Origin: Exaiptasia diaphana
Taxonomy: Eukaryota > Cnidaria > Anthozoa > Actiniaria > Aiptasiidae
Assembly (NCBI RefSeq): GCF_001417965.1
Contig: NW_018385098.1
Span: 1,112,384 to 1,176,383 of the forward strand
Length of the DNA stretch: 64,000 bases
Direction: 5' to 3'
In this document: positions 1-64,000 of the stretch, in pieces
How the letters are laid out: every line of letters starts with the position of its first letter
Position numbering within the stretch: position 1 is the first letter of the stretch
Made by a program: the position numbers and the translations under genes
The notes under the pieces: generated by a model
What the model saw: only the letters and a program-made list of their open reading frames with translations
Told to the model about the DNA's origin: nothing
Database searches by the model: none

Positions 1-827
1 AGATGAAACAAGAGCTAAGAAAAATGATTTGCAATGGTTCCTCCTAAGATACATTGGACTTGAAACGTCGCTTCAACGACCTTCTGAAGTCTTCGTGACT
101 GTCGGTCATTGCTTCGCATGCAATGGAGAACCCGCGTAGAACACAGAACAATTATTTCTATCAGGGAGGGGAGTCTCGTGGTATTAAAGAAAAAGTTATT
201 TGTTTTTCATTTTTAAGATAAAATTCTCTTTCTATAACGATAAATATTTGATTGACATTTAAAAGCTATTTTATAAAGATTTTCAATTTCTCTTTGCGAT
301 TTATCTTCGATTTTTCGGATAGAATAAAATGACAGGCAGTCTACTCCACTGGGTCGAGTTTTGCTGTGCATATTCCTCCCGTCGGAGGGTTATGTTTACA
401 ACATAAGCTTGTCAGCTTTGCGCTGATTGGCTACTCGCATTTTTTCAAATCACTCAGTATGCATTAGCATAAATTACCGAAATTGTGTATGCTTTCGTGA
501 AAGTTCTATTTACGTAAGCTTAGCGTTAAACTAGTGAGGCGAGCATTGTGTAGATGGATATAGATCATGTTTCCACGCAACATGGCAATATAAAGCCTGT
601 GATTGGCTGAATCCAAATCGATGACGTAAGTACATACATCAAATCAAAGGAATAACCATTACATAAGAATAAATTACCGAAGGTTTTGAAGGTATATAGT
701 AACACTGCGACTCGGGGCAATCCGGGAATTTCTGTCCATTGTCTGTGAATAAATAACCGCCCACTTTCTTTAGATTTAAGACCATGTTCAAGTGTTCGCA
801 GATCCGCACTAGTTACATTATGTAAGG
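1..827 (+). promoter_or_regulatory. 5' flank of the RHIM/pseudocaspase gene
   Basis: No open reading frame with recognisable similarity was found here. The stretch holds CCAAT-type motifs (CTGATTGGCT near 424, GTGATTGGCT near 600), a palindromic CTTTCGTGAAAG at about 491-502 and a TATA-like GGTATATAGTA near 690. The 13-mer ATAAATTACCGAA occurs twice exactly 200 bp apart, at 469 and 669. An in-frame stop at 810-812 closes the frame upstream of the ATG at 828. The promoter role is inferred only from position. Confidence 0.35.
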
Positions 828-1984
828 ATGGGAAGCCTTAACATTTATGGTGGACAAACAATAATCGTAGGAGATGGCAATACTATTCAATTTCTTGATA
901 GATATTCCTCCTTACAAGGTAAATGAATATAACAGGAGCAACAATACCGTCTTCCTTCTTGTTTCTACTACAGTTTTGCACGCGCTCATACCCTATCCAG
1001 CCGCGACATGATACTATAAGTAAATCTAACGCTAATGAAGATGTGAAATTTGTTGTTTATTTCTTATTACAATTGAGGTGCGATATTTATAGCAGAGCCC
1101 TGTTTCAGGGTGTCTGGATGCGGGGTAAATAAAAATACAGAATATAAAGAAAAATTGCGTATTTCCACTAAATTTTGATTTTTTTTTCAGTCGAGGCTCA
1201 CAACACGAATGATCATGTTGGCATCTCTGTTGAAGAGAGCCAAGAATCAGATCTTATTGGAAATATCACCAATGGTTATGTGCTTATCATCAACAATTAC
1301 TCCTCTCTCTACCCTTCTGACTTTACCAGCGAAAACTTCGAGGTACTTCAAGACTTTGGCCTCGATCCAGTGATTCTACGCAAAGATCTGAACACAGCAG
1401 AAATGTTTGAAGTCCTCAAAGAAACATCGGAGAAAGATTTCACCGAGTTTGACTGCTTTATTTGTGCAATCGCCGCAAGTTACAGTACATCAGACGAAAT
1501 GATTATGGGACATGAAGACGAGGAAGCCATCCATATTGATATTTTGCTTGATTTTTTCCTGACGGTCCCCTCTCTAAAGAACAAACCCAAAGTGTTTTTG
1601 ATTCAAACAATTCAAGTCCCTCGACCTAACGACAGCATCTGCACACCTTCTGCAACTAACGCGGGCGCAAAAGGAACAAGTGTTGAAATTCAAACAGCCA
1701 AGAAGCCGCAAAGAAACCTTCTTTCACCTGCAGATTCAAACCTTTTGGTTTGTCAAGCCACTCTTCCTTTGTGCGAGCCAGTGGCGACAGAAAACTCTTT
1801 CTGTGGGTTGTTAAAGTTTGTCGTGGATGTGTTTCAAAGCCATGCTGACAAAGAACACATCATGGATATGATAACTAGAGTCAACAGTCAAATCACCCAA
1901 TCAGCTTCAAACATTAAAGTTCGGTGTTTACACGCCTGCAGCAAGAAGTTTTATTTTCTTCGTCCATGGCAGCACAGGAAATAA
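828..1984 (+). CDS. RHIM-like motif fused to a catalytically dead caspase domain
   Basis: Two exons, 828-918 and 1191-1984, joined in phase 1 (GTAAATG donor, T-rich CAG acceptor), give 294 aa. Exon 1 encodes about 30 residues; residues 5-22 (NIYGGQTIIVGDGNTIQF) resemble a RHIM, the amyloid motif with core I/V-Q-I/V-G-x-x-N-x-I/L/M, with Ile in place of the core Gln. Exon 2 is a caspase p20/p10 fold: GYVLIINN at 59-66, DCFICAI at 118-124, KPKVFLIQ at 162-169 and CQATLP at 218-223. The active-site SHG is replaced around 125-128 (AASY) and QACRG reads QTIQV, so both catalytic His and Cys are absent. In known families dead caspases (cFLIP) regulate active partners and RHIMs assemble amyloid signalosomes; a role in death or immune signalling is inferred. 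The start has an in-frame stop at 810-812. An AATAAA lies at 2491. The caspase fold is near certain; the RHIM reading is less so. Confidence 0.8.
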
Positions 1985-2665
1985 AGACTTGAACTTAGTT
2001 ACTCTGCTAATTATTCAAAACCTCGTAGTGTAAATGATTGACTGAGTCGGGAAAACATGCTGAACTAACGTCACGAGTACATATGGTAATTAGGTTGACC
2101 GGAACTTACGTACTTCTGGTTGACTGGGTCGGGCAAACTGAAATGAAAGCGGACTAAAAAAGAGACGAATCCAGTAAATTAGATAAAGCCAAATTGTAAT
2201 ATTAGATAGGCTTTCCACCACGTTCCTAGTGCTGAGATAAAATACTCACGGACATTTTCTATATACAACATAAAAACAAATATAGGCGCACAAATTTACC
2301 TTATTGACAATTTATGTTAAAATTTTATAGAAATAGTACATGGCATAAGCATATTATATGTTTTTACCTAATATATCGCTCTAAGTTTGTATATCTTTTT
2401 TATATGACTTTTAATTGTCTTAATTATTATCATTATTATTTACTATATCTTGTAAAGCTTTAGAAATAATTATAACAAATATTTCATGCGAATAAAACCA
2501 TTTGAAACTTATACCTTTTTAAAAGTAATAAAAGCGTTATTTCTAATAAAATTTTGCCCTTTTTGCCTTCTTTCTTTATTTGGTATACCTGTGTAATTAC
2601 CCTCGTTTTCATGTTCACGGTATTACTGGGCTCGAATACGTCTGATGAACAGCGCGTTATCCAAG
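1985..2665. other. 3'UTR and intergenic spacer before SF3B2
   Basis: AT-rich sequence with AATAAA at 2491-2496 and a second AATAAA-like site near 2525, probably the pseudocaspase poly(A) signals. The last 70 bp lead into the SF3B2 start. No further gene is seen. Confidence 0.5.
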
Positions 2666-5600
2666 ATGGCGGACATGGCTGAGTATTCAGTCGAGGAACT
2701 TCGAAAATTCAAAGTCCCTCAACTGAAGCAAAAGCTTCAAGAGATTGGATTAACAACCTCAGGTAAGTTTATCGACTAATGATGTCGCAGATCACCTGGG
2801 AAAGATGTAGTAAAGCGCATAAAACTCTGAGATTTTAGTTCTTGATTGTCGAAGAAAGCATGTCACATGGTCTCACATATGGTCGTGAATATGTTAAAGT
2901 TTTGCAAAACCTTTGTAAAATATCTTAATTGATAATAAAAGCATGTATAAAAATGCATGTATAAAAATTCAATACATGAGCTGTTGTATGTAATCGTACA
3001 TGTATGTAAAACTATGCAGTTTCTATTAAACTTTGAATGTGTTTTGAAGGTCTCAAGGCAGACTTGATAGAAAGATTGCACAAATATTATGTTGAGGTAA
3101 ATATATTTGTTTCTTTTAATGAGTAAAGAATTTTTGTTATGCCAGGTTGGACTTTTCTCTTTATTCATCATGTCAAGTCCTGAACGTTTGAAAACTTTTA
3201 ATCTTTATAGTTTTAAAAGTGAACTTTTATCATCCTCAAAAGCTTGTTCTCTTCTAAGTACTCTGGCCTTTCTTTCAGTTTCTCTGTCAATTGTTTTCTT
3301 TCAAAACATTCAGAGTAAGATTAAAAACAATTTATGTAGAGTGTATTACTAGTATAGTGATTTTTTCACGCTATAAATTTTTTGGTGTCCATAATTAAAG
3401 GACTCATTTTTTACTCAAGTTTAGTGGGAACTAGCGGTAAACTAGTGTGTGAGCTGAGTAGGTGTTTCTAAAGAAACAGTTGCAGAAAAAAATTTAAACA
3501 CTGTAAAAAAATAGGTGAAACAACTTGACATTTTGGATGTACTCTGACGAAGGATTACTAGTAACATCCTAAACTGTCAGTAAGTTGTTTCACCTATTTT
3601 TTTGCAGTACTAAATTAATCTTTTTACACAACTGTTTATTACCATTACTGTATCTTACTCTTAGTCTATAAGAATTATTTTCCAAAATGGATGTCATATT
3701 GAATGTATGCAAAGAGAATACCCACTCTTGTGACTGGCGTTTAGCACACTGTGTCAGGAATGGCAGCTCATCAGCAGCAAAATAAAGTGTTCTATCATTT
3801 TTGAAATTATTTTCTCACTGTTTTCAGCAAGCTCAGCTAAGACAGCAATTTATACTTCAGCAACAACAACAGCAGTTACTTCTTCAAGGTACATCAGTCT
3901 ATGATTGCCCTGAGGTTACACATTACTGAGTTTCATTTTTATCATATTTACCAGAAAGCAAAGCTGCCCAAGAACAGCAACTTCGTCAGCAACAATATGC
4001 AGTTGTTGGACAACCTGTCATAGAAGAAGCCAATCTTCCTAAAGTCCAAGAAGTTGAAATTGCTTCTGAACCCGTACCAGAGGAGAGTGAAGACACAACT
4101 GTCAGTGAGCAATCTTCAGTTTCTGAAGAGATTGACAGCGTCGTTGAAGGGCAAAAGTCACCCCTAGAAGATGCACAGGAATCAATACGCGAACCAACCA
4201 TTACTGAAAAACCTATTGAGAACATCAAACAAGAAGTAAAACCAACAATAGAAACTAGCATGGATGAGGTACCTTGTTCATTAGATGAAGATATACAAGA
4301 TCCTATCATTCAAGAGCCTGTCGTTCAAGAGTACACAAAGCAAACAAGTCATGAAGAAGTTGTTTCAAAGACTCTTGACAGTGAGCCACTTACAAGTGAA
4401 GTTATTTCAGAAATAAAGAAAGAAGAGGTTCACAAAGATTTAATACAAGATAGAGAGAAAGAAACTATCCCAGAAGCAATTGAACAACAGCAAGAACCTC
4501 ATAAAGAACAAGAAGTAATTTCACAAGAAGCTGACAAGGGTGTTCCTAATGAAGGTCAAGACGAGGCAGCTCAACCCTTCATTGAGCAACATATTGAGCA
4601 AGTAATACCTGAAGAAAAACTAGAAATGTTAGCAAAGGAACCCGTAGCAAGTCTAGATGTTGTTGCTCCAGAGAGGATGCACCAGCCCGTTGAAAGTCAA
4701 GAAGAATTTGATCAGGTTGAAGAATTTGAAGGGAAAGAAAATATTCCAGATACTTCACAGGTAAACATTCTGAAAATGTTGTCATAATATATATACACTG
4801 TTCCCTGTGTCATTATGAGAAGGAGTTGTGCCTTTGCATTGAACAAGATAAACTAATTTTAGTTTCTTGTTCAATGTTGAAAGGTAGCTCTTCCTCTGTA
4901 TTTAAGTGGGATGACTGTTGGACATACACTATCATCTATCATTGTATGTTTAACATTTAACTTTGAATTTGATGAATGAATTAAGCAATTCACAAGATAA
5001 ATTTTAGTAACTGAAGCAAAAGAACACAACAAGCTAAACAATTACTATTCAATTCTTTTAGAAGAAATTATTATTCATTTTAACTTAGTACAACTGATTA
5101 TGCTATAAATGTTGTTCAAACAGAAGAAATGAATTCAGTTAATTTTCTATTTTTCAGCAAAAAACTAAAAAGAAGAAAAAGAAGAAGAAGAAGCGAAAAG
5201 GAAAACAAAAAGAGGTGGGAACATTCAATGGCAAATAAATAGAACTTTATTCAGAATTGTTAAAGAAAAACAAAAGCAAAAACAAAAACAAAATACTTCT
5301 CTGACCTTTCAGTTTCAGTTTTTGTGTTTTCATGAACCCACCAGCAATAATTACTGTAATAATAGTTATTACATGGGCTTCCTGTGGAAGACCATGTCTA
5401 AAATTACCGACGACTTTCCTTCAACATGCTTCAAAGTGGTATATCCGGGACCTTTTCTATTGTGTTATTGTCNTTCATGTTNCNAAGCAACGATTCTAAG
5501 CTTGCCTCGTGCTTCATTTCGGAAAGTTTAGGATCGTTTAGAGATAGAAATCACGGATCTAGCTACTANAAATACGCTCAAATCTCTTACAAATCCACGT

Positions 5601-8600
5601 GTCATTCGCGGTACAGAAACACTAAATGATGTCGAGCGTTTTTCGAAAGGGCATTTGTAGGGATACCGTAGCCTGTGTACATCCGTTTCTCACCCCTCAA
5701 AAAATCGGGGAGAGATTTTTTGAGGGGTGAGAAACGGATGTACACAGGCTAGGATACCGTGAATTTATCGTGAATTTAAGCGAATTATATACGGCTCTGC
5801 AATCACAAAAGACTATCTAAGGAATCCCAACAGGGTTATACTGAGGAAAATGAAATGATTGGAAGTATTTCAAGCGAAGAACATGAAAGACTATCGACCT
5901 GTGTTTACGCGGAATGGCTCGTCAAACATGCTTACTTCTTTCACAATATTATGCTTAATGCTATAAAGTACATTGCTTGTTTTATTATTTTTCATTAAAA
6001 GAAATATTTTTGCTTTAGTCTGAGTAATATTAACGTTATTAGGGCTCAATATAATACAATTCTTCGATTACCANAATAACTATTGTCATTGACTTCTTCG
6101 TTTGCTGATTGTGATACCACAGGAAGCCCATGTAAACGATCGCTGATCGTCTAGTTATTATATATAATAATTATTACTTAGTTGTCTTAGAAGTTTGTTT
6201 CTCACAGAAAACAAAACAAAAAACCTGATTATTAGCTCTTATCGGTTTTTACACCATATGACTGATTCTTCAATTAATATTATTTAATAGCAAGAAAAGG
6301 ATATGGACTTGGAAGATGAAGAAGACAAAGTAGACATTGAGTATGTTACTGAAGACATGGAGCTTACAAATCCTTACTTCAGGACATTCTCTCAGATATT
6401 TGAGAAATTCAAGGTATTTCATGACAAGTACAGTAAATGGAGATTATTTTATTCTGAATTGATGAGCTAGAGTGGTCAATGGGTGTTATTCTGGACACTT
6501 GAACTGTTGGGTCATCTTAACTTAAATCTTCACTGTCAAAACAAGTGACCAAATATGTTGGTCTGCCTGTTTCAGTGGTTTTGACTTATTGGTTTAAACC
6601 TTGAAGTGTATTGAATTGTGAATACAATTTGAGGCATGAACTAACAACACTAACAACTAAAACCTTTCTCGTCATATCTTGTCATTTCTTGTTAGATTTC
6701 AGCCCCAGAAGAAACAGCAGACCAAAAGAAAGCTGATGAAAAGAAAGATGACCAGGTATAAGTGCTTTATTAATTATAATGATAAGACTGACTACTTGTT
6801 TTATTGTATAATTAGTTTTACAATCAATGTCATTGCTCTTCAATTTTCACCGATTTTTATTTTGTCTCTTTCCAGGCGGATCCTAAGAAGGTGGATCAGA
6901 GAGATCCTCTTGTGCTAGAAGACGATGAAGAAATTGAGGTATAACAGATATTATTTTGTATTATTAAAATTACAAAATGCATCCAAGCTGGTAATTCCAT
7001 TGTTTTCTTTCTTGCCGTACATTTTGACTTATTACATTGTTAATCTTGACCATACTACAAGTCCATATTGTAAACCTCTTTACAATATTTCTTTTCTCGT
7101 GACATCCGGTACATTTTATTATTTATTTCCATAAAGAAACCTCCAGACTCGGGTGAGCCCAAACTTTCTAAGAAAAAACTGAAGAAGATGAAGAGACTTT
7201 CAGTAGCACAGCTAAAATTAGTAAGTGACATTCAAGCTTTTATTATTTATTTGTTTACCTTGTTGTGTTCTTTTGCTTCAATTACTAGAATTCATCTTAT
7301 GAATTGCTTAATTCATTCATAAAATTCAATGTTTATCAACCCATTGAACTATGCAGTATCTCCTTTTGCCCGGGACCACTGTTAACCAGTATTCAATGCC
7401 GTTAAGTGCTTTTGTTACATTGAAAATGAGGTGACTTCAAATATCGATATGCAATCTGGATTCATCCATCAGTTTTAAGATCAAATCTTACAATATCTCC
7501 ATTCATAGAGTATAAAAGGATAATAGAGAGTACATTTTTGCCTAGATTACAACAAATTTTTATTTTCAAACATAAGCAAAAGCTTGTGAAGGATCCTGGC
7601 TGACCATCCATCCATCCTTTTATTCACTTTCATTTTATTATTTTTTTACAGTTGGTTGATAGGCCAGATCTTGTGGAAATGCATGATGTAAATGCACCTG
7701 ATCCAAAGTTCCTTATCTTCCTTAAGGTACTATACAATAATAATTATTATTACACATTTATTATAATAATTATTATAAATATGTTTGCACTCCTCGTAAT
7801 ATCTCATATTTCCTCTCATTCCTAATTGTCATTGTTGATATTATTCAGTGGCAGTCCCAATGAGAGGGAAGAGCATATCTTGCTGTAGTTGACATTACTC
7901 ATTCCTGCACTGTCTATACAAAACCTTGACTTTGCAGATTACAGTGTCAATACATTATCTAATTATTCATAAATATATTGATAGCACACTACACTGTATT
8001 ACTCTATATTTCATGTTTTTCATATTGTCTTTATGTTGTACAAATTATTGCAATTTTAATTGACTATTACCAATAGCGCTTTCTTTCATGAGTCAATAGA
8101 CATCACTCTAGTGTAATGGTGTATTAATTATTATCTTTTAATGAAGTACAAAGTTTTAGTGTCAAAAAGTGCTTTTTACTGAAGTATTTGTGTATTTTTT
8201 CAGTCTGTTAGGAATTCAGTTCCAGTACCAAGGCACTGGTGTTTTAAAAGAAAATATCTACAGGTAAGAGTTATATCATAAAGAATTTTATGCAGAGTTC
8301 ATGTATNTGATAAGTGTTCAAATCAAAATGTCCAATTTACAAGGTGCAAACCTTCAAAAAAAAAATTATTTTAAAACTGGGTTCTAAGTGTAGAATTTTC
8401 AAGTGGAGATAGCTCTTTTAAGTGCTGATTAGTCACCCATTTTTTGTCTACTGTTCTTATCCACTTAAAGTCCCTCTTTCTAAGTTGTTAATCTTAGGAA
8501 GTGGTGTAGAAAAGTGGGATAAAAATCAGGCTTTTCTACCTGTGAGAAGATAGTAAGTTCTTCTTACAGCTTACATCGCCTGAACATATAAAATACTAAA

Positions 8601-11600
8601 TTAAATATTTCTTACTGGTGAATATATAGTTTTATGTTATTATAGCGCATTCAGTAAAAGTGTGAAACATTAGTAATGCTATTTTGTATTTTATGCTAAT
8701 TTGTTTGTTTTATTTTGTTAAATAGCACTATTTTTTCACAATTTCAAGTAATTAGTGTTTCACCCTTTTACTGGAAGCACTCTACTTTGCAGTTCTTTGC
8801 AACTTCGCAACACTAATGAGATCAATATTCTGTAATATCATTTCAGGGTAAACGTGGTATTGTCAAGCCTCCTTATGAGCTTCCTGAGTTTATTAAGGTT
8901 TGTACCCTTTATTGTAGAGTTTCTATCAGAGCGCAGCCAATCGAAGATTAAAGATTTTGATATTATAGTCTTGTACTGATATAGCATTTTCAAATTCTTG
9001 TAGAAAACTGGAATCATGGAGATGAGAGAAGCCATGCAAGAGAAGGTATGGAATCACAATGTATCAAACTTCATTGTTGGCTGTATTAACAATGAAATGA
9101 TATTATGGAAAATACAGTAATTAGAAATACTTTGCTTGTGGCTTAGATATGTAATCATAAGTAAAAGTATTTGAAAAAATGTTTTTTTTTAATTAATAAT
9201 AAATTGTTTTATAGCTCATGTTTTTTGTTTTTGCCTCTGCTTATAGGAAGATCAAAAGGGTCTTAAAGCAAAAATGAGAGAAAAGGTAGTTATAATATTA
9301 TGTGAAGGTAGTTTGCTACCTTCTATTATTCGGTTGATAGCCTGCAGCTAGAGATGTAGCTGAGATGTAGCAACTTCAAAGTAATATTTTCTCCATGTAC
9401 TCTTCTTCAATTCTAGATTCGGCCCAAGATGGGGAAAATCAACATTGACTACAAGAAAATGCATGATGCTTTCTTCAAGTTAGTATCTTTTGAAAACTAA
9501 AATAAATCAGAACAGTTTTTAGTGATAATATAGCAATTAAAGTTGTTTAAATAGACTCATCAAATTGTGGTCAAGATGTAAGTGTACATGTATGTTATGC
9601 AACAAAAAGGCAAAGAAGAACATGCACAAAATAGTCAGAATAATAAAGTGTGATGTGTCTTATTAATTAAGTGCATTTCAATAACATTACACGTTTTTGG
9701 TAATTTTATTATATTATAACCATTTATTAGTTGAGAGTACTAATGCACTTGAGAGACTTTTACATTAAAAATGACTTACATTAGAACAGCATTTTTGTTT
9801 TGCTTTTGGTTATTTCCTTTTTACATAAAAAACTTTACAAGACGCAACCTTTACCTTTACATGTACTTGCAACAAGTCCAAACAATATTGGTTTTGATAT
9901 TAGCTTGTTTTCTATGAAATAAAGCATTGTAATTTTTTTCAGATGGCAAACCAAACCCAAACTAACTATACATGGGGATCTCTATTATGAAGTAAGTAGC
10001 ACCCATGATTCCTTGTTTGTAGGTTTTTTGAATGACTTTGTAAATGAACTAAGTTTATTATTCAGTCAGAAGTCTGTCTGTCTGTCCATCCATCTGTATT
10101 ATTTTTGTTCATACCTGACTTACACTGCTTTTGATTCATATGTTCCAACATCTTATTCCCTTGTTTTTCTTACAGGGAAAAGAGTTTGAGACAAAACTTA
10201 AAGAAAAAAAGCCTGGTGATCTGTCAGATGATTTGAAAGCAGCACTTGGTATGCCAACTGGACAGGTAATGATGGATCATGTGACACCTTGTTACACATA
10301 CAAAGGAATATTATTTACTTTATCGTGGATGTTTTGTGGATGTTCCCCATCAATAGCAGTTCTTTTGAATGGGTTCCTTTAGTTTGCAAGCCCTTTCATT
10401 GTAGGAGCGGACACTTGTAGGGAGCTGTTTTCAATAGGACTAAGTTTGGAGGGATATGTTTCAAAGGAATCCTTATGAATGCAGTATTTAATTTAGGGAC
10501 ATATTCAAAAGGGGACTTCTTTGGCTGGACTAATTTAAAGGGGTTTTTATGATTAAGAAATATAAAACGGCGCGCATGTCTCTGTCCTCTGATATAAACA
10601 CGGTGGGAGTTCGAAAAACACGAGAGAAGCAAGCTTAGGAACACGAGCGTAGTGAGTGTTTCTCTTGCTTCTAGAGTGTTTTTCAACTCCCACCATGTTT
10701 ATATCAGAAGACAGAGACACAAGCGGCCGTTTTATATTTCTTTTATAAAATTTTTCGAGCTAAAAGAAAATTTTGCCGGTAAGCCGTGTCTCTGTCCTCT
10801 GATATAAACACGGTCGTCAGCCAATCAGAGCGTGCGTTATATATCAAAAATTTTATAAAATGCAATATAGTATCATTCACTGTTAATTTTGTTTCCACGC
10901 AGGGAAGCCACACAGTCCCACCTCCCTGGTTAATAGCCATGCAGCGTTATGGCCCTCCACCCTCGTATCCAAACCTCAAAATACCTGGTTTAAATGCACC
11001 CATACCAGAAGGGGCATCATTTGGGTACCACGCTGGTGGGTGGGGTAAGCCACCTGTTGATGAAACAGGACGTCCACTATATGGAGACGTGTTTGGTGTT
11101 CTTTCACATGATATTCATCACGAGGAGGAAGAGGATGGTGTGCTAAGGAGATACTGGGGTGAGGTGGAATCAGAGGAAGAGTCTGAGGAAGAATCAGAGG
11201 TTTGTAGTGCACTATTTTGACAATAAGGTCAATGGCAGATCCAAGTGGGGGAGGGAGGGGCACATTTTGGTCTATTGTATTTGTATATTTACAGTATGTA
11301 AGTAGGACTTTTATTTGAATATGTATTTAAGCAGGACTCTACCAATAGGGGGTGCACTGCTCCCCCTGACGCTCAGCCTTAAGGTTACATTAATTATTGT
11401 AACATTTCCCTAACCTTGTTGTTCAAATTATTATTATTATATTTTTTTCAGGAGTCAGAAGAAGAGGAAGAAGATACAACGGGATTGATCACTCCTGCAG
11501 CAACGTGAGTAGAGCATGTTGTGAATTTAATAATAACTATAATAGATTTATTCTATTTCATTCATCTCACCCATGGAGGCATCTTTTTGGAGAAATCCTG

Positions 11601-13376
11601 CTAACATTGTATATCCAAAAATCAATAAATACCCAAAATCTTGTATTACTGGACTGTTTACATTAATATTCTTTGTGTGGCTCATTGGTTCAAGTGTTTT
11701 TAACTACTGTATTATTTCAGCAGACACAGAAACAAATATTTCAGAACTGCAATAAAACTGTTTTGAATTATTGGTGTCCTTGGAAAGCAAACTCTAAAAG
11801 ACAAATTCCTAGTCAATGGAGGCATTTATTGATAGTTAAAGATGACAATGTTTGAAGAAAACTAAATAATGTTTTCCTAGTTTGAAATCACCCATGTACA
11901 TAATCCAATTTATTAAATCATTGTGTATCTGATATCAATCCAGGGGTTTGGTTACACCAAGTGGTCTTACGTCCATTCCTGCGGGTATGGAGACACCGGA
12001 TATGATTGAATTAAGAAAGAAGAAATCTATAGAAGAAGCCATGGAGGCAGGCTCAGAACAGCCTTCATTGTACACTATGTTACCAGAGAAAAGAATCAAT
12101 GTAGGAGCTGCTATGATGGGTTCGGCACACGTCTATGATATAACAGGGGTAGGTCTGCTGGCTGTCAACTTTTGTCTGTCTGTCTGTGCAATAATTTATT
12201 GTTGTTCAGTTTGAGACTGCTCAGTTCAAGTAAAAATACAAACTAAATTCATTTTTGTTATTCAGGCTGCACCGGCCACAACGAAAAAGGTAAAAACAAC
12301 CTAATATTCTTGGTAATTTAGATTAATAGTCATTAAGATCACATAAGACTATTAGTTGTTAAACACTCTGAATCTACCTTTTGTTCTTTACCAACGAATA
12401 CTAATAAAATACTATTGCTTTATCTTAAATGATACTAATGTCGCTACATGGTATATCAATAGGCTGCTGGAGGTGAAGGAGTCGATGTTGCTCTTGATCC
12501 CAGTGAACTGGAACTGGATCCTGCTGCAATGCAAGCAAGGTAATGGTTCTGTGCCCTTGTATCAATATTATTAATATTTTGTCTTTAATAAGAAGCCATT
12601 TCTCTTTGTTGCCAAAATGTCATTTCAAGGAAGCCTTATATTTTAACCCCTTGCTGAACTAAAGTGCATTAGCACTAGGAGGAATTTCCCTTTATTCTAC
12701 AGAATCAGTAGTTATTCCTTTTTGCCAATCAATCTATGTACAGTATCTATGTTTCTATGTATTTGGTCGCATTTGAGAATGGCACAGGAAGTCCAAGAAG
12801 TTGCACTCTAAAATCACACTGATTTTTCATGCATTTACTAAAAGTACACCAGGTATATATGGAAGAGTTCCAAGATTTTTTCAAGAGAGAGGTTGTTAAG
12901 AAAACAAGAGTTCTCACAATGTTTGATAACGTTTTGTTATTTTTGGGCTTCCTGTGTTCATTTTATCAATTCAATTCACTTATAGGTCATCAATCCTGTG
13001 TGCCACTAGGATCATAGAACATATTGATTTTAACTTCATGATACTCTATCATCAATTACATAGTTTTTACAGTCATTTTTCCATAGAATATTAATTAATC
13101 TATGAGGGGTAGACACCCTGATTTAGATGTTTAATAACAGTTTTTTCCTCCAATCCAAGATATGATGAGCAAATCAAAGAGAGGGAATTTGTAAAAGAAG
13201 ATTTCAGTGACATGGTTGCAGAACACGCAGCAAGACAAAAGGTGAGTCAGTTAATGTTCAATCAAGTTGTGAATTGAAAGCTCTTGGATTTATTGTTTAT
13301 TTTGTATTTGCAGAAACGAAAGAAAGCAACAGATAGTGGAAAAGCTGCTAAGAAGTACAAGGATTTCAAGTTTTAA
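2666..13376 (+). CDS. SF3B2: Splicing factor 3B subunit 2 (SF3b145/SAP145)
   Basis: Nuclear subunit of SF3b in the U2 snRNP, which helps anchor U2 at the intron branch site. Twenty-four phase-consistent exons: 2666-2762, 3050-3096, 3828-3888, 3955-4760, 5158-5214, 6291-6413, 6696-6755, 6876-6938, 7137-7220, 7652-7726, 8204-8263, 8847-8897, 9004-9045, 9247-9285, 9417-9478, 9943-9991, 10176-10265, 10903-11199, 11452-11504, 11944-12148, 12266-12289, 12463-12539, 13160-13241, 13314-13376. They total 2667 nt, 888 aa, against about 895 in human. A SAP domain fills residues 8-48. A Gln-rich then Glu-rich exon follows where human has a Pro-rich N-terminus, then a Lys-rich block. The conserved half has the DUF382 region (VDRPDLVEMHDV, RHWCFKRKYLQGKRG), the PSP motif (PPPWLIAMQRYGPPPSYPNL, YHAGGWGKPPVDETG) and the end KKYKDFKF. 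A 24-nt microexon lies at 12266. The start ATG sits in CAAGATGGCGGAC, a YY1-like context. Poly(A) candidates are at 13577 and 13891. Confidence 0.97.
3499..3609 (+). repeat. Small palindromic element with hammerhead-ribozyme-like core
   Basis: In SF3B2 intron 2. Inverted arms of about 28 bp (3499-3527 and 3582-3609) flank a core with CTGACGA at 3544-3550, matching the CUGANGA hammerhead box. Next come a short stem (AGGAT/ATCCT), AAAC and TGTC. That order resembles the hammerhead motifs of Penelope-like elements and animal retrozymes, although the usual GAAAC reads TAAAC, so activity is doubtful. A related degenerate copy lies at 45671-45735 on the other strand. Confidence 0.4.
5343..6176. repeat. 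MITE-like element with CACAGGAAGCCC inverted ends
   Basis: In SF3B2 intron 5. TTACATGGGCTTCCTGTGG at 5369-5387 is the exact reverse complement of 6117-6135 (19 bp), and AT-rich tracts continue the inverted symmetry outward. The interior has no coding potential and a few N bases. It hosts the nested hairpin at 5669-5751. The superfamily was not recognised and the outer limits are approximate. Confidence 0.6.
5669..5751. repeat. Perfect 83-bp hairpin MITE with 8-bp target duplication
   Basis: Two perfectly complementary 38-bp arms (starting TAGCCTGTGTACATCC) are separated by a 7-nt loop. The element is bracketed by the exact 8-bp repeat GGATACCG at 5661-5668 and 5752-5759. An 8-bp duplication fits hAT or P-type transposases; the family is inferred. 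It is inserted inside the larger element 5343-6176, and the perfect arms suggest recent insertion. Confidence 0.75.
8652..8773. repeat. Imperfect inverted-repeat element
   Basis: In SF3B2 intron 11. CAGTAAAAGTGTGAAACATT at 8652 pairs imperfectly with 8751-8773 (reverse complement CAGTAAAAGGGTGAAACACT) around an AT-rich loop. It looks like an old MITE; no target duplication was identified. Confidence 0.4.
10557..10740. repeat. Long hairpin MITE in SF3B2 intron 17
   Basis: Arms of about 65 bp (10557 onward, and up to 10740) are near-perfect reverse complements, beginning GAAATATAAAACGG and ending CCGTTTTATATTTC. A further copy of the arm segment GTCTCTGTCCTCTGATATAA follows at about 10788, beside CAGCCAATCAGAGCG, so a second truncated copy adjoins it. 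A similar CAGCCAATCAGAGCG stretch recurs near 37948. Confidence 0.6.
12783..12956. repeat. Short MITE with CACAGGAAG inverted ends
   Basis: In SF3B2 intron 22. CACAGGAAGTCC at 12783 and GGGCTTCCTGTG ending at 12956 are 12-bp inverted ends with one mismatch. The same end motif bounds the larger element at 5343-6176, so they may share a family. The interior is non-coding. Confidence 0.45.
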
Positions 13377-15894
13377 CAGGCTAGTGACAGTTTTAGATTA
13401 ATACTAAATTGGAAGTTGAACAGCATTATGCAGGCAAACATGAAGCAACTTGTACCTCTAGCTCATGAGTAGCTAATTCAAATGGATATTTCTACATACT
13501 TTAGATTATTTTACCCTAAAACTCTAGTGTATTTACATCAAACTTCTAAAGAATAACTTAGACCAGATTGTAGCTCAATAAAAGCAAGAACATACTTTTT
13601 TAAGTAACAGCCCATTGAAGACATCCTTGGCATTTTCTTACACCGATTTTAAAACTCATTGTTTATTGGGAATGGTACGGGTGACATTGGACTTTAGTGG
13701 AATTTTGCAAGCTACAGCATTGTAAGACCACAAGTCTACTGCTGTAATTTTTCTGTGAATATAATGCATGGTAAAGGCCTCTTTTTAGTGAATGTACTGT
13801 AACAGTTCAGAGTCTCACAATACATGTTGTATAGTAAGCAGTTTGTTGTGAACTCAGTCAAACGAAATTGTAAAATATCAAGACTTTACAAATAAACTTA
13901 TTTAAATACAATAGTATAATCTTTTCACTATATTTAGTAAAATCAGTTTTTAATTAGTAAAGTCTACACCCAGACATGATTCTCATGATAGGTTCTCACT
14001 TAAAACAAGGAATAACTGAAGGAAACAAGAAAACCAGCTGTTGCCTTTGGCTGCTCTTTCACAGAACATTGAAAAGGAAATTAATAGTATACTGTTATGA
14101 AAATCAAACAAGATTAAAAGGAAATGAAATACTATTATATAAATGATTTTGAACCCCAAAAAACTTAATATTTTGTTACCAAAATAAGGGAAGGGATTGT
14201 ATTTATCTGTTTTTAGAGCAAACGGAAAAATAAGAAGTAGATTATCAATTTTGAGGTTGATAAAATAATTATTTAGTTTGAACCTTTGATTTTAAAGTTT
14301 TTTTTTGTCCCTTAACATTACTACATAAAACAAGTTCAAAGAATAACTATATTCTTTAAAACAAATAAACAAAAGGAGATTCAATTGACTGTCCAATGTT
14401 TTTATTATCTTTTAATAAGGACTGAATTACTTTAAAAAACGACATTAACAAGCTACTATAAAAGGAATAACTGTGAACCACTCAAGCACTAATAGTATTT
14501 TCACTCAATAATTTTTGAATTAAAAAGGTTTGACGTTAAACTAAAAGGTCAAAAAAAGTTTCCAATGTCACACTTCACAGACACAAAGTTCTTGCACCAA
14601 TTCTGAATTATTTTTTCTGGGATATAAGATAATATTATGAATTAAAAATTATTGAATGAAAATAGATTATGTCTAGAGCATAAACCACATACAGCTCTTG
14701 CAAGAAAGATTGACAAAAGAGAAAGAAAACAAGTTAATTGTTCCCTTAAAGTCATTCAATGTTTCTCTCCGACAACCTTTATTGAAACAGCTGTGTAAGG
14801 TAGAAAATTGGTGAATATTTTCCTATAGTGTTAACTGTCAATAATTTAGAATCCACGAGAAGGAACTAGTAGTTTACTTATTAATTTTATAGTTTCCAAG
14901 GCTCTTTTTCTTGGTGTTGAAGACGTTACATTAGGATTAATGATTCAACCATCTGAAATACAAGAGAACCCATCATGAGTATTTTGAAAAACGTGATCAA
15001 AAACACAATCACATTATTATTGAATAATGATCTTTGTTTATGAAGTTTATTCTTCTGTGTTTTGAGCATTTCTTTTTCATGTTCAAGTGAAATTTTAATA
15101 AAATATGTTTATCATGTAGTACTTAGAGCAGAGTAACTTGAACCATGAAATAGAAACTAAATACTTAGTAACTAATAGGCACTATTTAGACACTGTCACT
15201 GAACCAGAACAGTACAAAGAGATTTTTTTATTTTGATTGTGATTAGCAGTCTCTTTCGTATTGTTTATTGGATCAAATATACTGCTCTGGTTCAGTGCTA
15301 ACGACTATTAGGAACTAATAGTCCCTATTAGTTAGTACTTTTTAGCTTTTATTTCATGGTTCATGTGACTCTGCTGTAGTGTCTGTATTCAGACTTCGCT
15401 GTTATCAGAGGCTCTCCACAATTATTTCTTGTTAGGGTTGATGTTGATTACCTTCAGGTTATTCAATGAGATTCCCGCCCTTTTTTTACATGAACTTGAA
15501 GAACATGATTCGCAAAATACAAACAACAACTTGTTTGTGCTATTGCACTTAAAATTAATACTCTTCAAGTGTTACAAACATTACAAATACAATAAGAATA
15601 GCTAATAATTAACAAAAACAGCAATGGAAATAAAGAGAAAGAGATATTGTTATTTTTTTTAATTGTGGGGCTAATAATTTTCACCCTGTTTTCTTAACTT
15701 CTAATCACAAATGAAACAAAAATAAAAGACCCTCCACAACATTTATACAGCCCCATTATATGTAGCCAACAGGTTAAACCTGTTGAACAGGTTTAGCCTG
15801 AGATGCAATGGATGTAAATTGGTAAACAACTGCACTAGTATGTAAGGATAAGAATAAAATGTAAGGTTACCATGAGGTCAGTAAAATGAAGTGC
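13377..15894. other. Intergenic region between convergent SF3B2 and calpain A
   Basis: AT-rich sequence holding the two 3'UTRs, with SF3B2 poly(A) signals at 13577 and 13891. It contains one recognisable repeat, the inverted-repeat element at 15127-15375. No additional gene was recognised. Confidence 0.6.
15127..15375. repeat. 249-bp MITE with about 52-bp inverted ends
   Basis: The left end (AGCAGAGTAACTTGAACCAT) and the reverse complement of the right end (AGCAGAGTCACATGAACCAT) match over about 52 bp with several mismatches. The ends enclose a non-coding core. Its divergence suggests an older insertion than the hairpin at 5669. Confidence 0.6.
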
Positions 15895-18800
15895 TTAGAG
15901 GACCATGTTCTCCACCAAAAACTGCAAGTAATCAAAGTATAATTAGACATGATTATTACTGGCTTGGACATGATTGATATGAGTGCTATAATGGCTGTTT
16001 TTTCATCAACATAAGCACAAGATTGATCGTGAAAGACTACAGTAGTTTTCACTTGACATCAACATAGCACAAACAGAGACACAAAAAAACAAACTTGATC
16101 ATTCCTTATTGATATGCTTATGACTGTGAACATGTGCAAGTGAAACCAGTTCCATTGGTTTTCATAGTTAATTCTGTTTTTTTTTTTTTACTTTTTTTTA
16201 CTGGTGAAAAACAGCTTTACAAAAAAATCTTGTTGATCAATGCATGACAGTATAATTTTACCATACAATTTTGTTTATTTTACCTCAGCAAGATTGTAAG
16301 TGGCTTGTCCATGCCTTCCATGCTTTTCAAAGTTGTCTAAGGAAAAATTAAAGACAATGTAGAATTCTGACAGACTACTAATCCTTCAACCAACACTACA
16401 ATGATTGCAAAAGCTCTAAGATTATAGACACTCATTGGATTTGCAAAGGATCACTGGGAATCCAAAACTTCCTGGGATTGCAAAGGATCACTGGGATTGT
16501 TGAAGCTTACTGGTATTGCAAAGGATCATTGGGATTGTGAAAGCTTACTGGTATTGCAATGAACACTGGGATTGTGAAAGCTTACTGGGATTGCAAAGGA
16601 TCACTGGGATTGCAAAGGATCACTGGGATTGCAAAAGCTTACTGGTATTGCAAAGGATCACTNNNNNNNNNNNNNNNNNNNNNNNNNNNNNNNNNNNNNN
16701 NNNNNNNNNNNNNNNNNNNNNNNNNNNNNNNNNNNNNNNNNNNNNNNNNNNNNNNNNNNNNNNNNNNNNNNNNNNNNNNNNNNNNNNNNNNNNNNNNNNN
16801 NNNNNNNNNNNNNNNNNNNNNNNNNNNNNNNNNNNNNNNNNNNNNNNNNNNNNNNNNNNNNNNNNNNNNNNNNNNNNNNNNNNNNNNNNNNNNNNNNNNN
16901 NNNNNNNNNNNNNNNNNNNNNNNNNNNNNNNNNNNNNNTACTGGTATTGCAAAGGATCACTGGGATTGCAAAAGCTTACTGGTATTGCAAAGGATCACTT
17001 GGATTGCAAAAGCTTACTGGAATTGCAAAGGATCACTGGGATTGCAAAGGATCACTGGGATTGCAAGAGCTTACTGTTGACAGTGCAAACCTTCATTGAG
17101 ATCACATTTTATACTCACTGTAGAGAACATTCATGCGGACCATAATCTGGATAAAGTCATCCAAGGAGACTTGACCACTCTTGTTGGCAAATCGTGTTGC
17201 AACAGCATCAACAATCTTGTTACTGAGTTGGAATCCTTAAAAAAAAAAAACATTTTTTATCACATTTTGCATAATACTTCTTAAAGATTTTTTTTTCAAA
17301 ACTGTATCTAAAGGCAGTTACATTGAAGCTTGTAATGATTGGCCTGCCTATCATAACAAAAGTTTTGGTTCAGTTGAGGCTAGTACTGATAGATAACCGT
17401 GATTAGTATAAACATACTACTATCACTCATACTGCGCTGTGATTGGTTACTCTACTAATGGTCTAATTTATGATAGACCACTCGCTGGAAAAACAAAATA
17501 AATAAATTATAATTTATTTTAAGGATATATCAATTTGTTTTCATTATTTGACNGATTAGTATGTTTATACTAAAACAATTAGACCTCTCGGCCTCGTGGA
17601 CTACGACTGAGCTAATAGCCCATTCGGCCTCGCGGACTCGGCCTCATGGGCTATTAGCTCGTAGTCCACTCGACCTCGAGGTCTAATTGTTAAATATTAT
17701 ATTGTATCTATAATGGGATAATAAAATAGAATAATGGATGGTTAGATGTATTAAGTGTGCACACCTCCTTCACGCAGTGCACTTTTGAGTTCATAGGCAT
17801 CCATGGATCCAGACCTGTCAGCATCTTTTGAATTGAAAATTGCCTTAAAAACAAGACAGAACAGTAACATTACATTGTTATAAAAGACTCAAATTTTCAA
17901 CCAATTTATTATTCAGAGTACACCTTGGACACAATTAGCTTTTGCAGCCTGGACATCCCGTAATGTCAGTTCAAAATTCAAGATGGCGGATACATTGGTA
18001 AAACAGTCTATAGTTTATTACCTGCCATTTTTTGACTTGCATGATAGTTTCCTTGAACTCTTTGAAGCCCAGTTTTCCACTCAAATCCTCCTTCACAATT
18101 GTTAAGAAAATTTATGATTTAAATAAATACCTTTTTTGTCAACAAGTGTGCTTTCACTTATTTAAATTCAATTTTAGGATCTTATGAAATTACTTAACAT
18201 TCCACTTTTTTCATTCCATGAAATATTGACTTGACATCTCCAAAAGCTAACTAGAAAACTTTCCATTTAGCCTTTTTAGGACCTTGTGAAAAATCGTTTA
18301 TATTTAAAATTTATAGTTATTATATAAATTTATGAATTATTGTAATAATTTTGAAGTGTGCAAAATAAAGTTTCAAAGTGATACGAAGTGTCATCTCTTT
18401 CCTTTGACACTATGATAATTATGAACTGTAATCTGTAATAACTTATCAATAGTGAAGATGAAGATTGATTTTGAAAAGGATACATCGTACATGGAAATAG
18501 TGCTTCTGGAACACTCTAGGCTGAATTCTTGACTTCCAAGATCCTTCTTGAAAGCAGATGTCAATAATCGCTGGAGCTCGTAGGCATCAATTTCATCATC
18601 CTTGATAAACAACAGTCCATAAACAATTACGCTCAATTCAACCAAAAAAAAAACTATGGTAAGGTTACTTACATCACCACAGACATCATCAAAAATCTGC
18701 CTGAATTTAGCATCAAGACTGCTGTTTTGTTCATTTGTGATTTTAACCTGTGAAATAACATTCTAAAAGTTAATAGCTGTAATACCTAAAGTATGGACGT

Positions 18801-21800
18801 TTATCTTTATGACAAAGTGTGAAAAACAGAATAGAATGGCAAAAGAAGAAGAAAAAACAAACAAACAACTAAAACGAGGACACAACTGTGCACGAAGAAA
18901 TCTGGAGCAAACTGATCACAAAAATGTAAAACTGGTGATTATTTGCTCATGATCAGATTTCCGTAACACCATTCATTTCTGCCCATGCCACATGTGAATT
19001 CAAATTCATTTTGTGTGTAAACTGACACAGCTCTGTAACACGACTCACCCTTCTGTCCTCTCTTGAAGTAAAGGATGTTGATGTATCTACCTCGCTATTG
19101 ATGGAAAAGGTAATTAACCAAGTCAATGCTGTACAGAATGTATATACAATGCATAGAATTGACATTAATATTATACAACTAAAAATAATAATTTATAGCA
19201 AGCGAAAAGTGTTTTACAAGATAACCAGTCTTCTTTTGCTGCCCAACCCTCCCATGTTTGGGAAAACAAGAATCTTTCCCTATGGGAGGAGGGGAGGACC
19301 TAGAACATCTACATAGGCTTCTTAGAAGACAATACATACCACTGGATTATAATTATACAAATTAAAATTACACAACAACATCAAGGCTTACCCTGTCTTG
19401 TGAGCTTTTTCAGAAAAGATCCTAAGGATGAAATTTCCCCTCTCTTGAGGTTTGAAAGTTGATGGAATGATGAAATAGTTGCCTGGTGGGAGCTTGTGAC
19501 GTCCAACCACTTCACGGCTGTTGATGTAGGAAGGAGATCTAGCCACAGATTGATTGTACATAAAGAATTCCTTGTTCAATTCTTTGCCTGGATTTTGAGG
19601 ATCTTCCTGAAAATTGTGGAATAGAGAAATGGTTACAAACAAAAGAATAAATTAAATCAAACTTTCTTCATAGGAGGACAGAAAGCAGTCAAGACTATTA
19701 GTGACATAACAAAGAGAGGCATTGCTACAATTCTTTGTTTTTGTTGTCTCGATCAATCACAAGCTTCATTCTGAAGGCAGTGTTCGACCCAAATCTACTT
19801 GTACACAAACCTTGTAAATGGAATATCCAATTGTCAACATCTTCATTCCTCTCCTCTTCTCCTTTCGGCGATCTTTTTGCATCAGAGCAACCACAACGGT
19901 GCAGAGATCATCTTCATCATCATCTGCATCTTCAAGCTTAATTCTAACCGAGTTAAATAAGCAAATGAATCAATGTAGATTCTAATTTCTACACGCAACA
20001 CTTAATCAAAAACAATCACTTGAGCGCTTACAGGTATTGAGGGTTGCTTGCAAAGGTGTTGATGTAGTTACGGCAACCTCCAGCAGAAGCGGCACTCCAG
20101 CAGCCTTGCTCAGTTCGTGACTCAAAGGCAACTTTGCTTTTGTCCACAGCACTGTCTCCTCCCAACATGCAGATCTCAAGGGTAGTGAAGTGGTGGACAA
20201 AATCCTTAAATGACATCCTAGAGAACAGACACATTCAAAAAAGGTTTACAAGAATAAAGGGCAGTCATTTTGGCAAAGGTTTCAAGCTGATTTGCAATGA
20301 CAGCCATGCATGTTGGCTTTACTTCATCAAGACTTCTCTTTTAAAGAGTGTTTATTTTCATAACACCATCATACCCTATCACCATTTGGACTATAAATCT
20401 CAAAAGGTCTCAATAAATAATTTATCTTGTAAAGACCTTTAGAATGACTTTCATTATTACTGAGAACTAGTACAATTACATACATATTGCAGCATTATAA
20501 AGTTGCAACAACTTACCAAAATTCCCCATCATCTTCAAATGTCAAGCCCAACTTTCTCTTCTCGCTGTCGTTGAGTTCTCTCCACTGACTTGACCTGAAA
20601 TAGAGAGGTAGCACTGTCAATGACAACTCATGAACACTACTAGAGAACACTGATATAATACAGTGTAAATATGCTACGTCTATTTTCTATTTCAGAATAA
20701 ACACTTGAGTGCAACACTAAAATCTTGAAATAACTATTTTAGTACTAATTTCCGTGAGGCTTTAAATTTTGCAATTTTCACAATTTTAAAAAAGTTTTGA
20801 AATAAACATTTTGCGAAAAAAGGATCCACGTACGAAAATTAAATATGCAAAAGTTAATACACTTCTATAATTGCTTTAATCACTTAACGTCTTTATATAA
20901 AAATCTTGATTGCAAATTGATTATTGTTTAAGTAATCATTCAATAAAAAAGGATTTTTAAGTCTGTCCGTCTGTTTTTCAAGTTTCGTGAAATTAAATGC
21001 ACTAAATTTATCCTCTTTTTCAAAATCGCAAAAATTAGTGATTAAGGTAGTATTAACTAGATGCTGCAACAGCATGAAGTCAGGCTAGCTAGTATAGTGC
21101 ATAGTGGAAAATTATGGAACAGATGTGTTATTGGAAATTAAGGTAAGCATGTTTGTATTATACATACATTGATTAAAAGTTCTTAAAAACTAATACTATC
21201 AATTAAATGACACTTACTTATCGCCCCAGTCTCCTTCCCATTCTCTGTCATTACCCCAAGGATTGCGAACACGAACAAGTTCAGTTGGTCTACCTCTATA
21301 GTTCACCTGTCAATGGAGGACAGAATATCTCAAAATACTTATTCAATACCAGAATGCCTGGGGTTGACAATGATTATGATTTCTAAGTCCATGAGACTTG
21401 GACTATCAGCGAATTTGACTCACAAGACCAACTTTCTTTGCTTTTCTTGATGCAAACATGATTACATAAATAAGCCATTGTTCACCCCGACCTGCTCTCA
21501 GTCTGGCCTTGTAGCTCAGCTGGTAGAGCATCAGCAGTACAAATCCGAAGATCGTGGGTTCAAATCCCAGCGAGGTCGGAAATTAATTTTTCCGAATTTA
21601 TTCCTAAGGGTCTTTCTCCTGGAATTGCCTCCTTCTTCTAAGCACTATAACTTTCTTTCATTTCTATATTGTGTCTATCATAGTGCCATGCGGTCCTCAC
21701 ATTCATTGTTTTTGTCATTGTTCAATAGCCAATCAAAAAGCTTTCTTAATTGCAATATTCCATAGTTTGATAGTTTACTAATCTTGTTTACATCTATCAG

Positions 21801-24800
21801 CATAATACTTGTATTGAATTTTTAAATGTGGCTTTTATTAGATGGAAATAGTTAAAGGACTTGCATTAATTCATAAATAAGAAAGGACTTACTGTGTGCA
21901 CACCAGTCACAGTGTACGCATGACCTTTCACCAAACCCATTGCACCTTTTGCTTCAATCTCATTTGGTTTAGCCTACAAAAGGATAAAACGTGTGATCAT
22001 ATTATAAGCTATTTGAAAATAAGAAAACTTAGTACTCCTACAGTTCCAGTTTCCTTAGAACAACACAGTATGCAGTGGTTTGTTTAAGCCTGCAACCAAT
22101 ATTCTTTATTACAAAAAACCTCCACTACATAACAACGTGAACTTCTTCACCCTTTCCACTCTCTCAATAAGCCTAATGTACATTTGATATAATAAAATAA
22201 AATAAAAAATGAAGTTATGAACACAAACTTAGACCACAAGATAGTATAAGTGAAATTGCTTCATCCTTATATACACAGCTACTATTTACATAATGTCACG
22301 TGAACAATAGTGCCCAGTCCTTATGTCGCTAAGGAATTATTTCTCTCTCGCTCTCCACTTGCTACGCTTGTCCGTTACAAGGGAAATACATTTCTATCCT
22401 TTGGATATCAAAATCAACAAGTAAAAGCTAGAAATGGGGTGCACAAGAAACTGACTGTAAACCTTTAATACACACATCGTCAGACAGTGGGAACAGGTTT
22501 CTATAGTTACTTTGGTTAATGCACAAAGCATATCAACAATAATTTTAATATTCACTCACAGCAATAGAGCATCCCATCAAACTGCTTCTTGCCATGGCTT
22601 TCTGCATAATTGCAAACAGGTCTTCTGGTGGTTTTTTAAGGTCATATGACTCAGATAGACCACCAGTGAAATCCTCCAAAGCTTCCCCAGTCTGTCCACC
22701 TTTGAGAGCCTCATAACTTCCATGAACCCTAGATGAGCGATTAGATAACAAAATAATCACTATTATGGAAATTACAGGCTGAAAATCTCTCTTATTAGCA
22801 ATCAGTTATCATAATTCTCTTAAATAAATAAGTAATAAAAAGTTCCTCTTATTTCCTACCATAAATTCACACAAAATCAAGTGGCAATTCTATAATTATG
22901 TTTCAGTAATACTTATATAATAATGCTATTTGAATCAAATGCATATACAATGCCAGATATTCATCCTCTAAATATTTCACACACCCACAAATGCAGGCCA
23001 TAGTGCTTGTGATAAACTGGACAATCTAAATTACACTTAGCATCACAGATTTAAGTTTCATTTTTGACCTTTGGGCTGACATCTTTGTCCAAATTGTAAT
23101 GCTTGTGGCTCCTTATGATTCACACTTTCTCAGAACAGCCACCTACTTCCACATGTAGCAAAACTCTAGCATATTACATGTATGTACAATCTCTAAACTC
23201 ACTTAGCATAAGCTTTTTCCAGTAAAGACGACCAGAACTCATTCTTTTCAGCAGACTGCACAAACACAAGCTTTCCATTTCGAGAAGGTAGACGGTCATC
23301 AGTAATCACCTCCTTCCATTCCCCATACTGCCAAAAGTTAAACCTAACAGCTCCAGTGTAGTTAGGATCCTTATTATCAGCAACATAATCGGTAATGAGA
23401 ACCCTGTTAAGGAGCTTATCATGCTGGGTTAGAGCACCAATACCAGCAAGAAGCCAACAATCTCCCAGCATACCCTGCTTGATGTCCAGTCGGCTCGCTC
23501 CACCAATAATCAATTTTGGGTTGTCAACCAATTCCTAAAGATATAGTAAAATAATACAAAGATGAGTGAGCAAGTATACTTTTTCCTGCCATTTGCACGA
23601 GAGAATATCATTAAGTTTATCACCAAATCTAACATCTCAGGGTCAAGTGACTAAGTATTGGAATTTGAATTGTGTGCTGGTAAACATTTTGTTTCATGTG
23701 CAAGCATGTGAGGTTGTGAAGGCAATGTAAATGTTACAAAATTTAGGCCATTGCATCAATGTTGTTGACCACAGTGAGAGATAAGAGAAACAAGACTTTA
23801 TTTGCCAAATCAATGGGGTACATATTTCGAGTAGTCCAACTGTTTCCTTGGCATGAATCCAAAATAACAATGGAGCAATTTTGGAGTAAATCACTTTTGA
23901 AGTCTCAACCCACTTAGCCAGCATGCGACTCCATTAATCTTCTCCCTTTTCACAATTAAATAAAAAAGGTTGCCTCCTCCCCTCCCCTTCCCCCTCCATT
24001 AAACCTTCGCACACACCGCCATAGCGAGGCGCTGAGAGAGTAAAGCCTATTTCTAAATTTAATGATACAACTTGATTTCCTTGTCTGGGAATCAGACCAA
24101 GGGATGTAAACAAACAAATACTGTAGATTGATTTAACAAAATGACAAATCAACCTTTGTAAAAATGTCTATTTTCTAGATGGATACATAATTTTTCTATC
24201 TTTAAATTCAAAATTTTAGAGTTAAATACATGTAGGTTCAAGTGAAAATGAAAAAACAAGAGAATGGTTATAAATATCAGAATATTATTATGTTATTGTT
24301 CATTGATGGAAGATGCATTATTAACAAAAATAACACTATATTATAAATAATTAGTGAATATTAAAATAAGAACCAAAACATCTTACTTTCTTTTCAAAAT
24401 TCATTACATTTGTTTTAAAAAAATCGCATTATGACAAATAGTTGTATTACCGACTTTATTATAAGCAAAACAATTCTGTTTAATCTCAAAAGAGGAGTAA
24501 ACAATTTTTGGACAGCTTAGTAGAACATTGAATAAACTTTGGAGTTATGTAATATGCAGAGGTGATATTGTTTGCCAAAACGTTTGGCAGGATTCAAACT
24601 AACCCAACTAAACACTGCCAAAAAAGTTCAAGGTCTAGTGGATGCTGGTCATGCCACTCAACCATAACCTTGGGTTTTGTTTTTCTTATCGTTTTCGCTG
24701 TTGTTTTGTTGACAGTTTTGTTTGTTTGTTTTTTCTCCGCTTAGCACGGTGAAATATTGAATAATGATAAAAAATTTCTTGCTACAGACAAAGGTAGACG

Positions 24801-26785
24801 TTCTGGCATTAAGTTAATTATATTTGGATGGACTATCTTTATAAATATTAATCAATTCTCCCCTGAATTCCTATTTTGATAAAGTAGGATACCAGCTCTT
24901 TGAAATTCAGGTGCAAAGAAAATATAGTAAATACGGAACACGTACACTTCTGAATTATTATGTTATCATTAACAAAACGAATATTGGCTGTCTGTTACAT
25001 AAAAATGACATGTCAAATGTTAACCACAACATGGTTGATATAGCCATAATATTTTAATCTATATTCTTATAAATTTGCATGTTAGAGTACGAACACTAAA
25101 ACTGTGCAACATAAATACCAATAAATACTGCTAAATTATGCTAATTCTATTGTTTTCTATTGTTTGATTAACACTATTTTGTAGTAAAAAGTGGAAAGTG
25201 TTGCACACATTTACTTTGTACTCTATTCTTTAGTTAGTCAAATTTTATAATGAAATTATATTCTCTTAATGCGGACTACTGGTCATACAGTAGAATAATT
25301 GTCTTGCTTTTTAAGAAAAATATATCCTTTTTTCGATTAAAACCTCTAAAGAAAAAAATTGTCTAAAACTACCAAGATTTCGTGTCAAGATGTGTCAGAA
25401 TTTGTGCATTTTTTAAACGTAGTTGCACATGTTTTGAGTTTTATTTTCTAATTCTTTTTTCAAAATAAATTTTAATATACAAAAATTACATAAACGATTC
25501 AAATTTTCTCCTTTTGTTTTCAAAATATTCGTTGTTCACTTTACACAAAGAAAAACATTCAACGGATTTGAATTCATTAAATGTAATTTGGCATGCTTCT
25601 ATGATTTTGATGTATTTTGAAGTTAACAATCACCGAGTATTTCTTCACGTAATTTTTACAGTTTTGGTAAAATTTCTTTTACATAACGTTGTACCATTGT
25701 TTATGTGTCTCTTATATTAGTTAATTCTTGAATTTTCAATGTCCGCCAGAGGTTAATTATGCTACGAAATTTAAAGAATGACTGTTGACCACTCCTAATT
25801 GTATAAATAGCTTTTGAAAGTAACGCTAAAATGGCTTTTTAAAACACTTTATTGGTTTTAATCATGAAACAAACTTGAGAATGACATTGATATCTCTTAT
25901 TTTGAATACCCCATACGAAACAGAACTATTAATTAGTATTTAGTTAAAAAATATTCAAAATAATAGCACGATAATATCATTTTAAGTGAAATATAGGCTT
26001 CGGAAGAGAGTCGTATTTGGGAAAAAATATTGAAATAGCAATTGAACACAAAAGCTGACACATTCAACACCCTTTTAAGTAAAAACAAATGAAATACTAA
26101 AATGAGCTTAATCGACCAGTAACTGGGATGTCATTTCGAAGTTGACCTGGGCATTGAAAACTTGAATTTGCATGACATATGCAGACACAGTGCAAAAGAT
26201 TGAAATCGTAAAGCGATACTTGCTACAGATTTGCGTTCAACTAGGGTCTTGCCGGGCTCCTAAATTCATTAATAATTGCCCATATGTGGCCAGACTACGT
26301 GCAAACAAGAATAGAAAGTCGAGTGCTTTTTTTTTTAGTTGAAAGGCAAATAAACTGCTATCTTTTAGTAATATCAAGTTATCTTAACAGAATATAAAAC
26401 GAAGTCATAATTGTTACTGAAAAATGTTTACGTGCCGACAACATTATGCAAATCTCATAGACGCACGGTTATCAATGAAAATTAATAGCTGGGGCTCAGT
26501 CTGTGTGTTGTTTTAGCTATCATTTGGGGTCTTTAAGTCAATGCAGACAACGGAGAAAACACTGTATTTAATTCATATGGACATGTAATCCCAGCAACGT
26601 CAAATCCCTTTGTTTTCCAAGATTTACTAGTTGCAAGAGCAAGGCAAACTTACCCAAGGTCGCTTCCAATCGATTTTCACGTGAGGTGGCAGAGCTCGCG
26701 AGTAAAACATATTCGTATCGACAGCGTCGAAGTCGTAGTCCCTGTAGGGATTTCTGGAGTTGTTTCTTCTTCTAATCTCATCCAT
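15895..26785 (-). CDS. Classical calpain A (C2L and penta-EF-hand cysteine protease)
   Basis: Ca2+-dependent cytosolic cysteine protease. Seventeen exons in transcription order: 26785-26654, 23534-23203, 22728-22560, 21973-21893, 21306-21218, 20594-20517, 20217-20032, 19943-19811, 19606-19392, 19094-19049, 18747-18673, 18600-18484, 18090-18022, 17843-17765, 17235-17119, 16336-16284, 15921-15895. All phases agree and total 1998 nt, 665 aa. The core has Gln64 and Cys70 (KQGMLGDCWLLA), His229 (GHAYTVTG) and Asn253 (VRNPWG): the triad is intact. The C2L domain is about 295-470, a 16-residue linker 472-487, and the penta-EF-hand domain 488-665, with clear loops at DADRSGSMDAYE and EDLSGKLGFKEF. 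The N-terminus is short, without a Gly-rich domain. The 26785 start is the first Met of an exon ending KIDWKRPW, the expected core entry. Which vertebrate calpain is closest cannot be settled by eye. Calpain B lies head to head. Confidence 0.95.
16435..17081. repeat. 19/38-bp minisatellite with assembly gap
   Basis: In calpain A intron 15. Two 19-bp units alternate: TATTGCAAAGGATCACTGG and GATTGCAAAAGCTTACTGG, with small variants, giving a 38-bp higher-order period. Positions 16663-16938 are 276 Ns, probably the collapsed centre of the array. Long frames across it are artefacts. Confidence 0.9.
17574..17691. repeat. GC-richer hairpin MITE in calpain A intron 14
   Basis: The left arm starting AACAATTAGACCTC and the right arm ending GAGGTCTAATTGTT are about 48-bp near-perfect inverted repeats around a short CTCGGCC-rich loop. 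It is non-coding and its GC content is above the surrounding intron. Confidence 0.6.
21505..21578 (+). pseudogene. tRNA-derived sequence (SINE head or tRNA pseudogene)
   Basis: In calpain A intron 4, antisense to the gene. The A box TAGCTCAGCTGG, B box GGTTCAAATCC, a 7-bp acceptor stem (GGCCTTG with CGAGGTC, two G-U pairs), the D stem and most of the T stem are present at normal tRNA spacing. The anticodon stem (27-31 against 39-43) does not pair, so a working tRNA is unlikely. It is more likely a tRNA-derived SINE head or decayed tRNA. Confidence 0.6.
23535..26653. other. Calpain A intron 1, no gene seen
   Basis: A 3.1-kb intron between the N-terminal exon and the exon with the catalytic Cys. 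It is very AT-rich, with a C-rich tract near 23970-24000 and no recognisable coding similarity. Confidence 0.6.
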
Positions 26786-29700
26786 GATTGAGTGGAAAGG
26801 TTCTTTTAACTATCAAACCAATAACGCACTGTTTAGCAGATAGCAATTGATCTCAGCAGTTACTTTCAAACACGCACCAAGCGAAAAACCAAAAGCACCG
26901 AAATTAAGCTAGGAAAGGTATAATTTTTGCGATCATATAATCAAGACACAATTCCAGCCCTACCTTTTCTGCTGAAGAAGAAAAAGAAGGAGTTTGGATT
27001 CACAAACACTGAAAACTGTTAGCTTGGTTCACTCTGTTCGAGAACAACCCAAGATGACGCCCATCAGAAGAGAGCATGCTCATAATAAATGTTTATGTAA
27101 CGCATTCGTGCGTGACTATGCGTCACGTCACGCTTGGGCGCAAAGTTCGCTGGCAATCGAAAACATTTTATCTTGACTCATATTTTAACTGGACTCATTA
27201 TATTTTTACTTGACAGAAAGCTAATACACTAATTTTAATGATTTTTCAGCCTTTGAAAAACCACGGGAGAGAAAAATTTCCAGTCGTGGTAAACTGACGG
27301 TTAATGATAAATACAAAGACTTTTATCTGCTTTTATGATAGAAACAATATTCTATTGATAAGCAAGAAAACGCAAAAAATAATCAATAATTTTATTTGAA
27401 GTTTCAAAGGAGTATGATTGATTTTTAAACCTTTTTTCCGACCGCGGACGACTCATCATCTCTGACAAGTTTTGAATTCAAAATCTTCATTCCACAAGTT
27501 AAAGAAAAAATTAAGAACATCAGAAATATTGTTAGCTTTTGTTCTCAGAAAACAAAGATATTTCTATAACTCATCTATAACAGGAAAGACGCTGACTAAT
27601 TATTAAGAAAGTTGACATGGCGAAGTTGGCTGGGGATTGGAATCCGTGGCATCGTGCACTCCCGGAACATGTAGGGCGTCTAGATGAAACCCGCAGTTAT
27701 TCTGAATGGCACTTCGATAAAATATTTCTTCCACAAAGAAACAAATCATCGACTATAATGTTAGCTTTTGTTTTCAGAAAACAAAGATATTTCAATAACT
27801 CATCTATAACAGGAAAGACGCTAAGTAAGAAACTTGACATTGAGAAGTTTGCTGGGGTCCATTGGCAATGGCGGGCGGATCCATGGCGTCGTGCACACCC
27901 GGAACATCTAGACGAAACCCGTTGTTTTTCTGAATAGCACCTAGATCAAAATCTTTCTTCCACAAATCAGAAAAATTATCGACAGTAGTGTTAGCTTTTG
28001 TTTGTAGAAAACAAAGGGTTTTCCGTCAATTACTGTAAAAGCCACTGAAACACAGTAGTAACAGACTCGCTCAGTATTAATTAAGACAAAATAGTCATTT
28101 GCCTTCGAGGGGGCCCTCTGTTTTTCTCCCAGAGAGCTTGATATTCAGGCTAGCGTGAAGCGTAATTTTTCGAAACGTACGTAAACGTAGTGACGTGGTA
28201 CTCACGTAGTACTCGCGTACTCTTGAATATTCGATTCTCTATTAAACGTAGTGGAACGAAACGTACTTTGTGTTTTCCATTCTAGATTAACCAGGTCAGT
28301 TGTTTTTTTACTACTTTGCGGTTTTGCGGTCATCTGTCTCAGCAAGTGTACGTTAGTAGGGGCGTGCAATGCCTGGGGATATCTATTGACTCTAGACCCT
28401 CTAGTCTATACGTAACATCACCAACGTGCAAGGTTGTGGCATATGATTGAACGCAAAAACAGCTTCATCTGTTACCCTCTTGGAAAATAAAATACATTGT
28501 TAGTTATTGTTTTGTCCTCGACTAGTTGGAGCTGAATTCCCATAGAGAGCAAGGGGTCTATAAGCTACATCAAACTTGCAACCATTTTAAATTTACAATA
28601 GTCAAAAAATCAATCCACAATCTATCAAAAGAAAACGTGGTAAATGTCACGCGAGCTTCATCTTATCTAAAGTCTAGTTGAATTCAGTCGCACAAAGGTG
28701 TCTCGTCGTTTCAAGTTACGTCACAGCTGCCATCTTGGGAGAAACTTCAACAAAGGATTTCTCATTAGATCATTAGTATCTATTTTTAATTCCTCCAACA
28801 TGGCCGCCGGTCTGTTATCTTTTGAATCTCATGGCAATGGTTGAAAACGATCAATTTCGACTTTTTTTAATTTCATTGGTATGACGCGAATTCATTAGGA
28901 CACTTTTACTGATACACTAAAAAGATAAACAGCATTGTGCTGTGCAAAATTACCGGTAGAGTTGTGAATATTAATTAAAGCAGTGCTCATTTGGCCTACG
29001 TTGGTATGTTCTGGCAAAGTGATCATGGTATTGACAAAGGTATCAATCAAGATGGCGGATGTCTGATAAAACTTACAACACAGGACAAAATTCATATTCG
29101 TACGGAACATCTTTCATTGCACGAGTTCATACCGGGGGTGACTGGATACAACTCCCTTAACTTTCGCACGATGGTGAACGAAAGATCGCACTGTAAATAA
29201 GAAACTCACAAAGTTTGATGTTAATCACATCAAATGTAAAGGATTGGAAGCTTTTCAAAAATTCTACATTTTACAAAGGACTGTATGGCGAATTTAGAAA
29301 ATTTCGGACGCAGCGTCCGGCATTCTATACATTTCTTCGAAAACTCGAAAGGCCGTAAATTGTTGAATAGTGGCCTGGCCAACGCCAAATTCGGACAGTT
29401 AGTATTTCTCAATACGTTCTTTCGTCGTATTAATCTATCATGCCAATTCAGGAACTTGTACCCAGTCTTCCACGGTATGAAATCGGGCAATGATGGTCGG
29501 AGTGCTCCTTTTTCATCCGCTAATCTTCAGCGATATTTTTAAAAACGCCCACACATCTAAGAAATCATAATTTTAACCGCAAAGATACATTTTATTGGGA
29601 ATTCTGAGCGGGTTGCTTGTCAATGACGAACCACAAGTGGGATCCCTGTGGTGTTACGGACGTCACAATCAAACTCTCTAGCTTCATTACTTCAAGGAGC

Positions 29701-32700
29701 AATTTATCGTGATTGACAGAGGAAAGGCATAAGTATCAACAAGAAGACTGTCACCTTCACTAGTAACAAGATCTCGAGGAGCTGTAACTTACGGATAAAT
29801 TCTCAATGAGAAATAATAACTCATATTATATATATTAAAGACCAATCTGGATGCTTTTTCAGCGAAACTTACTTCAACTCAGTAATGGCAAGTACTAAAT
29901 TCCCATTATTAATACTGCTCTTATATCTCATATAAATGAGATTATTTTTGATGCGAAAAGTAAAGGACGGAAAAAAGAATAAAAGAAAGGAAAATGTGAA
30001 AGCTAAATGCAAAGACTACTATCGTCTAAAAAACAATATTTCTAATATGCAAACCGCAATAATTATACAATTTTCTCAAAAGCTGCGTAATTTTATCCAA
30101 GTTGTCAAACAAGTATGACATAATCTTGTCCCGCAAGAGTCTGCCATCTGCCTGAAAAGGGTATACATTATCACATGATGAATATTACATTGAGAACAGT
30201 TATAAAATTGCAATCTACAGAGCCATGTGTACCTATTGCCATTATTCCGACATAAAGTCAGCCCTCGGGGGACTTCATCAAGAACGAGAAGTAAGCCTTG
30301 ATGGATAAAAATAATGACGTATAAGGGAAGAATTATAATATATCTTATACGATAACTTACTGCCCTGAGGGCCACATAAGTAATATATTCCGTTTCACCC
30401 GTTTTTGATTAAAATAAACGATAAGATGGAGGGATGGATATTAAGGTATTCGATTCAAAGAAAAAATTATCTATGCGTACATAGTATATATTTTAAGCTC
30501 ATTTCCAATGGTTAACCATAGCTAACTAAGTAGATAAATATACATTAATATAGCCACGGGAGCACTTTCAGATCACTAATCTTAATCAACTGAAATCCAA
30601 TGGAGAATTTTTCCGTCCAAAAAATAGACGTTTTGAAATTTTTTTCAGACAATTATTCACGATTTAATCCGTATGAAAAAGACAACAATATTGTAACATA
30701 TGCAAACTAATACAAAATTAGTATGAATGATTGATAGAATTTATTTTTATATATATATATGTGTTTGACAAGTAGGTCAAAGTTGTTTTGAGTAGCTGAA
30801 TTAGCATTGGTGTCTAGCTCACACAGCCTCCTTAAGGCTTAATTAGCCCACACTGACACCTTAATATTCTAAATGCATCACGTGACACCTGTTATTACAG
30901 CTAAAACATCAACATCAGACCGCAAACATTATACAAGAACCCTAAAGCATCTTTAAAAGTAAATATATCAAGTGCAAAGTAAAACACTAGACGATAGAAT
31001 GTCTCAATAGCACTTTTAACACCAGATGTTGTCGGAATTGAACTTCGTTTTTCGAGGCTTTGGGACTGCGAGCATTAATTGCTTGACACTTGAAAGTCCT
31101 TGCGAAGTTAAACAATTTCAAAATATGAATTAATCAGAGAAGAATTTAAGTTGAAAATATTATAGCTAAATGCAAGAATATTTTAAGTCTTACGTTTTTC
31201 AAATCAAAGGCAATATGCAACGATAATAAAATTCAAAAGAAATTAACAATTGCCTTTTCACAATAAACACAACGAGATAGTGTCGCAAAAGCAGGTCGCT
31301 CTTTTGGTGAAACAGGTGGTAAGCTACATAGAAACGGCTGTACCGTTAATTTTCTGGACTTTATTTATAATCCTATATATTTGTTTATTTTGTGAATGAC
31401 TTGTTGATGGCAAATGACCAATGTTACTTGCAACCTACTGCATCGATGTTTGTGGTTAAACAAACAATACTCTTGCTGAGATTAGATCTTTAAACACCCC
31501 TAGAAATAGCTCCTCGACATAATTTGGTGGACTAGAACACTTACGTGTACGTTACGCACAAAAGAATTAGAGAAGAGACTTCGGGAAAGAATAGTTATTG
31601 TCCTTTTGTTCCCCTGCAAGCCTCGTCTTCAATTCTTCTGCCAACATGCAGAATATCGAAAGAGCTTTCATACAAATTTGTCGAGACGCTATTGCTTTTT
31701 TTTCAAAAATGCATGGTTTATTCCTCAAAAGCAATTTCTTATTTCTCCTTTAATTTCTTTGTTATAATCTTTTAGTTTTTCATGACTGTCCTCTGATTTC
31801 ATTATTTACTCAGTTCTCATCGATTCGTTTTGTTATTTTGGTCTATTTCGCAAATGATGAGGAGCTGTTTGGCTATGTTTTCAAGTTTCGCTTCCTTCTG
31901 ATACTCCAAGTCACAAGGCTACCGGTCTCTCCTCCGCCTCAACTTGTAAATGTAAATGTATAATTTTTCTTAATTGTCAGACCTTGTGGGAATACCTATT
32001 ACATAATCATTTTCATGTAATGTTAATGACATTTGTGCCAGAGAAACGAAATGACGAAAAAAAGCCAAAGCATTATAATGTACAAATAGTCGGAAAGAAA
32101 AAGAAAAAAAGGGTTGCAATGATAGTTTTGGTTGGCATAAAGTTTGCGGAATTGCCAAGAGGTTATTTAAAATAACAATCAAACTATTTATAGCATAAAT
32201 TATTGTTTTAGAAACAGATAAATCTTTAATATTTGTCATTCTAAACATTCTAACTTGGAAACAGAGAGCATTTGTTGTTGCAATATTATCGCGTCGGCAC
32301 CATTTTGCCAAAGGGGCGTGATAAAGGCAGGTGGCTGTCAGCGATGGATTACAAACACCAAATAACATTCCAAAATACGACCAAATTTATAAAACAGGTA
32401 CATAATTAGCAGCATATTCGATTCAAATCCATATTTAATGAAATACCACAACATCTAAATGAAACAATGATTTTCGTCTTTTGCCTATCGCTCACTCACG
32501 ACAGTGACGGTTTAGCTACCTGGGTGAGCAGGATTTCGTGACGTGTGCGACCAAACTCGGTAGTATCGATCGTGTATTATTTAGCCAGTTACGTCCCATT
32601 GTGTAGTTAGGGGTATTATATATATGAGTTTCAGAGGTCAAATACACGAAGCATTACTAATTCCTCTCTTGTCGAGCACTGGAGCATTGAACCAACTTGA

Positions 32701-34308
32701 TTGAATTGGAATTTTGAATTGAATTGGTAATATATCTGACAACGGCGAGGTACGTACCAGCTTTGTATAATTTTTAGGTCCAATATATATCTAACAACTG
32801 AATCTTCAGTGAATAGAAAGCTCGCGTTTTTAAAACATTAATACTCCTTTTTTGGCGTTACCACAAACAAATTTAATTTCGGCAAAGATTTTTGAATTTA
32901 TTATCGAGGCGAATTGTATCAAACAATTTGATTTGTTCGCTTAAATTATCGATGTTATTACTGCCATTTTTGCAATAGTTTGAATAGCGTAGTTTATTTG
33001 CTTGTAACCTCATATTTGTCCCTAATAGCTGTCAATTAGGCCATTGTTGATTTATTGACATAACCTAAATTGATTTGGCAGAGATAACTGTCTTGTTAAA
33101 GACCTACCTTTGTCTATCACTGATAGGCTATTGTCTGATTGTTATAGCGTAAGCAGTACATACAACTATAGTTTATCAGTCTTCTAGTATATCGATTCGA
33201 CCTGACTTTAGAACCTCATTACCGAGGTTAACATGAAACACAGCTTATAAACTTAAACGTTTTGATAACATTATTACATAATATGCAATATAAATTTGAG
33301 CAGCTTCTACAATCAAGTATTTAACATTCAAACGGCGATTTTCACATGAATCGTATATATTGCATTGGAAAGATCTGGTTAGGTCAACCAGCTGAAGCAG
33401 ATCTCACAGAGAGGGTCCCGAGCTCATTTATAGGTCCCTCAAGACCGATAAATTCAACAAAAAAGGCACGGAAACAGTTCAACGGTTTTTATTATTTTTT
33501 TAATATTACAATTTGACCATTACCTGAACTAATTCCTCTTATACATATGGAAAGTACGGCGTCTGAATTTATTCGACGTATTTCTGTGAATGAACCGAAC
33601 GAGATTGTCTGAACTATATGCGAAGATACCACACGCTGGGTTCGATTCCGATATCAAACGACAAGGCAATTAACTTCGTGCCTCGGTACCAGCCAAGTAC
33701 ACTGTCATTAACCAACATTTTAGTGAAAAATATCTCTTGAAATATTACACTTATTTATTCGTTTGAAGAACGGTATAACATCTCATGATACCCAATATTA
33801 TGGTCGTAAGCTCGAATACTTAATGTGTGTGGAATTGATGACACTCAAACTCGATAAAAAAGTTTACTTCATCAAAAATCTATTGCTTTTGACACTACTT
33901 AATTGATTTAGCCCTTGGTGGTTTGTATTAATTCGGTAACATGAATAGTGTCCCATCCAAAAACAATATAATCTTCGCCAGACGGAATGGGGCCCACCCA
34001 CTGAGCCTCGCAACCACATCAAGCGGTTTTCACATTGCATGATCATTCTGTGTATAGAGGACGCAAAAAAAACTAAACAATATTTAATACCTTCACTGAT
34101 TTACGTGGGAGCTTTGATATGCCGGCACGTTCTTGTGTAAATTCAATGTGCATTCGTGCATTTTGTGGCTGAGCGCTTATCAGGATAGCGCGCGCTGCGC
34201 AAGTACTTACTCAAATGGTAACCACTTAGGAAGATCTACCTTTTTTGCAATGGCTTGAAACTGGAGAGTTTCGTCGGCCAGATTTCGCTGTAGAAACAAT
34301 GAAAGAGC
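26786..34308. other. Spacer between the two divergent calpain genes
   Basis: About 7.5 kb with no gene recognised. It holds the 229-bp tandem duplication at 27532-28020, an ACGTAC/CACGT-rich stretch near 28160-28260, short unmatched open frames (for example 29285-29542), and TATATATATAT near 30750. Another TATA-rich segment lies near 32600-32640. The flanks should carry both calpain promoters, but no element could be assigned. Confidence 0.5.
27532..28020. repeat. 229-230-bp tandem repeat, about 2.1 copies
   Basis: TTAGCTTTTGTT starts units at 27532, 27761 and 27991, giving periods of 229 and 230 bp. Units share blocks such as CATCTATAACAGGAAAGACG and a stretch encoding PEH...LDETR, with scattered differences. 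An open frame from 27617 runs through both, but no protein family was recognised. Confidence 0.7.
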
Positions 34309-34449
34309 ATGCGTAAGTAAAGTGAGCGTTTATGATCAAATGCTTTCTCTAAACCGAAAATAATAATGATAAAAATTAAGAAAATTGAGAAAAAAATTCA
34401 GAAAACAACAGCAGCCACACTATTTGTAAGGTTTTTTGATGATGGATGG

Positions 34450-34590
34450 CAGAAGTACATAACCAAAATTACCAAAATTGTTAACCAAAATTGTTAACCA
34501 AAAAAAAATTTTTAACCGAAAAAAAAAATTGTTAACCAAAAAAATTGTTAACCAAAATTGTTAACCAAAATTGTTGGTTATGTACTTCTG
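34450..34590. repeat. Inverted-repeat element with 13-mer tandem core
   Basis: In the 5' intron of calpain B. CAGAAGTACATAACCA at 34450 and its exact reverse complement ending at 34590 flank several copies of AAAATTGTTAACC, some interrupted by A runs. This is a MITE-like shell around an expanded short tandem repeat. Confidence 0.65.
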
Positions 34591-34676
34591 TGGATGTTCT
34601 ACAATTCTACTGAATAAAAAAGTAAAAACGTATATAACTGACTATTTAAGATGATTTTTTTTGATTTCCAGGAATA

Positions 34677-37600
34677 ATGACCAGTAGAGACATCGGGAGG
34701 GAGAGTAAATACGAGAGATTACGTCTCGAGTGTTTGCGCGATGGAAAGTTGTACGAAGATCCAGAATTTCCTGCAAATGTCAGCTCACTGTACGACAAGA
34801 ATCCTTTGCAAGTTAACATAGAATGGAAACGACCATCTGTAAGTCGTTGTTGTAACACTTATAAACTACTTATCCAACAATATACCCAACCACCCACCCA
34901 CCCACTCACCGAACCAGCCAACCAACCACCCAACCCCCTACTCACCGAACAAACCAACCAACTACACACTCGCAACTAACCACCCGCAACCAACCAAGCA
35001 CTTTTAAAAAGTCCTTCTTACTGTTGCAATGTTAGAATAAACAATATATCAATTTCAACTCACAGGAGATAAGTCGCAATCCAAAGTTTTTCTCTGACGG
35101 TGCCAGCCGTCATGATGTCGCTCAAGGACGATTAGAAAACTGTTGGTTTTTGTCTTCGCTGTCAACTCTCGCAGAACACAAGTCACTTCTTTACCGTGTT
35201 TGTCCTCCTCACCAGACGTTTCGCAAAGGTCATTATTGTGGGTTGTTTGTATTTCGATTCTGGCGGTTTGGTGAGTGGAATGAGGTGATCATTGATGATC
35301 GAATACCGACTTTTAACGGACGACCGTACTTCACTAGATCTACAGACCCCAATGAATTCTGGTGCTGTTTGGTGGAGAAAGCCTACTGCAAGTAAGAGGG
35401 AAACATGTATATAGAACCCCCCTGAATCCAGCGCATAAAATCTATCCTGGGGGTAAAAGTACCGGGGGATGCTCGTCGGATCTCAAGGGTAAAAATTCGT
35501 GATTGGGAAGGTAAAAAGTTGTAGTTTCTGGATATTTGCATTTTCTGCAGTTTCTCAGGGTGAACAGAAAGGGCGCATCGATATTGATTTTCCTCTGCGT
35601 TTTTATCATTGGAATTACCGATTTAATTTAACAATATTTGTTGTGCAATCTCGTAGTGGTTAAAAATCAGTCAGCCACGCCCTTTTTTCAAGATTTCCGA
35701 GATCTTTTAGGGGTCTTTTTGAATATTACTGACGAGCATCCCCGGTACTTTTACCCCGGAGTCCCCCCAGGATTAAAATCAACTCTTCGTTCAATTGAAG
35801 GACAAAGGAAAGTCGTTGGAAGGGTGGATAAAGTTATCTAACACGTACATTACGGTTATATAGATTTTATCTGCTGGTTGAGGATTTATCCGGTATATAG
35901 CCCTATTCACACTTCGTACCATAGGTCCCAGAATGGGACCACTTACAAATAAAGGTTAAAACGTGTGACTTAGAGGAGATGGAGTCACCTGATCACACCT
36001 GGTACAAATCGTCATTTATACATGTATTCTTCCTGTAACATAGAGATAACTGTAATAGAAAATTACACATATATTTTTAATTCTCCTTTCTTAGGTTATA
36101 TAGGTCTTACGAAGCCTTGAATTACGGTTTACAAAGTGAGGGACTACAAGACTTTACTGGGGGAGTGGTAGAGAGGATTAAAATGTCCAGTGCTCCATAT
36201 AACTTATTAGGACTACTAAAAACCAGCATGGAACGAAACTCATTGATAGGAACATGTGTAGTGGTGAGTAGAACACTAGATTATAATGTAGAAACTACAG
36301 GGCTATGGTCCATAAGCATTCCTTTCCGAGCCATGTTTGTGTTTGAAAATGAAATACATCGTAACATAAGCAAACACTTCCTCTTTATTATCAATGATTA
36401 CTCTAAATAAATGAAAAACATGATCTATCAAAGAAGTCCGACCTGTACTTGTCACATTTGCAAAACTGTGGAAGAGAAAACGATGGGAAAAAAGAGCTAG
36501 TGAATGAATTTAATGATTGTCTGATGTATAAGTTCTTCTAGTGTTGTTGTTTTTGTTGTTAAGTTATTGTTGTTGTTGCTATTGCTAACGCTTCAATGCC
36601 TATTCCAGCCCAAGGGTAACGAACAGAGTCTACACTTACCAAACGGACTTATTTGCGGGCATTCTTATTCCATAACAGCATTAAGAAAGGTAAACTCTCA
36701 TGTATGAGCCTTTCAATTCAAATATAGCAGATGTATAGTATGCATCAGAGTTGCAATTTCATAGTCATGAAGTTTAGTACGTTAGAAATAGTCATATTTA
36801 GCATTGTCCTAGCTATACTACGCCCTTGTTCAAACACGAGAACCGTAATGTTTGCGATCAAAGAAATGATGGTCCGTGCTGCGGTGAATAAACGTGTGTA
36901 ATCAGTTATAATGTTTGATCAGCGAATCAAAACAACAATTGGATGGACAACTACTGGATCGCCACTGGATAAATTCAACGTGAAAGCTGGTTAATTAATT
37001 CATGGTAGTAATTTTGCTTGTTTTACGTTATTATTTTGTTGTTTACTATTGAACTAGGTGGAGCTGCGATATCTTCCTGACCGACCAATCAAGCATTTAA
37101 TTAGACTGAGAAACCCATGGGGGGAAGGAGCTGAATGGAGAGGAGCCTGGAGCGACAAGTAGGTCTTTTTTGTGACGTCATTACTGAATCGAGTATTATG
37201 GTATAGTTAATTTACTGACCCTTATATTTCACAGCTCTAAAGAATGGAAAATGCTATCAGAGCGACAAAAGTACGAATTAGATTTAACTCATGAAAAGGA
37301 TGGGGAATTTTGGTAAGAATTGACCATCACAAATCAACTACAACAAAAATTCACAAATTTGACCCAGTTTCTACACTCCAGAATCCAATGAAATAAATCA
37401 ATCAAAATAACTGACCATCCCTACTTTGTCTTTCTGCAGGATGGACTTTGACGATTTTATAACAAATTTATCCCTGATAGAAATTTGTATGCTAACGCCC
37501 GATAGCGCTACAGATAGCCACAAGAAAGTTTGGGAGCAAGGAATAATAACAGGGCGGTGGCAACCTTGGGTAAACGCTGGAGGATGTCGTAACTTTATTA

Positions 37601-40600
37601 AAACATTTCATCGAAACCCACAAATACGGTACTTCAAACTAATTGAAATGCTATAAAATACAGTTCAGTATGCTCAGTTTAGTTAGTTTTATTTGTTAAG
37701 AAACACGAATAACGTAGCAGCTCCTTCGGGATTCCTTTGTAACGGTCATCTTGGACGCTGGTCAGCGGCTTACCTGGCTCCTAGAAATAGACAGGAAGCC
37801 CATGACTCTTAGCGATACCTATATGTAGAAGACCACCGGTGATAGTAATGTTTGTCTTGCTTTTCGGACACTCTCTACCTTCACCTTCTCTGTTTGATTC
37901 TCTAATATAAAAACGTTCGGAGGCCAATCAGAACATCACAATCTTCAGCCAATCAGAGCGCACCTTACATCTCAAACATGTTTATGTAAAAACAGATGTA
38001 GATACTATATTCAGCCAATCAAAAAGCTCTTTTTGTATTTTATAAAACAGAGTAAAGCTATCAGACCCAGACGAAGATGATGAAAACAACTACTGTTCCA
38101 TGGTTATTAACCTTATGAGAAAAGACAAGAAAAGACTACGTAGAGATGCACCCATTGGCTTTGCAGTGTATAAAGTACGATAGAAACATTTAAGTTCTTT
38201 TGTTCAGATTTAAACAGCCGGTTGGTTGGTTGTTGGGCTGGTTGGTTGCTTGGTTGATTGGTTGCATGATTGGTTGCTTGGTTACTTGGTTGCTTGGTTA
38301 CTTGGTTGCTTGGTTGCATGATTGCATGATTGCATGATTGGTTGCTTGGTTACGTGATTGAATGATTGCTTGGCAGCTTGATTACTTGGTTGCTTGGTTT
38401 CATGATTGATTGCTTGGTTACTTGACTGCTTGGTTGAATGATTGCTTGGCAGCTTGGTTACTTGGTTGCTTGGTTTCATGATTGGTTGCTTGGTTACTTG
38501 ACTGCTTGCCTGAATGATTGCCTGGCAGCTTGGTTACTTGGTTGGGTGGTTGCATGATTGCTTGGTTGGTTGCATGATTGCTTGGTTGGTTGCATGATTG
38601 CTTGGTTGGTTGCATGATTGCTTGGTTGAATGGTTGTTTGCTTGGTTGTTTGCATTGTTGGTTGACTGAACGGTTGGTTGGTTGCTTGCTTGCTTGTTTG
38701 CATGATTGGTTGGTTAGTTGCTTGATCAGCTGGTTGCTGGATTTCAGTACATGATATTTTATGTCTAAGTTTTTTATGACTTTGCTCTTAACCAGGTACC
38801 AAACGGTCTTGGTAAAAACGAGCGATTAACGCGGCAGTTCTTCGAGAATAATCATGCTGTTGCTAAAACCAACATGTTTACAAAAGAAAGAGAGATAACA
38901 CTTCGCTGCACCCTTCCACCTGGAGATTACGCCATTATTCCTTCAACATACGAGGCTAACACAAAAGCTGATTTCATACTACGAATATTTTCAGAGAAAT
39001 TCCATGAAACAAGGTAACACAGTGTCATATATAACTCTATACAATGATGACATGACGAAAAGTGAATTTCTTGGCAGTTCGCTGTGTAGACTTAGAGCTA
39101 TTAGAGTAAATCCATCATACAGTCACGGCAAATAGTTGAATCTCTCGAAAGCGGACACCCTGGAAAACGGAAAAATCTTCCTTCCTATGAGATAGTGTGA
39201 ATACAGTGTTTGTATGGATGAAATAAAAAGATTAAAAAAATGGGATTTGTGGAATCTGTCCATAACCAATGCTATCTGCTTGTAACAACGCTATCTTTAT
39301 ACGAGCGCGTGTACATTCGACTTTAATACCTCTGAATTACAGGATTACGCTTAATGGAATTTTTTTATTGCTTGTGCAAAATGTATTTGCTGGACAGCCA
39401 TTAAACTCGTGTTGCTTGCATTGCTTATAATCTAATTTCTCTTTGTTTTCTAGAGAGATTGACGAGAGAACAGAACTTCTTGGCCCTCCCAGAGTATGTA
39501 GTCTGCATCTATCTTTAACTCTTCCAATTAGTTCCCAGCGCCATCTTGGAAAAGTAGCCCAGCTTGGGCTATCTATTACTGCAGGCTCAGGCTGTGACTC
39601 ATTTTGATGCAGCAAAGACTTGATTACCTTTCAAGATGGCGCTTGAAGCTGTTAAATGGAGTCTACGACATCTGTTCAAAATCTCATAATCACAGTAATT
39701 CCCCTTAATAACACATAATTAATGCCATTTACACATTAATTCAATCTAATAATATTTGCCAAGAATACATAACATTATTATTTGTTTGAGTAAAAGGATG
39801 CTTTATTGCAGCCAAAATTACCAAACTTCGACAGACAAAGATTCGATAAAACATACAAAAAGTTTTTCCACGACAATACAGGCGAGGTAAGCTTCAACTA
39901 TTACTTATTTCATGAGTGAAGGTGACAACACTGCCTACAAGCAACAACACTGAACAACGACCACCACAGCATGTACAACGACAACAACAACAACCATTAC
40001 AGCATGTACAACGACAACAACAACTATCACAGCATGTACAACGACAACAACAACAACCATCACAGCATGTACAGTGAAAACGACAACAACCATCACAACA
40101 TGTACAACGACAACAACAACAACTACCATCACAGCATGTACAACGACAACAACAACAACAACCATCACAGCATGTACAACGACAACAACAACAGCAACAA
40201 CCATGATCACAGCATGTACAACGACAACAACAGCAACAACCATCACAGCATGTACAACGACAACAACAACAACAACCATCACAGATGTACAGTAAAAACG
40301 ACAACAACGACCATCACAGCACGTACAACGACAACAGCAACAACTATCGCAGCTTGTACTGACGATGACAACAACAACTACCATCACAGCATGTACAACT
40401 ACAACAACAGCAATAAGAATTAGCAATTAAGAACAAAAGCACTTCGATATCGGAGATGCATGGGAGACTGAGAACTAAGCTTTGATAAACAAAGCAATAC
40501 GGGAAGCAACATCAACAATACATTTCACTTTTATTCTAGGATGCAACTGCTGACCAGCACGACCTGCAGCATCTTCTCAACGAGGCATTCGGGCATGGTA

Positions 40601-43211
40601 AACATATTCAAGTGTTCATATTTCATTCAATGGTCAAATGCTTCCAAATTTTGCATGATATGTAACTTACCATTATTGTTTCTTTATAACAGATAACAAA
40701 TATGTAATGTTTAGTTTAGAAACTTCTAGGTAAGTCCATGTTTTATAGATCTAAGACGTTTATTATGCTAGGATTCTGCAGAAATAGAGTTGTATCTGAC
40801 TTATCCCGAATCGACTCTCTTGTATTTTGGAAAGCCACACACCTTCCTTTTTCTCCCCTTCCCTTGATACTTTGCGAGAAAGCCGATCGAGTGCAAAAGC
40901 CCGAGTGCGAATGGGAAGGAGTTTACTCTAGGAACGTCAAAACATAAAGATATATAGCTAAATAAACAAGCTAACATCTTTCTCTATTTTTGAAACAGGA
41001 GTCTAATAACGATGTTCGACGTATCCTTTCAAGGGAATATTACTATTTATCTAATAGGCAATGTACAGGAACGCCATTTAGTGAAACAAAGCATGATGGG
41101 AGTTGAAGTCCTTGCTAAAACAGTCCATCTAAGCTGTTTTTGTTTTTTCGTTGCAAAATAGGTGTGCCGTGTCTGTAAGGAAAGTATAAAAACGGGCGTT
41201 TAAAGGAGATTCATGATCAGTTAGAGGCTTTAAAAAGTGCGAGGACTACAACTAACTTCATGCATTGTTGTACAAAATGGCGTCGCTGTATTGTTTATAT
41301 CAATAAGCAGTTTATCTATAAGCGTATCGAGTCATATCATTGTGATATAAATGGTTCACTGGTCTATAAACCGAGATGTTATAGCATACTCAAAACACTT
41401 GTAACGAGAAGACCACTTTTTCCAGAAGGTTTGAACGTGGGCTATGGAGGCTGGAGGGGGCTACTACCAACACGTGCACGGGCGCATAACATTTTCCCGC
41501 CTTTTAATTTTCTTCTGCTAAGCTATTATACCTTAACGATATACCAAGAACAATGATAATGGTTCCGTTGAGTATGAAGAATTCGTCGAGATCTTCCGGA
41601 TGATCAAGGTTTGGAAGGTTAGTCTGTAATGATGTGACCCCACTGTTCAAGTGGAATCCGGAATCCGGAATACGAAAAATGTTTCATTCTGGAATCCGGA
41701 ATCCCCGGAATCCAGGAACGCTCCGGATTTTGTGTTATGAGACTCCAGCAATCATTATAAATTCTTTTTTCTTTGCTTCTAGAGACATTTTCAGTATTAC
41801 GACAGAGACACAAGTGGTGATATGGATATATTTGAAATGCGAGACGCGCTGAAAGGACTGAGTAAGCTCTTTGATATTAATGGAAACAATTTATCCTTTG
41901 GCCCTCCACTCTCAGGGACTTGAGAAACGAGCCAAAAAATCAAAAAAAGTTATTTATTTCTCCCCCAAATGAAATACATAACACCCCCTTTCCCCTCTCC
42001 CCCCTCCCACCTGTGAATTTATTTATTTTAGTATTCGCGAATAAAGAGTTGTCGCAAATAGTGGCACGCTTTTCTTGATATGTTTTCCACAGTTGATCGA
42101 ATAAGTGTTTGGCCAAAAAGCACAAAATCTGACACCATTGATTTTTCAGTTTCAAATTAAAACTTCAAGTTAATTTTAGATGTTGCCCCCCCCCCCTTTA
42201 AGCACATAAAATTAGATTTTGCCTCCCCCTCTGGATTCTCAATCCCCCCTCCTGATAAATATTGCGAAGTCCCTTATATTAATGTCATTATTTGTATCTC
42301 TATTTAGATTTTTTACTCAGTAATCGCGCTTTAGAGGGTGCCTGCTCAAGATACCAAAACAAACGAGGTGTTCTGTCTTTTGATATGTTTGTACAGGTCA
42401 ACGTTAGACTCATTTTAATATTTGGTAAGTTTAACAAAGAGTTTGAAAAGGTTGTTGTCGCAGGCTGTAGTATTTCGTGCCGGGTGTGTGGTAGATCACA
42501 AATATTATTTTAATCCGGCATGCTAACAAAAGCACTGTTTTGGCTTTCAAGTTATACAAGAATGTTTATGGTTAGAGCATACTGAAAAAGGAACAAAACT
42601 CGTATAAATTTATTGCTTTAGTGCAAACATACATGACGCCGTACAAGCAGCCATCTTGCTCCGTTTTGACCGAAAAAGACTGGTTATAATTAAATGCATG
42701 ATGGAAAGTAATGCGGTCGAACGGGGAGGGACTTTCTTTTTGTCATCACAGAAAGCCCGTAAGGTTATTGATAATACATGTTTTTTCAAGTTTTGTAGGT
42801 AATAGTGACCAACATTCATTGCTGATATTGTCTATATTGCAATTATGTCTCGTGATAGATTAATATGTAACCTCTTTTTCCTCAACAGAAGCATTTCTAC
42901 GACGATCGCGAGCGAGTGGAATTGCTAGATTCAATATGGACGACGTAAGTTGTTCCCTGATCAAAAGAATTTTGTTTTCCACTTCCTCCCATTTTTTTCA
43001 ATAGCGTTCCGTAATTACACTTTATAGTCTTTTCCTTCCATCCTTTTCGTCCTTTGTTTTCTCTCATCGTATTTCCATTTCCATTTCCCTTTCGTTCGTT
43101 CCTTTGCTTCAGTTCACTACTTAATATTTTGTCTCCTGCAGCTTTTCCACCACACAATTTCAACAATTTTTTCTTTATCTGCAGCTAATGAAAACAACGC
43201 TGTGCATCTAA
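34677..43211 (+). CDS. Classical calpain B (paralogue, divergent from calpain A)
   Basis: Ca2+-dependent cysteine protease. Nineteen exons: 34677-34838, 35066-35391, 36095-36263, 36609-36689, 37058-37158, 37235-37312, 37440-37628, 38051-38174, 38796-39013, 39454-39493, 39812-39886, 40540-40597, 40693-40729, 40999-41020, 41549-41617, 41783-41861, 42308-42424, 42889-42944, 43185-43211. They total 2028 nt, 675 aa. Gln74, Cys80 (QGRLENCWFLSS), His237 (GHSYSIT) and Asn265 (LRNPWGEG) preserve the triad, though GDCW reads ENCW. C2L is about 306-483 and the penta-EF-hand domain 497-675, with the best loop DRDTSGDMDIFE. The frame stays open to the splice acceptor at 34671. An upstream exon ending at 34312 (GTAAGT donor) offers an in-frame ATG at 34309, which would add three residues; 34677 is the conservative start. 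Two extra introns split what is one 117-nt exon in calpain A. AATAAA lies at 43360 and 43422. Last-exon choice rests on length match with calpain A. Confidence 0.93.
34877..34993 (+). repeat. Degenerate CCAACCACCCA short tandem repeat
   Basis: In the first coding intron of calpain B. C/A-rich tetramer-like repeats (CCAACCACC, CCACCCACTCACC) give a spurious Pro/Thr/Asn-rich extension of the preceding exon frame. Confidence 0.7.
35413..35890. repeat. Composite MITE with two sets of inverted repeats
   Basis: In calpain B intron 2. Outer ends near 35421-35446 and 35858-35883 (CCAGCGCATAAAATCTAT against its imperfect reverse complement) enclose an inner pair at 35445-35477 and 35731-35770 built on GGTAAAAGTACCGGGG and GATGCTCGTC. 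It is non-coding; the short open frame inside is not recognised. Confidence 0.55.
38215..38735 (+). repeat. GGTTGCTT/GGTTACTT minisatellite
   Basis: In calpain B intron 8. A degenerate tetramer-based array of TTGGTTGCTTGGTTACTTGG and TTGCATGATTGG units spans about 520 bp. Long Asn/Gln/Ser-rich reverse-strand frames are by-products of the repeat. Confidence 0.85.
39955..40425 (+). repeat. CAGCATGTACAACGACAACAAC minisatellite
   Basis: In calpain B intron 11. Units of about 27-39 bp consist of CATCACAGCATGTACAACGA plus variable ACA/ACAAC runs. All three forward frames and the reverse frames stay open, giving His/Asn/Tyr or Cys/Val-rich translations. It lies between well-defined exons, so it is intronic repeat and not coding. 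Confidence 0.85.
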
Positions 43212-45178
43212 ATGTTGCAATATCTCTCCGAACTGAATGACAGCAGTCGCCATCAAATCGGAGTTTTCCGATGGAGATCGCAGTGAGACGACAAATTCCG
43301 ATTGACTGCCGAGCACCGAGAATAGAGAGCATTGTAAATTTCAGTTCCATTTAGTATTGAATAAATGTAATATATGTAGTAACTATTTATATGAACAGTC
43401 CTGTATATTTATGGCTATTTCAATAAAGTCATGTAAATATCAAAAGTTAGATAGAAAGCTATTGAGTTTTATTGATCTCAACATGAAAAAATGTCAACAG
43501 GCCGGCTTAAAACTACGCCCTGGGATTAAAAAAATATGAATATTTATATTGTACCCAATGGAAGTTCAATTTCCCTATAACTCCTTGAATTATATCAGGG
43601 CACGAGTTCGATCTTTAGCGTCCCCCAAAAAATAAAAAAAAAAATAATCAAATTCTTCTGTATTGAGTAGGTTTTAAGACTTTTAATAATGGCGAGAAAA
43701 AAAATTTCGTTGATGTGACATTTTGTTAAATTTGCCCGATTGCTTGATGGCCAAGGACTACAAACTCGTTGTCTACTCGAAATCGTGGTCGAAGTAAATT
43801 GGTTAGACATTCAAGACCAATAAAGTTGTTAAAAACAATAGAAGTAGAAAATGCTAGATAGTAATAAGTAAATTAAATAAAAATTCAAAATATAAATTAG
43901 GTAAGTATCAGAGTACTTAGACGGCTTCCCGGCTGACGATCACGGTGTCGCGAGTTTCAAGTGAAAGCCGGTTACAGACGAACGGTCACACACGCAAACC
44001 CCTCATAGACACTCCACACAATTACTATGAACGTGTACTGCAGAGCACTGCAGTCATCAGGTACTGTAAACGAAGGGAATCTGCAATTGCGCAGCTTTTA
44101 TGCCATGTAGAAGTGCCCCTATTAGACTGTAATATAAAAATTAGGTAACACCTAATAGCGGAGCTCCAATACCAATATAGAAGCTGAAAATGATTATCTA
44201 GTACTGCTATTTCAAAGGTAGATGCTTTGTTCTAAGGAATGTGAGTTACAAACAGTTTTGTTGACATGCGAACAAATATTATAAAGAGTATGTTTATGAG
44301 AATTTAGTTTGTACTAATATTGACTTCGGTAGATTTTGTTCCGTAGGATGAAGTTTAATATTATAGTCTGTAAAGGTCAATTGATTTAAAAAGTAGTCTA
44401 CATAAGCTTACAATAATCGACATTGTTTGTTTCAATCGATGTTTGAACCCGGACTACTCGAACTTCACATATCACAGAAAACTGCATACAAAAATATATT
44501 TTTTACCTTCATTATCGAACTTCCGATAAATTATCGTTCAAAGGTCATCTTCAACAGAATCATACTTGTTTCAAGCATAGGTTTCAACAATTTATTAAGT
44601 CATTCAAGACTGTAAATACTTTGTTTTTAATCTCTCTCATTCTAACTGCTAGCATGGTCTTGGTTTCCAAATGTCCACACTTTTAGTCGACAAAAGAACT
44701 TCGCATAGATCCCTGCTTTTTCCCATATTGGTCCATATTATTGAAGTATTTCCAATAAAGTATCATCTCTTTCTTGTTGTCGAAATATCAAAGTAAAATC
44801 CTTTTTTCTAATCACTTTTAAGATGGGCCTAAATTGCTTTTCATCTTCGCAAATCGATTTCCCGGATGTGCGGACGCGTCGAAGTTATGACAAAATTGGC
44901 GGGAATATTTCTGTGCTGTTATTTCGCTCTTCTGTGGATTTTTTCCTTGTGATTAATTGTTCTAATATTATCAATATGTAATATAAATGTTTAAGGAAAA
45001 AATTTCGATTTTTCAACAAATATTTGGCGCTTTGTTTCCTTTTCGAGCGGAGTATGGGTTTCCTGTGGTGGTACACGGAATCCAGGACGGAAACGTACGT
45101 ACGCGCGGGATACCTGTGTCGGTCCATGAAAAATGGACTCGATGGTATACCATTTTTTCTTAGGTATGGTGCTCCGCT

Positions 45179-45201
45179 CGCGCGGGCCTTCGGCCCGCGC
45201 G
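45179..45201. repeat. GC-rich hairpin
   Basis: CGCGCGGGCC and GGCCCGCGCG form a 10-bp perfect stem with a short TTC loop, flanked by repeated GCTCCGCT. It stands out in AT-rich surroundings and probably belongs to a dispersed repeat. Confidence 0.5.
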
Positions 45202-45670
45202 GGAGCTCCGCTATAATGCAGGACCAGTCCACATGCACATTTTGTCTGAAATCTTCTGAAATTATGTTATGAGCAGGACAGGCAATGACGGATTCACACG
45301 TGTACGGGTTGAATCAAGTAGGAGGAACCTATGAGTTCCTGGGAAAAATATATCTGTTCTTATGTCCCAGCCAGCTGTAAGTCACAACTGGTTGCCAGCG
45401 AGAAATTCAGGAAGAAAGAACTCTCTAGGCAAGGACAATTTTTTCAGGAAAATTAAAATTAAAATTCCCACGAATAAAATCGTACAAGAACAGTTATTTA
45501 GAAGAACAGACCCCGTCGGGTCCTTCTGAATCAAGTTCCGCACACTTAAATCAGAGAATTGAATGAACATTAAAATACGTTTGGAGTAAGAAATCTGTAA
45601 AAAAAGACAACAAAAACAGCTCTGAAAAATTGTAAAAATTAGTGTCAGTTTGGTAAAAATATAAATTTAA

Positions 45671-45735
45671 CACCGTAAAAAAGTAGCTGAAACAACTTAC
45701 TGACGTTTCGGACGTAGCTTCGGAGTGGAAAAATG
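45671..45735 (-). repeat. Degenerate hammerhead-like repeat fragment
   Basis: The reverse strand reads CCGAAACGTCAGTAAG and TTGTTTCAGCTACTTTTTTA, close to the right half of the element at 3499-3609. It keeps a GAAAC-GTC core but has lost the CUGANGA box. A truncated relative of the same family is likely. Confidence 0.35.
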
Positions 45736-46712
45736 GAGTGTACGACTCAGCGAGTCTTAGAAACATTCCATCAATTAAACCAGCAGGTTTTGTGTCCTTC
45801 ATGTTTTTATTTTTATATTGGACTTGGCCTAGTACCAAACGAGTTTTGACATATTAGAAAAGCCTTATAAGTTGTAACAGAAGTTCCCTGGGGTTTTGAA
45901 GGTGAAAGACTTAACAAGGAGCACAAAAGGAACACTAACTACTTAATTCTTAGTTCTATATCTCTTCGCCCACGCACTGTTTTATGAGAAAAGAATGAAC
46001 AAAAATAACTCATATTCTATGCAAATTTTACAATTTTTGTAATTATTCAATATTCGGTTATTTTTGAATAAGAATTAGGATCATAAAAATCAAGAGTAAA
46101 CCTTTATTTCGAGCCCGGTCGCATATGAATCTTTCTAATTTCATCCAAATTTTTTCTTATCTACTCGAGCAAATAATCTTTTTCAATGCCACTTCACTGG
46201 TGTTAATTAAAAGCGACATTAACTAGGACACAAATTGGAATTTTAAGCTGATGATTGTTGGCCAAAAATTCAGCGGATGTAGGAAATAGGTTGGCCGTCG
46301 GGTCATACTTCCCTGGNGTCTAATCTTTGTTGTGTCTGACAAGTATGGGAAGTGGAGCCCGTCGTGTGCTCGACCTACCTAAAGTGGTTAGAGATGATTT
46401 CAATAAACAATGATTATATCTATAATTATTGTTTAAGATTATGGATCACTGAAGAATCATCCATGCAGATAGAATGTTTATTCCAGTTTCAATATAAAGC
46501 GTTCTTATTGGTCGAAAGACAATACAGCTGTTTATGTATACCTTTGCCGTAGCTTCGAACACGACTTTGCATGTATATCAATGACCTTTGCCGATTCAGT
46601 TGTTTACCTTGGGTGAGAAGAGTTTTATTTCGCTTTAAGTGTAAGATCGGTGCGGGTCTAGGAGATTGTGTCACTGACTCTGCTTCAACGTTATAAGCCG
46701 ATATCAAAAACT

Positions 46713-47078
46713 ATGTCCTCAATTGACGATCCAAGGAATCAAACTAGCTCAGATTTAAAGATCAAAGAGAATGAGGAGCTGCAACAACATAAGAAAAGTT
46801 CACCCGAAAAAAGTGACAGCGAGAAAGAAGAGCAACAAGAAAACGATGTTTTTCCAGAAGTGGGTCGTCGCATGACGCTGGAAGAACGCGCAAAAGACCT
46901 TGAAATAGGATTGCAATGGATACGAAAAGAATTGAGTGAAATGAAAGCACAAGATCGAACTCTTACTAAGGAGGTGGGCGGTTTGAGGAGAAAAGTTCAA
47001 CAGATAAGCGATCTTATCGAGCCAGAGAAGCGAGATACAGACGAACATCAACCAGCGGCTGAAGCAAAATTAACTTGA
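46713..47078 (+). CDS. Small intronless coiled-coil protein, FAM167-like
   Basis: A 121-aa protein from the ATG at 46713. Residues 1-60 are polar and charged (KSSPEKSDSEKEEQQEN), probably disordered. Residues 65-110 form a heptad-rich helix with LQWIRKELSEMKAQDRTL, which resembles the LEW(L/I)RKEL-EM--QD--L signature of vertebrate FAM167A/B (DUF3259), a family of poorly known function. A longer frame starts upstream only by a GTG. A TATA-like AATATAAAG lies near 46490 and AATAAA at 47366. The gene has no introns, unlike its neighbours, so a retrocopy is possible, but the frame is intact. The family call rests on one motif. Confidence 0.6.
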   Translation: MSSIDDPRNQTSSDLKIKENEELQQHKKSSPEKSDSEKEEQQENDVFPEVGRRMTLEERAKDLEIGLQWIRKELSEMKAQDRTLTKEVGGLRRKVQQISDLIEPEKRDTDEHQPAAEAKLT

Positions 47079-48129
47079 AGGGACAACTACGTGTAGATAT
47101 TGAGTAATGTATTCACAAACGCAAACGAAAATATATGTAAATGATCTGATCAAAAAACAATGCGAAAACAGAATAAGACACGATAATTCTAGGTATTTAG
47201 TACATCATATCTTAAATGATGTTTATCTCTGTTTAAATCTCTCTTATATAGCAGAGCGCTGCGGCGTGATCTTTATAAGCATTCCACTTATTAAATCAAC
47301 AATTATCATTCACACTTAGAAATTAGGCAAGTATAATTTTTGAAACTACAAAATTTAAAATTATAAATAAAGAAATAAAACTAGTACTGTATATCTAAAA
47401 AAATAATAATAAAAGACTATCAATACTTTTTCAGAATTTCACTTTGTTAATTGCGGCTAAATTTAATGAGAGAGAAGCTTCACGTACTAGTGCTTTCAAG
47501 TGCTTCACTGTGATAATAAAAACAAATTGTTCAAAAGGTTACCGATGAACAATATAACTCAAAAGGTGCAAAAGGTGAATGCTGTTTTTCCTTCAAGATG
47601 CTCATGTCAGGCAATGATACAAGAAACGTTTAGTACTTTATATTACTGTAAATCTGGACGAGAAATAGCGCTTGCAGGGGATGAGCGCATTCACCCCACA
47701 GGGGAAATTATACTCTATCATTAAGATAATTGATTAATTAATGCTGTTATTCTCTAAAGCGGCGAGAAGGAATTCGAGTTGAGTTGAGTTGAGTGCAACA
47801 ACCGAGTCAACTTTTCATGATCTAGGAACAAACTTCTCGTCTTTAGGTCTTCATAAAAAATATTTCTAGGTTCAAAAACGCATGAAGGTTTGTCTAAATA
47901 AGAAAGCTTGTAAAAATGTTGCCATTGAAATTGCTCCCAAACAGTTAAAGGCTTTCTTTCACATCGCTCACGGATTAAAAGATCACACCCTACCCATAAA
48001 ACATAATTATATCAAAATGACCTATTAGTTTATTTTTATTATATATCGCTAATTGTTCCAAATATTGGAAGTAAGTTTAAAAAATTATTATTAATATTAT
48101 TGATATTAATTTGATATCTATTTCTTCAT
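47079..48129. other. Intergenic between FAM167-like gene and GNPAT 3' end
   Basis: AT-rich sequence with AATAAA at 47366 for the plus-strand gene. The 47500-47724 open frame has no recognisable similarity. The genes converge here, so both 3'UTRs lie within it. Confidence 0.5.
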
Positions 48130-51100
48130 TCAAAGTTTTGACATCGGCGGTGAAATGTATTTCGTATCTTGCGGCAGATGCAAAAATTCACCTAAAAAAA
48201 AACAGGAAAAAATAGAAAAGAAAGTCAGTACACCAATGCACATAATATATAAACAATAAAAAAACAATAATATAAGCTCTAGAGTAGTTGCTTTCTGATT
48301 GGTTGAACATCAAAGATAGCGATCGATTTTTTTGATGTAAGAAAATCGCGCAAAGTCTCTTGGATGCCTGTGGACTTTTAGCCCGCGAAAATAAATATTA
48401 CTTAATCGAAAAAATATAAAGTGAACAAATTTTCTTACCAATTCGATTGTGTATCATTCGAAGGCCGTTTCTATCAGGAATAGTGATTACTTTCGTGTTT
48501 GGTCTACAAGACAAAGTTAGAAGGATTTCATTACTTTCTTGCTTGAAAATTGTACCACAAAGCCAAACGCATTTTGGAACGATTACAAACATACTAGGCC
48601 AAAATGCACTGATTTTATGGAATAATATTTTTTATCATTTCCTTACCTTTTCATTACTGTTATCACTTTGATGTCTTTAAAAGCACCAATGGCATTTTTG
48701 AGCAATTCCAATGACAAGACTTCATATTGATTAATTGTTCCTAGAAAAAGAGAGTAAACTTTTAAAATAATGATAATGAAAAAGATGGATATGGTAAATG
48801 AATTGACCACTTTGAATAGGGCTACCAGATTGATATTCATATAAAACCTTTGAAACGTGCGCGAATTAGATAAAAAGTGTCATGTTTAGAAAAATAGGCC
48901 TTGGCAAGGCTTAGTTCCTACCACCACTGACTCTTATAATAACGGGAACGCTAGGTACCTTAATTTTAAAAGTGTCCGTAATTGTGAGCGTGTGTTTTAA
49001 AGAGGGCGCTATTTCCATTAACTTCTTTGAAGCGAGAATTCAATAAATTTAAGTTTCTGTTATACCAACGTGTCATTAAAGATTCAATTGTAATTGTAAT
49101 TGCAGTAATTGGCTGTAATTGCTCACCCACAAGTATTACACAAGCAGGGAAATTGGAATCCTCCGATATTTGTCAGGGGGTGTCCCAAAATATTTGTCAA
49201 AAGGATGGGGAAGGGAGGGGAGGGAAGGGTGTGGTGTCCCACCACCAGATGCTTCCCAATTCTTAAAGTTTATCAGTTATCAAATGCAAGCATTGTTTAA
49301 TTATTAGTATTATACCTGACAAGACATATTCTGCAGCAAGATGCTGTGCTCCTCTCTGGACATCTCCAATGGATTTCTCTTCACTGTCTGCATTCTTGAT
49401 AAGATATTCAGCTACAACCTGAACAAGGCAGAATATGAAAATTAGAAAATTAGAAAAAAATAGATACATTAAAAACAAATAAAAACAAAAGGGAAAAAAA
49501 AAGAAGTGGACAACAAGAGTTTTAACTCCTTTAAACAGAATTATTTTAAAGAGTTCCCACAACCAATCATAATAACTTTTTTTCATAAGCTAAGAGGGAC
49601 AATGAAAAACCGTTTTTCATCATCAATCATGAGAAAGTACATGATTATCCAAAGTATTTGAGCCAAGTTTACAAAATAACCTGGCTATTTTTTCTATTCT
49701 TGGTCTTCCTGTGTTGATTCATCGTGACTGAGACAAACTGGTGCCGAGAAATTAGGATCCCATCTCCATCCAATTTCTGCCTTAACACAGGAATCCCGCG
49801 GAATAGAGTTTCCTGCAAAGGAGAGGCTAGCATAAATCATATTTACCCAATAAGCAGTGAGCAGAGGTACCCAAAGACCAGCTGCAAACTCTAAACAAGA
49901 ATCTTGATGAACAACAAGACAGTTGTTGTTGCTGTANACCAGTATATTGTTTTCTTGCAAAGTGTTTAGAGTTTGCTGAAAAACCTGCAGAAAAGATGAA
50001 TGAAGAAATAAATAAACAGGTTTGATGATGGGGGGAGGGGGTTGGGCAATTTTAATCAAGCTAGATTTATCACCTTTGGAAGGGATTCAGCCAGCCCTGA
50101 CACCTCTTGAATAAGCAGGGCCGATAGAAAGTTGAAGTCTTCTGTTAATATTCCTGCAACATATAGCAAAATATACTGTAAATCTAATTGTTCCTTGTCT
50201 ACTGTTCTTCTCTTATAACAACAGAATCCTGTTTATCCAGCCACAGAATAGTCACAGGTGCAACTTCTGATTTCTTCAAATTTGGGAGGGAAAGGAAGCC
50301 GAACAAAAGGAGAGCCTGCAAAGGAGACTAGCCACAGAAAGGACATTGAAAATTGTCTACAGTGTAATTTACTGGGACATGAAAATCTGCCTACAAAAAT
50401 GGAGCAGTCACATTAAGAGGGTGGCCATTAGGCAGGGTCCCACTCTATTCTGAACTATCCAGAAACTTAAATTCTGGAAAAATAGAAAATTCCATTTAAT
50501 ACCTAATTGTTTTAAACTGCCACGCTGTTTGTTAATTGCCATGGAAACCATCCCAATGCCAAAGAAGTATGGCAGCAGTGTGTTGCGCTTGTATGCAAGT
50601 TGCAAGTGTATTGCTGCTTCATCCAAGACATCCTTAACTGAGCTGATAACATGGTGTTGTTTCCGAGATGCGTGTGCAATGGCTGAGCCATGCTCCTCGC
50701 TGTCTGATCTCTGAGGTTCTTTAATTCTTACAACACCATACGAGTCTACCTCAAGACTTGATTTTTGAAAGTTGATGCTGTCTTTGATGACTTCTATGGT
50801 AGTTGGATAATCTGTGCAAGTAAAGAATTAAAGAAAGACCACAATCAAACCACAATCCTATTATCGAGAGAGCCTAAACAACTACTGGATGTACATGTAT
50901 TGGATTAAAATAAAATTTTCATTTCATTATGCTCTCTTAGTTATGGAATGGTTTTATCCTGACATAGCAGTGATGTTCAGCTATGCTATCTAACTGAGCT
51001 AAATAAGCTTATTACAAGCTATAGAAAACACAGGAAACCCATGCTAGACCACTTAACATAATAATTATATAGTAATTACCTGAAGGAGCTATAGGAATAC

Positions 51101-54100
51101 TGAACATCTTAAACAGTTGTTGAAGCCACTCAAATTTGGCAACTAATTCATCTATCAATCAAAAAAATAAGTCAGAAAATCAATTTTTAACAAATGACAA
51201 ATTGACAAAATTAATCATATATACCAAACAGCAATCCCTGTTGATGTTGCAACATTATGGAAGACACTGTGACTGAGGAGGTCACTACCATTGTAGATTG
51301 TAACTTAGCGATGATACCATATCCAGTTTGTCTCACTACTTCTTTCTCTTCTTCAGTGAGATAAAGCAACAAATGTCTGGGATAAAGAAATTATCACCTT
51401 GAATAACATCATCATTATAATAATCATTGGCTCACGTCACACCAGGCCAATTGTAGTTGTTAATCTACATTTTTATAAAACCATCAATAATAATTCATAA
51501 GATAGACACAAAGGAAAATCATTGTTCAGATCACATCCTTATTTGAGCAAGAGATTTGTCCTGATTTGCATACGACTTTAATTTGATTTTCTCTCAAAAA
51601 CAACATTTAATTTTGGAAATATTGTTATGAAAAATATGCTTAAGCTTAAATGTTGGAATTTGATAAGCAATATAAAATATTAGTGTGTAACCTTAATGGG
51701 CTTCAAAACTGCTTGTTTGTAATTTTAAATGCCCATAGCAGTTCCCTAACAAGTGACATACCTTGGAATTGCTGCAGTAGCCATTCTATCAAGTTTCCCC
51801 TCAATGCAGCTACTCAAAGGAACTAGCTCACCAAAGTTGATGTAAATATTGCCATAGTCTTCAGAAAGAACTGATCGACTTTTTATCAAAGCCTGAAAAA
51901 ACACAAACCAAAAAAACCTTTAAGACAACCACTATTACTCCCGTACATATTATTCAATTCCAATTATTTCTAAATACTTTGACAGCATTTTTACAGTGGA
52001 CCTTTTCAAAGTTAAAACCAAAGTGACCGTATGTTTGCTGCAGCCCTCAAATAACAAAATCATGATTTTTCCTGACATTGCAAAAGCTCAAAAAGGACAA
52101 CTTTATGGGTTGTTCCCCGATTCTGCTTTGCTTTGCAAAACAACAGGCTGCTTGTGCAACTTGCTTTCTAACTGCAAAAATGACCTATTACATGTAGGTG
52201 TTCATGTATATATTATCGATTTAAATAATCTATTGCCACAGTTAGTTGACTTAATGAATGATACTCACTCTCAAGGATTCCTTTGGCTTTGGGATACCGA
52301 GCAGTTCATATGCAAACAGTGATTCTTCAACCACCTTATCGTAACTAATGCTAATAGGACAAAGTAAAACATTTGGGACTCCAGCATTAGCATACAGGTC
52401 TACAACCATTGATAATAACCCCAGCTTTGGGTGGAGAAACTTTCCAGTCCTGCTTCTTGTCCCCTCAATGAAGAATTCAAGTGGTTTGTCTCCCTTTTGC
52501 AGCTGGTTCTGTATGTATTCAGCAAAAATAACCCAGTAGAGTTTGTCGTTTACAAATGATCGTCTCATGAAGAAGGCACCGCTACGACGGAAAAGTCTTC
52601 TTACAACTCTCATGTTCATAAAGTCTGGAAATAAGAACCAAGAGATTGAATAATAGTTACAAAATATTGTTAAACAATACATGCCATAATGACCTTTTTT
52701 GTATATGACATATCAGCATCAAAATAGTGCTGCAGGCTGATATATGATACAACTTGTCATGTTGGATTTGAAGTGTGCCATTGAAACAGCATGTAGAATT
52801 GTAGGTTCAAAAAGAGTCTAGGTTCAAAGTTTGAGACAAGTTGTACTACTGAGTAGGATGCTTAGTAATATTGCCATTGACACATCATCATTCTGCTGAG
52901 ATGATGGGGTATGCAAAGTTGTATTAATGCATGGAAAATATGCTTAATGGTCCATTTACACCTGTGATTTTTGAAGCTCGATAATAGCCCCTTTGCTATT
53001 GTGCAACTAAAATTGCATGTGTAAACAGCCCTGGAATTGTTGCGACAATGGAAAATCACCTTCAAGTTGCAGCTAAATTTCAAGCATGTTCAAATCTCAG
53101 GCGATGGTCATCGCACTTTAAAAATGCAAGTGAAAGTGGGCCTTAAGACTGTCAAAGGAAGGGATAATACTGCAATATGGCACTCATGTCCCACCTTGTG
53201 CAGCAGCAACGAAGGGTATTGGAAGATCAGCATAAAAACAGATGAATGACACAAGAAGAAAGTCTAGATAGCTTCTATGACATGGAATTAACACTACAGG
53301 ATTATGGACAGATGCTTCTCTTAGCTGAAAAACAAAACAAAAAAACACAAATTTATTTTATTCAACCTTACAGCATCAAAGGGCAATTAGAGTTTCAGTA
53401 TTTGATTATGAAGTACACCAATGCAAAAACTGCAATTACAAATTTATAATATAGGAGCAATCACATTACTGAAACAGCAAAGGGGATGAATAAAATCTAA
53501 CCATGTAACACTATTATTGCAAATGAACAATGTTAATTACCCTTTCAATTCCTTTCTTGTTCACAAGCACTTTTCTAAGCAGAGTTGACAAAATCTTCTT
53601 CATGATGAAAGCCATAAATCGAAGTGTCTTCATGTTGTAATTGTGTCCCATTTCATCCAAAATGGCTTTAGCCTGGTCCTTTATTTCACCAATAGTTTTT
53701 CCTTGTTCTTTTGCAGTCTACATAAATCAATACACTAGTTGTTTTAACACGATGAAAAAAAGCATTAAAAACAGTAAGGAGGGGCAGGGACAGATATAGG
53801 TACCACATAGGTAACAGCCCAACAACTTCAATATATTTGTATCAAATTTAAAAAAAGGGCCCAGCTACCCACCCTCTCTAGGCCTACTACAAACAGCTAT
53901 TAATTTATCCTGACCCCTACAGCTTAATAAACATACCCAACCCACTAATATAATGTTTGGTTTGTAATTGTTTATTGAGCTCCACCCCCTATACACCCTT
54001 TTAATAAGTCTAGAGGTATTGTGTTCTCTGCACTTGACGTCAAATTTATTCTAGTGAAAATTTTACAGTACAAAAGGAATTCAAAAGAATAAATTTGACA

Positions 54101-54508
54101 TCAAGTGTGGAGGACACAATACCTCGGGACTTATTCAAAGAGTGTATAGTTTGTTTAAATTTTGTCTATCAGATATACATCTTCATAAAAATGGTACATA
54201 AATATCCATAGCTTTAATGACCCAAACGAACAAAAACTAGCTTGAAAAAATATTCAAATTATGAAACAAATTTTCTGCAACTAAAATGATCTTTATACTG
54301 TAAGTTAAGCATATATTTGTACAAGCAAGATACTTCATACCTCATCAATGATGTGTGTAACCCTTCTAGACTCTAAAACATGTTGCTTTATTTCTGCTGG
54401 ACTTCTTTGCACGGAGTATTTGTAACGTTTGGGATTATACGACTTCATACTCCACATAAGATCGCTGAACACGTTAGTATTAAGTATGTCTAAGTCAAAC
54501 TCTTCCAT
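48130..54508 (-). CDS. GNPAT: Dihydroxyacetone phosphate acyltransferase, catalytic-motif exon not found
   Basis: Peroxisomal enzyme acylating dihydroxyacetone phosphate, the first step of plasmalogen synthesis. Visible exons in order: 54508-54341, 53717-53541, 52624-52269, 51892-51762, 51376-51225, 51151-51080, 50811-50503, 50153-50074, 49984-49847, 49418-49316, 48740-48647, 48503-48439, 48191-48130. Exon 3 carries acyltransferase blocks GAFFMRR, FFIEGTRSR and PISISYDK, then LLGIPKPKES. The last exon ends MSKL*, a PTS1 peroxisomal signal (human ends AKL). The visible exons total 1907 nt and do not join in phase between 53541 and 52624: exon 2 ends in phase 0 while exon 3 needs one leading base. 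The expected block with HX4D (human SHRSYIDFL) is missing from the intervening 916 bp. An exon of about 136 nt would restore phase and give 680 aa, the human length. An assembly loss or a real deletion are both possible. It shares a short divergent promoter region with RCE1. Confidence 0.92.
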
Positions 54509-55332
54509 CTTGCTATGTCAAAATTGGAACCTATTTCGTAACTTGCAGTTTTTTGAGAATGTTTCACTGTTTAAAATTCTGCTGAGAAAAATCAATGCAC
54601 ACGCTCTGAGCTGCAAGCTATCGAGTGTTTGTTTATGAAATCTCCTTTGTTTTTCGTTTTTTTTTCTCTTAAACAAATGCTTGGAGAATCAGTCTTTGAC
54701 CTCTGAAACTCGACTGGACGAAACAGCTGTGCTTCGATGAACAAAAACGCTTCTCCTCAAAAATCCGCCAAATTTCACATCTTTGGCTTTGTTTCTACTT
54801 GACTGCCGTCTGAAGCACCTCAAACGTGGCAAATATTATTTTGTTCATAATCCTTGGCATTGTGCAACTGATGATTCTTTGTTCAAAAGTGATTAAAATA
54901 TCAAATGATCGCATGATAAAATGAGCCCGCGATATAAGCGAAGAATGATCAGTGGAGTCTTGCCACAGGGATACCAAGATTTCAGGTAACCGAGATTATT
55001 AGACCAGAAAGACTCTAAAATACAGATTTAAACTCTGTAAAATAAGAATATTTATCTGTAAAATCTAAAAATTTTCAATCTATCAAAATTTTTCTATATG
55101 CATAGATTTTGAGAATATTTTTTCAACTTAAATGATCTACCATCTGACTGATTTTTTATTTGAAAATAAGAAAAAATACGCTTCATATAAGTATAAAAAT
55201 TGAGCGACATAGCTGTCAATACATCATTCCTAACGCGAAGTTTACACCCGAATTCTTCCAAATTTCCCAGTTTTTTGGTCTTCCTGTGTTGTAATACATC
55301 CTACCCATCATGCTTTTAGACTAATATTCAAA
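54509..55332. promoter_or_regulatory. Divergent promoter region, GNPAT and RCE1
   Basis: 824 bp separate the two start codons, which point away from each other. No strong TATA box was seen near either ATG. A bidirectional promoter is inferred from spacing only. Confidence 0.4.
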
Positions 55333-63989
<8,657 letters not shown>

Positions 63990-64000
63990 GTGAGAATTTA

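Follow-up and report, generated by a model that had tools for sequence, protein, structure and literature searches.

A predicted sea anemone pseudocaspase with a RHIM-like N-terminal peptide, a possible amyloid-type assembly tag

The window analysed here is a whole stretch of 64,000 nucleotides from Exaiptasia diaphana (assembly GCF_001417965.1, contig NW_018385098.1, positions 1,112,384 to 1,176,383 of the forward strand). Close to its left end lies a predicted two-exon gene, in which a short peptide precedes a caspase-like fold. The coordinates of this gene and of the other annotated features are collected in Table 1. The neighbouring genes, namely a SAP-domain gene, calpains and histones, fit an animal genome. 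The first of them runs from position 2664 onward, with the SAP domain at its start, and the sequence PKLTIHGDLYYE, presumably SF3B2-like, is read in a later exon near 9950. Two calpain gene regions, one per strand, were identified by Pfam between 19000 and 39100, and a histone cluster at 58000-63200 comprises a linker histone H1 (Pfam) and core histones recognised by eye. Some non-coding features were also observed along the window. A hairpin at 5664-5756, downstream of an N-containing stretch, has 43-nt inverted arms of 95% complementarity around a 7-nt loop, and is perhaps a mobile element remnant or an assembly feature. The segment 21505-21578 gives an Rfam tRNA match of 42.9 bits where ARAGORN reports none, and is possibly a tRNA-derived repeat. 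A long simple-sequence tract at 39897-40426 gives rise, on either strand, to spurious frames rich in Asn/Thr or in Cys.

Table 1. Features annotated in the window, in order of position.
Feature	Position	Strand	Details
TATA-like box TATATAG	693-699	+	about 30 nt 5' of a plausible start site near 720-725; predicted
Upstream ORF	784-825	+	13 codons; final ATG followed at once by TAA (820-825); overlaps no coding exon
Coding exon 1	828-918	+	encodes MGSLNIYGGQTIIVGDGNTIQFLDRYSSLQ; 30 codons + 1 base (phase 1)
RHIM-like 18-residue motif NIYGGQTIIVGDGNTIQF	840-893	+	residues 5-22; top RHIM-profile score in the window
Intron 1	919-1190	+	272 nt, GT...TTTTTTTTCAG; splicing predicted
Coding exon 2, including stop	1191-1984	+	linker (residues 31-58) and caspase-fold domain
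Pseudocaspase domain	1274-1981	+	residues 59-294; p20-like and p10-like halves; Pfam, PDB matches, alignment
Catalytic His position	1478-1483	+	Ser127-Tyr128; His in neither alignment choice
Catalytic Cys position	1610-1612	+	Ile171; QACxG replaced by QTIQV (alignments)
Candidate polyadenylation signals AATAAA	2491-2550	+	at 2491, 2527 and 2545; sequence
Peptidase_C2	23202-23534	-	Pfam
Peptidase_C2	35036-35392	+	Pfam
Calpain_III	38769-39014		Pfam
Histone 3' stem-loop	61059-61105		within the 58000-63200 histone cluster

The earliest in-frame methionine of exon 2, M102 (1403-1405), lies within the caspase fold. Since no other Met precedes this residue, the start codon must come from an upstream exon. 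All mini-exons running from an ATG to a GT upstream of 1190, and able to join exon 2 in phase, were enumerated, and their donors were scored with a generic animal matrix. A single strong candidate emerged, exon 1, with a donor score of 5.3 as compared with 2.1 for the runner-up among all upstream candidates. Its donor at 918 (AAG/GTAAAT) ranks in the top 0.3% by score among the 3,370 GTs of the whole window, the acceptor at 1190/1191 reads TTTTTTTTCAG/TC, and the ATG at 828 stands in a strong context, with A at -3 and G at +4. The phase-1 junction creates V31 and an uninterrupted protein of 294 residues, exon 2 remaining open for 264 codons up to the TAA at 1982-1984. Open reading frames, donor rank and in-phase enumeration all agree with the proposal of the earlier note on this DNA that an exon with a clean donor joins a caspase-fold exon in phase.

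The TATA-like box and the AATAAA signals bracket what is predicted to be a compact two-exon gene, which would be spliced in vivo as modelled. The start-stop at the end of the upstream ORF could possibly act as a translational brake. The only GGGAATTTC of the window is found at 724-732, just 3' of the TATA-like box, and corresponds to an exact kappa-B site minus one 3' base. The gene model could be wrong: the true first exon may be located elsewhere, for instance to the left of the window, or the locus may be a caspase copy in decay. Just 827 bases are indeed visible upstream of exon 1, splicing is predicted, and GC3 differs between exon 1 (0.23) and exon 2 (0.43), a weak sign for 30 codons. 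Such an error looks quite improbable when set against the donor, the start context, the TATA-like box, the unique in-phase exon and the intact frame; the uninterrupted stretch of 264 codons is probably not that of a decaying copy.

The caspase fold is recognised by the Pfam profile Peptidase_C14 (PF00656) over residues 81-281 (E=8.1e-15, 55.6 bits for a cut-off of 21.4, profile positions 31-229 of 233). This is the sole Pfam domain found in the 294-residue protein, in which no death effector domain was detected, and the NCBIfam search gave no match. Caspases of the PDB are matched by sequence at 7e-8 or weaker, caspase-7 and caspase-8 being the best (about 1e-7). For residue-level comparison, the protein was aligned with caspase-3 and caspase-8 reference sequences that were checked at full length against PDB entries. 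The column of the catalytic His corresponds to Ser127 in the MAFFT alignment and to Tyr128 in the phmmer alignment, and no His at all is present in residues 118-137. When aligned with caspase-3 and caspase-8, the protein also lacks, past NNYS68, the loop that follows the first strand and bears the S1-pocket Arg. None of the three hallmarks of an active caspase, the Cys in QACxG, the His in SHG and the S1 Arg, is found. The retained elements of the fold are the core strand GYVLIINN, PSLKNKPKVFLIQ, the TRVN helix and the C-terminal strand KKFYFL (KELYFY in caspase-3), the latter being the strand of the caspase dimer interface. Judging from these alignments, exon 2 encodes a pseudocaspase, and its reading frame is intact. 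The caspase fold devoid of catalysis that had been proposed earlier is therefore confirmed, by the Peptidase_C14 match on the one hand, and by the Cys-to-Ile171 replacement, the missing His and the deleted S1-Arg loop on the other. A further caspase copy was not found within the 64-kb window. The AlphaFold2 prediction from the single sequence reached a pLDDT of 35 and was unusable.

The motif encoded by exon 1, NIYGGQTIIVGDGNTIQF, aligns without gaps with the human RIPK3 RHIM, NIYNCSGVQVGDNNYLTM, with identity at 7 of the 18 positions (N, I, Y, V, G, D, N), so that the resemblance to RIPK3 noticed initially holds. A RHIM profile was built with BLOSUM62 from the human RIPK3 and two RIPK1 RHIM sequences of the PDB. 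The exon 1 motif scores 27.7, the highest value among the 44,305 stop-free 18-mers in the six frames of the window, and it also ranks first among 667 ATG-led peptides, 5.3 SD over the mean. The same score is reached by 5 in 10^6 random peptides, a rate to be read with the fact that the RHIM comparison was chosen after the peptide was seen. About 0.2 equal matches are therefore expected by chance per window, and about 6e-5 for a single start peptide (13 positions at 5e-6). On a sliding aggregation scale, aggregation-prone peaks are observed at SLNIY, TIIVG and TIQFL, separated by GG and GDGN, which reproduces the three-strand spacing of RIPK3. Strands are also predicted by AlphaFold2 at residues 2-6, 10-15 and 20-23 of exon 1, at low confidence (pLDDT about 41). 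As far as the sequence can tell, the RHIM likeness of this peptide is notable, yet short of decisive.

A rather plain explanation has to be weighed at this point, namely an ordinary short-prodomain pseudocaspase, in which exon 1 would have no role beyond initiating translation and adding a disordered prodomain, the RHIM likeness would be fortuitous, and the protein would dimerise with active caspases with no amyloid step. Short prodomains are common among coral caspases (PMC7586219), and the expected number of chance matches per window, the missing core Gln and the lack of a Pfam RHIM match go in the same direction. However, the match is located at the N-terminus of the one identified cell-death gene of the window, where the start-peptide expectation is far lower, and its strand-turn spacing agrees with RIPK3. 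This explanation, although we hold it somewhat less probable than an even chance, ranks close behind the amyloid-tag reading developed below and is almost as likely.

Membership of the RHIM family is a more stringent question. RHIMs are defined by the core tetrad (V/I)Q(V/I/L/C)G (PMC9182532). The exon 1 tetrad reads I-I-V-G and fits at three of the four positions; the core Gln is replaced by Ile, as had been pointed out earlier, and the preceding Gly is a Thr. The Pfam RHIM family (PF12721) is matched neither by the full protein nor by exon 1 at E up to 10, the gathering cut-off being 20 bits and the RIPK3 RHIM, used as a positive control, scoring 38 bits. Introducing the Gln in silico in place of Ile in the exon 1 core yields 15.2 bits, under the cut-off, whereas RIPK3 with the converse replacement still scores 25 bits. 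The shortfall is thus spread over the flanks, beyond the Gln alone. With no Pfam match and no core Gln, the peptide fails as a RHIM family member. This failure weakens the RHIM claim, and the exon 1 peptide may still assemble in a RHIM-like manner. Of the RHIM assignment in the earlier note, what stands is the ungapped alignment with RIPK3 at 7 of 18 identities, and what is missing is a Pfam match, the full tetrad and the preceding Gly; the profile search it had suggested for exon 1, against RHIM and amyloid-motif models, came out empty at E up to 10.

The peptide could also be an amyloid signalling motif in its own right, PP-like or beta-solenoid in kind and with no RHIM descent, which would template a partner such as an NLR. 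Its strand-turn-strand organisation, its Gly/Asn turns, its N-terminal position and the low-confidence strands mentioned above are compatible with this proposal, amyloid signalling motifs being widely varied (PMC12261475). It is nevertheless an unlikely one: exon 1 matches none of the Pfam amyloid-motif families, the fungal PP core pattern NxGxQxGxN (PMC9815663) is broken by the lack of the central Gln and of the Gly preceding it, and no partner motif is present in the window. Against the PDB, exon 1 alone gave just two insignificant matches, with E values of 1.7 and 2.2, both to a component of a bacterial haemagglutinin, and these were put down to chance.

Relatives and partners were searched more widely. 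No relative was found at the protein level in viral contigs or phage records, and no relative carrying this pair of exons turned up in the prokaryotic, viral and plasmid collections covered. At the DNA level, the motif pattern occurs in seven frames of bacterial or archaeal genomes, and a looser form in one frame of a viral contig, the stricter pattern being absent from the viral contigs. The seven bacterial occurrences look like chance, as they fall within unrelated stop-to-stop frames and away from protein starts; the viral frame has a stop codon within the motif. A regular-expression search of the window for a partner carrying the same motif returned the exon 1 copy alone. Cnidarians yielded no RIPK1 homologue (PMC12119088), and caspase-8 alone was found in Nematostella among the human necroptosis components (PMC11251625). 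No known RHIM partner would thus be expected in a cnidarian.

Taking these data together, with c-FLIP-L as the pseudocaspase precedent (PMC11121540), the best reading is a c-FLIP-like pseudocaspase in which an amyloid-type assembly tag replaces a CARD or DED, a reading to which slightly less than an even chance is given. Exon 1 would provide a short RHIM-like beta-arch peptide at the place where initiator caspases carry a CARD or a DED. This peptide would self-stack, or stack onto a partner that has a like motif, by virtue of a presumed amyloid property, and would draw the 294-residue protein into an amyloid-type signalosome. The dead fold could then pair with an active caspase and tune it, upwards or downwards, in the way c-FLIP-L does with caspase-8; alternatively, it could take the place of the active caspase as a decoy.

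Descriptions of RHIM-type motifs cover mammals and the viruses that infect them, as well as flies, fungi and prokaryotes, and these motifs can occur in varied architectures (PMC7889193). A stronger version of the amyloid-tag reading, that of a metazoan pseudocaspase using a Gln-less RHIM-type amyloid motif instead of a death-fold domain, and tying amyloid templating to caspase control in animals where no RIPK1 homologues have been found, is doubtful, at about one chance in four by our estimate. If the peptide does assemble, one small protein, outside the RIPK kinases, would unite the two principles that regulate animal cell death, namely amyloid signalosomes and the pairing of caspases with pseudocaspases. 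This would suggest that RHIM-type signalling was wired to caspases in early animals prior to the RIPK necrosome or separately from it, in parallel with the bacterial amyloid motifs found on caspase-related CHAT proteases.

As regards novelty, no description of a metazoan caspase with a RHIM attached was found in the accessible portions of the open-licence literature. The earlier statement that no such architecture is known can be kept to this extent for metazoan caspases, and has to be tempered, since amyloid motifs are reported on the caspase-related CHAT protease domains of bacteria (PMC7889193). Short-prodomain and CARD caspases of corals share with the present protein the caspase fold and a short N-terminal extension; those characterised differ in being active and in having CARD or short prodomains, with no RHIM-like peptide mentioned in the part of the study available (PMC7586219). 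Fungal PP motifs and bacterial BASS3 motifs of NLR-linked effectors, CHAT protease effectors among them, offer another parallel, that of a short terminal amyloid motif on a cell-death effector. Their cores are Gln-centred, of the PP/RHIM type, and a neighbouring NLR gene is present, whereas here the effector is dead and the window holds no NLR partner. The likeness to the RIPK3 and RIPK1 RHIMs lies in the ungapped identity to RIPK3, the hydrophobic core and the Asn spacing. The core is VQVG in these kinases and IIVG here, where it lacks the preceding Gly and stays below Pfam detection, and the motif is inside the kinase in one case, at the extreme N-terminus of a pseudocaspase in the other. 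Finally, a close organisation is that of c-FLIP-L (CFLAR), in which a module for assembly at the N-terminus likewise precedes a catalytically dead fold of the caspase-8 type, this module consisting of two death effector domains in c-FLIP and of a RHIM-like peptide of 30 residues in the sea anemone protein.
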